A DNA stretch of 64,000 nucleotides. Source: Luteolibacter sp. LG18. Its GTDB lineage: Bacteria > Verrucomicrobiota > Verrucomicrobiia > Verrucomicrobiales > Akkermansiaceae. The notes under the pieces are model-generated. The model ran no database searches and was not told the origin of the DNA. It saw only the letters and a program-made list of their open reading frames with translations. Numbering within the stretch: position 1 is the first letter of the stretch; each line of letters opens with the position of its first letter. Shown here piece by piece: positions 1-64,000 of this stretch. The translations under genes were made by a program, and so were the position numbers. Where the stretch lies: contig NZ_AP024600.1 in the NCBI RefSeq assembly GCF_036322585.1, positions 2,232,001 to 2,296,000 of the forward strand, read 5' to 3'.

Positions 1-78
1 GGGGATGGCGGGTGGTAGGCTGGTGTCGTTGGCGAGGGTGGTGCCGATGACGAAGGCGAGGGGCAGCAGATGTTTCAT
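1..78 (-). CDS. N-terminus of a secreted protein (cut by window edge)
   Basis: Only the first 26 codons are visible. An ATG at 78 on the minus strand opens a reading frame starting MKHLLPLAFVIGTTLANDTS, a typical short Sec signal peptide (Lys-His n-region, hydrophobic core, likely cleavage after TLA or LAN). The frame then runs out of the window without a stop. It lies about 105 bp downstream of tilS on the same strand and could be co-transcribed with it. The mature protein and its function cannot be told from this fragment. Confidence 0.6.
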   Translation of the reverse strand, partial: MKHLLPLAFVIGTTLANDTSLPPAIP

Positions 79-183
79 GGGCGGGTGACCAGAGTTTCGA
101 GAAAGAGTGGAATGATCTCCGGGATGGATTTGCGACTTCTCCGGGCGGTGAAGTCATCACACTCACAAGCAGGAATGCTTGTG

Positions 184-1137
184 CTACTCGACCACCATCC
201 GGCCGCCACGGCGGCGCAGGTGGCGGCCGCCGGGGAGATTGACGCAGGCGGATTTGTTTTCGGGAACCAGTAGCGCGGCGGCTTGTTTGAGCAACTCGCG
301 GTCGAGGTCGCCGACGCCGTTGGAGTGGAGGAAACGGAAGATTGCGGCGCGTTGCAGGGCGGGCGGGAGCTCGCGCATCGCGGGGACGTGGAGGCGGCCC
401 TGGGGATCGAGGACCTTGGCGCGCTCCAAGGCCCAGGTGAGGATCTCGTCCTGGTCCTCGCCGGCGTCGGCGGCGCGCCACAGTGAGGGCACGGCATCGC
501 GGCCGCTGATGTGGGAGAGCTGCGGGATCGCCTCGTGGCGGAGACGGTTGCGGGCGGTGATCGGTTCGGCGTTGGTGGCGTCCTCGCGCCACGGCAGGTC
601 GAGCTCGTGGAGGTGGCGGCGGAGTTCCCAGCGGCGTACGCCGAGCAACGGGCGGATCAATTCCAGCTCGCGGCCATCGACGGTGATCTTCTGGTGCTCG
701 CGCATGCCCTTCGCTCCGTACGATCCGCGTAGTAGATTCCAGAGCACGGTTTCAGCTCGGTCGTCGGCGTGGTGGGCGAGCAGCACGCGCGGGCAGCGGT
801 GGCGTTTCGCGCAGGCTGCGAAGAAGCGGTGGCGGGCCTCGCGGCCGGCGGTCTCGAAGGATTTCCCGGACGCCTCCGCCAGCGCGGCGACGTCCTGGGT
901 GTCGATCTCGCAAGCCAGCCCGTGGGCGGCGCAGAGTTCGGCCACGAAACCGGCGTCGAGATTGGCGACCTGGCCGCGCAGGCCGTGGTTGAGGTGGCAG
1001 ACGATGAGCTTGCGGAAGCCCGCGCCGAGCAGGAGGTGGAGGAGGGCAACGGAGTCCGCGCCACCGGACACGCCGATCAGGAACTTGTGGGCGTGCGGCG
1101 TTTCTTTCAGCCACGGGATCTCCGGCACGTAGGGCAC
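184..1137 (-). CDS. tilS: tRNA(Ile)-lysidine synthase TilS
   Basis: A 317-residue N-type ATP pyrophosphatase that should attach lysine to C34 of tRNA-Ile(CAU), changing its decoding from AUG to AUA. The PP-loop SGGADS is at residues 24-29, preceded by the hydrophobic strand KFLIGV. The family motifs HLNHGLRG, LAHHADDRAETVLWNLLRG and RPLL follow in the usual order. The start is GTG at 1137, with an AGGAAG Shine-Dalgarno at about 1144-1149 on the minus strand. The protein is shorter than the E. coli type (over 400 residues) and appears to lack most of the C-terminal TilS_C domain; short forms are known in many phyla. It acts in the cytoplasm and is normally essential. Confidence 0.93.
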   Translation of the reverse strand: MPYVPEIPWLKETPHAHKFLIGVSGGADSVALLHLLLGAGFRKLIVCHLNHGLRGQVANLDAGFVAELCAAHGLACEIDTQDVAALAEASGKSFETAGREARHRFFAACAKRHRCPRVLLAHHADDRAETVLWNLLRGSYGAKGMREHQKITVDGRELELIRPLLGVRRWELRRHLHELDLPWREDATNAEPITARNRLRHEAIPQLSHISGRDAVPSLWRAADAGEDQDEILTWALERAKVLDPQGRLHVPAMRELPPALQRAAIFRFLHSNGVGDLDRELLKQAAALLVPENKSACVNLPGGRHLRRRGGRMVVE

Positions 1138-1513
1138 GAGGTGCTTCCTAGCATGCGGCCTGGCGGAGGAACAGGGAAACGAGAGGCCGCGGGCGAGCGG
1201 GGGAAAGGGGGCCGAAGAGCCGCTCCGGTGTGCAAAGGCTGTCCATCAAAAGTCCGGAGCGGCACGATCTCTTCGGGGGGAGCACCAGCGTGTTTTCTGC
1301 TTTGGGACGGAAGCCGCGCTGGCGAAAAATCGGTGTCTCCCCCGGCTTCCGGGCCGGGCCGTCCGCTGCGGAGCGGGCGATCGAACTTGGGGTTGGGGGG
1401 AGTTTGTCGCGTTGGGGATCAACCGGGCGACAGGAGAAGACTACCACTTTTCCGGCCGTTGGATACCCACGCGATCGCGGGAAGGGGGAAGCTCAAATTT
1501 GAAATCTCAAATC
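1138..1513. other. Gene-free spacer between tilS and agmatine deiminase
   Basis: No convincing gene is seen; short open frames here lack family motifs and ribosome-binding sites. It must hold the tilS promoter on the minus strand. The part next to the agmatine deiminase stop (about 1493-1518) has a small A+T-rich repeat of the type AAATTTGAAATCTCAAATCTCA that overlaps the end of that gene. Confidence 0.5.
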
Positions 1514-2524
1514 TCAGAGGCCAGAAGCGGGCTGCTGCTGGGAAATGCAGTGCAGCGTGCCGCCTTCCTCGACGAGATCCAGGCAATCGATGCCGGTGAC
1601 CTCGCGGCCGGGGAAGAGCTCGCGGATCAGGCCGAGCGCGCGGTCGTCGTTGCGGGCCTGGCGGAAGGTGGGGACGAGCACGCCGCCGTTCACGATGAGG
1701 AAATTCACATAGGACGCGGGCAGCACCGGCAAGCGCCAGCCGGGGACCTCGCAGGCTTCCGGCAGGGCGATTTCCACTACGTCGAAGCCGAAGGAATTCA
1801 GCCGGCTCCAGTTGTCCTCCAGCACCGGATAGTTCGGCGAGGAGCGGTCCTTTTCGCGGCAGGCGACGATGGTCTTCTCGTTTGCGAAACGCGCGAGGTC
1901 GTCGATGTGGCCGTCGGTGTCATCGCCTTCGATGCCTTGTTTCAGCCAGAGGATGTCGGACACGCCGAGGGTGTCGCGGAGCTTTTGCTCCATCTGCTCG
2001 CGGCTCAGGTGCGGGTTGCGGTTCGGATTGAGCAGCACCGCCTCGGTGGTGAGGAGCTGGCCGCGGCCATTGATTTCGATGGCACCGCCTTCGAGGATCA
2101 TGCCGCCTTCGAAACGGCGCAGGCCGAGGGTGTCCGCGATCTGACGCGGGATCGAGTCATCGAGATCGTAGGGCGGAAACTTGCCGCCCCAGGCGTTGAA
2201 GCCCCAATCGGTCACGGCGAGTTCGCCGGTTTCATGGTGCTTCACGAAAATCGGGCCGTGATCGCGGCACCAGACGTCGTTGTGCGGGTGGTCGAACAGT
2301 TCGATATGCTCGGGCACCGCCTTGGCGCGGTTGCATGCCGCGCGGATCGCGGCATGGTCGGCGGCGGGGGCGTTGATCCGGCACGGTTCGTGGCGGGAAA
2401 TCCCGGCGGCGATTTCGGCGAATTTCGCCCAGATCAGGTCGCGCTTGCTACCGCCCCAGTGGCGCGGGTCGTCCACGGGCCAAGACAGCCACACGGCTTG
2501 CTGGCGGGTCCATTCGGCGGGCAT
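1514..2524 (-). CDS. aguA: Agmatine deiminase
   Basis: A 336-residue member of the peptidylarginine deiminase-like family (agmatine deiminase, PF04371). It should convert agmatine to N-carbamoylputrescine and ammonia in polyamine synthesis or agmatine use. Visible motifs are WCRDHGPIFV near residue 85, the substrate-loop motif EGGAIEINGRG, the catalytic GHIDDLARF (His-x-Asp) and the C-terminal nucleophile cysteine in GTLHCISQQQPA. The ATG at 2524 is the only Met before the conserved start PAEW; a longer upstream frame has no family sequence. The length fits the family. It is transcribed toward tilS. No second polyamine gene (N-carbamoylputrescine amidase) is next to it. Arginine deiminase-like proteins of the same fold are the alternative, but the QQQP ending favours agmatine deiminase. 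Confidence 0.9.
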   Translation of the reverse strand: MPAEWTRQQAVWLSWPVDDPRHWGGSKRDLIWAKFAEIAAGISRHEPCRINAPAADHAAIRAACNRAKAVPEHIELFDHPHNDVWCRDHGPIFVKHHETGELAVTDWGFNAWGGKFPPYDLDDSIPRQIADTLGLRRFEGGMILEGGAIEINGRGQLLTTEAVLLNPNRNPHLSREQMEQKLRDTLGVSDILWLKQGIEGDDTDGHIDDLARFANEKTIVACREKDRSSPNYPVLEDNWSRLNSFGFDVVEIALPEACEVPGWRLPVLPASYVNFLIVNGGVLVPTFRQARNDDRALGLIRELFPGREVTGIDCLDLVEEGGTLHCISQQQPASGL

Positions 2525-2692
2525 CGAGAATCCTTGGGCGGCGGCGGTCACGGCGGGAGATTTCCGTCCGGAGCGGCGGTTGCCAAGTTCCAACGGTGCC
2601 CGGATTGGCAGAACGCCCACGCTTTCTTTCAAAGTCGCAAACCCGCAAGAATGTTGGGGACGGTGACGTTTCAGACACGTAATTTTCCGATT

Positions 2693-3895
2693 ATGAAGCG
2701 ACGTGGATTTCTTGGCAGTGTGACGGGTGGAGTGGTGGCTGGAGCGGCGGGGTTGACCCGTGCGGCGGAAACTCCAGCGGCGGCGGAGACCCCGGCGCAG
2801 GCGCTGCGGACCACGGCGGCGGTTCACATGGCCCCGCGCGCGGATGGCCTGGAGGTGGTGTGGGCGGTGAGCCGCCTCGCCCGCGGTTGGGTGGAGTGGA
2901 AGGGCTCGGATGGCACCACCGGCAAGGCCCACGAGGATGCCTACGGCTTCGTGCCGCAGGGCGACCGCATCGTGCGGGTGCGCGTGTCCGGCCTGAAACC
3001 GGGGGCCACGTACCAGGTCCGCACGGTGACCGAGTCCGGCGATGCCGCGAAGACGCGCGACGAAAGCCCGTGGAAGAATTTCCGCCCGCTCGATGGCAAG
3101 GCCGCCACGACGAAGTTCGTCGTTTGGAACGACACCCACCAGAACGAGGAAACCCTCAAGCGCCTCCACACCGCCACCCCGGCCGCCGATTTCCTGCTGT
3201 GGAACGGCGACACCTGCAACAACTGGGACAAGGAAGAGTGGCTCGCGCCGACCTTGCTGAGCCCCGCCGGGCAGGACGTCAGCGAAGGCCGACCGATGTT
3301 CGTGGTGTGGGGCAATCACGACGTCCGCGGGAAGTGGGCGTTCAAGATGCCCGAGATCATCGCCACGCCGAGCGACCGTCCGTTCTACGCCTTCCGCAGT
3401 GGTCCGGTGGCTTTCATCTGCCTGCACACCGGCGAGGACAAGCCGGACGACCATCCCAGCTTCGGTGGCCGCGTGGCCTTCGAGCTGCTGCGGGTGCAGC
3501 AGGCGGAATGGATGAAGCAGGTGATCCAGCAGCCGGAGTTCCGGGACGCACCCTACCGGGTCGTGTTCTGCCACATCCCGCTACGCTGGACGAAGGAGAA
3601 CCCGAAGGACTACGCGGGCGGTGGCTACGACGATTTCAGCCGCTTCAGCCGCGAGGCCTGGCATGACGTGCTGGTGCAGTGGAAGACGCAGATCGTGGTC
3701 TCCGGCCACACCCACCAGACCGCGTGGATCCCGGGCACGAAGGAGTTTCCGTATGCCCAGCTCGTCGGCGGTGGTCCGAAGCCACAGGCCGCGACGTTCA
3801 TCGAGGGAACCGCGGACAAGAGCGCGCTCAAGTTCACGATGAAGGATCTCGATGGCAAGGTGCTCCAGGAAGTTTCGTTCAAGGCGCTGGCGTGA
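2693..3895 (+). CDS. Secreted metallophosphoesterase with Tat-type signal
   Basis: A 400-residue protein starting MKRRGFLGSVTGGVVAGAAG, a twin-arginine-like signal with a small-residue core, so export folded to the periplasm is likely. An Fn3/purple-acid-phosphatase-like N-terminal domain (about residues 40-130) is followed by a calcineurin-type phosphoesterase domain. The metal ligands are easy to see: NDTH, NGDTCN, WGNHD, the CHIPL histidine and the closing GHTHQT. It should hydrolyse phosphomonoesters or diesters with a dimetal centre; the substrate is unknown. The start at 2693 was chosen because it gives the signal peptide; the open frame extends far upstream without family sequence. A DUF5722 gene begins 39 bp downstream on the same strand, so the two may form an operon. 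Confidence 0.85.
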   Translation: MKRRGFLGSVTGGVVAGAAGLTRAAETPAAAETPAQALRTTAAVHMAPRADGLEVVWAVSRLARGWVEWKGSDGTTGKAHEDAYGFVPQGDRIVRVRVSGLKPGATYQVRTVTESGDAAKTRDESPWKNFRPLDGKAATTKFVVWNDTHQNEETLKRLHTATPAADFLLWNGDTCNNWDKEEWLAPTLLSPAGQDVSEGRPMFVVWGNHDVRGKWAFKMPEIIATPSDRPFYAFRSGPVAFICLHTGEDKPDDHPSFGGRVAFELLRVQQAEWMKQVIQQPEFRDAPYRVVFCHIPLRWTKENPKDYAGGGYDDFSRFSREAWHDVLVQWKTQIVVSGHTHQTAWIPGTKEFPYAQLVGGGPKPQAATFIEGTADKSALKFTMKDLDGKVLQEVSFKALA

Positions 3896-3934
3896 TGGTT
3901 GAAATCCGGGCCGCATACGCCCCGTAGCCGCCGG

Positions 3935-6019
3935 ATGCAGGTTTTCCCGGGTGTGCTCGTGATCGCCGCCGCGCTGTGCCTCACAGCGCGTGCGGCGGAT
4001 GTGCCTTGTGCCATCGATCCCGCGAGCGCCCACCATCTGGCGATCACGAAGGCGGACGACGGCTCGTGGGAATTGCGGACCCAGGGCCACGATCCCTATG
4101 TGTTCCTCTCCGCCCTGCCGCCGGGTGCGACGGCGGAGGGGCGCACGGTGCTGGAGCTCGGGTATTTCAGCACCACCGGCACGGACCATTTCCAGGTGTT
4201 CGTGAATCCGCCGTGCCGGGAGGATACCAGCGTGCGAGGGGCAGGGATCGTGCCCGCGCAAGGGTGGTCCACGCAGTCGTTGGATCTCGCGCCCGCGTTG
4301 AAGAAGGCGGGGGCTCCGCCGAAGAACCTGCGCCTCGATTTCGGCACGCAGCCGGACAAGGTGATCCGGCTGCGCTCGCTGACACTGCGTCCGATGAACG
4401 CGGCTGAGATCGCGCGCCGCGATCAGGACGAGGAGAAGGCGCGGTTGCGGCAGCAGCTCACCGACCGGCTGAAGCAATACCTTGCCGCGTCTTATGCGTC
4501 GGTCATCGATCACGTGACCATCGTGGACCAGCAGGTGGTCATCGAGGGATACGTGGCCCCGGGGATCGCGAAGGTGGCGATCGCCGAGCTGCCGATGGAG
4601 CGTGAGGCTTATTTGGATCCGCCACCAGCGCCGGGCTTGGAGTTGCAGTTGGATGAGCGGCGTCGGTTTCATCTGGAGCTGCCGCGGATGGCAGGCGGTC
4701 TCGACCGGATGTTTTCGAAATGGCGGCTGGTCGGTGATGGCGCTCCGGTGTCCACCGCGCGCCATGCGGACAGCGTCGTGGCGGGCGACGCGCCTCCGGT
4801 CGAAATGCCAGTGGGCAGGAAGGGAATCGGCGGTTTCCATCATGGCGGACCGGTGGAGGACATCGCCGCGTTGGGGGTTGGCTCGGCCACGGTGAACCTG
4901 CCGCTCGGCACCTTGCTGCGTCTCACGCCCGGACCGGGGCGGACGGAGTTTCAACATGGCGGGAAGACGTGGTATGTGGATGACCGCACGGTGGCGGGAT
5001 TCGATGCCACGTTGAAGGCCGCGGCGGATCGTCATCTCATTGTCTCCGGCATCCTGCTGCTGCCTCAGGTCAGGGGCTTCGCCGATCCCGAGGTGGGTCG
5101 GCGCATGGTTCATCCCGAGGCCGATCCGGCGGGCATCTACACGATGCCGAATGTGACCACCGCGGAAGGCGTGGCGACTTATGCGGCGGCCGTGGATTTC
5201 CTCGCCACCCGATACAGTCGTCCGGACAAGCGCTTTGGCCGCATCCATCACTGGATCCTGCACAACGAGGTGAACTCGGGATGGATCTGGACGAACGCGG
5301 GCGATCAGACGGTGGAGCGTTACACGGATCTCTATGTCCGCTCGATGCGGATCGTGCACCTCATCGCGTCCCAGCATGATCCGGCGTCGAAGGTGTTTGT
5401 CTCGCTTGAGCACGATTGGAACAAGCCGTATGGCCTGCACTGTTATCCGGGGAAGACGATGCTGGAACTCATCGCTGCGCTATGCCGGGCCGAGGGCGAT
5501 TTCGAATGGGCGCTCGCGTTCCATCCCTATCCCTCCGACCTAATGGAGCCGAAGGCGTGGAACGACAAGGATGCCACCGCTTCATTCGACACGCCGAAAA
5601 TCACCTACAAGAACCTGGAGGTGCTGGACGCATGGATGCGGCGTCCGGAGATGTTGTTCCAAGGGCAGCCGCGGGACATCCATCTCACCGAGCAGGGGGT
5701 GAATTCACGTGATTACTCGGAGGTCTCCCTGCGCGAGCAGGCGGCGGGGATGGCCTATGCCTGGAACAAGCTCAAGCCGCTCTCCACGATCAAGGTGTTC
5801 GATTACCACAACTGGATCGACAACCGCGCCGAGGGCGGACTGCGCATCGGCTTGCGGAAGTTTCCGGATGAACAGGGCGATCCGCTCGGCAAGAAGCCGG
5901 TGTGGGAGGTTTACCGCGCTCTCGATACTCCGGACGAAGCGGCCACCACCGGATTCGCGAAGCCGCTCATCGGGATCAGGGAGTGGAGCGAGGTGAAGAT
6001 GGCGGCGCCGACGAGGTGA
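3935..6019 (+). CDS. DUF5722 family secreted glycosidase-like protein
   Basis: A 694-residue protein with a signal peptide (MQVFPGVLVIAAALCLTARA). The N-terminal 150 residues look like a carbohydrate-binding beta-sandwich. A short Glu/Arg-rich helix (about 165-190) follows, and then a long domain typical of DUF5722. That domain has barrel-like segments with HHWILHNEVNSGWIW, an acidic site resembling the acid/base Asn-Glu of clan GH-A enzymes, and HLTEQGVNSRDYS, which could hold a second catalytic Glu. It is therefore probably a glycoside hydrolase-like enzyme of the periplasm or outside, but activity is not established for the family. An upstream TTG at 3899 is possible; 3935 is preferred because the signal peptide starts there. 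Confidence 0.75.
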   Translation: MQVFPGVLVIAAALCLTARAADVPCAIDPASAHHLAITKADDGSWELRTQGHDPYVFLSALPPGATAEGRTVLELGYFSTTGTDHFQVFVNPPCREDTSVRGAGIVPAQGWSTQSLDLAPALKKAGAPPKNLRLDFGTQPDKVIRLRSLTLRPMNAAEIARRDQDEEKARLRQQLTDRLKQYLAASYASVIDHVTIVDQQVVIEGYVAPGIAKVAIAELPMEREAYLDPPPAPGLELQLDERRRFHLELPRMAGGLDRMFSKWRLVGDGAPVSTARHADSVVAGDAPPVEMPVGRKGIGGFHHGGPVEDIAALGVGSATVNLPLGTLLRLTPGPGRTEFQHGGKTWYVDDRTVAGFDATLKAAADRHLIVSGILLLPQVRGFADPEVGRRMVHPEADPAGIYTMPNVTTAEGVATYAAAVDFLATRYSRPDKRFGRIHHWILHNEVNSGWIWTNAGDQTVERYTDLYVRSMRIVHLIASQHDPASKVFVSLEHDWNKPYGLHCYPGKTMLELIAALCRAEGDFEWALAFHPYPSDLMEPKAWNDKDATASFDTPKITYKNLEVLDAWMRRPEMLFQGQPRDIHLTEQGVNSRDYSEVSLREQAAGMAYAWNKLKPLSTIKVFDYHNWIDNRAEGGLRIGLRKFPDEQGDPLGKKPVWEVYRALDTPDEAATTGFAKPLIGIREWSEVKMAAPTR

Positions 6020-6020
6020 T

Positions 6021-6128
6021 TGTAGCTGAAAGCTCCGCTTTCCCTCTTCGGGGGAGATACTTCGGCCTCCCTGCCCACCGCCAACTGGAGCTGGCGGAGA
6101 CGATTCGAAAGCGGAGCTTTCGACTACA
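6021..6128. repeat. Inverted palindromic (REP/MITE-like) element
   Basis: Two copies of a short imperfect palindrome in inverted orientation. The left arm at 6021-6042 reads TGTAGCTGAAAGCTCCGCTT and on; the right arm at about 6107-6128 is its near reverse complement, ending AAAGCGGAGCTTTCGACTAC. Each arm can itself fold (GAAAGC-TCC-GCTTTC). It begins one base after the stop of the upstream gene and lies between convergent genes, so it may work as a bidirectional terminator or mRNA-stabilising hairpin. It resembles the element at 33160-33290 in architecture and in the GTAGC head. Confidence 0.7.
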
Positions 6129-6152
6129 TTGGCGGAGCAGCCATCATCGTCC

Positions 6153-6491
6153 TCACTTCCGGAACATGAAGAACACCGCGCCCGCGAGGCACAGGCCGGC
6201 GTAGGCGTAGTTCCAGGAGAGCTTCTCTTTCATGAAGAAGACCGCGAAGGGCACGAACAAGGTGAGTGTGATCACCTCCTGGATAATCTTGAGTTGAGCG
6301 GTCGTGAACACCTGCGAACCGATCCGGTTCGCGGGGACTTGGAAGAGGTATTCGAACAAGGCCACGCCCCAGGAAATGAAGGCCGCGATCCACCATGGCT
6401 TGCTCTTCAGTTCCTTCAGGTGGCCGTACCACGCGAAGGTCATGAAGACGTTCGAAATGCAGAGCAGCAGGATCGTTCGCAGGCCGGGCAT
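6153..6491 (-). CDS. Small DMT-family (DUF486) membrane protein
   Basis: A 112-residue integral membrane protein with four predicted helices (about residues 4-20, 35-50, 68-86 and 93-110). It matches the DUF486/DMT small family: MPGLRTILLLCISNVFMTFAW at the start, KSKPWWIAAFISWG in the middle, the loop FQVPANRIG, and FKEKLSWNY-like FMKEKLSWNYAYAGLCLAGA at the end. These proteins are thought to be small drug/metabolite-type transporters, but no substrate is known. It stands alone, convergent with the DUF5722 gene. Length and motifs agree with the family, so the call is firm while the role is not. Confidence 0.88.
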   Translation of the reverse strand: MPGLRTILLLCISNVFMTFAWYGHLKELKSKPWWIAAFISWGVALFEYLFQVPANRIGSQVFTTAQLKIIQEVITLTLFVPFAVFFMKEKLSWNYAYAGLCLAGAVFFMFRK

Positions 6492-6574
6492 GCGGGAGCG
6501 TTAAGACGCCATTGTCACTCCCGCAAGGAACGATGTGATCGACAAATTTAGCATGCCTGAAGTATGAGGCATTC

Positions 6575-9500
6575 ATGAAAGTCATCCGGAGGGGGTATCC
6601 GTGGGTTTTCTTGGCGTTGTTGATCACGGCTGGCGGGTTGGTGGTTTTCCACCGCCCGGACCGTTCGCAAAAAACGCCGGAAATTGTGGCCGAAAATGCG
6701 ACCGTTGAGCGGGCGATCGCGGCGGTAAGTTTGCAGGAATGGATGCAGGCGTCGGAGGGCGGATCGCCGCATGACGAGGCGCTTGCGCGGGGCATCGAGT
6801 TGGCTCGGCAGCGTCGGTTGGAGCTCTCCGCTCTGATGAAGAGCGATCCGTCCGCGGCGCTGGCGCAGGTTCTTTCCTACTCGCAACTTCAAGCGCTTCC
6901 CGCGGCGGTCCGTGCCGAGTGCGAGAAGCCCTGGAGTGCCACCGGCAGCATCGACCTGCGCTGGGAGTCGTCGCCCCGCGAGGCGGACCACGCCCACTGC
7001 GATCACCAGAACATCGCCTATGTGGGGAACGACCATTGGCGGATCCGCGGACCGGAGTTCATGGAGCCCCAATTGCCGCGGACGAACGCCCCGATGCAGG
7101 GCTATCTCATCGGCGACGAGCTGCTGCTGGAAGCCTCCGCGGTTCATCCGGTGGCGGGTGCGGAGCTGACGGCGGCGAAGGAGCTTTTCCCGGTGGGCAA
7201 CCCATCGGTCGATCCGGTGGCCGGCGTGCAGGCCGATCCGGCGATCGCCGCGGTGGTGGGGGGAAAGCTCCACTACTTCGCGAGCACCGCTTCTCTCCAG
7301 ACCATCGAGGATCGTTTGGCCCAGGCCACTCGGGACGCCGAGGCCACCAAGACCACCGCGCTCAACCACGGCATGGCGTTCCTCGAAGCCAGCTCCGGTT
7401 CGAGCGGCGGCAGCACGCCGGTCGAGGCGACGCCGTATCTGGGCAATGCCATCAACGTCCTTTTCATCCGCGTGGACTTCTCGGACTTTCCGGGTGAGCC
7501 GGTGAGCAAGTCCGCGCTCGAGTCCACGCTTTCGATCGTCAACGGCTACGTCAACAGCTACTCGTATGGCCAAGCCTCGGTGGCCTACACCGTCACGCCG
7601 ACCTACTACCGCATGCCGGCCACCGGCGCGTCCTACGCGACCGCGGGCAACAACGACGGGCTCATGTCGGCGGCCAAGACGCTCGCCACCAATGCCGGCT
7701 ACAACCTGGCGAACTACAGCGTGGTGGCGGTCTATTTCCCGAGTCTCTCCGGGGTGGCGAATTCCCAGATCACCTATGGGGGCCTGGCGTCCGTGGGCGG
7801 GGGCAACCATTGGATCAACGGAGCCAACGATGCCTCCACGATCACCCACGAGTTCGGCCACAACTACGGCCTCTTCCACGCGAATTACTGGGACCCGGAC
7901 CACGATTTCAGCGGCATCGCCGACTACAACGATCCGGCTGGCAACAGCTACGAATACGGCGACCTCACCGACACCATGGGCTACGAGGCGAATGGTGCGA
8001 ACGGCTACTTCAATCCCTTCGAAACCCGCCGCCTGGAGTGGATGCCGTCGAACAAGGTGGTGGAGCCCACCGGCACCGGCACGTGGCGGATCAGCCGCTT
8101 CGACGACCCCAGCGCGCTTTCGAACCAGACCTTGGCGCTGCGCGTGCCGATGGGCGGGAGCCGCTACTACTGGGTGGGATTGCGCAAGCGCTACACCACC
8201 CCGACCAATTTCCTGAACGCAGCCTACGTGGTGGCGGAAGGACTTTACGCGGGGCGCTCGAACCTGATCGACATGACGCCGAATTCCTCGGGCAGCGCGA
8301 CCAACGACCGTCGCGACGCGGGCCTCATCGTCGGAGCGTCCTACTACGACAGCTCGGCCGGGGTGAAATTCGAAACGCTGGCCTCGGGTGGCACGGCCCC
8401 CAACGAGTGGATCGACGTGAAGGTCACCTTCGATCCGCGCATCTCCATCGTGGACACCACGCCGGAGGTGGATGAGAAGGCGGGTACGGCACTGGTCACC
8501 GTGCGCCGCAGCTACGGGGCCACCGCCGCGGCGAGCGTGGGCTTCGCCACCGCCAACGGCACGGCCACCGCGGGTACCGACTACTATACGGCCAGTGGCA
8601 CGCTGACTTGGGCGGCGGGCGACAATACGGACCGCGTCATCCGTGTGCCGATCCGTCCGGATGCCTCCAACGAAGGCCGTGAGACCTTCACCGTCCAGCT
8701 CAGTGGCGCCACCGGTGCCACGCTCGATGGGGCCGCCAGCACCGCGACGGTGACGATCGTCGACGCGGGCAAACAGCTCCTGAAGTTCGCGCCCGGCTTC
8801 TTCAACCTCAAGGCCACCACGAATGCGCCGCTGCCCGATGGCAAGGTGCTCATCGGCGGCTTGATCAGCCCGGCTTCCGGCGAATACCAGGACGTCCACA
8901 ATTTCACCCGCCTCAATGCCGATGGCTCGGTGGACACCTCGTTCCTCACCGGCAGCGGGTTTGATGCGGAGGTGTTGAAGATCGTGGTGCAGCCGGATGG
9001 CAAGATCCTCGTGGGCGGCCTGTTCACCACCTACAACGGGGTGACGGCGAACCGTCTGGTGCGCCTGAATTCGAATGGCACGCTCGACACCGCGTTCATG
9101 ACGGCGATGGGGGCCGGGCCGAGCGGAGGGGTGAATGTGAGGGCCTTGGCGGTGGAGAGCACGGGGGCGATCCTGGTGGGAGGAGACTTCAGCAGTTTCT
9201 CCGGGACATCTACGGAAGGTCTGATCCGGCTGACTTCCACGGGAGCGCCCGATACCGCCACACCTCTTACCCTGCCGTTCGCCACCTCGTGGAACTCCGC
9301 CGTGTATGACCTTATCGCTCAAGACGATGGCAAGATCATGGTGGCAGGCTCCTTCTACATTGGACCGGGTGCTCCCTATCGGCCAGGGGTCGCGCGATTG
9401 AATGCCAATGGCTCCCGCGACACGACTTTCGATCCGGGCGCTGGTCCGTATGGTGCGACAGTGACCACGCTCGGAACTGTGACCTGCATCGCCAGGCAGT

Positions 9501-10297
9501 CCGATGGAAAGTACGTCCTTGGCGGTATATTTTCCAACTACGATGGGCACCCGGTCTCCAACTTGGTCCGAACCAATGCGAACGGAACGTGGGATTCCTC
9601 CTTCAGTGGTCCGACGTTCAACAGCACCCCGCAGGATGTGGTGGCTCAGGGCTCGGGGGGCATCGTAGTGGGTGGCTGGTTCACCTCGCCGGCCAACTAT
9701 CTGATTCGCCTGACGTCCACAGGAGCCACGGACTCCAGTTTCCTGTCGGGCACCGGTCCGGGAGGGTCGGTGTACTCGGTGGTGGAAGGGCCGGATGGCG
9801 CTTTGTTTGTCGGCGGCAACTTCTTCACCTACGATGGCGTGACCTCACGCCCGATCGTGAAGGTGGCGGGTGGCACCAGCCCGTATCAACTGTGGGCGAT
9901 CTCCAGCTTCACCGCCGCCCAGTTCACCGCGGGCCTGACCGATCCGGAGGACGATACGGATGGCGATGGCGTCCGGAATGGCACCGAGTTCGCGCTCGGC
10001 ACCAATCCGCGGGTGGGCGGCACCGTCGCGGCGGGAACCACCACGCTGGCCACCAGCGGGCCCAACCGCTACCTCCAACTGAGCCTAGATCGCAGCGCTT
10101 CGGTCGGCGGTCTTTGGGCGGTCGCGCAGTTCAGCAGTGACCTCGTGACCTGGGCCCCCGCGGCGCCGGTGCCGGGCAGCAATGCCACCTACGACGTGAT
10201 CGAGGACACCGGGGCGAAGTTCACGGTCCGCGACAAGACCGCCGTCTCCAGCTCGGCGAAGCGCTTCGGCCGGATCGTGTTCAAGATGCCGCAGTGA
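6575..10297 (+). CDS. Giant metzincin-like secreted protease with Calx-beta and delta-60 repeats
   Basis: A 1240-residue protein with an N-terminal membrane anchor or signal (residues 8-25). The peptidase part contains HEFGHNYGLFH at 425-435, an exact HExxHxxGxxH zinc motif, and a likely Met-turn in DTMGYE about 40 residues later. That places it among metzincin-type or M6-like metalloproteases. A Calx-beta domain (about 620-730) follows. At least five delta-60 repeats come next (about 750-1095; each has a core like QPDGKILVGGLFT and ends with LNSNGTLDTAF). A DxDxDG calcium site is at DPEDDTDGDGVRNGTEF near 1130, and the C-terminal beta domain is of the kind seen in many verrucomicrobial surface proteins. 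It probably works outside the cell or on its surface. A hairpin right after the stop can end transcription. Confidence 0.85.
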   Translation: MKVIRRGYPWVFLALLITAGGLVVFHRPDRSQKTPEIVAENATVERAIAAVSLQEWMQASEGGSPHDEALARGIELARQRRLELSALMKSDPSAALAQVLSYSQLQALPAAVRAECEKPWSATGSIDLRWESSPREADHAHCDHQNIAYVGNDHWRIRGPEFMEPQLPRTNAPMQGYLIGDELLLEASAVHPVAGAELTAAKELFPVGNPSVDPVAGVQADPAIAAVVGGKLHYFASTASLQTIEDRLAQATRDAEATKTTALNHGMAFLEASSGSSGGSTPVEATPYLGNAINVLFIRVDFSDFPGEPVSKSALESTLSIVNGYVNSYSYGQASVAYTVTPTYYRMPATGASYATAGNNDGLMSAAKTLATNAGYNLANYSVVAVYFPSLSGVANSQITYGGLASVGGGNHWINGANDASTITHEFGHNYGLFHANYWDPDHDFSGIADYNDPAGNSYEYGDLTDTMGYEANGANGYFNPFETRRLEWMPSNKVVEPTGTGTWRISRFDDPSALSNQTLALRVPMGGSRYYWVGLRKRYTTPTNFLNAAYVVAEGLYAGRSNLIDMTPNSSGSATNDRRDAGLIVGASYYDSSAGVKFETLASGGTAPNEWIDVKVTFDPRISIVDTTPEVDEKAGTALVTVRRSYGATAAASVGFATANGTATAGTDYYTASGTLTWAAGDNTDRVIRVPIRPDASNEGRETFTVQLSGATGATLDGAASTATVTIVDAGKQLLKFAPGFFNLKATTNAPLPDGKVLIGGLISPASGEYQDVHNFTRLNADGSVDTSFLTGSGFDAEVLKIVVQPDGKILVGGLFTTYNGVTANRLVRLNSNGTLDTAFMTAMGAGPSGGVNVRALAVESTGAILVGGDFSSFSGTSTEGLIRLTSTGAPDTATPLTLPFATSWNSAVYDLIAQDDGKIMVAGSFYIGPGAPYRPGVARLNANGSRDTTFDPGAGPYGATVTTLGTVTCIARQSDGKYVLGGIFSNYDGHPVSNLVRTNANGTWDSSFSGPTFNSTPQDVVAQGSGGIVVGGWFTSPANYLIRLTSTGATDSSFLSGTGPGGSVYSVVEGPDGALFVGGNFFTYDGVTSRPIVKVAGGTSPYQLWAISSFTAAQFTAGLTDPEDDTDGDGVRNGTEFALGTNPRVGGTVAAGTTTLATSGPNRYLQLSLDRSASVGGLWAVAQFSSDLVTWAPAAPVPGSNATYDVIEDTGAKFTVRDKTAVSSSAKRFGRIVFKMPQ

Positions 10298-10303
10298 AAG
10301 GAA

Positions 10304-10333
10304 AAGGCGCGGGACCCATCGGTGCCGCGCCTT
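10304..10333. terminator. Hairpin between convergent genes
   Basis: The 9-bp stem AAGGCGCGG / CCGCGCCTT (10304-10312 with 10325-10333) has a 12-nt loop. On the minus strand it is followed by TTTTCC, so it is a fair intrinsic terminator for the glycosyltransferase gene ending at 10340. It may also protect the mRNA end of the plus-strand protease gene. Confidence 0.6.
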
Positions 10334-10339
10334 GCTTGC

Positions 10340-11098
10340 TCACATCTTCCAGTGCTCCGCCACCCACGGGGCGGGCAGCACGCGGTGGTGGATGCGCTTG
10401 CCCTTGTGGCCCTTCGGCGCGTCCACCGGGTCGGGGTGGCCATGGAAGACCAGGAACTTCGCGCCCTTCGGCTTGCGCGGGGCGATGAAGAGGTTCAGCG
10501 GGAAGGTCGGGCGGCAATGGCGCTTGAACGAGGCCACCCATTCGTCCGGCCACCAGTATTTCTCTTTCATCGCATAGGTGAGGAAGGCCTGCTCGGTCTG
10601 GAACTTCGAGCGGTCGTCGGCGTCCTCGATCTCGCGGATGAAGGTCTGGTAAATGTAGTCGGACTTGCCGGCCTCGAAGCGGAAGATCGACGAGTTCCCG
10701 ATGTCCGGGCGGCCGCGGGTGATCTGCTTCCGGGCCTCGATCCAGTTGTGGATGATGCAGTTCTTCCCCGGCATGTAGTCGAAGAAGCAATCGATGTCCT
10801 CGAGGATCACCAGATCGAGATCGAGGAACATCGTCGGGCCTTCCAGGTTCGCGAAGCCGTCCTTGGTCATGACCAGCTTCATGAACACGTTCGGCCACTT
10901 CGCCTGCTTGATGCCCGGGTTCTCGGGAAACGGCACGGTCTCCACCTCCGGTAGCAGGTCGGTGGTGTCGTCGGTGATGCAGAGGAAACGGAACGGCCGC
11001 TTCAGGTGCCGCTGCAGCGAGCGGAACAGGATGTTCACGTAGGGCGCCGGGTAGCGGGTGCCCCATTTCATGCAGACGATATTGACGGGAGACGACAC
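10340..11098 (-). CDS. Nucleotide-sugar glycosyltransferase-like protein
   Basis: A 252-residue protein with a GT-A-like layout: an N-terminal strand NIVCMKWGTRYPAPYVNIL, then RPFRFLCITDD, then the metal-site motif FLDLDLVILEDID (Asp-x-Asp). EIEDADDRSKFQTEQAFLTY follows and the end HGHPDPVDAP is characteristic of this uncharacterised group. It probably transfers a sugar to an LPS core or other envelope glycan, since it follows a GT4, an ELM1 and an acyltransferase gene on the same strand (46 bp gap to the GT4). The GTG start at 11098 is preferred because it keeps the first beta strand; an ATG at 11071 would cut it off. Sugar donor and acceptor cannot be told. Confidence 0.75.
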   Translation of the reverse strand: MSSPVNIVCMKWGTRYPAPYVNILFRSLQRHLKRPFRFLCITDDTTDLLPEVETVPFPENPGIKQAKWPNVFMKLVMTKDGFANLEGPTMFLDLDLVILEDIDCFFDYMPGKNCIIHNWIEARKQITRGRPDIGNSSIFRFEAGKSDYIYQTFIREIEDADDRSKFQTEQAFLTYAMKEKYWWPDEWVASFKRHCRPTFPLNLFIAPRKPKGAKFLVFHGHPDPVDAPKGHKGKRIHHRVLPAPWVAEHWKM

Positions 11099-11144
11099 GG
11101 GAAAATGGACGGTTGGTGAGCGGGAGGGCCGGAGGCGGGCGGGG

Positions 11145-12251
11145 TCAGACCCGCGGGGTGGCGAGGAGTTCCTGATACACGCCGACGGTTTGGTCCAGCA
11201 TGCGTTGCAGGGTGAAGGGATGGGAAGACGGAACCGCGGGCCGCCGGTCGAGGAATCCACGGACGATTTCCACGGCCCTGGTGGTGTCCCGCGGCGGAAT
11301 CCGCCCTTCCGGGAAAAGCTCTTCCAATTGCTCGCCCACACCGCCGTGGTCGTAGCCCGCCACCGGCACGCCCAGCGACAGGGCCTCCAAGGTGGTGCGG
11401 CCGAAGGATTCCGGTTGGCGGGTGAGGGAAACCACCACGTCCGAGATCGCGAGGATGTTTTTCAGGTCAGAGCGGTTGCCGGTGAAGGTCACCTGGCGGC
11501 GGAGTCCGGAAGCATCGGCCAGCGCCTTGATTTCCGCGAGGTAGGCCTGTTTTTTGGGATGCGCGCCCCCGGCGATCACGCCGTGGACATGGGGATCATT
11601 GAGCGTGGCCAGGATTTTGAGGAAATCCTCGTGCCCTTTCAACCGGGTGATCCGTCCCGGCAGGGTCACCAGTTTCTTGCCCTTGGTATCGGGGAAATCC
11701 GTCTCGAATTTCTTCCGCCACTCCTCGGGAGGCTGCCAGCCGTGGGGGTAGTCCATCGGGTCGACGCCGCGGTGGATCACCCGCAGCTTGTCGGGTCTGG
11801 CCCGCGGGTAGTGGGAAATCACGAACTGCCGGATGCTGTCCGAGACGCAGATCACGCGCTCGCCGCAGGTCATGATCTCCGACCAGCGGTTCACCGAATT
11901 GAAGCCATGCACGGTGGTCACCAGCCGGGGCCGGGTCCGTGGGTCCATCTTCCGCCACGCGAGGTAGGCCACCCAGGCGGGCACCCGCGATCGCAGGTGG
12001 AGGATGTCCGGTTGTTCCTCTTCCAGCCATTTGCGGAGCTTCGGAACCAGCATCAGGGTGCACAGGCGCTTCCGGCCGATCGGCCAGGAAAGGTGCCGGG
12101 AGCCTTCGTATTCGAGGCTGTTCACCATCCGGCCACCGCCGGAAATCACCGTGGACTCGTGACCCGCGGTTACGAGGTGGCGTGCCAGTTCCAGCGTGCC
12201 GCGTTCGACGCCGCCACTGTCCAGCTCGGGTAGCAATTGGACGACCTTCAT
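11145..12251 (-). CDS. Glycosyltransferase family 4 protein
   Basis: A 368-residue GT-B glycosyltransferase. The N-terminal half starts MKVVQLLPELDSGGVERGT, the acceptor-side motif of this family, followed by DILHLRSRVPAW and TTVHGFNSVNRWSEIM. The C-terminal half has the donor-site signature ESFGRTTLEALSLGVPVAGYD. In sequence it resembles the LPS glycosyltransferases that sit beside ELM1-type genes. The ATG at 12251 overlaps the TGA of the upstream ELM1 gene by four bases (ATGA), so the two are translationally coupled; a longer upstream frame is unlikely to be used. The likely role is adding a sugar to the lipid A-core on the cytoplasmic face of the inner membrane. Confidence 0.88.
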   Translation of the reverse strand: MKVVQLLPELDSGGVERGTLELARHLVTAGHESTVISGGGRMVNSLEYEGSRHLSWPIGRKRLCTLMLVPKLRKWLEEEQPDILHLRSRVPAWVAYLAWRKMDPRTRPRLVTTVHGFNSVNRWSEIMTCGERVICVSDSIRQFVISHYPRARPDKLRVIHRGVDPMDYPHGWQPPEEWRKKFETDFPDTKGKKLVTLPGRITRLKGHEDFLKILATLNDPHVHGVIAGGAHPKKQAYLAEIKALADASGLRRQVTFTGNRSDLKNILAISDVVVSLTRQPESFGRTTLEALSLGVPVAGYDHGGVGEQLEELFPEGRIPPRDTTRAVEIVRGFLDRRPAVPSSHPFTLQRMLDQTVGVYQELLATPRV

Positions 12252-13165
12252 CTCGCCTGCGGGTACCATCGTTCCAAGATCAGTCCGGCGCAACGGTCTG
12301 CTTCACGCAGGACCTGGCCGGGCGGGGGAAGCACGCCGTCGTGCTTCCACGTGTCATAAGGGGTGGCGAATCCGTCCGCGACCAAGCGGTCGATGCCGCG
12401 GGCCACGCGGCCGGTTTTCTGGCGCGGCACCGGCAGCAGCCCGACCCGGGCCCCGCTGGTGAGGGATTCGTAGATCATCGAAATGCTGTCCTCGGTGACC
12501 CACGCCTCCGCCGCTGCCGCCAGCCGGTCTGGCAACCAGCCACGGTCGGTTTCCTCATGCGGAAACAGCTCGATGCGGGGAAAGCGCGAGCGGATCTTGG
12601 CGCGCACTCCCTCCGGCGTCCGGCGGGAGTCGGTGAGCGTCCAAGTGGCTTCCGGCGCGCTCGCCACGATGTCCGCCAGCGCGCGAAGCGTGCCCTCCGT
12701 GTCCCAGCCATGGGTCGAGGACGGGCCGCCGATCAGGATCATCCGGCCGGACTTCGGCGTGCCATCGGCCACGTGGACCCGGTTGAGCGCGCCGACGGTC
12801 GGGACGATGTTGCCGCCCGGCACACCGCGGAGGTCGTGCCGAGGCACTAGGCAGAGGTCGAAGAGGCCGGCGGGCAGGCTCGGTTTCATCAGCACCACGC
12901 AGGGGGTGCCGGTGCGGCGGGCCAGCCCGATCATCGGCACGTGGGTGGCATGGCCCGCGCCCACGATCAGGGACGGGGCCGGAAACTCCCGGCTCTGCCG
13001 GAATGTGCTCCGCAGCCGGGCGATCAGGCGCTCGCCGCCGGACAGGTCGATGCGGTGGACCGCGACCGGAATCCGCCGGCCGATCGCCTCGGCCAGCCCG
13101 AGCGATTGGTTCTCATGGCCCGGCTTTCCATCGCCGAGCTGCCAGATGACGAAAGGGGAATTCAC
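12248..13165 (-). CDS. ELM1/GtrOC1-like family protein
   Basis: A 305-residue member of the mitochondrial-fission ELM1 family (PF06258), a GT-B-like fold. Diagnostic pieces are IWQLGDGKPGHENQSLGL at the start, LIVGAGHATH, LIGGPSSTHGWD and WVTEDSISMIYESLTSGARV near the end. The bacterial members are found with LPS core genes and are presumed glycosyltransferases. The GTG start at 13165 overlaps the stop of the upstream acyltransferase gene (GTGA) and its own stop overlaps the next start by four bases, so it is the middle of a tightly coupled operon. Function in bacteria is inferred from context only. Confidence 0.87.
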   Translation of the reverse strand: MNSPFVIWQLGDGKPGHENQSLGLAEAIGRRIPVAVHRIDLSGGERLIARLRSTFRQSREFPAPSLIVGAGHATHVPMIGLARRTGTPCVVLMKPSLPAGLFDLCLVPRHDLRGVPGGNIVPTVGALNRVHVADGTPKSGRMILIGGPSSTHGWDTEGTLRALADIVASAPEATWTLTDSRRTPEGVRAKIRSRFPRIELFPHEETDRGWLPDRLAAAAEAWVTEDSISMIYESLTSGARVGLLPVPRQKTGRVARGIDRLVADGFATPYDTWKHDGVLPPPGQVLREADRCAGLILERWYPQAR

Positions 13166-14523
13166 GAAGCTCCCGAGGATGGCGTGGCCACCAGGGCGTC
13201 CGCAAGTTCTCTCCATCCCGCCTCACCGGTGGGGCGGGGGAAGGAGCGGGTGAAGGGCTTCCCGTTCGGTCCGCAGCCGATCACCGAGCGCAGGCCGAAA
13301 CGCCGCGCCGCCTTGGCCAGCGCGCGGTTGCCATCGAGCAACAGCGCGAAATCCAGCGGAGCCGGGTGGTTGCCATCGCTACGCTCCAGCACGCCGGGAT
13401 AGTGCTCGGGCGGGGCGTCGGAGGCCCACCACACCCGCTGGATGCGGTCGTCTTCCGGCAGCGGCGGCAGGTTGCCATCGTCCAGCACGTCGATTCGCGC
13501 GTCCGGCCGGACCTCGAGGATGCGGGTCAGCGCGGCTATCGCCTCCGGGGCGTCGGCGGGTAGGGTGGCGAGCAGGCGCGTCGGCACCGTCGCCGCCTGC
13601 GCGGGCTCGGTCGGCGAGGCCTTGGTGTAAAAACTCAGCGGCCGGGTGCGGTCCACCCGCCAGCGGTCGTGGAACCAGAACACGTCGGTGATCTGGTCGC
13701 GCATCGCCGTTTCCAAATGCTGCATCAGCTCCGCCGTGCCGACCTGCTCCGGTACCGGGCGCAGGGTCATCGTCCACGTGCCGTCATCGGCGCTGACGAT
13801 CGAAAGGGTCACGATCCGGCTCCTTGCACGACGTGCGAGCAGGCTCGGCAGCGGGGTGCAGGACGAAAGCCGCCCGAAAAACGGGCACAGCTCGCCGTGG
13901 CCACCGGCGCGCTGGTCGCTCATCACGGTGACCAGGCCGCCCTCGCGGACGACCTTGGCCGGGCCCATGAAACCATCGTGCTTGCTGAACACCGCGGCTC
14001 CCTGGTTGGTGCGGCGCTCGACCGTGAGGGCATCGAGCAGTGGATTTTCCAGCGGGCGGTAGATCGGCCCCCCCGAGCGGTAGCGGCCGAGGTGAGAGTG
14101 GGCCTGCGCCAGCATCTCCCAGTTCCCCATGTGGGCCCAGGACAGCACCGTGCCGAGACCGGCGGAGGCGCGGTCCGCCAGATGGTGGACGCCCCGCACC
14201 CGCAGATAGGGGAACAGTTCCTCCGGCGTCATCATCGCGGAGCGCAGGCTGCCGAGCAGGTTCCGGCCGGCCCGGCGGAAGGTGTCCCGCACCATTCGTT
14301 CGCGCTCCGCTTCCGCGGGACGGTCGGCGGCCGTGGCGATCCGGAGATTCCGGGTCACGAGCTGGCGGTGCTTCCGCGAAACCAGCCGCACGCCGGTGGC
14401 CAGCACCTCGCCGAGGATGGTCACCACATCCAGCGGGATCTGGCCGAGCAGCCCCTCCATGCGCAGATACAGCGCGTACTCCACCCGGTGGGCGAGGCTG
14501 GGGCGCTTGGCAGATTCGGTCAT
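13162..14523 (-). CDS. LpxL-type lipid A acyltransferase fused to a GT9-like C-terminal domain
   Basis: A 453-residue protein. The N-terminal 300 residues are a lysophospholipid/lipid A late acyltransferase (LpxL/HtrB family). The catalytic H-x4-E is HMGNWE at 131-136, followed by the second block GGPIYRPLENPLLD, then VTVMSDQRAGGHGE, then DVFWFHDRWR. This part should move an acyl chain from acyl-ACP to the lipid A precursor at the inner membrane. The remaining 140 residues (LLATLPADAPEAIAALTRIL, then RIDVLDDGNLPPLP) resemble the N-terminal half of heptosyltransferase-type GT9 proteins; the donor-site half is missing. It is the first gene of the four-gene envelope operon. Start 14523 is chosen because the upstream frame has no family sequence. 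Confidence 0.85.
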   Translation of the reverse strand: MTESAKRPSLAHRVEYALYLRMEGLLGQIPLDVVTILGEVLATGVRLVSRKHRQLVTRNLRIATAADRPAEAERERMVRDTFRRAGRNLLGSLRSAMMTPEELFPYLRVRGVHHLADRASAGLGTVLSWAHMGNWEMLAQAHSHLGRYRSGGPIYRPLENPLLDALTVERRTNQGAAVFSKHDGFMGPAKVVREGGLVTVMSDQRAGGHGELCPFFGRLSSCTPLPSLLARRARSRIVTLSIVSADDGTWTMTLRPVPEQVGTAELMQHLETAMRDQITDVFWFHDRWRVDRTRPLSFYTKASPTEPAQAATVPTRLLATLPADAPEAIAALTRILEVRPDARIDVLDDGNLPPLPEDDRIQRVWWASDAPPEHYPGVLERSDGNHPAPLDFALLLDGNRALAKAARRFGLRSVIGCGPNGKPFTRSFPRPTGEAGWRELADALVATPSSGAS

Positions 14524-14666
14524 GGGCCCGCGATCCTGCCGTCCGATCCCCACCCGGGCAAGCCCGTGATGCACCGGTCCCGGGAGCGGGTCCGAGCGGG
14601 ATTTTCTTTCCCCGCCCCGCTCCCATCGGGTAGGAACCCGGCGCGGACTACCGGTCCGCACCGCAA

Positions 14667-14738
14667 GCTCCCATAGTTCAACGGATAGAACGAGGGTTTC
14701 CTAAACTCTAAATCTGGGTTCGATTCCCGGTGGGAGCA
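14667..14738 (+). tRNA. tRNA-Arg (anticodon CCT)
   Basis: A full cloverleaf can be drawn: acceptor stem GCTCCCA/TGGGAGC, D-arm GTTC-loop-GAAC, anticodon stem AGGGT/ACTCT with loop TTCCTAA (anticodon CCT), four-base variable loop, T-arm CTGGG-TTCGATT-CCCGG and discriminator A at 14738. CCA is not encoded. It decodes AGG. It sits directly in front of the A+T-rich RES-domain gene, so it is a possible integration target. Confidence 0.95.
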
Positions 14739-14800
14739 TGTTAATAAAAAGCAATGAGTTGCGTGCTTTGGCCAGAATGCTTTCATCAAGCCAAGAGGCC

Positions 14801-16249
14801 ATGAAACGAAACCATCGGGTCGACGGCGACCAGCATCTCTGCTGGATGTGCGTATCGGACAAATTCCTGAAGCAACGTATCAAACAAACCGGCCGGAGGT
14901 TTAGGTGCAGCTTTTGCGAACGACCTTCAGCCAAAACGGTTCCTCTGTCCCTGTTGGCGAACTGGATCGAGAAGGTTTTTGAAGATCACTTCGAGCGAAC
15001 CTCCCCTGATCCATCAGACGATGATTATTGGCATCTTCGAAACTCAGAATGCGGTTCGTGCTGGTATCGTGACGGAGAGCCGCTCCCTGATTTGATCTGC
15101 GAAATCACCGGAGTTAACGCACTGGTTTCCGATGCACTGGTGGAAATTCTCTCCGATCGCCATTTTAGGCACGACTTGGCAGAAATGGGTGAAGAGTGTG
15201 ATTTCGCGAAGGATTCAAGCTACAGTGAACGCGGGATAAGCCAGTATGGCCATCATCAAGAAGCGTGGCATAATTTCGAGCAAAGCCTGCATCGAGACAG
15301 CCGATTCTTCAATCGGTATGCCTGCGAAGTTCTCGACGAAATTTTTCAAGGAGTTGAAGATCTTGGTACTTACAAGGGTGAATGTCCCGTGCGAGACATT
15401 GGTCCCGGAACTGATATCGAGAATCTCTTCCGGGCTCGCGTTTTTCAATCGGCAGAAACTTTGGAAAGGGCATTGAAACGTCCTGATTTGGAAATAGCTC
15501 CGCCTCCAAATGAAAGAGCTGCTGCAGGACGCATGAATCCACATGGCGTATCCGTTTTTTACGGGGCTAGCACGCCGGCCACTGCACTTGCGGAAGTGCG
15601 TCCGCCGGTCGGCGCAGATGTCGTGATCGGCGAGTTTGAACTGCGGCGGAGCGTAAGGATTCTCGACCTCAGAAAGCTCCAAGAAGTAGTGGTGGAAAAC
15701 AGCTATTTCGACGAAAATTGTCGAACCTTAATCGAGCGAGCCGCATTCCTCAGGGAATTGAGTTGTCGAATCGTTCAGCCTGCCATGCCCGAACGCGCGG
15801 ATAGGGATTACCTTGTAACTCAAGTAATTGCTGACTACCTCGCGTCCCAACGTAATTTAGATGGCATCCTTTTTCCCTCAGTGCAAACAAGCGAGGGGTT
15901 CAATGTGGTTCTCTTCCCAAGGGCATCTCGGACGGAGCGGTTCGCACTTCCTGAGGGTGCTGACATTTCTGTCGGGCCTGCTGGGTATGACGACGACAGG
16001 CCATCCCGAGATTTTTCTGTGCATGTTTCCCTTCCTCCCACGGAAGAGGGGCAATGCGATTTGGGTGATGAGTCGATCGCTCCCTTTGCGTTTCCGAATG
16101 TTGATAATGACAGCAGGCAAACGACGTTGCGCCTCCGTCCCAGTAGCATTGTGGTCCATCGGGTCCGGGAGGTTCGGTTCGAAACGATTGCTGCGACCGT
16201 GATGAGAACAGAATTACCTCGAGGTCCTGACCTTTCTTGGATGCTATAG
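14801..16249 (+). CDS. RES-domain protein with zinc-ribbon/HEPN-RES N-terminus (likely horizontally acquired)
   Basis: A 482-residue protein. Residues 1-45 carry a CxxC...CxxC zinc ribbon (LCWMCVSDKF, FRCSFCE), as in HEPN/RES N-terminal-domain proteins. The C-terminal half (about 205-370) is a RES domain with the three family residues: Arg in LFRARVF (near 210), Glu in ALAEVRPP (near 264) and Ser in SEGFNVVLFP (near 363). RES proteins of toxin-antitoxin pairs degrade NAD+, and this one may do the same. No Xre-type antitoxin gene is next to it. Its DNA is visibly richer in A+T than both neighbours. An ATG at 14738 would start inside the tRNA; 14777 is another option. I prefer 14801, close to the zinc ribbon with AAGAGG just upstream. 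Confidence 0.8.
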   Translation: MKRNHRVDGDQHLCWMCVSDKFLKQRIKQTGRRFRCSFCERPSAKTVPLSLLANWIEKVFEDHFERTSPDPSDDDYWHLRNSECGSCWYRDGEPLPDLICEITGVNALVSDALVEILSDRHFRHDLAEMGEECDFAKDSSYSERGISQYGHHQEAWHNFEQSLHRDSRFFNRYACEVLDEIFQGVEDLGTYKGECPVRDIGPGTDIENLFRARVFQSAETLERALKRPDLEIAPPPNERAAAGRMNPHGVSVFYGASTPATALAEVRPPVGADVVIGEFELRRSVRILDLRKLQEVVVENSYFDENCRTLIERAAFLRELSCRIVQPAMPERADRDYLVTQVIADYLASQRNLDGILFPSVQTSEGFNVVLFPRASRTERFALPEGADISVGPAGYDDDRPSRDFSVHVSLPPTEEGQCDLGDESIAPFAFPNVDNDSRQTTLRLRPSSIVVHRVREVRFETIAATVMRTELPRGPDLSWML

Positions 16250-16369
16250 GGAAGGATTGCCCCTTTACGGAAAAAGGTCTCCCAAAGGGCCTGCTTTGGT
16301 TTGTGGGTTTTTCAAACCTTGGACACCGCTGCCTGAAAGGATGATATCGAAATAAGCGGCGAGATAGAA

Positions 16370-16396
16370 GGAAACGAAAGATGTGTATTCGTTTCC
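16370..16396. terminator. Hairpin between RES gene and the next convergent gene
   Basis: GGAAACGAA (16370-16378) pairs with TTCGTTTCC (16388-16396) around a 9-nt loop. On the minus strand it is followed by the U-rich TTCTATCT, which would suit termination of the gene ending at 16415. Confidence 0.45.
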
Positions 16397-16414
16397 TCCC
16401 CCGCCATGCGGAAC

Positions 16415-19400
16415 TCAGGGTTCCGCCACCTTGAAGCGGAAGAACTTCTTCGAGACGCCCGGGTCGAGCGGGATTTCCTCCTGGGTGTCGGTGTTTTTGT
16501 AGACGCCGGTGTTCTGCGGGACGTCCCAGGTGTTCCAAGTGAGCAGGTCGTCGCTGCTTTCGATCCGGTAGGTGCGGTAGGCCTTGCGGAGGAACTTCAG
16601 CTTCCCGGCCTTGGCGTCCACCGTGGCCTGCCAGTTGCCGTTCGGGGTGAGCGGCGAACTGCCGAGCAGATACTCCTGGTAGTTCGTCAGCCCGTCGCCG
16701 TCCGGGTCCTGGTCTTTCCCGCCCAGCGGGTTGCCGGGGGAGAAAAACTGGCCGCGCCAGGTGTCGTAGAGCGGGTGGTTCGGCAGCTCGGACTGGATCC
16801 ACTCGGTGACCAGGTTGATGGCGTCCTGATCGAGGACGTTGGACGCCAGCGGGGGCATGCGGCTGTAGTTGTTCGTCACCGCCATGCGGCTGAGCACCGC
16901 GGAGTGCGGGGTGTCCGCCGGGACGATGAGTTCGTCGCCGGTGTTCTGGGGCACGGAAACGACGCCGTGAATGAGGCCGGTTTCCTCGAGCGTGAGCTTG
17001 GCGCGTCCGTCCCACGAGGGGCCGGCCCCACCGGCCTGGTGGCAATACGAGCAGTTCACGTCGAAGTAGGACCGCACGCGGGTTTCCACCGGTACGCTGG
17101 TGTCGGTGAGGGCGGGGTGGCGCGGCAGCGCTGCCGGGGAGCCGGGGCTGTTGTTGAGGTAGCCGTAGAGCTCCAGCAGGCTGAGCTGGTTGCCGGTGGT
17201 GCCGCCCATGGTGACGGTGCGGTTGAGCTGGCGGGTGTTGAAGGAAAGCGCGTTGCCATTGAGCGAGGTGTGGCAGCTCATGCACTGCGAGCGACCCGGG
17301 ATGCGCCACTGCTGGGTGGTCGGCACGCCGTTGACGGTGACGGTCAACGGGAAATCCGCGCCGCCGTCATCGACCAGCGTGGCCTCGGTCTGGGCATCGT
17401 TCCAGCGGTAGCTCACGCCGTAGGCACCGGTGGAGTTCTTCACCAGCACGCGGGTCTCAAGGCGTTTCTTGGTCGCGGGGTTGCCGCGTTCCATTTCCAT
17501 GTCGAAGTGCTTCACCCAGATCTGGCCGGCGGGGTAGGTCCACGCGCCGTCCTTCGACCACGTCATTTTGCTGCTGCCATCCGGGATCGAGAACCAGCGC
17601 TGCTTCACTGCGTGGTCGCTCCAGAAGGTGAGGTTCGGCGTGTAGGGAACCAGGCCCGGGGAGGGGGACAGGTCGGTGAGATCCGCGAACAAACCGGTGG
17701 CGCTGAGGGTGCCCGGGAAGCTGTCGGTCGGAGTGGAGGACGCGATGCGCATGATGCGGCCGCCGAAGTAATCGGACACCAGCACGTCGCCGTTCGAGGG
17801 ATCGGTTCCGAAGTTCGAGAGGAATGCCTGGCCGCCGATGCGGGTCACCGTGACCGCTCCGCCCACCGCGTTTCCGGCGCGGGTGAGCGACCAGATGTTT
17901 CCGGAAACCTGGTCACCGAAAATGTAGGAACCCTTCAGGCTTGGGATGCGGTCGCCATGGTAAACCACACCGCCGATGATCGAGTTGCCCTTGTAATTGG
18001 AATCACCCGCCAGCGCGGCGTGGTTGTATTCCCAGATCGGATCGATCGAGGTGTAGTTCGCGGGCTTGGTCGGCCAACCGGCGTTGGTCACGGCGATGTC
18101 GTGCAGGCCCTCGCGGAAGACCCAGCCGTAGTTGCCGCCTTTGACGATAAGGTCGAGCTCCTCGTATTTGTCCTGTCCCACGTCGCCGAGCCAGATCTCG
18201 CCATTGGTGTCGAATGAAAACCGCCACGGGCTGCGCAGGCCGACGGCGAAGAACTCGGTGCGGACCGCCGCGGGATCGACCGTCTGGCCGAGGAACGAGG
18301 TGGCTCCCACCCACGGGTTGTCGGCGGGCACGGAGTAGCGGGCCACACCGTTGTCCCGCGGCACGGAAGCGTGGACGTTCGGATCAAGGTTGCCTGCCTT
18401 CTTGTCCACATCGATGCGGAACAGGCCGGAGAAGAAGTCCTTGTTGATCCGCTGGCTGTTGAGTCGCGTGTCGTTCGGGTTCTCCTCGTCGCCCACCGAC
18501 CAATACAGGTAGCCGTCCGGGCCGAAATGCAGGTCGCCGCCGTTGTGGTTGGGGCCTTCGTCATACTGCTCGATGAGGATCAACTCCGAGGCCGGATCCG
18601 CCACCGGAGCCGCGGCGTTGATCTGGTTCTGCGGCATCGTGAAGCGTGAGACCCGCTCGTAGAACCCGGAGCTGCCCGCCTTGGTCGCCGAGTAGGCGAT
18701 GTAAAAGTAGCCGTTGGTGGCGTAGTTCGGATGGAAGGCCAGGCCGAGCAGGCCGCACTCGCCGTTCGCTCCACCGGTGATGGTTTCCGCCGGGGTACGG
18801 GCCGGAGTGGCGATGGCGGTGGGTAGGTTCAGCACCACCGAGGAAGTGGCCGTGGCCGCGGTGACATCCGGAATCACCTTCAAGAGGCCACCGATCTCGC
18901 AAACGAAGAGCCGCTTGGTGTCACCCGGCGGTGTGACGAAGCACAGCGCCTTGGTGAAGGTGAGGCCGGGGAAGGCATTCACCACCGAGATCGAGGTTTC
19001 CGGCGGATCCTGCGGCATGGTGAGGTTCGGATTCGCGAAGCGTCCCGCGGTGGAAATGTTCACGGTGACCGTGGCAGCGGATGAGGTGCCGCCGACGCCC
19101 GACGCGCGGTAGGTGAAGGTGACGGGATTGGTCGAGGCACCCGCGTGGGTGTAGAGGATCTTGCCATTCTTCACCACGGCGGTGCCAGTGGCGGGGGCTT
19201 GGACGATTTCCAGGGTGGTGTCGATCGGTCCGCCGGTGTCGTTGGCGAGCACGTCGACGAGCACCTTTTGCCCGGGGGCGATCGTCACCGAATCGGCGAC
19301 CGCCACCGGCGGCGGAAACACGGCGGCGGCTCCAGCGGTGTAGGCCGCCGTCACTTCGCGCGCACTGATGGCGCGGTCATACATCCGCAGGTCGTTGATC

Positions 19401-21781
19401 GAGATGTTCGAGTTGTTGTCCGCGGTCCACATCGAGCGGCCGATCCAGTTGTTCACGTCGGCCATGTCGGTGAGGCGGTAGGCGAGGTCCGCCGAACCCT
19501 GGAGCACCGCGTTGCGGTACCACTTCACCCGGCAGCCCGCGGCCCCGTATGCACCCACGCCATCGTCCACGGTCATCACGATGTGGTATTCGGTGCCGGC
19601 GGTGGTGGTGGTGGAAAGGTCGGTATCGACCGTGGTGGCGTTCGCGCCGCCGATCAGGCTCTCCAGTCGGTGGCTACCCAGCACCGCGTTCTTTTCGAGA
19701 GAGAGAAGCAGGTTGTCGTAGGATTGGGTGGCGCCCGGCGCGGTGCCGTCATCGAGGAGTTCGCCAGTGGCCGCGCCGGTGCCGTGGGTCAGGTTCGTGC
19801 GGCCGAAGTCGAAGATACGCTGCCAGGTTTTAGAGGACACCGGGGTCACCCAGGCTTCCCAAGTCTGGCTCGGGTTCGAGGAGATCAGGCCGTTCGGCAG
19901 ATCGAGGTAGGCGGAGATGTTGGCGGCGGTCTGGTTGCCGGTGGTGGTGCCGGGGAGCACGATCTGGCCGTTGGACAAGGTCGCGCCGTTGCCGCGCAGG
20001 GTGGCTACCGTGCCCTTGCCGGCGGCGGCGAAAGGGGTGCCGGAGGCCACGTTGCCATTGGCCCCGTTGAAGTCCCAGCGGTTCACGGGAACCGGCGCGG
20101 CGACGGGAGGCTCGGGCGGGCCGGTCGAGGGATCGGCTCCCGCGTTGTAACTCGCCAGGATCTCGGAGGCGGAGATCGCGCGGTTGTAGATGCGCAGTTC
20201 GTTCAGGGCGAGGTTCGAGTTCGAGTCGCCCGTGTATTGGGAGCGGCCGATCCAGTTGTTCACGTCCTGCATCTGGCTGAGATGGAATGCCAGGCTCAGC
20301 GTGTTCTGGAGCACGCCGTTGCGATACCAGCGGGCCTGGCAACCGGAGGCGCCGTAGGTCCCCACGCCATCCTCGACCACCAGCACGTAGTGATACTCGG
20401 TGCCCGCGGTGGTGGCGGCGGCGGAGTCGGTGAAGATCGCCTCGCCGTTGTTGATCTGGCCTTCCAGGCGGTGGGTGCCCAGGTTGGCCGCCACGTTGAG
20501 CGACAGCACGAGGTTGTCGTAGCCCGCGCTTGCTCCAGGTGCCGCGCCGCTGTCGTTGATCTCCCCGGCCACCGCGTCGGGGCCGTTGGTGAGGTTGCCG
20601 CGTCCGAAATCGAAGAGTCGCTGGTAGGCTTTGGATGAAAGCGGCGTGGCCCAGGCCTCGAAGGTGACGCTCGGATGCGCGGACACGATGCCGTTCGGCA
20701 GGTCGAGGTAGGCCGAGATGGTGGAGGCGGACTGGTTGCCGGTGGTGTTGCCGGGGAGCGTCACGGCGCTGCCGGTGAGCGTCGCGCCATTGCCCTTCAG
20801 GAGCATCGGCGTGCCGCCGATGCTGTCGGTGAAGGTTTGACCGGCCACGGCTTCGGAGTTGGCCGCGGTGGTGAATGTCCACAGGTGGTCCGGGGTGGGA
20901 GGTGCCGTGGGATTGGCGAGTTGGTCCGGGCCCGCGGATGCGTGGGTATTGATCTCCGCTTGGGTCAGCACGTGGTTGTAGAGCCGGACCTCGTTGTAGG
21001 ACGCGTTCGCGTTGTCGTCCGTCGTGTAAAGCGAGCGTCCCAGCCAGTTGTTCACGTCCTCGACCTGCGAGAGGTGGAACGCGACATCCTTCGTGGCGAC
21101 CTGCGTGCCATTCCGATACCAGGTGATCCGGCCGCCGGAGGAGCCGTAGGTGCCCACCCCGTCCTCGAAGGTGAAGACGTAGTAGTATTCGGTGTTCGCG
21201 GTGGTCGCCAGGGTCGAGTCGATGTAGTTCGCCGTGCCGCCGTCGAGGCGGGCCTCCATCCGCTGCTGGTTCAGGCTGGTGCCGACGGCGAACGAGACCA
21301 GCAGGCTGTCGGACGAAGTGGTGGCGCCGGGCGTGGCACCGTTGCCAGTGACATCGATGATCTCGCCCGCGGCTCCACCGCCGTATCCCGCTCCCGTGAC
21401 GCGTCCGAAATCGAACAGACGCGAGTAGTTTTTCGCCGAGTGCGGCGTGGCCCAGATTTCCACGCTGAGATTGGTCTTCGAGGAAATGATCCCGTTCGGC
21501 AGGTCGATGTAGCCGGAGATGAATCCGCCGGAGCGGTTGCCGGTGGTGGTGCCGGTCAATTTCACCGCGGTGCCGGTGAAGGTCGAGCCGTTGCCGCGGA
21601 GGGTGGCATTGGCACCGGAAATGCTGTCAGCCACGGTGGTGCCCGCGGTGATGTTGCCGGCGGCGTTGTTGAACGACCAGCGGTTCACGAGGTCGGCATG
21701 GAGGGGCAGGGTGCCGAGGCACGCTACCGCCAACACGCCACCGAACCGGAGGCGGGGTGCAAGGATCGAGGAGGGGTACAT
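16415..21781 (-). CDS. Giant secreted LamG x3 / sugar-dehydrogenase / cytochrome-like fusion protein
   Basis: A 1788-residue protein with a signal peptide (to about residue 28, ending LPLHA). Three LamG/concanavalin-like domains (about 30-290, 300-560 and 570-830) carry near-repeats such as DVNNWIGRS. A cadherin-like domain follows (about 850-930; DSVTIAPGQKVLVDVLAND). Next is a glucose/sorbosone dehydrogenase beta-propeller (about 960-1340; GGDLHFGPDGYLYWSVGDEE). A region then holds two CxxC(H) motifs, CMSCH near 1497 and CSYCH near 1577, the second likely binding haem c. A DPDGDGLTNYQEYL calcium motif and a C-terminal beta domain close the protein. It probably oxidises sugars or binds polysaccharide outside the cytoplasm, passing electrons to the haem part. 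Start ATG 21781. The repeated DNA could mislead assembly. Confidence 0.85.
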   Translation of the reverse strand: MYPSSILAPRLRFGGVLAVACLGTLPLHADLVNRWSFNNAAGNITAGTTVADSISGANATLRGNGSTFTGTAVKLTGTTTGNRSGGFISGYIDLPNGIISSKTNLSVEIWATPHSAKNYSRLFDFGRVTGAGYGGGAAGEIIDVTGNGATPGATTSSDSLLVSFAVGTSLNQQRMEARLDGGTANYIDSTLATTANTEYYYVFTFEDGVGTYGSSGGRITWYRNGTQVATKDVAFHLSQVEDVNNWLGRSLYTTDDNANASYNEVRLYNHVLTQAEINTHASAGPDQLANPTAPPTPDHLWTFTTAANSEAVAGQTFTDSIGGTPMLLKGNGATLTGSAVTLPGNTTGNQSASTISAYLDLPNGIVSAHPSVTFEAWATPLSSKAYQRLFDFGRGNLTNGPDAVAGEINDSGAAPGASAGYDNLVLSLNVAANLGTHRLEGQINNGEAIFTDSAAATTAGTEYHYVLVVEDGVGTYGASGCQARWYRNGVLQNTLSLAFHLSQMQDVNNWIGRSQYTGDSNSNLALNELRIYNRAISASEILASYNAGADPSTGPPEPPVAAPVPVNRWDFNGANGNVASGTPFAAAGKGTVATLRGNGATLSNGQIVLPGTTTGNQTAANISAYLDLPNGLISSNPSQTWEAWVTPVSSKTWQRIFDFGRTNLTHGTGAATGELLDDGTAPGATQSYDNLLLSLEKNAVLGSHRLESLIGGANATTVDTDLSTTTTAGTEYHIVMTVDDGVGAYGAAGCRVKWYRNAVLQGSADLAYRLTDMADVNNWIGRSMWTADNNSNISINDLRMYDRAISAREVTAAYTAGAAAVFPPPVAVADSVTIAPGQKVLVDVLANDTGGPIDTTLEIVQAPATGTAVVKNGKILYTHAGASTNPVTFTYRASGVGGTSSAATVTVNISTAGRFANPNLTMPQDPPETSISVVNAFPGLTFTKALCFVTPPGDTKRLFVCEIGGLLKVIPDVTAATATSSVVLNLPTAIATPARTPAETITGGANGECGLLGLAFHPNYATNGYFYIAYSATKAGSSGFYERVSRFTMPQNQINAAAPVADPASELILIEQYDEGPNHNGGDLHFGPDGYLYWSVGDEENPNDTRLNSQRINKDFFSGLFRIDVDKKAGNLDPNVHASVPRDNGVARYSVPADNPWVGATSFLGQTVDPAAVRTEFFAVGLRSPWRFSFDTNGEIWLGDVGQDKYEELDLIVKGGNYGWVFREGLHDIAVTNAGWPTKPANYTSIDPIWEYNHAALAGDSNYKGNSIIGGVVYHGDRIPSLKGSYIFGDQVSGNIWSLTRAGNAVGGAVTVTRIGGQAFLSNFGTDPSNGDVLVSDYFGGRIMRIASSTPTDSFPGTLSATGLFADLTDLSPSPGLVPYTPNLTFWSDHAVKQRWFSIPDGSSKMTWSKDGAWTYPAGQIWVKHFDMEMERGNPATKKRLETRVLVKNSTGAYGVSYRWNDAQTEATLVDDGGADFPLTVTVNGVPTTQQWRIPGRSQCMSCHTSLNGNALSFNTRQLNRTVTMGGTTGNQLSLLELYGYLNNSPGSPAALPRHPALTDTSVPVETRVRSYFDVNCSYCHQAGGAGPSWDGRAKLTLEETGLIHGVVSVPQNTGDELIVPADTPHSAVLSRMAVTNNYSRMPPLASNVLDQDAINLVTEWIQSELPNHPLYDTWRGQFFSPGNPLGGKDQDPDGDGLTNYQEYLLGSSPLTPNGNWQATVDAKAGKLKFLRKAYRTYRIESSDDLLTWNTWDVPQNTGVYKNTDTQEEIPLDPGVSKKFFRFKVAEP

Positions 21782-21855
21782 GGGTTTGAACGCGGCGGAC
21801 GGGGCTCGCCGTTTGATCCGTCGGGTGCCGGACCGGGTAATGCGGGTTTAAACGG

Positions 21856-21890
21856 GAATCCCGCCGGGCATTGCTGCCACGGCGGGATTC
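21856..21890. terminator. Hairpin downstream of the alginate-lyase gene
   Basis: An 11-bp perfect stem GAATCCCGCCG / CGGCGGGATTC (21856-21866 with 21880-21890). It lies in the 224-bp gap between two minus-strand genes; on that strand it is followed by CCGTTTAAACC rather than a clean U-tract, so it may be a weak terminator or an attenuator ahead of the gene starting at 21781. Confidence 0.45.
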
Positions 21891-21914
21891 GCCGAGAGTG
21901 CATGACTTTAAGGT

Positions 21915-21962
21915 GGTTCCGCCGGGTCGCTTGTATGTTTTGGTCGAACATGTGGCGGAACC
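21915..21962. repeat. Inverted repeat in the same gap
   Basis: GGTTCCGCC at 21915-21923 is the exact reverse complement of GGCGGAACC at 21954-21962, separated by 30 bases. It could be a regulatory site or the arms of a larger RNA structure just after the alginate-lyase gene. No further support is seen. Confidence 0.35.
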
Positions 21963-22005
21963 CGTCATGCAGCGGAGCGGCGTTTGTAATGCCGCGCCAT
22001 GGGTT

Positions 22006-25000
22006 TCAGCGCCGGATCAGGATCCGGTAGAAGCGCCGGGGCTCACCTGCGTTGACCGGCGCATCGAAATCCATAGCCGCGCCGGTGCCGGCCTGCACCG
22101 CGCCGATGGTGGTCCAGGTGCCGCCCGTCAGGCTGGTCGTGGATTGCAGTTCGTAGGTGTGGTCGGCGGCGGTGGTGGCGACCGTCAGCCGGTGGGTTGC
22201 GCCGACCTTGGCGAATGCCGGGGTCTTCAACTCCGTCGCCGTGAAGGCCGAGGTGGGCGGCAGCGAAATCGCCGACACCGAAGCGGAATACAGGGCCGCA
22301 ACCTGGCTGGCGGAGAGCGCGCGGTTGTAGATCCGCAGGTCGTCGACCGACCCGTTCAGATACGGATCCGCGGCGAACTGAGAGCGGCCGATGTAGTTCT
22401 GCGTCGTGTTCCCGAGGCTGGAGGGCGTCAGCGTCATCGCGGTGTTGGTGCCGACCGCCACGCCATTGACATAGAGCGTCCCGGTGGTGCCGGAAAGGGT
22501 CACCGCCACGTGGGTCCAGGCCCCGGTGGGAAGCGCGGCGCTGCCGTTGATGATCTGCTCACCGGTGGAGGGCGTGCGGATCGCGAAGCGCACCGTGCCA
22601 CTGGTATTGCTGTGGCGCGGGGTGAGGAAAAGGTAGTTCGTCGTGCCCGAGCCGAAGTCGAACACACGTGACCAGGTCGAGAGGCTGTTGACCTTCACCC
22701 AGGTGGCGATGGTGAAGTTCGAATACCCCGCCATCACGCCGGTGGGCAGGCTCGCATATTGGCTGCTGCCGCTCAGGTTGACCGCATTGTTGAACTTGCC
22801 GGCGCTGAAGGTGGCTCCGCCCGCCACGGTGCCGTTCCAACCATTGCCGGAGGAATCCGCCGCCACGGTGCCCGAGGTTTCGTCAAAACGCAGCAACACG
22901 CCGGGCGGTGGTTCCGCGGCAGTGGCGCTCACTTCGGCGGTGACCGCGCTCTCGACGGTGTCGTTGAGCGAGGAGACGACGTAGTAGTAAACCGTGCCCG
23001 GCACCGCGGTGGTGTCGGCGTAAGCGATCTGCGGCCAATCCGTCACGATCTCGGTGTAGGGGCCGCCGCTGGTGGTGGAGCGCTTGACCGAGTAACCGGT
23101 CGCACCGTTCGCGGTGTTCCAGCCGAGGTCGATCTCCGCGGGCATTCCGGCGGCGGTGAGGTTCGCGGGTGGCAGCAGCGGCAGGTTCACCGCCAGTTCG
23201 GTGGAGCCCGCGCTTTCGCCCGTCACGTTGCTGGCGGCGACCACGTAGTAGTAGGTGATGCCATCGGCGAGGCCCGTGTCCGTGAACCCCAGCCCGGTGG
23301 TGCGGACGATGGTGGTGTAGGGGCCGCCGCTGGTGGTGCTCCGTTTCAAGGCGTAGCCGGTGGCGCCCGAGACCGAATTCCAGCTCAGCGCGATCTGCCC
23401 GCTGGTCGCGGTGGCGGCGAGGTTCTGCGGCACCGGCAGCGGGGTTTGGAACACCGCGAGCTCGGCGGGGCTGAGGGCGCGGCTGTAAACGTGGAAGTCA
23501 TCCACCGCGCCGTTGATCGTGGGATCGGCGGCGAACTGGGAATCGCCGATGAAGTTCAGGTTGGTGTTGCCGAGGTCGGAGGGCTTCAAGGTCAGCGCCG
23601 TGTTGGTGCCCACCGAGGTGCCGTTGATGTAGAGCGTGCCGGTGTTGCCGGAGCGGGTGACTGCCACATGGACCCACGAGCCGGTCGGCAGCGCCGCGGT
23701 GCCGTCGATGACCTGCTCCGCGACGGATGGCGTGCGGATCGCGAACCGCAGCTTGCCGTTGGCTCCGTTCTGCGGGCAGAGGAACATGTAGTTGGTGGTG
23801 CCCGTGCCGAAATCGAACAGGCGCGCCCAGTTGGCGTTGCTGGTGAGATTGACCCACGTGCAGATCGTGAAATCGCCGAGATTCTGTGCCACGCCGCCGG
23901 GCAGGTTCACCGACTGGGACGAAGCGCTGGCGAGTTGCACCGCGTTGCCGATGGTGCCGGTGGTCCAGGCGGGCGTGTTGACCAGCGTGCCGTTCCAGCC
24001 GTTGCCGGTGGAATCCGCGGCGGTGGTGCCGGTGGTTTCATCGAAGCGGAGGTGCACCAGCAGGTCCGAGGGCTGCGCGGAGCCCTCGGTTGAAACCCCG
24101 CTCTCGCCGGAGACGTTCACGGCGATGACCACGTAGTAGTAGGTCGTGCCCGCGGTGAGGCCGGTGTCGGTATAGGTCGTGGTCGTCAGGCCGGAGGCGA
24201 CCGTGGTGTAGGGGCCGCCAGTGGCGGCGGCGCGTTTCACCGTGTAGGTGGTGGCGTCCGAGGAGGCGCTCCACGTCAGCTTCACCGCGCTGTTGGAAAT
24301 GGGCGTGGCGCTGAATCCTCCGGGTACGCCGGGCAGCGGTGGGATCGCGGTCGCGGAGGCGGCGGGCGAGTTGCTCCCATCGCCGCCATTGTTCGCGGCA
24401 CTGATGACGTAGTAGTAGGTGGTGCCGGTGGTCAGGCCGGTGTCGGTGAAGGTGGTGCCGCTCACCAGCGCCGCGATCGTCATGTAGGGGCCGCCGCTGG
24501 TGGTGGCGCGTTTCACCGTGTAGCTGGTGGCGCCGCTCACCGCCGGCCACGAGAGCGCGATCGAGTTTCCGATCTGCGCGGTGGCGGTCAGGCTGGTCGG
24601 AGCGCCGGGCACGGCCGGAGCGGCGGTGCCGGTGGCCAGCGTGTAGAGGTCACCGGTGGAAACGGCTCCGCGGTAGAGGCGGAAGTCGTCGATCTTCCCG
24701 TTCAGCAGCGGATCGGGATACTGCGACTTACCGAGGTAGTTCCGCGAGGTGGTGCCGCCGATCTGGTAGGGCTGGAAGGCCATGCCGTTGTTCACCCCCA
24801 CCGCCACGCCATTGATGAAGAGCGTGCCAACCCGGCCCGCCATCCGCACCGCGACGTGTGTCCACTGGCCGGTGGGCAGCGCGGAGGGGGCGCTGATGTG
24901 CTGCTCGTTGTAGCCATAGACCGTGCCGGTGGTGAACCGCGCCACGCCGCTGCCCGCCTTGGTGGTGAGGAACAGGTAGCGCCCGTTCGAATCGCCGAAG

Positions 25001-27405
25001 TCGAAGAGCCGCGTCCAGGTGTTGTTCGCGTTCAGGTAGACCCACGCCGCGACGGTGAAGTCGGAGAGATCGGAGATCGATCCGGCGGGCAGGGTGGCGT
25101 AGGCGTCGGTGCCGTTCAGCGAAAGCGCATTGCCGGTCTTGCCCGCGGCGAAGGTCGCGCCGCCCGCCAGCGTGGCCGGGTGGGAGTTGCCGCTCGCATC
25201 CGCGGCGGTGGTGCCGCTGGTTTCATCGAAGTTCAGGCGGGTGTGGAAGGTCGCGGTCGGATTGGCCTGGATGGCGCTGGACAGCAGTTCGCTGGAGGGC
25301 AGGACCGCGCCGACCTTGTAGTAGTAGGTGCCCGCGCCGATTCCAGCATCGGTGTAGGTGGTCAGGCCGGTGAGGTTGGTGGCGATGGCGGTGAAGCCGC
25401 TGGTCGGGCTGGTGGAGCGGTAGACGTTGTAGCCCGTGGCACCCGTAGAACCCCACCAGTTGATCGACACCGCCTCCGGACGCTCGCCGATGATGGTGAC
25501 CTTCGGTGATGCCGCCGCCACGGGATCACGGGAGAAGGTCAGCGTGCCGAAACCGAGTTGGTCGCCGTTGCCGCCATCGCCTTCCGGCTGCATCGCGGAG
25601 ACCATGCTGCCGCACCACGGAGCGGCGAGCCCCTGGCGATTCACGTAGTGGTTGTAAACGAGCGCGAAGCCCGGGCGCATGCTGCCCCGTCCGGCCCACG
25701 AGACCGCGGTCTGGACCTGCCACGAACCGGATTGGCCGGTGCCCCAGGCATAGGGCCAGAACGGCACGTCCTGCCACAGGTTGTATTTCGCGACATACTC
25801 GGTGCCCGCCAAAATACGATTGTTGCCGTAGCTGTAGAAATCGAGGCCCTGGTTCCACGCCATCTCGCAGATCGGTCCCGCCAGCGCGACGCCGAAGGTG
25901 GTGTGCCCCTGGTCGCGGCCGGACTCCTGCCACTGACCGAGGTTGCCCGGGTGGATGTAGTAGACCGCCTTGTCGATCGCGCCGTTGCCGCCGCCCTTGT
26001 AGAAGTAATCGACCGCCTCGTTGTAGAGGTCCTGGCGGTCGCAGAACACGCCGATGGCCAGCACCGAGGCGATGTTGCACAGGTCCCAGTTCGCCCAATA
26101 GTTCGTGATCGCCGCCGAGTTGTGGTTCACGAGGAAATCGTGATTCATCGGATAGAAGACGTTCAGAAGCAGGGTCTGGAACTTCGTCACGTCCGCGGCC
26201 GCCCATCCGGGATAGGTGCGCATGATCTCGCCCACGTTCGCCCATTGGTAGCCGTAGATCCCGGAAGCGAGGAAGCGGTCCGAATTGCCGGTGAGGCCGG
26301 TCATCGTGTTCGACCACGCGTTGAGGAACACCACGGCCTGGTCGGCGTAGGCGGTGTCGCCGGAGACCTTCCAGCGCAGCGCCAGTTGGTAGGCTCGCGC
26401 GATGTCGATGTACATCTGCGCGAAGTTCTGACCGGTGCCGCCACGGATCACCGTTTGCAGCGGACGCGGCGCGGTGCCGAGCTGGGCGCGGCCGCTGGAG
26501 GTCAGCGCGCCCCAGCCGGAGGTCCACGGTTGTGCGCCCGCCGCGACCTTGGTGCGCATCCGCTCGAAGTCGGCATCGGTGTGCAGCAGGCCGGGGTGGA
26601 CGAAGGTTCCCGGTGTGGGAGCCGTGTAAGTGGTCATGTCCACCAGGAAGGCACGCTCGCCGGACTGGGTGGTCACGGCGTTGCTGCCGTAGCCGTTCGC
26701 GCCGGAGGTGTAGGCCGTGCCGCCCGCGTAGGGGTTGCCACCGCTCGCCGCGCCGCGGATGCCGAGCATTTCGAAGTAATCGCCGGTGGTGCCGAAATCG
26801 AAGCCGTAGACGGTGTTCGGCGCGAGCACGATGGGCGCGCCAAGGGTGAAGGTGAGATAGGTGCCCGGGCCGTTGGCAGTGCCGCCCTGGCCGGGATTGC
26901 CGCTGCCCCCGCAGGCCGCGGTTTCCTGGGTGAAGGGCACAAACACCGAGCCATCGATGCGGCCGACGCGCAGGCGCAGCGCGGAGCCGGTGTCATTGAG
27001 ATCGTAGCCGCCGATGTTTCCGCCGGAGGCGGTGTTGTTGGTGTAGCCCTGCATCCGCACGGTGACGGACGTGAGCAGGTAGCCACTGGCATTCGAGCCG
27101 GTGGTGAAGGTCTGACCCTGGACGGGACGGTTGCCGGCGACGTAGGTGGTGCCGTCGTTGGTGGCGCCGTTGTCGGAGCCGCCGTTGGCGTTCACGCCGG
27201 AGCCGCCGACGTTGTCGGCATCGAAGGTGGCGCCGGTCCAGCTGCTGATGGCGGCGGCCCCGCCGGTGGGCGCGGAAGTGCCGAAGGTCAGCGTGCCGGC
27301 GTTCAGCGCGGTGGCCGAGGAAACCAGGCAGGCCAGTAGGACGGCGCGCAGGGACGCACGGGGTGGTCCGCCGGGACAGGCGGATGATTGGGCAAGGGTT
27401 TTCAT
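22006..27405 (-). CDS. Giant secreted alginate lyase-like protein with FnIII and LamG domains
   Basis: A 1799-residue protein with a signal peptide (about residues 1-36). After a beta-rich N-terminal domain, residues 270-600 form an alpha/alpha-toroid-like alginate lyase domain (PF05426 type). It has HPGLLHTDADFERMR, IARAYQLALRWKVSGDTAY, NHNSAAITNYWANWDLCN (probable active-site Asn-His) and GQWQESGRDQGHTTFGV. The rest alternates fibronectin III domains (WNSVSGATGYALKRSTTSGG type) with three LamG domains ending in phrases such as IGRSQFAADP, and closes with a short beta domain. It should be exported and may cleave a uronic-acid polysaccharide by beta-elimination. It is divergent from a LacI-type regulator 269 bp away. 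Substrate assignment within the family is uncertain. Confidence 0.85.
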   Translation of the reverse strand: MKTLAQSSACPGGPPRASLRAVLLACLVSSATALNAGTLTFGTSAPTGGAAAISSWTGATFDADNVGGSGVNANGGSDNGATNDGTTYVAGNRPVQGQTFTTGSNASGYLLTSVTVRMQGYTNNTASGGNIGGYDLNDTGSALRLRVGRIDGSVFVPFTQETAACGGSGNPGQGGTANGPGTYLTFTLGAPIVLAPNTVYGFDFGTTGDYFEMLGIRGAASGGNPYAGGTAYTSGANGYGSNAVTTQSGERAFLVDMTTYTAPTPGTFVHPGLLHTDADFERMRTKVAAGAQPWTSGWGALTSSGRAQLGTAPRPLQTVIRGGTGQNFAQMYIDIARAYQLALRWKVSGDTAYADQAVVFLNAWSNTMTGLTGNSDRFLASGIYGYQWANVGEIMRTYPGWAAADVTKFQTLLLNVFYPMNHDFLVNHNSAAITNYWANWDLCNIASVLAIGVFCDRQDLYNEAVDYFYKGGGNGAIDKAVYYIHPGNLGQWQESGRDQGHTTFGVALAGPICEMAWNQGLDFYSYGNNRILAGTEYVAKYNLWQDVPFWPYAWGTGQSGSWQVQTAVSWAGRGSMRPGFALVYNHYVNRQGLAAPWCGSMVSAMQPEGDGGNGDQLGFGTLTFSRDPVAAASPKVTIIGERPEAVSINWWGSTGATGYNVYRSTSPTSGFTAIATNLTGLTTYTDAGIGAGTYYYKVGAVLPSSELLSSAIQANPTATFHTRLNFDETSGTTAADASGNSHPATLAGGATFAAGKTGNALSLNGTDAYATLPAGSISDLSDFTVAAWVYLNANNTWTRLFDFGDSNGRYLFLTTKAGSGVARFTTGTVYGYNEQHISAPSALPTGQWTHVAVRMAGRVGTLFINGVAVGVNNGMAFQPYQIGGTTSRNYLGKSQYPDPLLNGKIDDFRLYRGAVSTGDLYTLATGTAAPAVPGAPTSLTATAQIGNSIALSWPAVSGATSYTVKRATTSGGPYMTIAALVSGTTFTDTGLTTGTTYYYVISAANNGGDGSNSPAASATAIPPLPGVPGGFSATPISNSAVKLTWSASSDATTYTVKRAAATGGPYTTVASGLTTTTYTDTGLTAGTTYYYVVIAVNVSGESGVSTEGSAQPSDLLVHLRFDETTGTTAADSTGNGWNGTLVNTPAWTTGTIGNAVQLASASSQSVNLPGGVAQNLGDFTICTWVNLTSNANWARLFDFGTGTTNYMFLCPQNGANGKLRFAIRTPSVAEQVIDGTAALPTGSWVHVAVTRSGNTGTLYINGTSVGTNTALTLKPSDLGNTNLNFIGDSQFAADPTINGAVDDFHVYSRALSPAELAVFQTPLPVPQNLAATATSGQIALSWNSVSGATGYALKRSTTSGGPYTTIVRTTGLGFTDTGLADGITYYYVVAASNVTGESAGSTELAVNLPLLPPANLTAAGMPAEIDLGWNTANGATGYSVKRSTTSGGPYTEIVTDWPQIAYADTTAVPGTVYYYVVSSLNDTVESAVTAEVSATAAEPPPGVLLRFDETSGTVAADSSGNGWNGTVAGGATFSAGKFNNAVNLSGSSQYASLPTGVMAGYSNFTIATWVKVNSLSTWSRVFDFGSGTTNYLFLTPRHSNTSGTVRFAIRTPSTGEQIINGSAALPTGAWTHVAVTLSGTTGTLYVNGVAVGTNTAMTLTPSSLGNTTQNYIGRSQFAADPYLNGSVDDLRIYNRALSASQVAALYSASVSAISLPPTSAFTATELKTPAFAKVGATHRLTVATTAADHTYELQSTTSLTGGTWTTIGAVQAGTGAAMDFDAPVNAGEPRRFYRILIRR

Positions 27406-27514
27406 GGGTTCGGGCGGCCCCGGCCCGTGCCGGATCCCGTGGACCGGGTTCAGGAGGGCAAGGAGCTAGCCTATTTGCTACCTTCTGAAGTGCGCGGCTC
27501 CAAACGCCCAAAAG

Positions 27515-27528
27515 CTGATGCGGATCAG
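27515..27528. promoter_or_regulatory. Candidate operator in divergent intergenic region
   Basis: CTGATGCGGATCAG is a perfect 5+5 inverted repeat with a 4-base centre, placed between the lyase gene and the LacI-type regulator. LacI proteins bind such palindromes, but the usual central CG step is shifted, so the assignment is tentative. Confidence 0.3.
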
Positions 27529-27674
27529 TCGCTTACGGTTTCTGGAAGAGTGTGGCTCATGTCGGATCGCTACAAGGATGAGACCGATGCATACAAGCGC
27601 TCCCGCCGCTTTCGGGTAGGATTCGAAACGGCCCCTTTCAACCACCCGCCTCATTGGCGGAAAGGAGCCGTCGC

Positions 27675-28778
27675 ATGCACCCACCGGCCATGAACCATCC
27701 ACTGCCGCACAACCGGATCACCCAGAAAGACGTGGCGCAGGCCCTCCGGCTTGCCCAATCCACCGTCTCGATGGCCTTGCGGGGCGATCCGTCGATCCCC
27801 GTCCAGACCCGCGAGGAGGTGCGCCATGCCGCGCTGGCCATGGGTTACCGGCCGAATCCCACCGGAGCCGCGCTCGCCCATTTCCGCGCCTCGTCCCGCC
27901 ACCAGCCGGTCCAGGCCGCGCTGGCGTGGCTGAATTGCTGGGACGATCCCGCGCGGCTCCGAGGCTACCGTGAGTTCGACTGCTACTGGGAAGGGGCCTC
28001 CAAGGCCGCCCACGGGCTCGGGTACCGGCTGGAGGAGTTCGTCGTGAACCGGGAGCTGACCCTCGAGCGTTTCGGAGAAATCCTCCACGCGCGCAATATC
28101 AACGGGATCCTGCTGCCTCCGGGGCCGACTCCGCCGGGCTGGGAGCGCTTCGATTGGAGCGGGTTCTCCGTCGTCCGCCTCAGCCAACCCGGCCGCAAGT
28201 GCGATCTGGAGGCCTGTGCCGTCGCCGGTGACCAGACGCGCAATGGCATGCTGGCCTTCGATTCGATGCAGAAGCTCGGCTACTCCCGCATCGGCTACTG
28301 TGGCCTCCACTGGCAGGATCGCCTGTTCTGCGCCGGGTTCCTTTGGGGCCAGCAGCAGACGGAAGGGGAGGACCGCATTCCGCCGCTCCTCCTCTCCAGC
28401 GAGCAGCGTGCCGAATGGGATTCCCGGCTGGAAACCTGGCTGGAGGAGTGCCGCCCGGACGCGATCCTCACCGACCTTCCCGAAATGCCCGCCATGCTCG
28501 CGGACGCGGGTCTCCGGGTTCCCCAGGACATCGGCCTCGCCGCCATGGGCACGCTCGATTGTCCCATCGATGCCGGCATCCACCAGAATCCCCACGAGAT
28601 CGGCCGCACCGCGGTGATGATGCTCGCCTCGCTCATCAACGACCGCATCCATGGCGTCCCGCTCATCCGTCAGACGCTCCTGATCGGCGGGAGTTGGGTG
28701 AATGGCTCGTCCTTGCCGGAAAAGCGGACGGCCATCAGCCGCGGACTCTCCGTGGTACCGATCGCGGCCGCGGTTTGA
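27675..28778 (+). CDS. LacI-family transcriptional regulator
   Basis: A 367-residue regulator. The helix-turn-helix is seen at about residues 15-60 (ITQKDVAQALRLAQSTVSMA, then MGYRPNPTGAALA, the hinge-side motif). A periplasmic-binding-protein-like ligand domain follows, ending with the family motif HQNPHEIGRTAVMMLASLI. The start ATG at 27675 has a strong AAAGGAG Shine-Dalgarno at 27661-27667 with a 7-base spacer; a second ATG at 27690 is less well placed. It is transcribed away from the alginate-lyase gene, so it probably represses or activates that gene in answer to a sugar. The segment PGWERFDWSGFSVVRLS fits the family of verrucomicrobial LacI proteins lacking close model homologues. Confidence 0.92.
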   Translation: MHPPAMNHPLPHNRITQKDVAQALRLAQSTVSMALRGDPSIPVQTREEVRHAALAMGYRPNPTGAALAHFRASSRHQPVQAALAWLNCWDDPARLRGYREFDCYWEGASKAAHGLGYRLEEFVVNRELTLERFGEILHARNINGILLPPGPTPPGWERFDWSGFSVVRLSQPGRKCDLEACAVAGDQTRNGMLAFDSMQKLGYSRIGYCGLHWQDRLFCAGFLWGQQQTEGEDRIPPLLLSSEQRAEWDSRLETWLEECRPDAILTDLPEMPAMLADAGLRVPQDIGLAAMGTLDCPIDAGIHQNPHEIGRTAVMMLASLINDRIHGVPLIRQTLLIGGSWVNGSSLPEKRTAISRGLSVVPIAAAV

Positions 28779-28826
28779 GCCGGTCCGGGCGTGCCTTTCC
28801 CGCGGGCACGTGCTGGAATCCGCGCG

Positions 28827-29255
28827 ATGAACCGCCTCGCGCTCGCCCTGCTGATCCTGTCTGCCGTGTTCTACGGCGTGTTCATGGTCGTGCGGGTCGA
28901 CGGCGAGGACCGCGGCTGGAGCGCCTGGGTGGAGGTGGCGGACCATCTTTCCTCCGGCGATTGGCAAACCGAAGAGGCCCGGAGCCACGATAACCTTCTG
29001 ATGGGCGGTTTCGTCGTGACCTCGTTCCTGGCGGTCGGCGGACCGCTCCTTTTCCCGCTCGCCCGTCGGTCCCGGGCCTGCTGGTGGGTGATGATGACCT
29101 TGGCCTCCTGCGCCACCGTCACCACCGGCCTGCTGCTCTATTTCACCATCGTGGACGAGTATCCCGCTGGCTTGTGGTGGCTCGGTGCCGCCTTGTTCGC
29201 CCATCTCGGGGGCCTGGTGTGCGTGCGCGGAACTCGGAAGGAGCTGCCCGCGTGA
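28827..29255 (+). CDS. Small membrane protein of unknown function
   Basis: A 142-residue protein with four likely transmembrane segments: residues 4-20, about 55-75, 85-105 and 110-128. A soluble loop with SSGDWQTEEARSHDN lies between the first and second. I recognise no family. The ATG at 28827 gives a membrane-type N-terminus MNRLALALLILSAVFYGVF. Its stop codon overlaps the GTG start of the following glycosyltransferase by four bases, so the two are translationally coupled and may work together, for instance in envelope glycan assembly. Confidence 0.7.
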   Translation: MNRLALALLILSAVFYGVFMVVRVDGEDRGWSAWVEVADHLSSGDWQTEEARSHDNLLMGGFVVTSFLAVGGPLLFPLARRSRACWWVMMTLASCATVTTGLLLYFTIVDEYPAGLWWLGAALFAHLGGLVCVRGTRKELPA

Positions 29256-30244
29256 AGGTCTCCATTCTCATGTCGTTTCACAACGCGGAGGCCACGCTGC
29301 GGGAAACCATGGCCAGCTTGCTCGGCCAGACGTTCCGGGAATGGGAGCTGATCGCCGTGGACGATGGCTCCACCGATGCCTCCGCCGCGGTGGTGGCCTC
29401 GTTCGCCGATCCGCGGGTCCGGCTGCTCCAGCCCCCGGGCCGCGGCCTTGTCCCGGCGCTCAACCACGGCGCCGCCGCGGTCGGCGGCGACTGGATCGTG
29501 CGGATGGATGCCGATGACATCTGCCATCCGGAGCGGATCGAGAAGCTGCTCGCATTCGCGGATACTCGCCCGGATCTCGACGTCGTCGCCAGCCAGGTGA
29601 CCGTGCTGGATCCGCTGGGAGACGGGCTGGTGCGCTTCGTGGAGTGGGCGAACCAATTGCTCGACCACGACGCGATCTCGCGCGGCCGTTTCATCGAGAG
29701 CCCGATCGTGCAACCCAGCGCCATGATCCGGCGTTCCACCTTCGAAGACATCGGCGGCTACCAAGATCCCATCTGGGCGGAGGATCATGACCTCTGGCTG
29801 CGCCTGCTGGAAAGCGGCGTGCGTTTCGGCAAGGTCGCCGAGCCGCTGCTCCAGTGGCGGGATTCCTGGACCCGCCTCACCCGCACCCATCCCCGCTACG
29901 GGGACGATGCCCGCTCCCGCATGCGCGCCCGCTACCTCTCCCGCCTGCCCGGGGTGGGGGAACACGGCATCGTCGTCGCCGGGGCCGGGCCGATCGGCAA
30001 GCTACTCGCCCGTCATCTGCTGGACGAGGGGGTCACCCTCCGCGGCTTCTTCGACGTCCATCCCCGCCGCATCGGCGAGCGGATCCATGGCGCGGAGGTG
30101 GCGGACAACACCCGGCTCGGCAGCCTCTGGCGGGACGGGGTGCTCATCTCCGCCGTCGGCGTGCCGGGCGGGCGGCAGCAGGTGCTCGATCTGGCCCTCG
30201 GTCGCGGTTACCAGGAGGGCGGGGATTTCTGGAGCGTGTGCTGA
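29252..30244 (+). CDS. Family 2 glycosyltransferase fused to a Rossmann-like domain
   Basis: A 330-residue protein. Residues 1-220 are a GT2 (GT-A fold) glycosyltransferase: VSILMSFHNAEATLRETMAS, VDDGSTDAS, RMDADDICHPERIEKL (DxD-type metal site) and ED-containing WAEDHDLWLRLL. Residues 235-330 form a separate nucleotide-binding-like domain with GIVVAGAGPIGKLLARHLLD and LRGFFDVHPRRIGERIHG, similar to the first domain of PglD-type sugar N-acetyltransferases or of sugar-nucleotide dehydratases, without their second domain. GTG at 29252 overlaps the upstream TGA (GTGA). It probably acts on the cytoplasmic face of the membrane. The fused domain is unusual and its role is unknown. Confidence 0.87.
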   Translation: MKVSILMSFHNAEATLRETMASLLGQTFREWELIAVDDGSTDASAAVVASFADPRVRLLQPPGRGLVPALNHGAAAVGGDWIVRMDADDICHPERIEKLLAFADTRPDLDVVASQVTVLDPLGDGLVRFVEWANQLLDHDAISRGRFIESPIVQPSAMIRRSTFEDIGGYQDPIWAEDHDLWLRLLESGVRFGKVAEPLLQWRDSWTRLTRTHPRYGDDARSRMRARYLSRLPGVGEHGIVVAGAGPIGKLLARHLLDEGVTLRGFFDVHPRRIGERIHGAEVADNTRLGSLWRDGVLISAVGVPGGRQQVLDLALGRGYQEGGDFWSVC

Positions 30245-30259
30245 TCGCGGGAGGTTGAA

Positions 30260-30868
30260 ATGTCGGCCCTGCCGGCGGAGTATCACGGAATCGTGAAATC
30301 CTTTGTCCTCCACTGTCTCGCCGGTGCCGCCTGTGTGTCCTCCGCCTTTTCCGAGCCGCTTTTCAACGGCAAGGACCTCACCGGTTGGAAACCGGATGGC
30401 GCGGACGTCTGGACCTTCGCCGACAGCGTCCTCACCGGTCAGAGCAACAGCAAGAAACAGGGCTCCGTCCTGTGGTCCACGGAGAAGTTCAAGGACTTCA
30501 CCCTCGACCTCGATTTCCGTTTCTCCGGCGACGTCGATTCCGGCGTGTTTCTGCGCACGCCGAATGACCAGATCCAGATCGGCACCTCGCGCTCGCTGAA
30601 GCGGGACATGACCGGCTCGCCCTACATCGGCACCACCGGCAAATACGCCGTGGAGGCCCACGACGTGAAAGGCAACCTCAAGGAAGGGGAATGGAACCAC
30701 TTTCGCATCACCGCCAAGGGCAGCCATTACACCGTCGAGTTGAACGGCAAGCAGGTGCTCGACTACTCCTCCGACACCGCCGCCAAGGAGGGCGGCATCG
30801 GCCTCCAGGTCCACCCGGGCGTGGACATGAAAATCGAGTTCCGGAACGTCGATCTGGTGAAGGGCTGA
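30260..30868 (+). CDS. DUF1080 (3-keto-disaccharide hydrolase domain) secreted protein
   Basis: A 202-residue exported protein made of one DUF1080 beta-jelly-roll domain. After a signal peptide (hydrophobic core about residues 14-30, VLHCLAGAACVSSAFS), the domain opens with the typical LFNGKDLTGWKPDGADVW. It continues with DFTLDLDFRFSGDVDSGVF and EGEWNHFRITAKGSHYTVE, and ends with IEFRNVDL. Some members hydrolyse 3-keto-glycosides, others bind carbohydrate; which applies here cannot be seen. The ATG at 30260 has a GGGAGG Shine-Dalgarno five bases upstream. A small GCGGAA/TTCCGC hairpin lies shortly after the stop (about 30888-30908). Confidence 0.87.
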   Translation: MSALPAEYHGIVKSFVLHCLAGAACVSSAFSEPLFNGKDLTGWKPDGADVWTFADSVLTGQSNSKKQGSVLWSTEKFKDFTLDLDFRFSGDVDSGVFLRTPNDQIQIGTSRSLKRDMTGSPYIGTTGKYAVEAHDVKGNLKEGEWNHFRITAKGSHYTVELNGKQVLDYSSDTAAKEGGIGLQVHPGVDMKIEFRNVDLVKG

Positions 30869-31052
30869 GTCCCGTCACCCCGCCCTTGCGGAAATAGTGG
30901 CGTTCCGCGCGGGCGTTGATAGGGTCATCAGTACCGGGTCCATAGGAATTGTGGAATAATCCGCCCGCATGTCGTCTCTTCATCGTGATGACCGCGGCGG
31001 CGTTGTTTGCGCCCGGCATCCGAACCACCATACCAAAACGAACCGAAATCCC

Positions 31053-31352
31053 ATGAAACCGACCCAATCCCTCATCGCCGCCGCCATCGCCGGTGTCTTC
31101 GCCGCCGGTGCCGTGTCCTCCCACGCCGTCCAGATCGACTCCCCGGTGAACGCCGAGAAGGAAGGCTGCCCCGGCAAGGATGGCTGCAAGGGCAAAGACA
31201 AGGACAAGGAAAAGAAGGAAGAGAAGAAGGAAGGCCAGATCGTCGCCGAGGCCGACAAGGACAAGGAGAAGGAAAAGGACAAGTGCTCCGGCAAGTGCAG
31301 CGGCAAGGACGGCTGCAAGGGCAAGGAGAAGAAGGAAGGCCAGATCCTCTGA
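31053..31352 (+). CDS. Bufferin-like Cys-rich RiPP precursor
   Basis: A 99-residue peptide. It has a signal peptide (MKPTQSLIAAAIAGVFAAGA, likely cut after SSHA) and a very hydrophilic Lys/Glu/Asp core. Five cysteines stand at 39, 45, 78, 82 and 88. The core holds two related units, GCPGKDGCKGKDK and CSGKCSGKDGCKGKEKKEGQ, each followed by a Lys/Glu stretch; KKEGQI occurs twice. Exported peptides next to DUF692/DUF2063 genes are bufferins (BufA) or HvfA-type peptides, whose cysteines are changed by the DUF692 enzyme to give copper-binding groups. This one lacks the classical BufA spacing but shares the Gly-Lys-Cys style. Start 31053 is chosen for the signal peptide; an in-frame ATG at 30969 would add a non-hydrophobic leader. 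Confidence 0.8.
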   Translation: MKPTQSLIAAAIAGVFAAGAVSSHAVQIDSPVNAEKEGCPGKDGCKGKDKDKEKKEEKKEGQIVAEADKDKEKEKDKCSGKCSGKDGCKGKEKKEGQIL

Positions 31353-31411
31353 TTTCCCATTCCGGTGGCGTGGGGCGGCTCCGTCCCCGCCACCGGTTTC
31401 CTTTCCTTCCC

Positions 31412-32278
31412 ATGGCTGGCTCCCGTTTCACCGGAGGTGTGTCCCTTGGCACGGGCATCGGCCTGCGGGTGCCCCATTACCGCCACATCCTCGCCGAGAA
31501 GCCGGCGGTGGATTGGTTCGAGATCATTTCGGAAAACTACATGGTGGACGGCGGCCGCCCGCTCGAGGTGCTGGACCGCATCCTGGAGCAATACCGCGTC
31601 GTCCAACACGGTGTGGGCCTGTATCCGGGCAATGCCAACGGCCTGGATTTCGACCACCTGCGCCGTCTCAAGCGCCTGGTGAAACGCACCGGCACCCCGT
31701 GGCTTTCCGACCACCTGTGCTGGGGCAGCGTGGATGGCAGCATGAGCCATGACCTGCTGCCGCTGCCCTTTACCTTCGAGTCCGTCCGCAAGACCGCCGA
31801 GAATCTCCGCATCGCCCAGGACTTCCTGGAGGTGCCGCTGGCGGTGGAGAATGTCAGCTCCTATGCGGAGTTCCATGACGACGAGATGACCGAGTGGGAA
31901 TTCCTCGCCGAGGTGGTGGAAGCCGCCGACATCGGCATCCTGCTCGACGTGAACAACATCTACGTCTCGTCCTTCAACCATGGGTTCGATCCCATGGACT
32001 ACGTCAATTTCGTGCCGCCGGAGCGGGTCGCGCAGATCCACATCGCCGGGCACTCGAAATACGAACGCTTCATCATCGACACCCACGACCACGCGGTGGT
32101 CGATCCGGTGTGGCACATCTACGCCCGCGCCATCGAGCGCTGCGGTTCCGTGGCCACGCTCCTCGAGTGGGACGCGCGCATTCCTTCGTTCGAGGAAGTC
32201 TGGACCGAGGCGAAGAAGTCGGAGCAATGGCGCACCACTGCGGGCAATCCTGATTCCGGAGACCATGTCGCGGCTTGA
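31412..32278 (+). CDS. bufB: DUF692 multinuclear iron oxidase (MNIO, BufB-like)
   Basis: A 288-residue TIM-barrel enzyme of the DUF692/MNIO family. The iron-ligand motifs are all visible in order: FEIISENYM, HGVGLYPG, WLSDHLCW, VENVSSYAEF, LLDVNNIYVSSFNHG, QIHIAGHSKY, DTHDHAVVDPVW and LLEWDARIPSFEEVW. Members use two or three iron ions and O2 to modify cysteines in partner peptides (oxazolone/thioamide or thiooxazole formation). The gene starts 59 bp after the Cys-rich precursor and overlaps the DUF2063 gene by 14 bp, the normal order of bufferin operons (A-B-C). It acts in the cytoplasm before the peptide is exported. The substrate is inferred from context. Confidence 0.92.
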   Translation: MAGSRFTGGVSLGTGIGLRVPHYRHILAEKPAVDWFEIISENYMVDGGRPLEVLDRILEQYRVVQHGVGLYPGNANGLDFDHLRRLKRLVKRTGTPWLSDHLCWGSVDGSMSHDLLPLPFTFESVRKTAENLRIAQDFLEVPLAVENVSSYAEFHDDEMTEWEFLAEVVEAADIGILLDVNNIYVSSFNHGFDPMDYVNFVPPERVAQIHIAGHSKYERFIIDTHDHAVVDPVWHIYARAIERCGSVATLLEWDARIPSFEEVWTEAKKSEQWRTTAGNPDSGDHVAA

Positions 32279-33164
32279 GCATCTCCAGCGCGAGTTCTTC
32301 GCCTCGCTCCAGTTTCCGCTGCGCGGGCCCAGCCGCACGCTCACCGACCTGCCGCCCACCGATGCGCCGCATGCCGGGGAGTTCCTCGCCATCGCGGACG
32401 AGATCATCAAACCCGGGCCGCAGCTATCCTCCGGCGAGCGCTTGGAGCTTTACCACCGCCAATACTGGTATCGCCTGCTCGATTCCATCGGTGAGGATTT
32501 CCCGATTCTCATCCGCATGCTCGGTCAGGAGCGGTTTTGGAGCCTGATCGAGGACTACCTGCTCGTGCGTCCGTCCCGCAGTTTCACCCTCCGCCACCTT
32601 GGCGAGGGCCTGCCGGGATTCGTTGCGGATTGGGACAAGGCCACCGAGGCCGAGCGCCCGTGGCTGTATGCCATCGCGCGCATGGAATACGCTCACATGG
32701 AGGTCTTCGAGCGCGGCGAATGCCGACCGGTCCTGCCCGAGGAACTCGCCACTTGCGTGCTCGTGCTCCAGCCGCACGTCGTCCGTCTCAGCCTGCCTGT
32801 GCCCGCGGACCTGTGCGTGGAGTGGGAATCCTTCACGCCGCTGCCCTTGGAGCCGGTCGAACTCGCCGTCTGGCGTTCGGCCCACAGTCAACCCGCGCAG
32901 GCGCGGCTCCATCCCATCGAGGCGATCCTGCTCGATCGCCTCGCCGCGGGCGGGACCTTGGGGGAGATTTTCGAGCAACCGGTCGAACCCGCGCCCACCG
33001 CCGAGCAGGTGTCCGAATGGTTCGGGGCTTGGCACCAGCGCGGCTGGATCGCCGTGAAACCGGCCACGGAAGAGGTGGTGCCATTCGTTCGCGCGCTCGA
33101 TGAAAGCGGCGACCTCGGCGAGGGCGTGGACAAGATGGGCTCGCAGAGCCGGGCGATGGAGTAG
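32265..33164 (+). CDS. bufC: DUF2063 MNIO partner protein (BufC-like)
   Basis: A 299-residue protein with the DUF2063 (putative DNA-binding/BufC N-terminal) domain. It has LEHLQREFFASLQFPLRG at the start, ERLELYHRQYWYRLLDSIGEDFP, then FWSLIEDYLLVRPSRSFTLRHLG and a WLYAIARMEYAHMEVF helix. In characterised systems this partner binds the precursor leader and brings it to the DUF692 enzyme. The C-terminal third (about 190-285) resembles a winged-helix-like domain seen in longer family members. It overlaps bufB by 14 bp. Its stop codon TAG is inside the left arm of the repeat at 33160-33290. Confidence 0.88.
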   Translation: MSRLEHLQREFFASLQFPLRGPSRTLTDLPPTDAPHAGEFLAIADEIIKPGPQLSSGERLELYHRQYWYRLLDSIGEDFPILIRMLGQERFWSLIEDYLLVRPSRSFTLRHLGEGLPGFVADWDKATEAERPWLYAIARMEYAHMEVFERGECRPVLPEELATCVLVLQPHVVRLSLPVPADLCVEWESFTPLPLEPVELAVWRSAHSQPAQARLHPIEAILLDRLAAGGTLGEIFEQPVEPAPTAEQVSEWFGAWHQRGWIAVKPATEEVVPFVRALDESGDLGEGVDKMGSQSRAME

Positions 33165-33290
33165 CGCGAGGCTCCTGCCAAGTAGCGCGAAGCTTGGCTT
33201 CGCGTGCAGGGTGGAGCGGTTTTGCGGATGGGGCGGGCGCGGTTCGAATCGGGCCGCCACAAGGACGTCGAGCGAAGCTCAGCGCTACTT
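33160..33290. repeat. Inverted REP-like element containing both flanking stop codons
   Basis: AGTAGCGCGAGGCT at about 33160-33173 and AGTAGCGCGAAGCTTGGCTT at about 33181-33200 are direct near-repeats. An inverted copy at about 33267-33290 reads as AAGTAGCGCTGAGCTTCGCT on the minus strand. The second copy can fold as CGCGAAGC-TTG-GCTTCGCG. The TAG stops of both convergent genes (33162-33164 on plus, 33285-33287 on minus) lie in the AGTAGCGC heads. The layout is like the element at 6021-6128. Confidence 0.7.
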
Positions 33291-34760
33291 CACGAACAAT
33301 CCCCGCGCCGCCAGGTGCGCCAGCCATGCTCGCACGTCCAGACGTGGATGGTCCACATGGGCCAGCGCCGCCAGTTCCTCCACCGTGCGCGTGCCGTCCA
33401 TCGCGCGGACCACCGTGCGACGGGAATCGGGCACGGTGCAGGGGGCATGGTAGATGTCCACCAGCGCTTGCTGCCGTTGCACCGCGAGCTGCCGCAGCGT
33501 GTCGAACTTCGGCGTCCGTGGGATGCTGCCATCGAACCGCACTGGCTCGATCCGCAGCTCGATCAGCTTCTGCCGCGCGGCGTCCATCACCAGCCGTGCG
33601 ATCGGCGGCAGGCTCACGGTCGGGTCGAACTGGGCGGCCGGGATTGCCGCCACCCGTTCCAGAATCTCCTGCATCGGCACGGCTTCCGGAGAGGTTGCCG
33701 CGAGCGCGGAAAAGAACGCCACCGCCAGCGGGTGCTCGAATTGTCCCTGCTCCTTGCCCTCGTGGTCCACCAGTCGTCCGCCCTGCGGCGTCCGCTCGAA
33801 GGTGTGCAGGCCGCGCACCGCGAAATGCAGCGCCGTGGCCGTGGTCAGGCGGGTGTCCACCGGCGCGTCCGCGCGACATAGCAGCGAACTGCGGAAGGTC
33901 CGGTTGGTGAGCACGTCGATCGTCTGCTGGAGCATCAACGGATCGCCCGCCAGCGGTGCCAGCGCCTCGGCCGCGCCGGGAGGCAGCGACAGCGGGAAGT
34001 TCGCATGCAGCTCGGATTCCCCGAGGTAGCGCAGCCCGGCGGCATGCGTGTGCGAGATGAACCCGGTGAACGTCACCGGGTGGTTCACCGGCCCGAAATC
34101 GTCGAAGGCGAGGATGTCCGCGCTTTTCGCGAACATGTCGTGCAGCACGCTGTTGAGCTGGACCGCATCCGGCGAATCGCCCGCCGGGATGGTGGCGAGG
34201 TAGGCGAGGATGCCCGCCGGGTCCTGCCCGATGGTGCCAGCCACCGGCCGGGCCGCGAGCTGTCGCACCAGATCCACGACCGTCTGACGCTGCTTCCAGC
34301 CGGGCAGGGTGTTGTAGCTGATCGTCGCGATGCCTTCCGCCGTCAGATGCCGCGCGCAGAAGTCCACCAGCGCCTGGCGGATGTCCGCGGGCACCCACGA
34401 ATAAAACCCGTGGGCCAGGATGAAATCGAAGCCGTCCTCGCCGGGATCGTAGTTCCGGAGATCCGCTTCATGGAACTCGATGTTTTCGATGCCCGCCAGT
34501 CTCGCCGTCTCGCGGGCCTGTTGGATCGCGGCAGGGGAGAAATCGATGCCGATGAATTGGCTGTCCGGCCAGCGCTGGGCCAGCGGCAGCAGGTTGTGGC
34601 CGCTGGAGCAGCCGATTTCCAGGATCCGCGCGCAGGAGGGCGGCGGCACGGTCAGCCCCGCCAGCTTCGCCGCCACCGCGGTCGTCGCCGGATCGCACGC
34701 CGGATGGCTCATCGCCGGGTATGAATGGGATTGGTAGAGATCGAGGACCGTGTCTGACAT
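33285..34760 (-). CDS. SAM-dependent methyltransferase with regulatory domain
   Basis: A 491-residue protein. Residues 1-230 form a class I methyltransferase: ILEIGCSSGHNLLPLAQ (motif I), FIGIDFSPAAIQQAR (acidic motif II) and FDFILAHGFYSWVPADIRQA. A methyltransferase regulatory domain (PF10119 type) follows, containing DDFGPVNHPVTFTGFISHTH, and a C-terminal winged-helix-like part ends RLDVRAWLAHLAARGLF. The substrate is unknown; similar proteins methylate small molecules or proteins. ATG 34760 starts MSDTVLDLYQSHSYPAMSHP, the conserved opening of the family. It is convergent with the bufferin-like operon, so joint regulation is not indicated. Confidence 0.87.
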   Translation of the reverse strand: MSDTVLDLYQSHSYPAMSHPACDPATTAVAAKLAGLTVPPPSCARILEIGCSSGHNLLPLAQRWPDSQFIGIDFSPAAIQQARETARLAGIENIEFHEADLRNYDPGEDGFDFILAHGFYSWVPADIRQALVDFCARHLTAEGIATISYNTLPGWKQRQTVVDLVRQLAARPVAGTIGQDPAGILAYLATIPAGDSPDAVQLNSVLHDMFAKSADILAFDDFGPVNHPVTFTGFISHTHAAGLRYLGESELHANFPLSLPPGAAEALAPLAGDPLMLQQTIDVLTNRTFRSSLLCRADAPVDTRLTTATALHFAVRGLHTFERTPQGGRLVDHEGKEQGQFEHPLAVAFFSALAATSPEAVPMQEILERVAAIPAAQFDPTVSLPPIARLVMDAARQKLIELRIEPVRFDGSIPRTPKFDTLRQLAVQRQQALVDIYHAPCTVPDSRRTVVRAMDGTRTVEELAALAHVDHPRLDVRAWLAHLAARGLFVK

Positions 34761-34855
34761 TGCCGTGCGGTCATAGGAACCGCTGCGGCACCGGATGGCA
34801 CGGAAAATGCGCATGCTTGAATGTCGTGTCCCTGCTCGTCAGTAAATGTCTCCAC

Positions 34856-35428
34856 ATGATCCGTCGCTTCAACCAAGCGCTGGCGTTCCGGTCGCTGTGG
34901 GCGTTCTTCCTGTCCTTGGCGGGCTACGCCATGGCCGCTGGATTCGTGTGGCTGTTCCTCCTGCTGATGGGGGACACCCTGCACGTCCAGAACTGGTGGC
35001 TGCCCGCGGGCATCGTCGGCTTCTGGGGCGTGGTCACGTCCTCGGGCTGGCGGCGCTGGCGGTCCGGCCTGTCCTACTACGGAGCCGTGGACGCGCTGGG
35101 CTTCCTTGATCTGGATGAGTCCCATGGTGGTGCCCTGCTGGTCCAGAACCGTTCCGCGCAGGTCACCGGCATCGCCTATGCGCTCTCGCAGGTCTTCCTC
35201 TCCGGTCCGCTTCAGGCCCTGAAGGCCGTGTCCCTGCTCCGCGCCCGGTTGCCGGAGGACGTCCTCACCGAGGAACGCCTGAAGGACCTCCTCGAAGGCA
35301 TCCGCGCCAAGGGTTCGTGGCACTCCATCGACACCTGGGCTGGCCGCGAAGGCGATGTCTCGGCGCTGATCCGCATGGGGATGGTCGAATTCAGCTCGAC
35401 CAAAGGCCGCCTGCGGGCCAGTCCCTAG
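34856..35428 (+). CDS. Membrane protein of unknown function
   Basis: A 190-residue protein with two strong N-terminal transmembrane segments (about residues 12-40 and 48-65), followed by a soluble part. That part has a repeated helix pattern (VLTEERLKDLLEGIRAKGSW) which might interact with another protein. I do not recognise a family. ATG 34856 (MIRRFNQALAFRSLWAFF) is taken as start; a GTG at 34826 is an in-frame alternative. A second small membrane protein starts four bases after its stop, so the two are one transcription unit. Confidence 0.65.
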   Translation: MIRRFNQALAFRSLWAFFLSLAGYAMAAGFVWLFLLLMGDTLHVQNWWLPAGIVGFWGVVTSSGWRRWRSGLSYYGAVDALGFLDLDESHGGALLVQNRSAQVTGIAYALSQVFLSGPLQALKAVSLLRARLPEDVLTEERLKDLLEGIRAKGSWHSIDTWAGREGDVSALIRMGMVEFSSTKGRLRASP

Positions 35429-35432
35429 CGGC

Positions 35433-35714
35433 ATGGAGTTGTCCGGGAATTGGAAACGCTGGCTGGCCCTGGTGGTGATCGTGGGCGCGTTTGCCGCGTT
35501 CAAGGGCTTCGTGCCGCCGCACCCGGTTCACCGCGGCTGGATTCATGCGCTCCTCGCGTTCATGGGCGGTGCCGTGTCCGCGACCGTGATCGATCATTGG
35601 GTCGGCAATCTCGATCGCTCGAACCTGCGCTGGGCCTATGTGGTGTTTGGCGTGCTGTTGATGGCCTTTGGCAGCCTCTGCCTCCATGCCTCAAAGGGGG
35701 GAGGGGTGCAGTAG
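35433..35714 (+). CDS. Small membrane protein of unknown function
   Basis: A 93-residue protein with three hydrophobic stretches (about 9-26, 38-54 and 68-85) and a basic/aromatic N-terminus MELSGNWKRWLALVV. No family is recognised. It starts four bases after the preceding membrane-protein gene, which implies co-transcription and perhaps a shared complex. Confidence 0.6.
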   Translation: MELSGNWKRWLALVVIVGAFAAFKGFVPPHPVHRGWIHALLAFMGGAVSATVIDHWVGNLDRSNLRWAYVVFGVLLMAFGSLCLHASKGGGVQ

Positions 35715-35733
35715 GCCTCGGTGGCGATGCGTC

Positions 35734-36477
35734 TCACAGCTTCCGAACCCGCAGGATATCCCACAGCGCGCGATCCCTTCTTTGCGGAAACAAATCCTCC
35801 CACTGCCGCAGCGACCGTGCCGAAAGCACGTCGTCCCCTGCCACCAGCGTTTCATTGAGGCTTTGCGGCGTGGTCACGCTGCGCACCACCGGAAACGATT
35901 CCGCCAGCACGCGGCGCGAGTGCGATTGCATCAGCCGATGGCCCGCCCCCGTCACCAGATTGGCCGCCAACAGGCCGCCGGGTGCCACTGCGTCGCGCAA
36001 GGTATCGAGATGGCGGCTGTTCCACGCGTGCGGGCGGAACACGTCGGTCTTCCCCGCGAGATAGACGTCGTCGATCACCACATCGAAACGGCGCTTGTTC
36101 GTCCGCAGCCACTCGTAGGCGTCGCCGAGGTGGATCTCGATGCGGGTGGCATCCAGCTCCATGTGCTCGCGTGCCAGCTCCACGATGCCGGGATCGATGT
36201 CCACCGCTACCAGTTCCACCTGCGGCAGCAGGTGCCGGAGGATGCGGAACGCGGTTCCACCGGCGAGACCGAGCATCAGCACCGAGCGAGGCGGACCCTC
36301 CGGGCGCAGCAGCGCGGCCGCGGCCAGGTTGTCCCACGCCAGGCCGGTGAGAAGCCGGTCGCGCTGCCACCACGCGTGGATCGCCCCGGCCACCCTGAAC
36401 TCCACCTGATGCTCCGATTTCCAGACTTCCACGCGCTGGAACGCGGTATCCACGGTGGCGATCTTCGAAAGGGGCAT
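35734..36477 (-). CDS. Spermidine synthase-like methyltransferase-fold protein
   Basis: A 247-residue protein with the Rossmann-like SAM-binding fold of spermidine synthases. It has SVLMLGLAGGTAFRILRHLLP (glycine-rich motif), LVAVDIDPGIVELAREHM (acidic ligand) and RFDVVIDDVYL (substrate-side Asp pair) at the usual spacings. The N-terminal beta sheet of true spermidine synthase is short and the tetramer-forming part is missing. It is therefore better called a spermidine synthase-like protein than SpeE. It could be an aminopropyltransferase or a methyltransferase; agmatine deiminase elsewhere in the window makes polyamine work thinkable but does not prove it. Confidence 0.8.
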   Translation of the reverse strand: MPLSKIATVDTAFQRVEVWKSEHQVEFRVAGAIHAWWQRDRLLTGLAWDNLAAAALLRPEGPPRSVLMLGLAGGTAFRILRHLLPQVELVAVDIDPGIVELAREHMELDATRIEIHLGDAYEWLRTNKRRFDVVIDDVYLAGKTDVFRPHAWNSRHLDTLRDAVAPGGLLAANLVTGAGHRLMQSHSRRVLAESFPVVRSVTTPQSLNETLVAGDDVLSARSLRQWEDLFPQRRDRALWDILRVRKL

Positions 36478-36540
36478 GCGGGCGGTTAGACGGTCCCCCT
36501 CATTAACTCCATCCCGGCCTTCCGGAGAAGAACAATCCCT

Positions 36541-39069
36541 TCACTCGCCCCACGTGATCTCCCCGGCGCTGTCCGTTCCAGCCATCGTCTCCACGCGGGC
36601 GATCACCACCAGTTTCCGTGCGGTGCGGGCGGAGGCGGGAACCGCGAGGGTGAAGCGGTTGGCGCGGTTCTCAAGGCCGGTCCAGCCTTCGTGCGTGTCC
36701 TGGCCGATGACCTTGCCATCCGCTTCGAGCGCCACCTCCTCGATGCGCAGGGCGTTCTGGCCGGACTTGTAGGAAAAGGTCACCGCCAGTTCGCCGCCCT
36801 TCACCGCCAAAGCGGGCACGGCGAGGGACAACCTCGCGTGGTTGCCGCCGCGGAAGTCGGCGGGTTTCCACGCCGGACCATCGAGCTCCACCCGTGGCAG
36901 AGGATCGATCGCGAGGATCGCCGCACCGTATTTCTGGAGCAATCGGCGTGACACCTCCACCGTGTCGCCCTTCGGTCGTGCGGCCAGGGTGGTCTTGCCC
37001 GAGTTGACCCACTCGGTTTCGAACTTCCCGCGCTCGCGGTTGTAGGTCGCCATGTCCGGGCGCTTGCCCGCGGCGAGCGCCATTTCCGTGGCATCGAGGA
37101 ACATCTTCCAGCGTGGCAGGTAATACTCGCCCAGCAGCCCGTTCCACTCGCGATTGGCGTAGTCGGCCAGATCCGTCTGCGGGTTCTCCACCCAGGTGGT
37201 GACGATCATGCGCGCGATCCGGTCCATGTAGGCGGCGTCGGCCGGGGTCTTGCCCCACTTGCGGGCATCCGCCACCCACGCGCCCATCAGCCAGTCGGCG
37301 CGGGTGCCGGTCAGTTCGTCGAGGTCGGCGATGAGTCCGAGCAGGATCTCCTTGTTGCGTTTGAACGCGGGCAGGTCGTTCGCTTCCACCGCCGCCAGAA
37401 GGCGGTCGTAGATCGAGCGGGAGTAGTTGGTCAGCGTCTGGCGGCTGACGTCGGCGAGATCGTAGCGGTAGGTGTCCTTCCCGCCGAGTTCGGGCGCGGC
37501 CTTGAGCAGCGTGTTCCAGGCCTTCGCCAACTCGCGGTTGTCATAGGCCACCTTCGATCCCGGCGACCACGTGCGGCCGCGCAGGTTCGCGTCCCAGCGC
37601 GGGCGGGCGGTGAGGATCGAATTGATCGGGGATTCCGCGGGCTTGGTTGCGTAGGCCGTGGCGAGGATGCCTTTCCACGCTTCCTCGGCGGAACTACTGC
37701 GGACGCCGTAGCGGGCATGGAGGTAGAGGTTCACCCACGCGGTGGTGTCCGCGGGCGCGCCGCGCCAGGCCATCTCCGTCATGAGTTCATACATCAGTGG
37801 ATTGGTGTGCGATCCCTCCGGAACCAGCGCCGTGCCGCTCAGGTTTTTCCGCGCCGGGTCGGCCAGGGTGCCGCCGAAGTCCGTGGCCAGCTTCGCCGGG
37901 TTCCCCTCCAGCGCCAGGTTGCCGCCGAAGTTGAACAGGAAGCACCACGTCCACGGCGTGCCGTCGTAGCCATTGGCCTTCCGCCAGAACGGGCGGTAGT
38001 CGCAGTTCAGGTCGAGGGCCAGCGATTGGTCCTTCTTCCCGGCGTCGAACATCTCCTTGTTCGAGGTCTGCCAGCACTGCTTCACCAGCGTGATCTTCGG
38101 GTCGAAGGCCAGCATCGCGTCCTGGATCTGCTTGTAGACCGTGCCGCGGTCCATGCCCTTCGAACTGCCGCCCTCGTGGAAGGGGTCGGCGGCGAGAAAC
38201 GATGCGTCGCCGTAGATCTTCCGCTGCTCCTCCATGAAGGTCCGCGCGATCTTCGCGTAGAGCGGGTCGCTGGGGTCGAGCATGTCCGGGCGACGGTTGC
38301 CCCCGGCCCAGGTGCCCTGCGGGAAAATTTTCGCTTCCGGATGCTTCTTCGTGAAACCGGACGGCAGCATGCCGTAGTAGCCCTGGAGGATCGGCTGGAT
38401 GCCGAGCTCCCGGCAGCGTGCCACGATGTGCTGGCCGGTCCTGGTGCGGGCGTCGATGACGGCCTGTGGCGGGGAAAGCACGCCCTCCATGTTCTGCATG
38501 AACTGCCATGGCTGGTGCACCGGCGAGCACAGCCACTGGCGCACCTCTTCCCGCGAATAGCCGAATTTCTCGAACGTGTTCTGCCACACCGCCTCCTGGC
38601 CCTCGGTGACGAGGATCAGGTTGAGGCCGTGCAACGCCAGCCAGTCCAGCTCGCGGTCCCACTGTGCCTCGTCCCAGAAGGGCATCGTGTAGCCGTGGGT
38701 GCAGTAGTTGTAGGCCATGCGGTGGACCACCGGCGAAACCACGCGGACCTTCTCCGGCACCGCGGGTAGTCCGGCGGGCACGGCGAGGTTGTCGCCGTTC
38801 CACGACACATGCGCGTGGCAGTAGTCCTTCAGGTAGTGGTAGAACGCCGAGGCCTGCGCCACGCCGGTATTGCCACGCAGGACGATCCGCCCGTCCTTCG
38901 CCTCGATCTCGTAGGCGTCCCTGCCATCCGCCGCCGGGATCGTTTCCACCGTGATCTTCCCGGCCTGCGCCGGAGCGTAGCGGGTGATCAGCCCGCGCAC
39001 CGCGGAATCCGGTTCGGCGAACGAGGACAGCGACAGGGCGAGCAGGCAGAGGAAGGAACGGAGCGGCAT
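36541..39069 (-). CDS. Alpha-N-acetylglucosaminidase (GH89)
   Basis: An 842-residue secreted enzyme with a signal peptide (MPLRSFLCLLALSLSSFA). Family GH89 is recognised from VVHRMAYNYCTHGYTMPFWD, ELDWLALHGLNLILVTEGQEAVW (one catalytic Glu region), LADPFHEGGSS with a second acidic site, and NYDLADVSRQTL-like YDLADVSRQTLTNYSR near the C-terminus. Those segments match the human lysosomal NAGLU family and bacterial homologues. It should remove terminal alpha-linked GlcNAc from heparan-type or mucin glycans. Domains run in the usual order: small N-terminal alpha/beta domain, TIM barrel, then all-helical C-terminal domain; a beta region with GELAVTFSYKSGQNALRIEE ends the protein. It sits alone between opposite-strand or terminator-separated genes. 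Confidence 0.92.
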   Translation of the reverse strand: MPLRSFLCLLALSLSSFAEPDSAVRGLITRYAPAQAGKITVETIPAADGRDAYEIEAKDGRIVLRGNTGVAQASAFYHYLKDYCHAHVSWNGDNLAVPAGLPAVPEKVRVVSPVVHRMAYNYCTHGYTMPFWDEAQWDRELDWLALHGLNLILVTEGQEAVWQNTFEKFGYSREEVRQWLCSPVHQPWQFMQNMEGVLSPPQAVIDARTRTGQHIVARCRELGIQPILQGYYGMLPSGFTKKHPEAKIFPQGTWAGGNRRPDMLDPSDPLYAKIARTFMEEQRKIYGDASFLAADPFHEGGSSKGMDRGTVYKQIQDAMLAFDPKITLVKQCWQTSNKEMFDAGKKDQSLALDLNCDYRPFWRKANGYDGTPWTWCFLFNFGGNLALEGNPAKLATDFGGTLADPARKNLSGTALVPEGSHTNPLMYELMTEMAWRGAPADTTAWVNLYLHARYGVRSSSAEEAWKGILATAYATKPAESPINSILTARPRWDANLRGRTWSPGSKVAYDNRELAKAWNTLLKAAPELGGKDTYRYDLADVSRQTLTNYSRSIYDRLLAAVEANDLPAFKRNKEILLGLIADLDELTGTRADWLMGAWVADARKWGKTPADAAYMDRIARMIVTTWVENPQTDLADYANREWNGLLGEYYLPRWKMFLDATEMALAAGKRPDMATYNRERGKFETEWVNSGKTTLAARPKGDTVEVSRRLLQKYGAAILAIDPLPRVELDGPAWKPADFRGGNHARLSLAVPALAVKGGELAVTFSYKSGQNALRIEEVALEADGKVIGQDTHEGWTGLENRANRFTLAVPASARTARKLVVIARVETMAGTDSAGEITWGE

Positions 39070-39139
39070 GACAAAAAGGGCTTCCTCTTATTCCACCGAA
39101 ATCCACTTCCTGACAGTAAATCCCGGCCCGGAGGACGCG

Positions 39140-39169
39140 AAAAGCCCGCTCCGGGGAACCGGAGCGGGC
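39140..39169 (-). terminator. Intrinsic terminator of the autotransporter-repeat gene
   Basis: An 11-bp stem GCCCGCTCCGG / CCGGAGCGGGC (39144-39169) around a 4-base loop, followed on the minus strand by TTTT (39143-39140). It lies 31 bases past the stop at 39200. Confidence 0.85.
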
Positions 39170-39199
39170 CTGCATTGCATTACCCCGAAAAGGCGTGGA

Positions 39200-42100
39200 T
39201 TACTCGGTGACTTTCGCCCGGATGAACACCTTCGGGCTCCCCGCGGGATCGGAGCCGGGGATGTAGAAGGTGCGGTTGGTCCAGCCCGGCCCCGGAGCGG
39301 GAAGGGCGGATTGGAGGGCGGCCGCATCCGGGCCGGTGAGTTCCTGCACCGGAATGAAACTCCAGTTCTGGAGATCGACCGCCCCCTGGATGTGATAGAC
39401 CACGCCATCGACGAGGGAGGAGATCAGCTCGCCGCCCGTGCTGGAGAAGATGGCTCCGTTGCGAACCGGCAGGCTGATGGTGAGAGCGGGCTGGCCGCTC
39501 ACTTGGCCGATCTTCGCAAGGATGTTCCCTTCCTCCATGCCGGACATAGGCTGGCCGTCGAACGCGAACTCCCTCAGGTTGTTCTTTCCATCGCCATCGG
39601 GGTCCGCGGCGAGGCCGTCGTTCACCCCGGTGGCAAGACCGCGGGACGAGGCCCACGTTGCATAGGTCAGGGGGGATGTGCCGGTGGTGACGGTCAACGT
39701 GCCGGAGCCGGAGAAGTGAACGTCGTCGACATGCGTGGCTCCGGATGCGCTGGAGCCCCAGGTGCCTGACGCCTGCTGGGCTCCGCCGATGAAGAGCTGG
39801 TCCACGGTGTCCGATCCCGCGAAGTTCAGGTCGAGTTTCCCGCTGGCGGCGAGGTTCACTTTCGAGGCGTCCGCGAGGAAGGCGGTGGAGAACGACAGTG
39901 TGCCCGCGTTCACCGTCGTGTCACCGGTGTAGGTGTTCGCGCCAGAGAGGATGGTTTTGCCGGTGCCGCTCTGGGTCACGGTGCCGGAGCCGGAGATCAC
40001 GGCGGACACGGTGAGATCGGAGGTGGTGTCGCGGTTGAAAATCAGCGCGCCGTTGTTGGTGATCACACCGGTGCCGGGGGTGCCTGCCGCACCGCCATTG
40101 CCGATCTGCACGGTGCCCGCGCTGATGGTGGTCGCGTTGTAGGTGCTGGCACCGGAGATGGTCAGCTTGCCCGTGCCGGTCTTGGTCAGCGAGTTGGTCC
40201 CGGCGATGCCGCCCTGGAACTCGATGTCGGAACGGACATCGTAGGTCTTGGGCGAGGCGTTGCCCGCGTTGCCGGTCTGGGTGAACGTCAGCTTGCCGGT
40301 GTTCACGCTGTCGCCGAACAGGTAAATGCCGGAGCTGTTGAAGACCATCGGGTTCGAGATCGTGCGCGGAGCGGTGCCGTCCGCCGAGATGCCTGCGCCC
40401 GGATTGAAGTTGAGCGTGCCGCCCGCACCGATCGAATTGGCCCCCACGCGCAGGTAGCCCGCGGTGATCGAGGTGCTGCCGGTGTAGGTGTTGTTTCCGG
40501 AAATCGTCCAGACGCCGGTGCCGGTCTTGTTCACCGAGGTCTTGTTGGTGCCGGAATTGTCCGCGATCACGCCGGACAGGACACCCGTGCCCGCGGTCGA
40601 GCCGGAAAGGGTGAGCGTCTTGCTGCCCGCGCCGGTGGCGGTGACGTTGCCGCTGATGGCGAGTGTGCCGGTGCCGGATTGGTCGATGGTGCCACCGCCG
40701 GTGGTGCCCGCGAGATTGAGGATGCGATTGGTGGTATCGCCGGTGCCGGTGTAGCTGAGCGTGCCGGCGGTGGTCAGCAGGCCCAGACCGATGGTTCCGT
40801 CCGCGGCGGTCGTGACATTTCCCATTGGGCTCGCTCCTCCGCCCACGGACTTGATCGAGGAAACGGAGAGGGTGCCGGCGGCGATGGCAGTTGGGCCGGT
40901 GTAGGTGTTCGTTCCCGTGAGGACGAGGATGTTGGTTCCCAACTTGGCGAGACCGAGCTTGTTGGCGCCGCTGTTGGTGTCTCCGACGAGACTCGCGTAG
41001 GTGAAGGTGCCGCCGGTGGCGTTGGTGGTGTCGATGCCGAGCGCTGAGCCGGGCAGGAAGCCGCCGGTGCCGTCACCGAGCGCCTTCAGCGTATCCAGCT
41101 CGGTGGCGGTGAACTCACCGGTGCCGCCGACATTCACTCCCAGGGTGCCGCCGCTGTTGACGATCAGGTTTGCGGTGGTCCAACTGGCCGGGGTGTTGTT
41201 GTAGAGGGAAACGAGCTTGGCGAACTGGAGGACGCCGGCGTTGACGGTGGTGGTGCCGGTGTAGCTGTTGGTGCCGCCGAGCGATTGCAATGCCGCTCCG
41301 GATTTCACCAGCGTCAACGGGCCGGTGATGTTACCGGTGGCAGTGAGGGACGCGGTGGTGGGGCTCAGCGTGAGGGTCGCGGCCTTGGAGCTCGTCACGT
41401 TCGTCTTGCCGGTGCCGGTATCCTTGAGACCCGCGATCGTCTGGTTGAACCCGGCCGTGTCCGCTTGGTCATTCAGGCGCAGCGTGCCCGTGCTGCCGGT
41501 GCTGCTGGTCACCGTGCCGGTGGGGCTCAGCGTGTTGGCCGCGCCCACGTAGACGATCGCGCCGTTGTTATCGATGCTCAGCGTTCCCCAGGTGTTGGAC
41601 GCGTTGCTGAACTGCCAGCGGGCGGTGTCGAGCAGCTGGACGGTGGCGGTGCCCAGCGAAACCGAGCCGGTGATGTTGCCCCAGGTATTGGAGTTCCGCA
41701 GCGCCAGCGCGATGGTATTGGTGCCAGCGGTCAAACCGATGTTGCCGGACACGATCGAGGCGGTGGCGGCGCTGGTGCCTCCCGCGAGGATCGAGCCGAA
41801 CCCGCCGGTGGGCGCGCTGGAGTTGTCCACGGTGATGTTGCCGCTCCAGGTGCTGCCGTTGCCCAGTCCGAGCACCGCTCGGGCGCTGCCGAGGTTGACG
41901 GACTTCAAGGTTAGGCTGTTGCTCACGGTCAGCCCCGCCGCGACGGTGATTCCGGCGCTGAACTGGTTGCTGCCGTTGAGAAGCACGCTGCTGGTGCCGA
42001 AACCCTGGGCATTCGTGAGGGCCACGCCGGTGGCCCCGTTGGCGAGGGTGCTGATCGTCGTGATGCCGCTGTAGGTGTTCGCTCCGCCGAGGGTGAGGGT

Positions 42101-42520
42101 GCCGTTGGCCCCGCCCGAGACGACATTGAGGCCGCCGTTGCCAGCGATGACCGAGGAAATGGTGGCGGTCTTGGCGGTGCCCAGCGCGTTGGTGGTGATG
42201 GTCGGCGTGCCGGTGGTGGTGGCCAGCGTCAGCGTGTTCGCGCCGGAGATCGTCCAGCCGCCCGCCGTGCCAACGGTCGCGTCGCCGAAGGTGAGGTTCC
42301 CGATCGTCCGGGCGGCCTCGAGGTTGATGATGCGGTCGGCGGTGATGTCCACCGTGAAGGTGGCGGTGGCATCCGCGCCATCGGCTACGGTGCTGCTGGT
42401 CCATTTGGTGGTGTCGCCCCAGTCACCGGCGACATCGGCAGTCCAGGTGCCGGAGCCCCCGAGAGCGGGGAGAGTCCCGAGCAGGGACAGGAGGGGGAGG
42501 TAATAACGACGAGCTTTCAT
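39200..42520 (-). CDS. Autotransporter-type beta-strand repeat protein
   Basis: A 1106-residue secreted protein with signal peptide MKARRYYLPLLSLLGTLPA. It consists of repeated autotransporter-associated beta-strand units (type TLTLSGANTYTGATTVNAGT). Copies are easy to see in GVWTISGNNTYTGSTSITAG, KTILSGANTYTGDTTVNAGT and SLGGTNSYTGTTTVNAGVLQ. These parallel beta-helix passengers are adhesins or surface fibres. No outer-membrane beta-barrel of a classical autotransporter is present; instead a short DPDGDGKNNLREFAF calcium-site segment and a verrucomicrobial C-terminal beta domain end the protein. Start 42520 is chosen for the signal peptide. The divergent gene encodes a GntR/LacI-like regulator. 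Highly repetitive DNA here is coding. Confidence 0.88.
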   Translation of the reverse strand: MKARRYYLPLLSLLGTLPALGGSGTWTADVAGDWGDTTKWTSSTVADGADATATFTVDITADRIINLEAARTIGNLTFGDATVGTAGGWTISGANTLTLATTTGTPTITTNALGTAKTATISSVIAGNGGLNVVSGGANGTLTLGGANTYSGITTISTLANGATGVALTNAQGFGTSSVLLNGSNQFSAGITVAAGLTVSNSLTLKSVNLGSARAVLGLGNGSTWSGNITVDNSSAPTGGFGSILAGGTSAATASIVSGNIGLTAGTNTIALALRNSNTWGNITGSVSLGTATVQLLDTARWQFSNASNTWGTLSIDNNGAIVYVGAANTLSPTGTVTSSTGSTGTLRLNDQADTAGFNQTIAGLKDTGTGKTNVTSSKAATLTLSPTTASLTATGNITGPLTLVKSGAALQSLGGTNSYTGTTTVNAGVLQFAKLVSLYNNTPASWTTANLIVNSGGTLGVNVGGTGEFTATELDTLKALGDGTGGFLPGSALGIDTTNATGGTFTYASLVGDTNSGANKLGLAKLGTNILVLTGTNTYTGPTAIAAGTLSVSSIKSVGGGASPMGNVTTAADGTIGLGLLTTAGTLSYTGTGDTTNRILNLAGTTGGGTIDQSGTGTLAISGNVTATGAGSKTLTLSGSTAGTGVLSGVIADNSGTNKTSVNKTGTGVWTISGNNTYTGSTSITAGYLRVGANSIGAGGTLNFNPGAGISADGTAPRTISNPMVFNSSGIYLFGDSVNTGKLTFTQTGNAGNASPKTYDVRSDIEFQGGIAGTNSLTKTGTGKLTISGASTYNATTISAGTVQIGNGGAAGTPGTGVITNNGALIFNRDTTSDLTVSAVISGSGTVTQSGTGKTILSGANTYTGDTTVNAGTLSFSTAFLADASKVNLAASGKLDLNFAGSDTVDQLFIGGAQQASGTWGSSASGATHVDDVHFSGSGTLTVTTGTSPLTYATWASSRGLATGVNDGLAADPDGDGKNNLREFAFDGQPMSGMEEGNILAKIGQVSGQPALTISLPVRNGAIFSSTGGELISSLVDGVVYHIQGAVDLQNWSFIPVQELTGPDAAALQSALPAPGPGWTNRTFYIPGSDPAGSPKVFIRAKVTE

Positions 42521-42595
42521 GGGTAGATGCAGGTTGAGTGCAACTGCTGGTTTCCTCCCGCGGGCGATGAATCGCAATCGAACGGATGGGCACAA

Positions 42596-42620
42596 AACCG
42601 AGAGGAAAAACCACTCGGTT
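42596..42620. promoter_or_regulatory. Inverted repeat in divergent regulator/adhesin region
   Basis: AACCGAG (42596-42602) pairs with CTCGGTT (42614-42620) across 11 bases. It lies in the 128-bp gap between the adhesin-like gene and the GntR-type regulator, 28 bases before the regulator start, where an operator or autoregulatory site would be expected. Confidence 0.35.
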
Positions 42621-42648
42621 TCGGCAATCCGGTGGCTATCGTGCCGTC

Positions 42649-43722
42649 ATGTGGCGCGGCAAAAGCGAACAGGTGGCGGATGCCCTCCGCGACCTCATCT
42701 CCTCTGGCGAATGGACCGAGCGCCTGCCCGGCTACCGGACGCTGGAACAGCGCCTCAAGGTCAACCGCGAGACCATCGAGAAAGCCCTGCGCCGCCTGGA
42801 AGAGGAAGGCTGGGTCAGCCCGGCGGAGCCCGGGAAACGCCGCGCCATCTCACCGAGGCGGACCCAGGACCGCGCGCCACGGGAGCACTCCCTGCTCGTG
42901 ATCGCGCCGCGTGCCCTTCATGATTGTTCGCCAGTCCAGCGGATGCTTCTCACCCGGATCTTCCAGGAGGCGGAGAGCCGCGCGTGGCGGGTGATCTACC
43001 ACCATTTCGATTTCGAGTTCCCGCGCCGGGCCGTGGCTGCGATCAAGCGCGCCGTGTCGGACCACCGTTCCGACCGGGTCCTGTTGGTCACGCCGAGCGA
43101 GCCGCTGGAGCGATGGGCCACCGGGGCCCCGGTGCCTTGCTTCCGCCTTGGCGGCAGTGGAACGGCGGATGGGTTGGGTCTCCCGGGAACCGGCATCTCC
43201 TTCAGCGGGATGGTCTGCGCGGCAGCGGGTATGCTGTGGGAAAAGGGCCACCGCCGCCTGATGATCCCGATCGTTTCAGGAAAGGATACGATGCGTGAGC
43301 GCACCATCGAAGCCGCCGCCGCGGGCTGGGCGAAGGGCGTGCCACGGGTGGAACTGGAGGCGATGTTTCCCGACCAGGGCGATTGGCTGCCGGATGTCCT
43401 GCGCGGTTTCTGGCCGCGCGAGTTCGCCCGCTTGAAGCCCACCGCCGTCATCGTGAAGGAGAGCAACGAGTTCCTCTCGCTGCTGAGCTACTGCCACCGC
43501 CAGCGCATCCGGATGCCGCAGGACCTGTCGGTGGTGCAGCTCGCGGGCGATCCGGCGAGCCTGTGGCTGGACCCGCAGCCGGACCGCTTCGAGTTTCCCG
43601 TGGAGGCGATCTGCCAGAAGACCATGCGCTGGCTGGAACAACCGCCCGCCAAGGACGGGACCTTCGAGTGGCTGGAACCGACCTATCAGAAAGGCGGCAC
43701 GGTCGGCAGACCGCCAGCCTGA
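42649..43722 (+). CDS. GntR-type regulator with LacI-like sensor domain
   Basis: A 357-residue regulator. The N-terminal GntR winged helix (residues 4-70) is clear from KSEQVADALRDLISSGEW, GYRTLEQRLKVNRETIEKAL and RRLEEEGWVSPAEPGKRR. The remaining 280 residues resemble the periplasmic-binding-protein sensor of LacI/GalR regulators (GHRRLMIPIVSGKDTMRERT, TAVIVKESNEFLSLLSYCHR, DLSVVQLAGDP). This combination is the arabinose-repressor-like layout and suggests sugar sensing. Start ATG 42649. It is divergent from the repeat-rich surface protein and probably controls it. A minus-strand ABC transporter gene ends just downstream. Confidence 0.9.
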   Translation: MWRGKSEQVADALRDLISSGEWTERLPGYRTLEQRLKVNRETIEKALRRLEEEGWVSPAEPGKRRAISPRRTQDRAPREHSLLVIAPRALHDCSPVQRMLLTRIFQEAESRAWRVIYHHFDFEFPRRAVAAIKRAVSDHRSDRVLLVTPSEPLERWATGAPVPCFRLGGSGTADGLGLPGTGISFSGMVCAAAGMLWEKGHRRLMIPIVSGKDTMRERTIEAAAAGWAKGVPRVELEAMFPDQGDWLPDVLRGFWPREFARLKPTAVIVKESNEFLSLLSYCHRQRIRMPQDLSVVQLAGDPASLWLDPQPDRFEFPVEAICQKTMRWLEQPPAKDGTFEWLEPTYQKGGTVGRPPA

Positions 43723-43727
43723 CTTTC

Positions 43728-44459
43728 TCAATACCGCATCACCCGCGATAGGAACCGCTGGCACAACGCCGAACTCGGTTCCCCGAACAAGGTCGCGGGC
43801 GGTCCGCTTTCGACAATGCGACCTTCCGCCAGGAACGCCACCTGGTCCGCCACCGCGCGGGCGAAGCCCATTTCATGCGTGCTGAGGATGATGTTCTGAC
43901 CTTCCTCGGCGAGTTCCTGGATCAGCTCCAGCACCTCGGCGGTCATCTCTGGATCCAGTGCCGAGGTCGGTTCATCGAGGAACAACACCTGCGGTTCCGA
44001 AGCGATCGCGCGTGCGATGCCCACCCGCTGCTGCTGGCCGCCGGAAAGCTGGGACGGCAGTTTGTCGGCATGGGCGAGCAAGCCGAAGCGGTCGAGCGCC
44101 TCGCGGGCGATGGCCCGTGCTTCGTCCGGTGTTTTGTCATGCACCTCCTCCAGGGGCAGCGTCAGGTTCCGCAGCGCCGAGAGATGGGGAAAGAGGTTGA
44201 ACTGCTGGAACAGGAAGCCATTCCGCCGCCGGTGGGCGAGCAGGCCCGCGGCCGTGTGGGGGAGGGGAGTGCCGAGCAGGGAAATGCTGCCGTTGTCCGG
44301 CGTTTCCAGCCCGCCGAGCACGCGCAGCAATGTGCTCTTGCCGCCGCCGGAGGGACCGATCAGGCACAGCACCCGCGCGTCCGGGATCTCCAGCGCCAGC
44401 TCGTTCAGCGCCACATGCGGGCCGTAGGTTTTGGTGAGGCCGGTTACGCTAAGTTTCAT
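43728..44459 (-). CDS. Polar amino-acid ABC transporter, ATP-binding protein
   Basis: A 243-residue ABC ATPase of the GlnQ/HisP type. Walker A is GPSGGGKST, the Q-loop lies in GFLFQQFNLFPH, the signature is LSGGQQQRVGIARA, Walker B with D-loop is VLFLDEPTSALDP and the H-loop is STHEMGFA. It powers uptake of a polar amino acid such as glutamine, arginine or histidine. Its start overlaps the end of the permease gene by 11 bases. It is the last gene of the HK/SBP/permease/ATPase operon. Confidence 0.93.
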   Translation of the reverse strand: MKLSVTGLTKTYGPHVALNELALEIPDARVLCLIGPSGGGKSTLLRVLGGLETPDNGSISLLGTPLPHTAAGLLAHRRRNGFLFQQFNLFPHLSALRNLTLPLEEVHDKTPDEARAIAREALDRFGLLAHADKLPSQLSGGQQQRVGIARAIASEPQVLFLDEPTSALDPEMTAEVLELIQELAEEGQNIILSTHEMGFARAVADQVAFLAEGRIVESGPPATLFGEPSSALCQRFLSRVMRY

Positions 44460-45225
44460 CGCGGTAGCGGCGTTCCAGCCGGTGGGAAAGGTAGGCGATC
44501 GGGGCGGTGAGAAGCAGGTAGCCCACCGCCAGCGGCACATACGCTTCCAGGCCGCCGTAGGTCTTTGCCGTGTAAACCTTGGCCTGGTAGGCGAACTCCT
44601 GCACGCCGATCACGCTGAGCAGCGAGGAGTCCTTGATGAGCGAGACGAACTGCCCGGCCACCGCCGGTAGCACCCGCCGCAGCGCCTGCGGGAAAATCAC
44701 GTGGCGGTAGACCTGTCCGGAGGTGAATCCCACCGCGCGCGCCGAGTCCCATTGCGCGCGCGGGATGCTGTCGACCCCGCCGCGCAGGATCTCGCCGAGA
44801 TACGCACCCTCGAACAGCGAAAGCAGGAGGATGCCGATCACCAGCTTGTCGTTCCAGCCCCAGTCGTCGAGCGTGCGCGACATCAGCGGCGCGAAGATCA
44901 CGAAATAGCCCACCAGCAACTGCACCAGCAGCGGCGTTTCCCGGACAAACTCCAGGAACAAGCGGCACGGCCACTTCAGCGCCACCAGCCCGCTGCGCTG
45001 CCCGAGCAACAGCAGCACCCCAACCAGCGTGCTGCCGACCAGCGCCCCCAACGACAGCAAGATCGTGGACAACCAGCCTCGGAACAGCAGCTCGCGGTAC
45101 TGCCAGGTCTTCGACCAGTCCCAGCCCTTGAGGCTGCCAAACAATACCACGCCCACCACGGCAAGCGCGGCCAAGACCGCCGCACCGGCGATCAGGTTCC
45201 AGAGGATCCGGTGGGAGCGGGACAT
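44449..45225 (-). CDS. Polar amino-acid ABC transporter, permease
   Basis: A 258-residue inner-membrane permease (HisMQ/GlnP type) with about five transmembrane helices. It has the family FRGWLSTILLSLGALVGSTL entry and FVRETPLLVQLL, and the coupling EAA loop is in GVDSIPRAQWDSARAVGFT, ending YRHVIFPQALRRVLPA. SLIKDSSLLSVIGVQEF is the second typical segment. It lies between the substrate-binding protein and ATPase genes with very small spacings, so a single transporter is encoded. One permease only is present, so a homodimer is expected. Confidence 0.93.
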   Translation of the reverse strand: MSRSHRILWNLIAGAAVLAALAVVGVVLFGSLKGWDWSKTWQYRELLFRGWLSTILLSLGALVGSTLVGVLLLLGQRSGLVALKWPCRLFLEFVRETPLLVQLLVGYFVIFAPLMSRTLDDWGWNDKLVIGILLLSLFEGAYLGEILRGGVDSIPRAQWDSARAVGFTSGQVYRHVIFPQALRRVLPAVAGQFVSLIKDSSLLSVIGVQEFAYQAKVYTAKTYGGLEAYVPLAVGYLLLTAPIAYLSHRLERRYRDET

Positions 45226-45231
45226 GCCGGG

Positions 45232-46023
45232 TCAGCGCAGGATGAAGGGCACGCCCTGGCTTTCGAGGAACTGCTTCTCGTCCGCCAGATACTGGTCGCC
45301 GAGCCTCGCGAAGCCGCCGTCCTTGCGGAATGTTTCGATGAACGCGTTCACCCGCCCCTTCAGCGCATCGTTGCCCTTGGCGATGCCCACCGCCCAGGAT
45401 TCCTCGACGAAGGGCTTCAGCAGCGCGCGGGTGGTGGCCGCGTTGTTCTTCTGGTAGCGGTAAATACTAAGCTGGTCGTAGAGAAACGCATCGGCCCGGC
45501 CCTGCGCGACCTCCTGCACGCAGGCGGTCTCCTCGGTGAAGGCGGTGCGCTTCGCATCCGGCAGGTGCGCCGTGGCCCAGCTTTCACCGGTGGTCGAGGC
45601 CTTCACCGCCAGCTTGCGGCCGGGCTTCTTCAGGTCGTCGATCGATTGGATGTCGGAGTTCTTCCCCACCAGCATCGCCAGTCCGGTGAAGGCATAGGGC
45701 TCGGAGAAGTCGATCGACTGGCGGCGCTCGTCGGTGGCGGTCATCGAGGAAATCACCACGTCCACGCTGCCGGACTTCAGGGCCGGGATCAGCCCGGTGA
45801 ACTCCATCGGCACGATCTTGACCGGGCGGCCCAGGTCCTTCCCCAGCGCTTCGGCGAGTTTCACGCCCACCCCGTCCGGATTGCCGGCGGCGTCCTGCAT
45901 TTCAAAGGGCGGATAGGTCAGTTCCATCCCCACGCGCAGCGCCCCGCCGGACCCGCCCTCGGAGGCGGATTTCTGGCAGGCGGTCAGCAGCAGCGCGAGG
46001 ACGAGGGTGAAGAGGCGGCGCAT
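45232..46023 (-). CDS. Amino-acid ABC transporter substrate-binding lipoprotein
   Basis: A 263-residue lipoprotein: MRRLFTLVLALLLTACQ gives a lipobox (LTAC) with Cys at residue 16. The mature part is a family 3 periplasmic amino-acid-binding protein, seen in LRVGMELTYPPFEMQDA, GVGVKLAEALGKDLG, DVVISSMTATDERRQSIDFS and GRADAFLYDQL. It should capture a polar amino acid and deliver it to the permease. It starts 17 bp after the sensor kinase stop, in the same operon. Ligand identity is not visible from sequence. Confidence 0.92.
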   Translation of the reverse strand: MRRLFTLVLALLLTACQKSASEGGSGGALRVGMELTYPPFEMQDAAGNPDGVGVKLAEALGKDLGRPVKIVPMEFTGLIPALKSGSVDVVISSMTATDERRQSIDFSEPYAFTGLAMLVGKNSDIQSIDDLKKPGRKLAVKASTTGESWATAHLPDAKRTAFTEETACVQEVAQGRADAFLYDQLSIYRYQKNNAATTRALLKPFVEESWAVGIAKGNDALKGRVNAFIETFRKDGGFARLGDQYLADEKQFLESQGVPFILR

Positions 46024-46040
46024 GCTGCCAAAGGAAGCAG

Positions 46041-47213
46041 TCAGGGTACCGGAAAGGCGAGACGGAAAGTCGTGCCGCCACCCGCCTTCGGCAGGCACTC
46101 GATCTGGCCGTTCGTCTGCTCGACCAGCCGCTTCACCAGCGAAAGCCCCAGCCCGGTGGAGTCCTCGCCATCGGTCGGCCGCGCGCTCAGCCGCGCGTAA
46201 CGCTGGTAGAGCCGACCCAGATCCTCCTCGCTGAAACCCGGGCCTTGGTCGTGGATCTCGATGGTGACCCGGGACGGCGTGGCGGTGGCGTGGAGGGCGA
46301 TCGCGCTGCCGGAGGGGCTGAACTTGATCGCGTTCGAAACCAGGTTGTCGAGGATGTGGGCCAGAGCCCAGTGGTCGATCTCGATCACCGCGTCCTTCGG
46401 CTGGAGCTCGGTGAAAAGCAGGATCCCCTTCCTGGTCAGCGCGGTGTGAAAGCGGTCGCCCGCGGCGGCGAAACACTCCGCCAGAGGGATGCGGCTGGGG
46501 CTCGAGGCCCGCGGATCGAACGGCCGCCGCGCCCGCCCGACCACCGAGCCGATCAATTCGAGCGCGCGGTGGGTGTCGCCGGTCAGGCTGGCCACCAGCG
46601 GTTGGCACCCGGCGGGCATTTCCGCGATCCGTTCCTGTAGCAGCCCGGAAATCATCCTCACCCCCGCCAGCGGGTTCTTCAGGTCGTGGGCCAGCACCTC
46701 GATCAGGTTGAAGAGCCGGCTCGAGGCCCGCCGCAGCTCGATCAGGTTCGCCACGATCGCCGCGAACTCCGCCACCGTGGCCTCCTCCTCCGCTGTCCAC
46801 GCCCGCGGCCTGGTGTCGATCACGCAGAACGATCCCCACACCGTGCCGTCCTCGCCCGCCAGCGGGAAGCCGAGGTAGGCGATCACGCCCAGGTCCGGCA
46901 CCGCGCCATTCTCCGCCACCCGCGGGTCCTTCCGCGCGTCGTCGATTTTCAGGCGCTGGCGGCTCGTCACCGCGTGTTGGCAGAAGGAATGGCTCAGCGG
47001 GGTCTCGCGCAGGTCCACGGGCAGGCCGGTGGCGCTCTTGAAGAACTGGCGGCTGTCATCCACCAGCGAAACCAGGCACACCGGGGCGTCCAGCGTCCGC
47101 GCGGCCAGCCGCGTGATCCGGTCGAATTCCTCTTCCGGCGCGGAATCCAGCAGGCCCGTGGCCTTCAGCGATTCCAAGCGCACGGGGTCGTTCAGGGGGG
47201 AGACGCAATGCAT
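46041..47213 (-). CDS. GAF-domain sensor histidine kinase
   Basis: A 390-residue cytosolic kinase without membrane segments. Residues 20-160 are a GAF domain (FDRITRLAARTLDAPVCLVS, HSFCQHAV, FPLAGEDGTVWGSFCVID). The kinase core follows: H-box LAHDLKNPLAG with His176, N-box DNLVSNAIKFSPS, G1 DQGPGFSEED and G2 GLGLSLVKRLVEQT. It should autophosphorylate on His176 and pass phosphate to a response regulator, none of which is encoded nearby. It is the first gene of an operon with an amino-acid ABC transporter, so it may sense the imported compound or control the transporter. ATG 47213 starts MHCVSPLNDPVRLESLKATG, the conserved beginning of this GAF-kinase type. Confidence 0.9.
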   Translation of the reverse strand: MHCVSPLNDPVRLESLKATGLLDSAPEEEFDRITRLAARTLDAPVCLVSLVDDSRQFFKSATGLPVDLRETPLSHSFCQHAVTSRQRLKIDDARKDPRVAENGAVPDLGVIAYLGFPLAGEDGTVWGSFCVIDTRPRAWTAEEEATVAEFAAIVANLIELRRASSRLFNLIEVLAHDLKNPLAGVRMISGLLQERIAEMPAGCQPLVASLTGDTHRALELIGSVVGRARRPFDPRASSPSRIPLAECFAAAGDRFHTALTRKGILLFTELQPKDAVIEIDHWALAHILDNLVSNAIKFSPSGSAIALHATATPSRVTIEIHDQGPGFSEEDLGRLYQRYARLSARPTDGEDSTGLGLSLVKRLVEQTNGQIECLPKAGGGTTFRLAFPVP

Positions 47214-47312
47214 GGGGGAGGTCCTGTCTAGCGCACCGGGCCGGGAAAAGCGATGGATTCCGCCCCACGCGGTCGCGTCATGGACATGGCCGATTTTCCG
47301 CCTTGTCGAACC

Positions 47313-47490
47313 CCGGTGCCTTCCAGAAGCTCCGCGCGCCCCGGGATAGCCGGGGCCGTTTTCGGGAAGCCCGTGGCACGGGCATTCAATAGATGGGGAA
47401 TCCGGTGCAATTCCGGAGCGGTACCGCCACTGTATGGAGGGCGCGGGTTTCAGAACCCGCCCGTCCGAGCCAGATCGCCAGCCCGGGACG
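47313..47490 (+). ncRNA. Cobalamin riboswitch
   Basis: The core GGGGAATCCGGTGCAATTCC (about 47395-47414), followed by GGAGCGG...CCGCCACTGTA (to 47434) and GAGCCAGATCGCCAGCC (47467-47483), matches the adenosylcobalamin riboswitch (RF00174 type). The ends given are approximate. It precedes a BtuB-like receptor gene. Just after it GACCTG/CAGGTC (47502-47520) can form a stem around GGAG, a plausible expression platform that masks the ribosome-binding region when B12 is bound. Confidence 0.88.
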
Positions 47491-47536
47491 TGGTTCGAAC
47501 CGACCTGCGGAGTTCAGGTCACGGACATTTCGACAC

Positions 47537-49369
47537 ATGACAAAAAGACAATTCGCCCCGGCGCTCCGCCGCGGGCTGGTGACGTTCCCGCGCCTTTGCG
47601 CCTCGGGATTGGTGGCCGCGCCTCTGGCGATGGCCGATGTGGAAGCCGAGCCGGGTGACATGGTCGTCTCCGCCCTCCGATTCAAGAACGAGGCTGGCAA
47701 GACCACTTCCGCCGTGACCGTCCTCGATCCCCGCGAGCTTCAGGAGCGCGGCATCGATGATCTGATCAGCGCCCTCAACCAGTCGCCGGGGGTGATCGCC
47801 ACCTCCACGGCCGGTCAAGGCGGTGCCGTTGGCTCCCTTTTCATCCGGGGCACGACCACCAACTACTCCCAGATCGTGGTGGATGGTATGCGCCTGAGCG
47901 ATTCCACGGCCCCGCTCGGAAACTTCCTCGGCACCTCGCGGATCGACGATCTCGGCCGCATCGAGGTTCTCCGCGGCCCGCAGTCCGCCCTCTACGGCGG
48001 TGAGGCGGTCGGCGGCGTGGTTTGGCTGGAAACCGCACGCGGCGCGGGCAACCCTGGCGGAAACCTGCGCCTGGAGGCTGGCTCTTTCGGTTCTCTCTCC
48101 GGCTACGCCAGCACCAGCGGCAAGACCGGCGATGTCTCGTGGTTCCTCGGCGGTGGCTATGACACCACCCAGAACGACAGCGGGTTCAGCGATTGGGACC
48201 AGGGCCGCGGCGCGGCACGCATCGAATGGCAGGCCACGCCGGACCTCGTCATCGGCGGCACCTTCCGCGAAACCGATTCCCGTTTCGAAACCGGCGCGAA
48301 CGGCACCGTCGACCACCTCGATGCCCAGCTCGGCACGCTTTACGCCGATTGGAAGGTGACCGATTGGTGGACCGCCCGCGTGCAGGGTGGCTACTACGCC
48401 GAGCGCTACGATGACGATTGGGCGCCTACGAACCCGTTCCCGATCTTCGGCAATGGCAACTACGGCACCGACCTCGAGCGCGCCGCGTTCTCGACCGACC
48501 ATCTCTTCAAGCTCGACGACTGCAACCGCCTCCTGTGGGGCGCGTTCTTCGAGCGCACCGATTTCTCCAACACCATCGGCACCGACGAAACCCGGGACCG
48601 CTACGGCAGCTATCTCGGTTGGGAATGGACGCCGACGGACCGCATCACCACCGATGCGATCGTGCGCTGGGAAGATTACGATTCCTATGGCGACGAGGTC
48701 ACGTGGCGCACCGCCGCGGCCTGGAAGGTGCCGGGCATCGAGACCACCGTGCGTGCCGGTGTCGGCCGCTCGTTCCGACCGCCGACCTACCTCGACCTCT
48801 TCGGCTCCGCCTTTGGCGCGGGCAATCCGAACCTGCAGGCGGAATCGTCCATCGGCTGGGATCTCGGCTTGGAGAAGGAATGGCTGCCGAACCACCATGT
48901 GGGCGTCACTTGGTTCTCCAGCGCGATCGAGGACCGCATCCGTTCGAACCCGGCACCGCCGGTGAACATTCCAGGCACCACCCACGCGGAAGGTGTCGAG
49001 GCTGCGCTGAACGGTTCATTCTGCGATGGCGTCTGGAACTACCGCCTCGCCTGGACGGTGCTGACGATGTCTCTCGCCGACCAGCCGAAGAACAGCGGCA
49101 CGGCCTCCGTCGACTGGCGTCCGGACGACCGCTGGTTGCTCGGAGTCGGCGCCTTTTACCTGGGCGACCGTAGCTGGGGCGGCCAGCCGCTCAAGGAGGC
49201 CTTCGTGGCCCGTGTCTACGGCGAGTACAAGCTCACCGAGCACGTGACGCTGACCGGCCGCGTGGAAAACCTCTTCGACGAGGACTGGCAGCTTTCCCGC
49301 TTCCCGTTCTCCCCGGTGGTGAATGCCCCGGGCCTCGGTGCCTACGCCGGGGTGAAGATCGATTGGTAA
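47537..49369 (+). CDS. btuB: TonB-dependent vitamin B12 receptor (BtuB-like)
   Basis: A 610-residue outer-membrane beta-barrel receptor. A signal peptide (to about residue 34, PLAMADVEAE) is followed by a TonB-box-like DMVVSALR, then the plug domain (TTSAVTVLDPRELQERGIDD, FIRGTTTNYSQIVVDGMRLS, IEVLRGPQSALYGGEAVGGV). Barrel strands end with VKIDW, an aromatic last residue as required for barrel insertion. It should import cobalamin with TonB energy. The riboswitch in its leader predicts repression by B12. ATG 47537 gives the signal peptide. No BtuF/C/D inner-membrane genes are adjacent, though two small membrane-protein genes follow about 190 bp later. Confidence 0.92.
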   Translation: MTKRQFAPALRRGLVTFPRLCASGLVAAPLAMADVEAEPGDMVVSALRFKNEAGKTTSAVTVLDPRELQERGIDDLISALNQSPGVIATSTAGQGGAVGSLFIRGTTTNYSQIVVDGMRLSDSTAPLGNFLGTSRIDDLGRIEVLRGPQSALYGGEAVGGVVWLETARGAGNPGGNLRLEAGSFGSLSGYASTSGKTGDVSWFLGGGYDTTQNDSGFSDWDQGRGAARIEWQATPDLVIGGTFRETDSRFETGANGTVDHLDAQLGTLYADWKVTDWWTARVQGGYYAERYDDDWAPTNPFPIFGNGNYGTDLERAAFSTDHLFKLDDCNRLLWGAFFERTDFSNTIGTDETRDRYGSYLGWEWTPTDRITTDAIVRWEDYDSYGDEVTWRTAAAWKVPGIETTVRAGVGRSFRPPTYLDLFGSAFGAGNPNLQAESSIGWDLGLEKEWLPNHHVGVTWFSSAIEDRIRSNPAPPVNIPGTTHAEGVEAALNGSFCDGVWNYRLAWTVLTMSLADQPKNSGTASVDWRPDDRWLLGVGAFYLGDRSWGGQPLKEAFVARVYGEYKLTEHVTLTGRVENLFDEDWQLSRFPFSPVVNAPGLGAYAGVKIDW

Positions 49370-49470
49370 GTTGCTGGTTTCCGGAGCCGGGTGGCGCATC
49401 GCCCGGCTCCGCTTGTCCCTTCCGGCCGCCGCGCCTTGGTTGCTGCGCGGAACATGGCCGGAGGAGGATT

Positions 49471-49499
49471 TTGCGGATATTCGTTAGGGATCATAAGAT
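49471..49499 (+). promoter_or_regulatory. Candidate sigma-70-type promoter
   Basis: TTGCGG (49471-49476) and TAAGAT (49494-49499) are 17 bases apart, in a visibly A+T-richer stretch, and would start RNA about 55 bases before the ATG at 49560. Matches to consensus are only 3/6 and 4/6. Confidence 0.3.
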
Positions 49500-49559
49500 A
49501 CCAGTACATCCGTGCCTCATATGACTTGATCGCGTGGGGTTATAGGGCATTGTTAGCCT

Positions 49560-49958
49560 ATGCAAACGGGCTCCCCCCTCCTGTTGGCATCCATCGAATC
49601 CGTGCGTCCTGTGTACCTGATTGTGATGGGTGTCTCGTTGCTGATCTTCGCGTGGCGGTTGTCGCAGGCCGCGTCGAAGTGGTCCGCGCGCCTGCTCATG
49701 GCGGGGGCGATCCTGCTCACCACCGGCTATGCCCTCATCCTGCCGCTCTACGAAGCGGGCAAGATCGAGCGCTTCGGTCCGGGTTTGGCCTTGGCCGGTG
49801 ATCCGGCCTCCGCCTTGGCCTGGCATGTGGTGAAGCTGGTGTCCATGAACGCCGGTTGGTTGTTGTTCGGCTGGGGTCTCTCGATCCACGCCGGTCTCTT
49901 CCACGTTCACAAGGCGAAGACCACTCCGCACGCAGTCCTCGTTCCCTCCCCCCGATGA
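49560..49958 (+). CDS. Small membrane protein after btuB
   Basis: A 132-residue protein with three or four hydrophobic segments (about residues 17-34, 43-62, 84-110). No family is recognised. The sequence NAGWLLFGWGLSIHAGLFH near residue 97 is similar in layout to the end of the next protein (VVWGLWGHSRWLHDE), so the two may be diverged duplicates. It starts after a 190-bp gap behind btuB and its stop overlaps the next start by four bases (ATGA). A role in B12 handling is possible by position only. Confidence 0.7.
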   Translation: MQTGSPLLLASIESVRPVYLIVMGVSLLIFAWRLSQAASKWSARLLMAGAILLTTGYALILPLYEAGKIERFGPGLALAGDPASALAWHVVKLVSMNAGWLLFGWGLSIHAGLFHVHKAKTTPHAVLVPSPR

Positions 49959-50293
49959 CCTCCATTTTTGAAACCATCTCCCGCGGCAGCCTGGTGCTGG
50001 ACTTCGCGGGAGTGCTCGGCCTTGGCTTGCTCGCGCTGGCCGCCATCCGCTTGGCCCGCCGCGAGCATTCGTGGGGCGGCAACATGATGGCCTTCGGGGC
50101 CATGGCGCTGCTCATCGCCCGCGTGTTCGTGGTCGTCACCCCCTACGTGATGACGAACGAACGCCTCGCCAACATGGGGCCCTTCGGCTTCAGCGTGCAG
50201 ATCGCGCTGCCCACCATCCTGCTCTCGCTCGGCCTCGCCGGCGTGGTATGGGGCCTGTGGGGGCACTCCCGCTGGCTGCACGACGAGCGTTGA
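49955..50293 (+). CDS. Small membrane protein paired with the previous one
   Basis: A 112-residue protein with three hydrophobic segments (about 12-32, 43-62 and 77-99). ATG 49955 overlaps the TGA of the gene before it, so translation is coupled. No known family is recognised. It shares with its partner the TM-TM-loop-TM pattern and the C-terminal WG(L)...H element. Together they could form a two-subunit membrane complex. Confidence 0.7.
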   Translation: MTSIFETISRGSLVLDFAGVLGLGLLALAAIRLARREHSWGGNMMAFGAMALLIARVFVVVTPYVMTNERLANMGPFGFSVQIALPTILLSLGLAGVVWGLWGHSRWLHDER

Positions 50294-50323
50294 TGGGGGC
50301 CGGTGGGCATTCGCTCGCTTTCC

Positions 50324-51535
50324 TCACACCGGATACGATCCGCGGGACCGCATGATGTGGCCCTCCGTGGCGGGAGCGCGGCAAAGCCGGTCGATCAGGC
50401 GTTCCCACACGTCGTGGCCCTTGAGAATCTGGACCTCGATCCGTAGGAAGTAGACCGGCACCTCGATCTGGGCGGGGCGGGGGAAACGCACCGCGTCCTT
50501 CTCCGTGGTGACGATCAGATCCATGTCCCGCTCGGTGCAGCGGCTCAGGAACTTCGAGATTTCCTTCCGTGAGAACCGGTGGTGGTCCGAAAAGCGGCGG
50601 CGGATCTCCACCTTGGCACCCAGCCGCTCGACCTGGCGCTCGAAGTTCTCCGGCACCGCGATGCCGCTGATGGCGGCGGTGTATTTCCCCTCCAGGAACG
50701 ACAGCGGCTCCCGCTCGTGGGTGAAGAGATTCTGGAGATACTTCGGGCCGTGGGTGCACTCGATGATTTCGGCCACCCGGTTGTATTTCCGCAGCCGCTC
50801 GATGAGCGCCTCGTTCGAGGAACCGTCACACTTGGTGATGAAGATGTAGCTGGCGCGGCGGAGGTTTTTCTTGGGTTCTCGCAGGGTGCCGCGCGGCAGC
50901 AGCGCCTCGGTGCCGAAAGGGGCGGTGGCGTCCACCAGCACGATGTCGATGCCGTGGGCCAGATTGAGATACTGCATCCCGTCGTCCAGTAGCAGCGTGT
51001 CCGCCAGTAGCTCGCGGATCGCGAAGCGGCCGCCCTTCACCCGGTTCTTGTCCACCACCACGGAAACCCCGTCGAGGTTGGACGCCAGCATGAACGGCTC
51101 GTCTCCGGCGAACTTCGACTCCAGGAGGATTGCCCGGCCGGTGCTCACCACCTTCGGCATCAGGTCGCCGGGGATCGGGGTGCCATCGGCTCGCTTCCAC
51201 TTCTGCGGCTCGTCGAGCTTCTTGCTCTTGTAGCCGCGGCTGAGGATCGAAACGGTGCGGCCACGGTCGCGCAGGGTGCGGGCCAGCAGCTCCACCACCG
51301 GGGTCTTGCCGGTGCCTCCCACCGTGAGGTTGCCGATGCTCACCACCAGGGTGCCGAGGTGGTGCTGCTGCTTCCAGTTCTTCCGGAAAAGGCACAGCCG
51401 GGTCTGCACGATCAGCCGGTAGAGGCCGGACAATGCCAGCATGAGCATGCGCATCACCGTCGCGCGGAAGCCCTTGGCCCGCCCGAAGATGACGTCGGAT
51501 CCCCAGCGTTCGAGCTCGTCGAGCTGCTCCTTCAT
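50324..51535 (-). CDS. lpxK: Tetraacyldisaccharide 4'-kinase LpxK
   Basis: A 403-residue lipid A kinase that adds the 4'-phosphate to the lipid A disaccharide in the Kdo2-lipid A (Raetz) pathway. One membrane-associating segment is near residues 24-45. The Walker A is in [20 protein letters not shown], and the family motifs [39 protein letters not shown] and [14 protein letters not shown] follow. It is about 70 residues longer than E. coli LpxK because of an extended C-terminal half. It is divergent from rph. Its presence agrees with the LpxL-like gene at 13162 and shows that the organism makes lipid A. Confidence 0.93.
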
Positions 51536-51642
51536 CGGTCGGGCACAAGGTGGGGGGAGCGGCGGTTCCTTCCAAGGAGAAAGGCTCCAGGTCCGGCCCC
51601 GTTTCCCTTGCCACCGTAATCCCGATCCGGGATTCTCCCTTC

Positions 51643-52422
51643 ATGACCCGCCCCGACGGCCGCCTTTCCGACCAACTCCGCCCGGTTTCCTTCATTCCGA
51701 ACGTCGCCCCGCATGCCACCGGTTCGGTGCTGGTGTCGTTCGGAAACACCCGGGTGATCTGCGCCGCCACCGTGGAGGAAGACGTGCCGCGCTGGATGAA
51801 ACAGCAGCGCAAGGAGGGCGGCTGGCTCACCGCCGAGTACTCGATGCTGCCGTATTCGACCCTCGAACGGAAGCAGCGCGACATCGTCCGCGGCAAGCTC
51901 GACGGCCGCTCGTCCGAAATCCAGCGCCTCATCGGCCGCGCCCTGCGCACCGCCGTGGATCTCACCAAGATCGGCCAGCGGACCATCTGGGTGGACTGCG
52001 ACGTACTTCAAGCGGACGGCGGCACCCGCACCGCCTCCGTGACCGGTGGCTGCGTGGCCGTGGCGATCGCGCTGAACCGCTTGTTCGCCGCGGGCAAACT
52101 GAAGGCATTCCCGCTCAAGAAGCTCGTCGCCGCGGTTTCCGCCGGCGTCTATCAAGGCGAGCCGATCCTCGACCTGAACTACCCGGAGGACAAGGACGCC
52201 GCCGTGGACTTCAACGTGGTGATGACCGAGCAGAACGAGTTTGTGGAAATTCAAGGCAGTGGTGAGGAAGCGGTTTTCACCGAGGCCGAATCGTCCGCGA
52301 TGCTCGCCCTGGCTCGCAAGGGGGTTTCGGAACTCATTGAACTCCAGAAGGCTGCCATTTTGGAGGCCGATCGCCCGAGCGCCGGGGATCTGGCCGCCTT
52401 GGCGAATGCCTTCGCTCGCTGA
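51643..52422 (+). CDS. rph: Ribonuclease PH
   Basis: A 259-residue 3'-exoribonuclease that trims tRNA 3' ends using phosphate. Signature parts are RPDGRLSDQLRPVSFIPNV, SVLVSFGNTRVICAATVEED, GWLTAEYSMLPYST, EIQRLIGRALRTAVDLTKIG, TIWVDCDVLQADGGTRTASV and LDLNYPEDKDAAVDFNVVMT. Together they cover the whole RNase PH fold, so the protein is full length. ATG 51643 begins the conserved RPDGR segment. It is divergent from lpxK with 107 bp between. Confidence 0.95.
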   Translation: MTRPDGRLSDQLRPVSFIPNVAPHATGSVLVSFGNTRVICAATVEEDVPRWMKQQRKEGGWLTAEYSMLPYSTLERKQRDIVRGKLDGRSSEIQRLIGRALRTAVDLTKIGQRTIWVDCDVLQADGGTRTASVTGGCVAVAIALNRLFAAGKLKAFPLKKLVAAVSAGVYQGEPILDLNYPEDKDAAVDFNVVMTEQNEFVEIQGSGEEAVFTEAESSAMLALARKGVSELIELQKAAILEADRPSAGDLAALANAFAR

Positions 52423-52565
52423 TCGCGCGCGAGCTTTCCCCTTGATCTCCCGGATGGTGGCCATACCTTCTCCCGATCCTGAAGTGGGTGACCACGGATG
52501 GATTATACCAATACGGGGCGATTGCCCCACCATGACCCAAAACAAACCCGAAAACCAATAAACGC

Positions 52566-53267
52566 ATGAAAACATCCATCAAGCGGCGCAAGGGCTTCAC
52601 TCTCGTGGAGCTTCTCGTCGTTATCGCCATCATCGTGGCGCTCGCCGGCATCGCTACCCCGATGCTCCTGCGCCAGCAGAAGAAAGCCGCGTCCACCCAG
52701 GCGCTCAGCAATGCCCGCCAGATCGGTCTCGCGCTGTTCGACTTCGACTCGGACTACTCGAGCTTCCCGGACAAGAGCACCGCGGACACCGTGAAGGAAA
52801 ACACCGGCAGCTCGCTCACGATGACGGGCAGCACCTCCAATGACTTCTTCCGCCAGCTCGTCGCCGCGGGGATCGTCACCTCCGAGGAAATCTTCTACGC
52901 GAAGCTTCCCTACACCAAGAAGCCGGACAACGTCATCACCGGTGAAAAGGCTCTCGCCGAAGGCGAAGTCGGTTTCGGCTACCTGATGAACGACACCACC
53001 GGTTTCAGCACCACCGGTAACTCCGGTCGTCCGATCGCCGCCGCACCGCTGCTCAACGCCAGCTCGGACGGCACCTTCGATCCCGATCCGTTTGACTCGA
53101 AGTGCGTGCTCCTGCGCCTCGACAACAGCGCCGTCTCCTACTCGATCAACCCGAACACCAAGACCGTGGTGATGCCGGGCGGCAAAGGCCTGCTCAGCAC
53201 CGGTGAAGACACCGTCTGGGGCACCGACGTGACCCCGAAGATCTTGCCGCCGAGCAAGAAGAAGTAA
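52566..53267 (+). CDS. Type II-secretion-like pseudopilin
   Basis: A 233-residue protein with a classical prepilin N-terminus: KRRKGFTLVELLVVIAIIVA with the cleavage site G|F at residues 10-11, Glu5 of the mature protein and a hydrophobic helix. The large C-terminal beta domain contains FDFDSDYSSFPD and many polar turns. The family is the many-copy verrucomicrobial DUF1559-like/GspG-like pseudopilins, which are surface or secretion components. No other secretion gene is adjacent. It is followed by a strong intrinsic terminator. Its precise role cannot be told. Confidence 0.88.
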   Translation: MKTSIKRRKGFTLVELLVVIAIIVALAGIATPMLLRQQKKAASTQALSNARQIGLALFDFDSDYSSFPDKSTADTVKENTGSSLTMTGSTSNDFFRQLVAAGIVTSEEIFYAKLPYTKKPDNVITGEKALAEGEVGFGYLMNDTTGFSTTGNSGRPIAAAPLLNASSDGTFDPDPFDSKCVLLRLDNSAVSYSINPNTKTVVMPGGKGLLSTGEDTVWGTDVTPKILPPSKKK

Positions 53268-53291
53268 TTCTTCCCGCCGGAATCCGATTCC

Positions 53292-53327
53292 AACCGGAAG
53301 GCTCGCGAGGGCCTTCCGGTTTTTTTG
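53292..53327 (+). terminator. Intrinsic terminator of the pseudopilin gene
   Basis: The 11-bp stem AACCGGAAGGC / GCCTTCCGGTT (53292-53302 with 53311-53321) is followed by a run of T (to 53327). It is one of the clearest terminators in the window. Confidence 0.92.
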
Positions 53328-53345
53328 TGCCCGGTCCCGGGGCAC

Positions 53346-53373
53346 AAAAGAAGGCAGCCCGCAGGCTGCCTTC
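53346..53373 (-). terminator. Intrinsic terminator of the Cys-rich lipoprotein gene
   Basis: The 10-bp stem GAAGGCAGCC / GGCTGCCTTC (53350-53373) has TTTT on its 3' side when read on the minus strand. It lies 24 bases past the stop at 53398. Confidence 0.85.
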
Positions 53374-53397
53374 CGAAGTCGGGAGATGACGGGGAGA

Positions 53398-53952
53398 TTA
53401 CTCCTTGGCGGTGGATTTCGGCAGCCACTTCGTCAGTTTGTCGAAGTAGGCAGGCTCGTTGATGTCGGTGCAGAGCGCGCCGCGCTCGCAGAAGTAGCGC
53501 CACTCGTGGCAGCCGTAGCAGATCTGCAGGACATGCTCCTGGGTGCCGGTCTTCCAGACAAAGGCATAGTCCGGGTGGTAGTGGCACAGGTCCTTGGTGG
53601 ACAGGGCCTGGTGGGAACCCGGCTCGGTGTAGAGGTGGAGCACCTTCTGGACCGTGGCGGCCGGGACATCGGCCGGTTTCGAGAAGAAATTGAAGCCGTG
53701 GCTGTAGAAGTGCGGGACGGTCTTGAGCTGGCGCTGGAAGAGTGCCTTCTCGTTCTGCGGGTGGGCCAGCCCGCGGTAAACGGTCACGTTGGTGGCGGCG
53801 CGGACCTCGGCCGCGGCGTGGGCCTGGGCCTCCGCTTCACCGCCGGAGCGGAGCGGGATGCCGCCTTCCCAGCAGCTCGGACCGGCACAGGATGGAAGCA
53901 GGGCGGCGGCGGCCAAGGCCAGCAGCGCTTTCGATACGACAGCAGGATTCAT
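53398..53952 (-). CDS. Cys-rich lipoprotein with a CxxCH motif, function unknown
   Basis: A 184-residue lipoprotein: MNPAVVSKALLALAAAALLP leads into a lipobox with Cys22 (LLPSC). The mature part has CHYHPDYAFVW and ICYGCHEWRYFCERGALC, the latter containing CYGCH (near residue 142), which fits a haem c-binding CxxCH or a metal site. I do not recognise a named family. It would be anchored in the outer or inner membrane on the periplasmic side. A start at 53961 (MTAMNP) is also possible. It is divergent from the coiled-coil cluster beginning at 54100 and is not in the same operon. Confidence 0.7.
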   Translation of the reverse strand: MNPAVVSKALLALAAAALLPSCAGPSCWEGGIPLRSGGEAEAQAHAAAEVRAATNVTVYRGLAHPQNEKALFQRQLKTVPHFYSHGFNFFSKPADVPAATVQKVLHLYTEPGSHQALSTKDLCHYHPDYAFVWKTGTQEHVLQICYGCHEWRYFCERGALCTDINEPAYFDKLTKWLPKSTAKE

Positions 53953-54099
53953 CGCGGTCATCCAAGCCTAACCACTCCACCTTGTCACGCGCCCTCGAAG
54001 CTTCCTTCAGCGCGGGATTGCATCGCTCCACACACCGGGCATGATGGTGGCGTGGATGTCGATGGATCTTGTTCCTGCCCGGCGCGGCGCGCCCTCCGG

Positions 54100-54417
54100 A
54101 TGGCCGTGTGCGCGGGCCTGGGCTGTTTGCTGGTGGTCACCACCGGTTGCCGCCAGCGCGAGTTGGTCCGGAAGGCCAAGATCCAGCAAAAGGAAATCCA
54201 GCGTCTCCAAACGGAGCTCGATCAGGCCGAGGCCGCGTTGAAGGCAGGCCCACCGGATCGCACCCTGGAGCTGCCGGGTCTTCGGGAACGGCTGGCGGTG
54301 CTGGAGAAAAGCGCTTCCCGCGGCGGTCCCGATCTGGCGGGCTTGGAGACCCGGAAGGACGCCTTGGAAAAGGAGGCCCTCTCCTATCGGGCGCGGCATC
54401 CACTCAAAGGCAACTGA
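54100..54417 (+). CDS. Coiled-coil lipoprotein A1
   Basis: A 105-residue protein. MAVCAGLGCLLVVTTGCRQR gives a lipobox with Cys17, so the mature protein is lipid-anchored. The rest is a single heptad-rich coiled coil (ELVRKAKIQQKEIQRLQTEL and LELPGLRERLAVLEKSASRG). It is clearly related to the lipoprotein at 55974: both share C-x(3-4)-ELVR, EI.RL..EL, PPDRT and a C-terminal YR segment. It begins an apparent operon and is 9 bp ahead of the membrane coiled-coil gene. A GTG at 54052 in frame would lengthen the signal region. Function unknown. Confidence 0.75.
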   Translation: MAVCAGLGCLLVVTTGCRQRELVRKAKIQQKEIQRLQTELDQAEAALKAGPPDRTLELPGLRERLAVLEKSASRGGPDLAGLETRKDALEKEALSYRARHPLKGN

Positions 54418-54426
54418 GACACGACC

Positions 54427-55011
54427 ATGGGGATGCTTCAGGATATTTCGGAAAACGGGCGGGGCGGCTCGCTGGGTCTGGTGGGGGTGATCTCGTGTGC
54501 GTTCATCCTCGGGGTGTGCACGCTGTGGCACTTTCTGGTGGCGGACGACAGCCTCACCGCCGACGGCCGGGATGCCGGTAGCGTGGTGAGGCAGCAGGAG
54601 GAAAAGATCCGTGATCTCAAGGCGGATATCGAATTCGCCCGGAAACACCGCGCCGCCCGCGAGGAGACCGCCGCCGAGGCGGACGGCTTGGCCGGGCGCA
54701 TCCGGAAGATCGAGGAGGATAAGGCTGCCCGCGCCAAGACGGCGGCGGAATTGACCGCCTCGATCGCCACTGCCGAATCCTCGCTTGCGTCCTATCAGGA
54801 AAGCTACCGCAGGCAGGCGTGGCAGGCCGCGGCCGGTGAAAAGCTGACCTCGCTGACTTTGAAGTCCGGGCGCAGCTATCAGGACGTGACCATTTCCCGC
54901 GTGACCTCCCAAGGCATGGAAATCACCCACCGCGACGGATTGGCGAGGATTTCACCGGCGGACCTGGACCCGGCCTGGCAACAGCGGTTCGATTGGCCGG
55001 TTTCGAGATAG
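54427..55011 (+). CDS. Single-pass coiled-coil protein B1 with C-terminal SGRxY domain
   Basis: A 194-residue protein. It has an N-terminal membrane helix (about residues 17-38, GLVGVISCAFILGVCTLWHF), a long coiled coil (about 50-120) and a small beta domain (about 130-190). In that domain AWQAAAGEKL is followed by LKSGRSYQDVTISRVTSQGM and DGLARISPADLDPAWQQRFD. Similar small domains (Gly-Arg-x-Tyr, Val-x-Val, Gly-x-Ile, then DL-x3-Q-x-RF) occur in other verrucomicrobial proteins and look SH3-like, but no function is known. By topology the coiled coil and beta domain lie in the periplasm. Confidence 0.75.
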   Translation: MGMLQDISENGRGGSLGLVGVISCAFILGVCTLWHFLVADDSLTADGRDAGSVVRQQEEKIRDLKADIEFARKHRAAREETAAEADGLAGRIRKIEEDKAARAKTAAELTASIATAESSLASYQESYRRQAWQAAAGEKLTSLTLKSGRSYQDVTISRVTSQGMEITHRDGLARISPADLDPAWQQRFDWPVSR

Positions 55012-55089
55012 GGGATTGCGGTCTGAAGTTATGGTGAGCGGATCAGTAACGGCTTGCATGCCAATCCGACTTGGTGCTTTCATGGTGCC

Positions 55090-55947
55090 ATGAATGCGGC
55101 CAGCCAACTCTGTTTGGCACTCCTCCTGGCCTTGGTGATGCCTTCCTGCGATCACGCGCGTAATGAGGCGCGGGCGAATGCCCGTGCCCGGGAGGCCCGC
55201 CGCGTGGAGCTCGCGCAACAGCTCGAGATCGCCCGGATTCGCGCGGACCGGATGGAGCGTAATCGTGCCGAGCAGGCCGCAGGCATGGCAGCCGTGGCGG
55301 AGCTTTACGCCCGCCGGACTGCCCTGTTGGAGCGCCGCGGGAGTTTGGAGGCCGATATTGCCGGAGTGGAGGCGGAGATCGGAAAGATCGTCCGGGAGGC
55401 TCGTGAACTCGCCCGCCAGCGTGCCGTCGGGATGGAGATGCCGGTTCTGACGACCATCCGGGGCCGCAGTTACGAGGGCGTGCAGGTGCTCGGCGTCACG
55501 GACGAGGGTGTCCGCATCCGTCATTCCAGTGGATTGGCCACGCTCGGCACCGCGGATTTGGCGGCCTCTTTCCAGGAGAAGTTCGGCTTGGATGAAGCAC
55601 TCCAGCGCGCGGCCCTGGCCAGCCGGGAGCAGGCGGAGCTGGCGTATTACCGGGGGCTGGACCAGCAGATGCTGTCCGTCCCGTCCCGCGTCCTTTCTCC
55701 CGCCGTGCCGGTGGTGCCGACCTCGCGGAACCCGGTTCCTTTGATGGCCTCGATCCCGCGGGAGCCCGCGTCGAATGCCTTGCTTTCGCTCGGATCGAGG
55801 TCCGGGTTTTCCGGTTCGACCTCCTTGAGTTCCTCCAACCGCCGCACCTATCAGGTGCGTTCCGAGCGGCCGCGCCGCACGGTTTACTGGATTTATTACT
55901 ACACTCCTTCCAAGCCGGTGACTTCTTGTCCGGTCAAAAAGAAGTAA
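55090..55947 (+). CDS. Coiled-coil lipoprotein C with SGRxY domain
   Basis: A 285-residue lipoprotein: MNAASQLCLALLLALVMPSC ends in a lipobox Cys20. The next 90 residues are Arg/Ala-rich coiled coil (EARRVELAQQLEIARIRADR). Then comes the small beta domain also seen in B1 (RGRSYEGVQVLGVTDEGV, DLAASFQEKFGLD). The last 100 residues are Ser/Pro/Arg-rich and low in structure, ending YWIYYYTPSKPVTSCPVKKK. It is the third gene of the cluster, 78 bp after B1. No family name is known to me. Confidence 0.75.
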   Translation: MNAASQLCLALLLALVMPSCDHARNEARANARAREARRVELAQQLEIARIRADRMERNRAEQAAGMAAVAELYARRTALLERRGSLEADIAGVEAEIGKIVREARELARQRAVGMEMPVLTTIRGRSYEGVQVLGVTDEGVRIRHSSGLATLGTADLAASFQEKFGLDEALQRAALASREQAELAYYRGLDQQMLSVPSRVLSPAVPVVPTSRNPVPLMASIPREPASNALLSLGSRSGFSGSTSLSSSNRRTYQVRSERPRRTVYWIYYYTPSKPVTSCPVKKK

Positions 55948-55973
55948 TCTGCCCTCGCCCCTGTTCCCCTCCC

Positions 55974-56306
55974 ATGACTCACCGCATCCTCACTGTTTTC
56001 GCCTTGGCCGCCGCGTCGTTCTCCGCGGTGTCGTGCAAGGACAACCCCGAATTGGTCCGCCAGCGCGACGAGCAGGCCGCCGAGATCAAGCGCCTCGAAG
56101 GTGAATTGGCCGTCTTGGACGAGAAAACCAAGGACGTCCCGCCGGACCGCACCAAGGACCTGGCCGAGGCGAAGGCCCGTGCCACGGTTCAGGCGGCGGA
56201 GATCGAGAGGCTGGAGAAAGAGGTCGCCACCATGGAGGCCCGGAAGCGCGAGCTGGATGCCACGTTCTCCGCCTATCGGGTGAAGTATCAGGTGAAACCT
56301 CTCTAA
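55974..56306 (+). CDS. Coiled-coil lipoprotein A2
   Basis: A 110-residue lipoprotein with lipobox SAVSC (Cys21) followed by a heptad-rich coiled coil (ELVRQRDEQAAEIKRLEGEL, EIERLEKEVATMEARKRELD). It is the evident partner copy of A1 at 54100: same length class, same ELVR opening, same PPDRT centre and YR end. It lies 26 bp after gene C and 12 bp before B2, repeating the A-B order. Function unknown. Confidence 0.78.
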   Translation: MTHRILTVFALAAASFSAVSCKDNPELVRQRDEQAAEIKRLEGELAVLDEKTKDVPPDRTKDLAEAKARATVQAAEIERLEKEVATMEARKRELDATFSAYRVKYQVKPL

Positions 56307-56318
56307 CCACCGACCGCC

Positions 56319-57254
56319 ATGGGATTGTTCGATGACATGATGTCCAGCGGCCGCGGGCCGGGGTTGATCGGCACCTTGCTCGCCCTGCTCGTGGTGGTGG
56401 GGTTTGGCGGCCTTTTTTTCATGGTGACCGATGAGGGGATGCTCGGTGGCGCGAAGTCCATCGAGTCCGTAATCCGGGACCAGGGCAAGAGGGTGGAGGA
56501 GTTGAAAAGCAAGATCCGGATGAAGGAGGAGTCTCTTCAGGTGTTGCCGGAGCGCCAGCGGATCGCGAAGGAAGAGGAGGTCATCTCCCGTCAGACCCGC
56601 CTCAACGAGGGCGAGGTCACCGGCCGCCGCGACCTTCTTCCCCGCATCGGGGGAGAAATCGCGGCCATGAACAAGGACTTCGAGGCTTACAAGCAGGCCT
56701 ACCGCAACCAGGTTCGTGCCCAGGCGAAGGGTGCCACCTTCGCCGAGATCAAAACCCTCAAGGGACGGGTCTTTCGCAATGTGACGGTGTCTTCGGTGGA
56801 TGCCGTGGGCATGAGCTTCAAATACGAGGATGGCTCGAGTCGCGCGGATTTCGTCGACCTGCCCGCGGAGATCCAGGAGCGCTTCCAATACGATCCGGAT
56901 GAGCAGCAACTCGCCAAGAAGGCGGAAAGTTCCACCGTGATGGCCCACAACGACGAAGTGAACCGTGCGTTGGCCGATCAAGCTCAGAAGAATCGTGATA
57001 CGGCGGATCGCAAGAAGGCCGACCAGCTGGTGAAGGACACCGCCGAGCTTGCCGCGCTGGAGGCATCCATCCAACCGATCGATCAGAAGATCCTGGAGAC
57101 CCAGACAGCTTGGGACAAGGACCGGGCCCAGGCCCGCACCAGCGGCGGGCTGGTGGATTCCGCCCGGTACAGTGAGGCGCTCAATACCCTGAAAAGCAAA
57201 CGTGCGGCCAACGTCCGCCGGATCGCCGAGCTGCGGGCCTCCACACGCAATTGA
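56319..57254 (+). CDS. Single-pass coiled-coil protein B2 with SGRxY-like domain
   Basis: A 311-residue protein. The membrane helix is at about residues 16-36 (GLIGTLLALLVVVGFGGLFF) and coiled coil runs to about 130. The beta domain follows (LKGRVFRNVTVSSVDAVGMS, then VDLPAEIQERFQYDPDE) and a second coiled coil fills about 200-305, ending KRAANVRRIAELRAST. It is a longer relative of B1. It starts 12 bp after A2 and ends only 3 bp before B3. Confidence 0.78.
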   Translation: MGLFDDMMSSGRGPGLIGTLLALLVVVGFGGLFFMVTDEGMLGGAKSIESVIRDQGKRVEELKSKIRMKEESLQVLPERQRIAKEEEVISRQTRLNEGEVTGRRDLLPRIGGEIAAMNKDFEAYKQAYRNQVRAQAKGATFAEIKTLKGRVFRNVTVSSVDAVGMSFKYEDGSSRADFVDLPAEIQERFQYDPDEQQLAKKAESSTVMAHNDEVNRALADQAQKNRDTADRKKADQLVKDTAELAALEASIQPIDQKILETQTAWDKDRAQARTSGGLVDSARYSEALNTLKSKRAANVRRIAELRASTRN

Positions 57255-57257
57255 GCC

Positions 57258-58229
57258 ATGCTCTCGGACGATAACTCGGGGATCTTCTGGGGGCTGCTCG
57301 GACTGATCGTGCTGGTGCTCAGTGGCGTGGGGATCTCGCTCGCCATGGACAAGCGGTCACACGCCAGCCGGAGCAACGCGACGGTGCAGACGGTCATCGG
57401 ATACGACCGTGAGAAGCTCGATGCCTTGCGATTGCGGCTTGCGGCCAAGCGCGAGCGCTATGATGCCGAAACATCCGGATTGGTCGCCAAGGCCTCCGAG
57501 CTCCGCGAGGTGACGGCCAAGCTCGATGCCGGTGCCGCCCGCATCACGGACCTCAAGCACGCGCTCGAGACCGCGGTCGCGGGGATTGCGACCATGGAGA
57601 CCACCTACAAGGCCTACGCCGCCGATTACCGCCGCCAGGCGTGGCAGAAGGCGGCGGGCGAGCAGGTCGCCTCGATCCAGCTTCGCTCGGGCCGACGTTA
57701 TGAAAAGGTGGTCATCCAGCGGGTGACGCCCGCGGGTTTGGAGATCACTTATGCCGAGGGCCGGGCCCGCATCGATGCCGCGGATCTGGACGCCTCGTGG
57801 CAGGACCGTTTGCAATGGAGCCGCGAGGAGCGCCTCGCCGTGCTCGCTCAGGAACGCAAGGACTCGGATTCTCTGGCGTCTCGTCCGGTGGAAAGCTCGC
57901 CGCCGGCGCCCCCGGTGGTGACGCCTCCCGTGCCGGTGCCGGATGCTCCGCCGCCGGTGGATCTGGCCAGCCCGGAGGTGGCCAAACTGCGGGCGGATCT
58001 GCTGGCGTGGAACCTGAAGGTGTCCACGCTGCAAAGCCAGTATCTGGAGGCCTCCAACCAGGCCCGGGGCAACAGCCCGTCTGTGCCGGGGAAGCTGGAA
58101 ACCTGGGAATCGCGCCGCTTGCGGCTGCAAAAGGATCTCAATCAGGCCCAGCTCGGGCAGGCCCAGGCCCGCGCCAAACTCCAGATCGCGGCGCCTCTCG
58201 ATCCCGCTTTGTCTCCTCCCGCGCGTTGA
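57258..58229 (+). CDS. Single-pass coiled-coil protein B3 with SGRxY domain and Pro-rich tail
   Basis: A 323-residue protein. A membrane helix (about 9-30, FWGLLGLIVLVLSGVGISLA) and a coiled coil (about 50-115) come first. The beta domain is the closest to B1 (YRRQAWQKAAGEQVASIQLR, SGRRYEKVVIQRVTPAGLEI, DLDASWQDRLQW). A Pro/Ser-rich linker (about 215-245) and a final helical segment (KLRADLLAWNLKVSTLQSQY) complete it. It is the last gene of the cluster, 3 bp after B2, which indicates coupled translation. Confidence 0.78.
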   Translation: MLSDDNSGIFWGLLGLIVLVLSGVGISLAMDKRSHASRSNATVQTVIGYDREKLDALRLRLAAKRERYDAETSGLVAKASELREVTAKLDAGAARITDLKHALETAVAGIATMETTYKAYAADYRRQAWQKAAGEQVASIQLRSGRRYEKVVIQRVTPAGLEITYAEGRARIDAADLDASWQDRLQWSREERLAVLAQERKDSDSLASRPVESSPPAPPVVTPPVPVPDAPPPVDLASPEVAKLRADLLAWNLKVSTLQSQYLEASNQARGNSPSVPGKLETWESRRLRLQKDLNQAQLGQAQARAKLQIAAPLDPALSPPAR

Positions 58230-58245
58230 TGCCGCGACCGATCCC

Positions 58246-58270
58246 GCCCTGCCACCGGTGGCGGCAGGGC
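58246..58270. terminator. G+C-rich hairpin after the coiled-coil cluster
   Basis: GCCCTGCC pairs with GGCAGGGC at 58246-58270, directly after the cluster stop and before the convergent fucosidase stop. No T-run is seen, so it is a weak candidate. Confidence 0.4.
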
Positions 58271-58280
58271 GCGGAGAAAG

Positions 58281-59654
58281 TCACTTCGTTCCGACGGTCA
58301 CCGTGAACACGCTGTCGATCGCGTCCGGTGCGGTCAGCGGCAGGTCGATCAGGGTTTCGCCCTGGAAGCGGATGGTCTTCTCGCCCTCCGGCGTCATCAG
58401 CGTGCAGGACTTGATCGGGCCGGGCAGGCCCTTGAGCGCGAGCTTGTCGTTCTCCGGCCACTGGAAGGAGTGGATGAAGACGCGGTCGTCCTTGCGGGTG
58501 GCATAGTTACCCGCTGGCAGGGTGAGGGCGAGGCCTTCGGTGCCGTAGATCGAGGCGCCATTGCGTTTCATCCACTCACCGATCGGCTTCATGCGCTCCA
58601 CGTCCTTCTCGGCGAAGGTGCCGTCTCCCTTCGGGCCGATGTTCAGCACGAAGTTGCCGCTCATCGCGGCGCTGCGGACGAGCATCTCGACGAGGGTCTT
58701 CGGCGTCTTGCGACCGGCGCCGGACCAAGTCTTGTGGTAGCCCCACGAGTTTTCCGGGATGGTCATGCACGCTTCCCAATCGAGCAGCGGCTGGGTCTTC
58801 GGCAGCTTGCGCTCGTAGCCCGAGTTGTAGTCGGCGAAGCTGTCATAGGCGCGGACGCGGTCGCCCAGCACGATGCCCGGTTTCAGCTCGCGGAGCCAGG
58901 CTTCGAGGCTTTTGCCGATGTCCGGGTGGTTCTTGTAGGACGCGTCCCAGCGGCCGTCGAACCACAGCCCCTTGATGTCCCCGAAATCGGTGAGCAGTTC
59001 CTTGAGCTGGCCCTTCATGAACTCCAGGTAGCGGGCGTAGGCGGCCTGGTCCTCGGGAGTCTTCGGATCGGCGGCGCGGTAGTCCGGGTTGTGCCAGTCG
59101 ATGATGGAGTAGTAGAAATACATGTCCATGCCCTCGGCGCGGACGGCATCCGCCAGTTCCTTGAGCACGGCGTGCTTGGTCGGCGAGGAGCCGATGTCGT
59201 AGTCGGTGAGCTTGCTGTCCCACAGGCAGAAGCCGTCGTGGTGCTTGGTCGTGATGATCACGTACTTCGCGCCCATCTTCTTGATGTCCGCGGCCCAGCG
59301 CTTCGCGTCGAAGTTCTCCAGGGTGAATTGCTTCACCAGCTTGTCATACTCCGCGGACGGAATCTTGCCGCCGACCTTGATCCATTCGGCCGCGCCGGGG
59401 ACCTCCTTGTCGTTCCACTGGCCTCCGAGGATCGAGTAAATGCCGAAGTGGATGAAGCAGCCGAAGCGGTTGTCCCGCCACTTTTCCATCGCCGGATCGC
59501 TGCGGCGCACCCAGCCCTTCAGGTCGGGCGTTTCGGAGTTGGCGGTGTCACCCTTCGATTTCGAGAGGTCCGCGCCACTGGTGCCGGACTCCGCCGCGAG
59601 CAGCAGCGGGGAACACAGGAGGGCGGGAACAAGACTGCGGAACAAACGGAGCAT
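58281..59654 (-). CDS. Alpha-L-fucosidase (GH29)
   Basis: A 457-residue exported enzyme with signal peptide MLRLFRSLVPALLCSPLLLA. The GH29 barrel is recognised from RFGCFIHFGIYSILGGQWND, AKYVIITTKHHDGFCLWDS, FYYSIIDWHNPDY and GLWFDGRWD. The Asp in FDG (near residue 232) is the probable nucleophile; NFVLNIGPKGDGTF is the closing substrate loop. It should remove terminal alpha-L-fucose from glycans. ATG 59654 is chosen because it opens the signal peptide. It is convergent with the coiled-coil cluster. It fits with GH89 and the lyase as part of a glycan-degrading lifestyle. Confidence 0.93.
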   Translation of the reverse strand: MLRLFRSLVPALLCSPLLLAAESGTSGADLSKSKGDTANSETPDLKGWVRRSDPAMEKWRDNRFGCFIHFGIYSILGGQWNDKEVPGAAEWIKVGGKIPSAEYDKLVKQFTLENFDAKRWAADIKKMGAKYVIITTKHHDGFCLWDSKLTDYDIGSSPTKHAVLKELADAVRAEGMDMYFYYSIIDWHNPDYRAADPKTPEDQAAYARYLEFMKGQLKELLTDFGDIKGLWFDGRWDASYKNHPDIGKSLEAWLRELKPGIVLGDRVRAYDSFADYNSGYERKLPKTQPLLDWEACMTIPENSWGYHKTWSGAGRKTPKTLVEMLVRSAAMSGNFVLNIGPKGDGTFAEKDVERMKPIGEWMKRNGASIYGTEGLALTLPAGNYATRKDDRVFIHSFQWPENDKLALKGLPGPIKSCTLMTPEGEKTIRFQGETLIDLPLTAPDAIDSVFTVTVGTK

Positions 59655-59730
59655 CCCAATAGGATCGCTCCGGTTGGCTGGGGAAGAAACCTGAAAATCC
59701 GTCCGAAACTGCCTAAGGCCGTGGGGCAAC

Positions 59731-59807
59731 AAGGAGTAGGGACATTCCTGTCCCGTTCTTCATCTTCTCCCCCTATCAGAGACGGGACAAGGATGTCCCT
59801 ACTCCTT
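59731..59807. repeat. Inverted repeat element (AGTAGGGACA family)
   Basis: The left arm at 59731-59756 (AAGGAGTAGGGACATTCCTG and on) and the right arm at 59782-59807 are near-perfect inverted copies. Each arm contains its own small palindrome (GGGACA...TGTCCC). It lies between two minus-strand genes, two bases before the stop of the L,D-transpeptidase gene. It looks like a dispersed non-coding repeat of MITE/REP type, different in sequence from the two GTAGC elements. Confidence 0.75.
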
Positions 59808-59809
59808 GG

Positions 59810-60973
59810 TCACCGGATCTCCACCGAGGCACCGGGGCGGATCACGGTCGGGAGGCGGATCGCATCCCAGTTCGCGAGGCGGATGCAGCCGTGGCTGCGG
59901 GCGCGGCCGATCGTCTCCGGCTCGCCGGTGCCGTGCATGCCGATGCCCGGCTTGCTGAGGCCGGCCCACAGGATGCCCACCGGGCTGTTCGGGCCGGGCG
60001 GGATGTTGATCGATTCCGAGCTGCGCACGCCGGTTTCCAGCAGCGACTTGTCATAGCGCCAGTATGGCAGCTCCAGGCAGTTCTTCAGCTCCCAGATGCC
60101 ATACTTGATGAACTTCGGCTGGCCCGGGGTGATCGGGAACGAGGCCACCAGCCCGCGGTTCGGGCGGCTGACCTTCACCGCGCCGTCCGGTTCCTTTTCG
60201 GAAACGACCAGCGCGGCCGGGGCGGCTTCGAAAATCCGCACCTGGTTGATCTTGGTGTCCACCACCACGTGGCGGGCGCTCATCGCGGGTTCGGCCTCGT
60301 ATTTCTTGCCGGTGATCAGCTCGATGGCGAAGGGCTTCACGTTCGGCACCACCAGCGAATCGCGGGCCTTGAGGTTGTAGAGGTTCTTTCCGGGGTTGAG
60401 CACGGCCAGATACTCGTCGCTGGTGTGGTAGCGCTCCGCCATGAACTCGATCACGCTGCGGTAGCTCATGCGCTTCCGCTTGGCCTGGCCCTCGTGGTCG
60501 TTCGGCAGGGTGGTGTCCAGCCAGTCCTTCACCACGTCCGGCACCACCGCCACGGCGAAGGGGTTCGGCACGGTCTTGTGAGCCTCGGCCAGCACCGTGG
60601 TCCAATCCCCGATCGGGTGACCGTGGACCTCATTCCATGCCTGCATCGCCAGCTCGGAGAAGCGGCCCGGTTTGCCATCGATCACACCGGGACCGAACAA
60701 GGCCTGATCGAGGAAGATCTGCACGCGCACCGCGTCGTCGCCGGTCGGCTTGCCATCCGCCGAAGGTGGCGTGGGCGTGGTGGGCAGAGCGGGCAGCGGC
60801 TTGGCCGCGACCGGGGCGGGTGCATTCGGAGCGACCTTCTGGGAGGAGGGATCGACCTGCGGCAATTCCTCGATGTCCACGGGAATGGCCTTCAGCACCG
60901 GGCGCTCGGGCTCCTGGGCCGACAGTGCGGAAGACAGCAGCAATGGCAGAATGGCGGCGAAACGGCGGATCAT
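59810..60973 (-). CDS. L,D-transpeptidase (YkuD domain)
   Basis: A 387-residue exported enzyme. MIRRFAAILPLLLSSALSAQ is the signal peptide; a Pro/Ala-rich linker follows (about 25-75), then a helical peptidoglycan-binding-like region. The YkuD catalytic domain takes the C-terminal part with HGTG and the active-site motif ARSHGCIRLANWD (Cys near 363). It should cross-link peptidoglycan by 3-3 bonds or attach proteins to it, in the periplasm. ATG 60973 is chosen for the signal peptide. It starts 13 bp after the end of hflX on the same strand, so both may be in one transcript. Confidence 0.92.
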   Translation of the reverse strand: MIRRFAAILPLLLSSALSAQEPERPVLKAIPVDIEELPQVDPSSQKVAPNAPAPVAAKPLPALPTTPTPPSADGKPTGDDAVRVQIFLDQALFGPGVIDGKPGRFSELAMQAWNEVHGHPIGDWTTVLAEAHKTVPNPFAVAVVPDVVKDWLDTTLPNDHEGQAKRKRMSYRSVIEFMAERYHTSDEYLAVLNPGKNLYNLKARDSLVVPNVKPFAIELITGKKYEAEPAMSARHVVVDTKINQVRIFEAAPAALVVSEKEPDGAVKVSRPNRGLVASFPITPGQPKFIKYGIWELKNCLELPYWRYDKSLLETGVRSSESINIPPGPNSPVGILWAGLSKPGIGMHGTGEPETIGRARSHGCIRLANWDAIRLPTVIRPGASVEIR

Positions 60974-60986
60974 CTGGGCGGGGAGG

Positions 60987-62288
60987 TTACGCGGGCAATT
61001 CGATGAATGATTCAAGCCGGCCGGCGATCGAGGCCGGAACCACGGCGGTCACGAGGATGTCGTTCCCCTCGTAGTCGGTGCTCAGCACCTTCGCGTCCCG
61101 GTGCAGCAGGCTCACCAGATCGGCGCGGTGCTGGGGGATGCGGTAGTGGCAGCGGCGGACGCGGTCGGAGAGCACCTCGCTGCATTTCTGGAGGAGCTGT
61201 TCGGTGCCCAGGCCGGTGGCGGCGGAGACGTGGAGCGAGTCCGGGAACAGGCGGTCGAGCGTGCTCAGGGTCTCCGGATCGGTGACGAGGTCGATCTTGT
61301 TCAGCACCGTAACCACCCGCTTGTCCTCGGCACCGAGCTCCTTGAGCACCTCCAGCGTGGTGGTGTGGAAGCGCTCGATCTCCGGCGCGGTGGCATCCAG
61401 CACGTGGATCAGGAAGTCCGCCAGCACGGCTTCTTCCAAGGTCGCCTTGAAGGCCTCCACCAGCCGGTGCGGCAGGTTGCGGACGAAACCGACGGTGTCC
61501 GTGAGCAGCAGCGGCTGGCCGTCCGGCAGCTCGATCTTGCGCGTGGTGGTGTCCAGGGTGGCGAAAAGCATGTCCTTCGAGAGGACATCGGAACCGCTGA
61601 GGCGGTTGAGCAGCGTCGACTTGCCGGCGTTGGTGTAGCCGACGATCGCGGCATGCGGGGTTTCCTGCTTTTCGCGCTCCTTGCGCTGAGTGGCGCGCTG
61701 CTTGCGCACTTCCTCCAACTCGCGGCGGGCGCGGTCGATCCGGACGTGGGCCATGCGGCGGTCCACCTCGATCTGCTTTTCACCCATGCCGCGGTTCGCG
61801 CCGCCGCCACCGCCACCTCCGGCCCCACCGCCTTCGCGGTCGAGGTGACCCCACATCCGCGCCATGCGCGGCAGGGCATACTGCATGCGGGCCAGCTCCA
61901 CCTGGAGGCGGGCCTCCTTGGTCTGGGCGCGCTTCGCGAAAATATCGAGGATGACCTCCTCGCGGTCGATCACGCAGGTGTCCGCCTCGCGCTCCCACGT
62001 CCGCTGCTGGTGGGGGGCGAGCTGGTTGTCGAAGACGATCACATCGCACTCGTGGGCCTTGGCCAGCGCGATGATCTCCGCCGCCTTGCCGGTGCCGCAG
62101 ATGTGCCTCTTGTGTTGCTGGCGGCTGCGCACCAGCACGGACTCGACGATGCCGATGCCCAGTGTGGACACCAGTTCCCCGAGCTCTTCCAGCAGCGAAG
62201 CCGACTCGTCCTCCTCGCGCGGATCGAAATAAATCCGCACCAGCAGGGCGCGCTCCACCATTTGCGGTTTCTCACGAACCTCGAACAT
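60987..62288 (-). CDS. hflX: GTPase HflX
   Basis: A 433-residue ribosome-associated GTPase. The N-terminal nucleotide-binding domain contains IYFDPREEDESASLLEELGE and VFDNQLAPHQQRTWEREAD. A glycine-rich loop GGGAGGGGGGGANRGMGEKQ and the coupling helix RRELEEVRKQRATQRKEREK follow. The GTPase motifs are GYTNAGKST (G1), DTVGFVRNLPHRLV (G3) and NKIDL (G4). The glycine loop is slightly longer than in many homologues. HflX splits or rescues stalled ribosomes in stress. ATG 62288 (MFEVREKPQMVERALLV) is the start; a longer open frame upstream has no family sequence. Confidence 0.93.
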   Translation of the reverse strand: MFEVREKPQMVERALLVRIYFDPREEDESASLLEELGELVSTLGIGIVESVLVRSRQQHKRHICGTGKAAEIIALAKAHECDVIVFDNQLAPHQQRTWEREADTCVIDREEVILDIFAKRAQTKEARLQVELARMQYALPRMARMWGHLDREGGGAGGGGGGGANRGMGEKQIEVDRRMAHVRIDRARRELEEVRKQRATQRKEREKQETPHAAIVGYTNAGKSTLLNRLSGSDVLSKDMLFATLDTTTRKIELPDGQPLLLTDTVGFVRNLPHRLVEAFKATLEEAVLADFLIHVLDATAPEIERFHTTTLEVLKELGAEDKRVVTVLNKIDLVTDPETLSTLDRLFPDSLHVSAATGLGTEQLLQKCSEVLSDRVRRCHYRIPQHRADLVSLLHRDAKVLSTDYEGNDILVTAVVPASIAGRLESFIELPA

Positions 62289-62449
62289 TCCGGCGGGGGG
62301 ATAACACCGGAAGCCCGCCCGTGCGACGGGAAAAAATACGGAGGTCTGTCGCCGGGGTCGCTTGGGTGCTCCGGAAGCCCTGCCGGAGCATCCGGTTCGA
62401 ACTTGTCTTGAGTGCTTCGCCAAGTTGCGCCTAGATTCCCGTCCACAAG

Positions 62450-64000
62450 ATGCGACCCTTGCCCAACCGCTGGATTCCTCGGGGCGAACCGTTCCAGGAA
62501 GGACGCGGCTCGTCGGGCAGTTTTCCGCCGATTTTAGAGCATCTGATCCTCCAGCGCGGCCTGCCCGGCGGCGCGGACATCGAGGCTTTCCTGAATCCCC
62601 GGCTCCGCGATTTGTCCGATCCCTTTCTGATTCCCGGCATGGCCGCGGCGGTCGAACGGCTCCAATTGGCCATCGATCGACGGGAAACGGTCTGCATTTT
62701 CGGGGACTATGACGTCGATGGTGTGACCTCGATCACCCTGATGCGGCGCATTTTGCACGCCTATGGAGTGGAGCCCCGCCATTTCATCCCCCACCGCGGG
62801 GGCGAGGGCTACGGCCTCAGCGATGCGGCCCTGATTCGCTGCATGGCGGAGGGCCCGAAGCCGGACCTTCTGATTACGGTCGACTGCGGCACGGTCTCGA
62901 TCGATGAAATCGCGGGCTTGAAAGCGCAGGGTGTGGATGTGCTGGTGGTGGACCATCACGAGCCCAGCCCGCGCGGCCTGCCCGATTGCGTGGCGGTGGT
63001 GAACCCGAAGTGCGGGAACGATTTCACCTACCTCTGCGCCGCCGGCGTGGTGTTCAAGCTCGGCCACGCGCTGCTGAAATCGCGACCGACCGATCTCGAT
63101 CTAAAGGAGCTGATGGACCTGGTGGCCGTCGCCACCATCGCGGACATCGTGCCGCTGATCGGGGAGAACCGCCTGCTGGTGCGTCACGGCCTCAAGCGCC
63201 TTTCGACCACGCTCAACCCCGGCCTGCGCGCCCTTCAGGAGGTCACCGGCATGAACGGCCACGCCACCTCGATGGACGTCGGCTTCCGGATCGGCCCGCG
63301 CTTGAATGCCGCCGGCCGGATGGACGCGCCGGAGGATGCCCTCGCGACCCTGCTCACCGATTGCCGCCGCCTGGCCTTCGATTTCGCCGAGAAGCTCGAT
63401 CGCTACAACCGCGACCGCCAGCAGTATGAGACCCAGATCCGCCGGGAAGCGCTGGAAATGCTCGATGGCACCTTCGATCCGCAGCGGGACCCGGTGATCG
63501 TGCTCGGCTCGCGCTCTTGGCATCCGGGGGTGGTCGGGATCGTCGCCTCACGCTTGATGCGGCAGTTCCACAAGCCGACCTTCGTGATCGCGATCGACAG
63601 CGATGGCATTGGCAAGGGCTCGGGCCGCAGCATCGACGGGGTCTCGCTGGTGGATGCCATCCGCGAGTGTCAGGACCACCTGATCGCCGGTGGCGGCCAC
63701 GCCATGGCGGCCGGTCTTTCGATCGAGGAAAGCCAGCTCGATGCCTTCCGCCAGCACTTCGCCGAGTATGTCCTGCGGACCACCGACGAGCAGCAGCGCC
63801 AGCCGACGCTGTGCTACGACGCGGAGATCACCTTCGCCCAGCTCTCACTCGATTTCCTCGCCAGCTACGATCTGCTCCAGCCCTTCGGGAATGGCAATCC
63901 ACAGCCGGTGTTCATCAGCCGCGGCGTGAGCCTCAGCCGCCCGCCGGTGCACATGAAGAACAACCACCTGCGCTTCATGCTCCGCCAGGGCTACGCCGAG
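62450..64000 (+). CDS. recJ: Single-stranded-DNA exonuclease RecJ (5' part, cut by window end)
   Basis: The first 517 codons of recJ are present; the frame is open at the window edge. ATG at 62450 begins MRPLPNRWIPRGEP. DHH-superfamily metal motifs follow: FGDYDVDGVTS (DxDG), LLITVDCGT, VVDHHEPSPRG (DHH), CAAGVVFKL and AGRMDAPEDALATL. The DHHA1 region carries RSWHPGVVGIVASRL and GGGHAMAAGLSIE. It should degrade 5'-ended single-stranded DNA in recombination and mismatch repair. It is divergent from hflX. The final, OB-fold part lies outside. Confidence 0.94.
   Translation, partial: MRPLPNRWIPRGEPFQEGRGSSGSFPPILEHLILQRGLPGGADIEAFLNPRLRDLSDPFLIPGMAAAVERLQLAIDRRETVCIFGDYDVDGVTSITLMRRILHAYGVEPRHFIPHRGGEGYGLSDAALIRCMAEGPKPDLLITVDCGTVSIDEIAGLKAQGVDVLVVDHHEPSPRGLPDCVAVVNPKCGNDFTYLCAAGVVFKLGHALLKSRPTDLDLKELMDLVAVATIADIVPLIGENRLLVRHGLKRLSTTLNPGLRALQEVTGMNGHATSMDVGFRIGPRLNAAGRMDAPEDALATLLTDCRRLAFDFAEKLDRYNRDRQQYETQIRREALEMLDGTFDPQRDPVIVLGSRSWHPGVVGIVASRLMRQFHKPTFVIAIDSDGIGKGSGRSIDGVSLVDAIRECQDHLIAGGGHAMAAGLSIEESQLDAFRQHFAEYVLRTTDEQQRQPTLCYDAEITFAQLSLDFLASYDLLQPFGNGNPQPVFISRGVSLSRPPVHMKNNHLRFMLRQGYAE

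Follow-up and report, generated by a model that had tools for sequence, protein, structure and literature searches.

Among the described bufferin clusters, sigma genes are present in Buf1 and absent from Buf2, and hundreds of unclassified small Cys ORFs located before MNIO genes have been collected in a supplementary table (PMC12452194). In MNIO enzymes, the residue that follows the catalytic Asp (Phe250 follows it in FonB and Asp251 in BufB2) contacts the residues flanking the modified Cys, and an Asp at this specificity site is typical for Cys-Lys substrates (PMC13097082). Two routes to 5-thiooxazoles have been drawn, one via a 4-thioxo-2-azetidinone and the other by direct imidate attack on the N-terminal side; the azetidinone route requires the N-H of the residue that follows the Cys, and the choice between the routes was left open (PMC13097082). 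FonBC accepted neither Pro nor charged residues after the Cys at the sites tried (PMC13097082). Cys-Pro in MNIO substrates has a precedent in the ChrH-type motif CPACGMG, the enzyme of which does other chemistry (PMC12636315). For HvfA, a signal peptide that doubles as the leader is supported (PMC13419390), and an aggregation induced by copper has been described for fontiphorin. No description of the precursor group reported here was found in the literature, and single members may stand in the supplementary table of PMC12452194.

A three-gene cluster with a cassette-type precursor

The window, a 64,000-nt stretch of the genome of Luteolibacter sp. LG18, contains three adjoining plus-strand genes (Table 1), in which a sequence-only reading had seen a bufferin-type cassette of A-B-C order. 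All three ORFs were located on the same strand in this order, with a gap of 59 nt between the precursor and MNIO genes and an overlap of 14 nt between the MNIO and DUF2063 genes, and the reading was borne out by an MNIO above the BufB cut-off and a partner with a DUF2063 domain. From these sequences, the cluster is recognized as a bufferin/captophorin-type RiPP cluster. No metal gene was seen among the flanking genes of the window, and neither sigma-70 promoters nor terminators were found in the cluster region.

Table 1. Positions of the cluster, its internal features, its neighbours, and related loci (window positions unless a locus is named)
Feature	Position	Strand	Description
bufA-like precursor gene	31053..31352	+	99 aa; signal-peptide-like N-terminus (about residues 1-25), then cassettes 1 and 2
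bufB-like MNIO gene (DUF692/PF05114)	31412..32278	+	288 aa; Ala255 after catalytic Asp254
bufC-like partner gene	32265..33164	+	299 aa; type 1: DUF2063 domain and RRE-like C-terminal domain
Cassette 1, DNA level	31155..31221	+	67 nt; 72% identical to 31272-31338
Cassette 2, DNA level	31272..31338	+	repeat of cassette 1
C-terminal Ile-Leu codons	31344-31349		end of the precursor
Promoter-like element	30952..30982	+	TGGAATAAT-N-TCTCTT; about 100 nt 5' of the precursor ATG; conserved core 30952-30960
LacI-type regulator	27654-28778		neighbour of the cluster
Family 2 glycosyltransferase	29258-30244		neighbour of the cluster
3-keto-disaccharide hydrolase-type protein	30260-30868		neighbour of the cluster
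Methyltransferase with regulatory domain	33285-34814	-	neighbour of the cluster
Second MNIO cluster (L145)	G000:C1:1341390-1342208		window genome
Single-gene DoxX unit (L192)	G000:C1:1668991-1669491		window genome; unlinked to the cluster
Second precursor copy in L170 (G164)	3657-3965 of L170	-	3' of the cluster

The MNIO is a complete DUF692 enzyme, as had been proposed, matching Pfam PF05114 over its full length with 343 bits and the NCBIfam BufB model NF050167 with 334.8 bits (cut-off, 310). The residues that are invariant over all MNIOs compared are kept, including Asp223-x-His225 and Asp254, and the D-x-H pair aligns with Asp242/His244 of HvfB. The expected DUF2063 partner was likewise recovered (PF09836, 51.6 bits; cut-off, 27.2), its scores for the HvfC and NGO1945_C sequence models being below the cut-off. 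A PDB sequence search with the partner gave no match, but fold comparison did: the best PDB folds for its AlphaFold model (pLDDT 86) were 3dee (NGO1945; E 3.1e-6) and 8hi7/8hci (TglI), i.e. MNIO partner proteins of solved structure.

The precursor (P0001; MKPTQSLIAAAIAGVFAAGAVSSHAVQIDSPVNAEKEGCPGKDGCKGKDKDKEKKEEKKEGQIVAEADKDKEKEKDKCSGKCSGKDGCKGKEKKEGQIL) carries five Cys residues, at positions 39, 45, 78, 82, and 88, as well as two GKDGCKGK units and a repeated KKEGQI, exactly as previously described. Its two cassettes read EGCPGKDGCKGK...KKEGQI and DKCSGKCSGKDGCKGKEKKEGQIL, and Cys39 is the only one of the five Cys residues with a Pro next to it. The N-terminus is hydrophobic, as judged by hydropathy alone. 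The precursor scored 13.7 bits against the BufA2 model NF050166 (cut-off, 60), on which canonical precursors of Verrucomicrobia and Acidobacteria reach 30-36 bits, and it matched no Pfam family at E 1, hence not DUF2282/PF10048. In place of a compact domain with 6 (or 12) Cys residues, five Cys residues are spread over two cassettes; no fold was predicted, the structure model being disordered (pLDDT 49). The dN/dS values in comparison with the nearest relative (0.25 for the whole precursor, 0.21 for its mature part, and 0.06 for the MNIO) indicate that the precursor is under purifying selection.

Distribution, origin, and regulation of the cassette precursors

Relatives were sought in 260 family genomes (nearest named records, Akkermansiaceae). 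The search for peptide/DUF692 pairs that the sequence-only reading had suggested identified a close MNIO (76-91% identity) in 22 of these genomes, and a precursor profile matched the same 22 and none of the other 238. As 16 of these precursors went into the profile, matches in their own genomes are expected and the 238 genomes without a match are the informative ones; co-occurrence of precursor and MNIO also depends on kinship, and no P value is claimed. The reverse case, i.e. DUF692 homologues always standing without this precursor, was not what was observed: the precursor gene lies 5' of the MNIO gene, as a neighbour or within one operon, in 20 of the 20 loci with enough upstream sequence. 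The two genes are direct neighbours, 55-139 nt apart, in 15 loci, and are separated by a DoxX gene, an ECF sigma gene, and a small H-x3-C-x2-C zinc anti-sigma (ZAS)-like gene in the other five (L125, L127, L129, L134, and L140). No Pfam family was matched by the small ZAS-like protein of L125. In the remaining two of the 22 loci, the contig ends before the MNIO gene and the precursor is present on another contig, beside DoxX in G164 and at the contig edge in G149. A near-identical second precursor copy is present 3' of the cluster in G164, apparently without a start codon, as ATA replaces ATG.

The 22 MNIOs form one clade in the MNIO tree (support, 89/100). The derived precursors are a lineage-specific family that always occurs with this MNIO clade; the presence of precursor and clade in 22 of the 260 genomes rules out an isolated curiosity. 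A wider spread of the cassette precursor beyond Akkermansiaceae was not borne out, as the 68-73% identical MNIOs sampled from other families of the order all pair with a 6-Cys precursor and carry Asp at the specificity site. Within the derived family, L127 and L129 encode identical MNIO proteins and precursors that differ by one in-frame CKGKDG unit, and G150 carries a 75-nt tandem array (6.6 copies at 92%); judging from such sequences, the number of cassette units varies on the shortest time scale.

A typical canonical precursor of Verrucomicrobia and Acidobacteria reads CKGKNSCKGKGGCKSGDNGCKGKNSCKGKGGC, with gaps of 5-5-6-5-5 between its Cys residues. The derived precursors consist of units of CxGKDGCxGK (gap 5) or DDCP[GD]K placed between Lys/Glu/Asp stretches, contain 3-8 Cys residues, are charged at 49-71% of their mature positions, and show a repeated boundary, KKEGxI or EETVL, at the tandem units. 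Their C-terminus is Ile-Leu in 19 of 20 cases and Ile-Ile in one, and recognition by the enzyme pair or by a protease are possible explanations. C-x5-C is the commonest Cys gap in the derived and canonical groups alike. The earlier statement that neither known spacing fits is right only in part, since C-x5-C is the Buf2 spacing and a foreign Cys spacing is ruled out. The proposal of a new precursor class also stood in part: the precursors lie outside the known models, are internally duplicated, and form a distinct family, but an origin separate from the bufferins was rejected from the enzyme tree together with hhalign, in which the derived precursors matched seven canonical precursors of Verrucomicrobia and Acidobacteria with 98% probability (E 7.8e-14). 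Because both precursor sets are compositionally biased, the hhalign result is weak by itself, and common descent from Buf2 is better supported by the resemblance of the putative signal peptides and by the enzyme tree.

Ahead of its 6-Cys core, the precursor of L077, a member of the canonical clade, has an extra CSGKDGCKGK unit, and in kind it resembles an intermediate. The best reading of these comparisons is that a 6-Cys Buf2 ancestor gave rise to the cassette precursor within Akkermansiaceae, by a route in which the compact core would have been lost, units expanded in tandem, and Lys/Glu-rich disordered spacers gained. The window genome also carries a second MNIO cluster (L145) with a canonical 6-Cys Buf2 precursor and its own DUF2063 partner and DoxX, the MNIO of which falls into the canonical tree group.

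A promoter-like motif precedes the precursor gene in the window (Table 1). Its TGGAATA is located at -91 to -101 from the precursor start in 10 of the 13 loci of the sigma-less sub-clade, compared with an expectation of about 0.1 loci in shuffles and 0.01 in the window. The full TGGAATAAT sequence is present nine times in the window genome, as against once for a reversed-pattern control; most of the other copies have no evident tie to the cluster, but one lies 36 nt 5' of an unlinked single-gene DoxX unit (L192), the product of which is 56-60% identical to the DoxX proteins of sigma-bearing clusters (genus g15 and G164). In the nearest relative, G160, TGGAATAA occupies the same place before DoxX, and in G035 TGGAATA lies 49 nt 5' of its DoxX. 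DoxX and an ECF sigma factor were identified by Pfam in the related G251 operon, and homologous ECF sigma genes are present in G028 (after DoxX), G016, G164, and five genomes of genus g15 and absent from the sub-clade of the window; no homologue of the dedicated ECF sigma was found in the window genome at E 1e-20. From this distribution, we infer that the ancestral cluster comprised A, B, C, DoxX, and the sigma gene, and that in the lineage of the window the sigma gene was lost and DoxX became separated; we also infer that the TGGAATAAT-type motif may keep the cluster and DoxX under common control. Two regulatory arrangements are suggested, namely an own pair of ECF sigma and zinc anti-sigma-like proteins, or a shared promoter-like motif after their loss. 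Since sigma genes were absent from the Buf2 clusters of PMC12452194, the sigma-bearing clusters derived from Buf2 represent a further deviation.

Specificity site, Cys-Pro sites, and proposed product

Alignment with 3bww places the specificity site of the window MNIO at residue 255. Of 78 canonical relatives, 73 have Asp at this site, whereas each of the 22 derived MNIOs carries either Ala (11) or Gly (11). The residue after the Cys changes as well: among 405 sites of canonical relatives, it is Lys in 320, Ala in 72, Ser in 10, Asn in two, Gly in one, and Pro in none, and among 102 sites of derived precursors, it is Lys in 39, Pro in 36, Ser in 15, Asn in five, Asp in four, and Glu in three. 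Because the two changes are correlated, the replacement of Asp by Ala or Gly would have relaxed the preference of the enzyme for Cys-Lys. A one-to-one coupling of Ala or Gly to the precursor type is partial at best. Of the 10 Gly-type enzymes with a complete precursor, eight are accompanied by precursors in which Pro follows every Cys, and two (L123 and L126) by double units with Cys-Lys and Cys-Ser; the distant MNIOs of L180 and L181 have Ala at the site, yet Cys-Lys precursors. Precursors with Cys-Pro only are found, for example, in L128 (G141) and L137 (G143). As several substrate types accompany the change to Ala or Gly, the enzyme change alone predicts none of them. L180 and L181, from another family of the order, and L147 belong to an MNIO group that is more remote (about 50% identity); its precursors are long, with an RRxF Tat-like signal at the start and an abundance of CKG/CAG motifs.

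It is possible, and proposed here tentatively, that this is a natural MNIO clade that modifies Cys-Pro, with the replacement of Asp by Ala or Gly as a natural selectivity switch. As Pro has no N-H, the azetidinone route could not operate at Cys-Pro sites; if the proposal is true, conversion of Cys-Pro to 5-thiooxazole would exclude that route and favour direct imidate attack, or a different product would be revealed. Such enzyme-substrate pairs could therefore serve as a natural mechanistic test between the 5-thiooxazole routes, and derived enzymes that make another product, or skip Cys-Pro, would be informative too.

From a cassette-type precursor, the locus probably produces a bufferin/captophorin-type RiPP that binds metal in the periplasm, and this secreted peptide would probably bind copper. 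By analogy with HvfA and the bufferins, the precursor would be made with a Sec-type signal peptide, which, along with the RRE-like domain of BufC, probably acts as the leader. In the cytoplasm, BufB-BufC would oxidize the Cys residues of the C-x5-C cassettes, most probably to 5-thiooxazoles as elsewhere in the family, with the loss of 4 H for each one formed; given the intolerance of FonBC for Pro and charged residues after the Cys, some of the derived sites may stay unmodified. The peptide would then be exported by Sec and buffer copper in the periplasm, as expected from the family. The number of Cys cassettes would set the number of binding sites, and the Lys/Glu spacers may, speculatively, separate the cassettes from one another and leave them in an extended, soluble form, perhaps as a guard against copper-induced aggregation.

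Other or additional chemistry by the derived enzymes, e.g. at Cys-Pro, or a preference for a metal other than copper is unlikely. The changed specificity site and the abundant Cys-Pro sites leave room for a different modification in these sequences, FonBC is intolerant of Pro, and both one 5-thiooxazole route and the OxT route need an N-H that Pro lacks. Ordinary thiooxazole chemistry is nevertheless favoured by the retention of every invariant MNIO residue; in addition, the enzyme passes the BufB model, the direct imidate route needs no N-H, and the clusters examined showed no additional tailoring gene. It is improbable that the modified peptide is a multi-core precursor from which cleavage within or beside the Lys/Glu spacers would release several small metallophores: tandem units, a repeated boundary, and a near-constant C-terminal Ile-Leu would suit such cleavage, but the unit boundaries are not sharply conserved, no protease gene was seen in the clusters, and the cassette precursors HvfA and MmrA are not known to be cut. 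Distinctly improbable is an ordinary Buf2 bufferin with nothing new but an odd-looking precursor, in spite of the shared Cys spacing and gene order and the homology to Buf2, considering the BufA2 score far below those of canonical precursors, the loss of the 6-Cys core, the Cys-Pro sites, the changed specificity site, and the Ile-Leu end. That the Cys peptide stays unmodified, being metallothionein-like or merely charged, while the MNIO acts elsewhere, e.g. on a canonical precursor, is very improbable, for although the window genome has two MNIO clusters and bufferin precursors without an own MNIO exist (PMC12452194), the peptide strictly co-occurs and is linked in an operon with its own MNIO clade, and 18 of the 22 genomes with a derived cluster show no second, canonical MNIO.

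Under the reading as a metal-binding RiPP with a cassette-type precursor, what had looked like an odd peptide turns into a precursor group that is defined, spans the family, and can be traced to its origin, with a counterpart on the enzyme side and natural Cys-Pro substrates. A further suggestion of this reading is that, in copper-type RiPPs, a compact 6-Cys core can give way to disordered cassettes of variable copy number.

Comparison with known systems

The CxxxxC precursors (cluster X and NedA; PMC12452194, PMC12636315) share with the window cluster a two-Cys motif, a signal peptide (putative in the window precursor), and an MNIO with a DUF2063 partner, but differ in their C-x4-C spacing, a partly lipoprotein-type signal, and their occurrence in Pseudomonadota. 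Buf1 (DUF2282) is likewise a bufferin operon, and its sigma factor association recurs in relatives of the window cluster; the window precursor differs in having no DUF2282 match. The EGKCG precursors (oxazolin HvfA, fontiphorin FonA, and MmrA) resemble the window precursor in their cassettes, two Cys residues per unit, and variable unit number, and their systems in the combination of an MNIO with a type 1 partner. Their spacing is C-x4-C with a Lys before the Cys, whereas the window precursor contains no EGKCG and has C-x5-C units of the form CxGKDGCxGK; FonB and the HvfB-like 3bww have Phe at the specificity site, in contrast to the Ala of the window MNIO. Convergence is the best reading of the similarity in cassette architecture.

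Buf2 (BufA2B2C2; Cys-Lys captophorins) shares with the window cluster the A-B-C order, a Cys precursor with a signal peptide (putative in the window), a BufB-type MNIO, a DUF2063/RRE partner, the C-x5-C spacing, and, in related clusters, DoxX. The differences are that one compact 6-Cys core there is replaced here by five (3-8) Cys residues in tandem Lys/Glu cassettes, that the residue after the Cys is often Pro, Ser, or Asn, that Ala or Gly replaces the Lys-contacting Asp, that the C-terminal Ile-Leu is near-constant, and that some relatives carry ECF sigma and ZAS-like genes, which Buf2 clusters are reported to lack (PMC12452194). The cluster is better called a lineage-specific cassette derivative of Buf2 than a free-standing new class.
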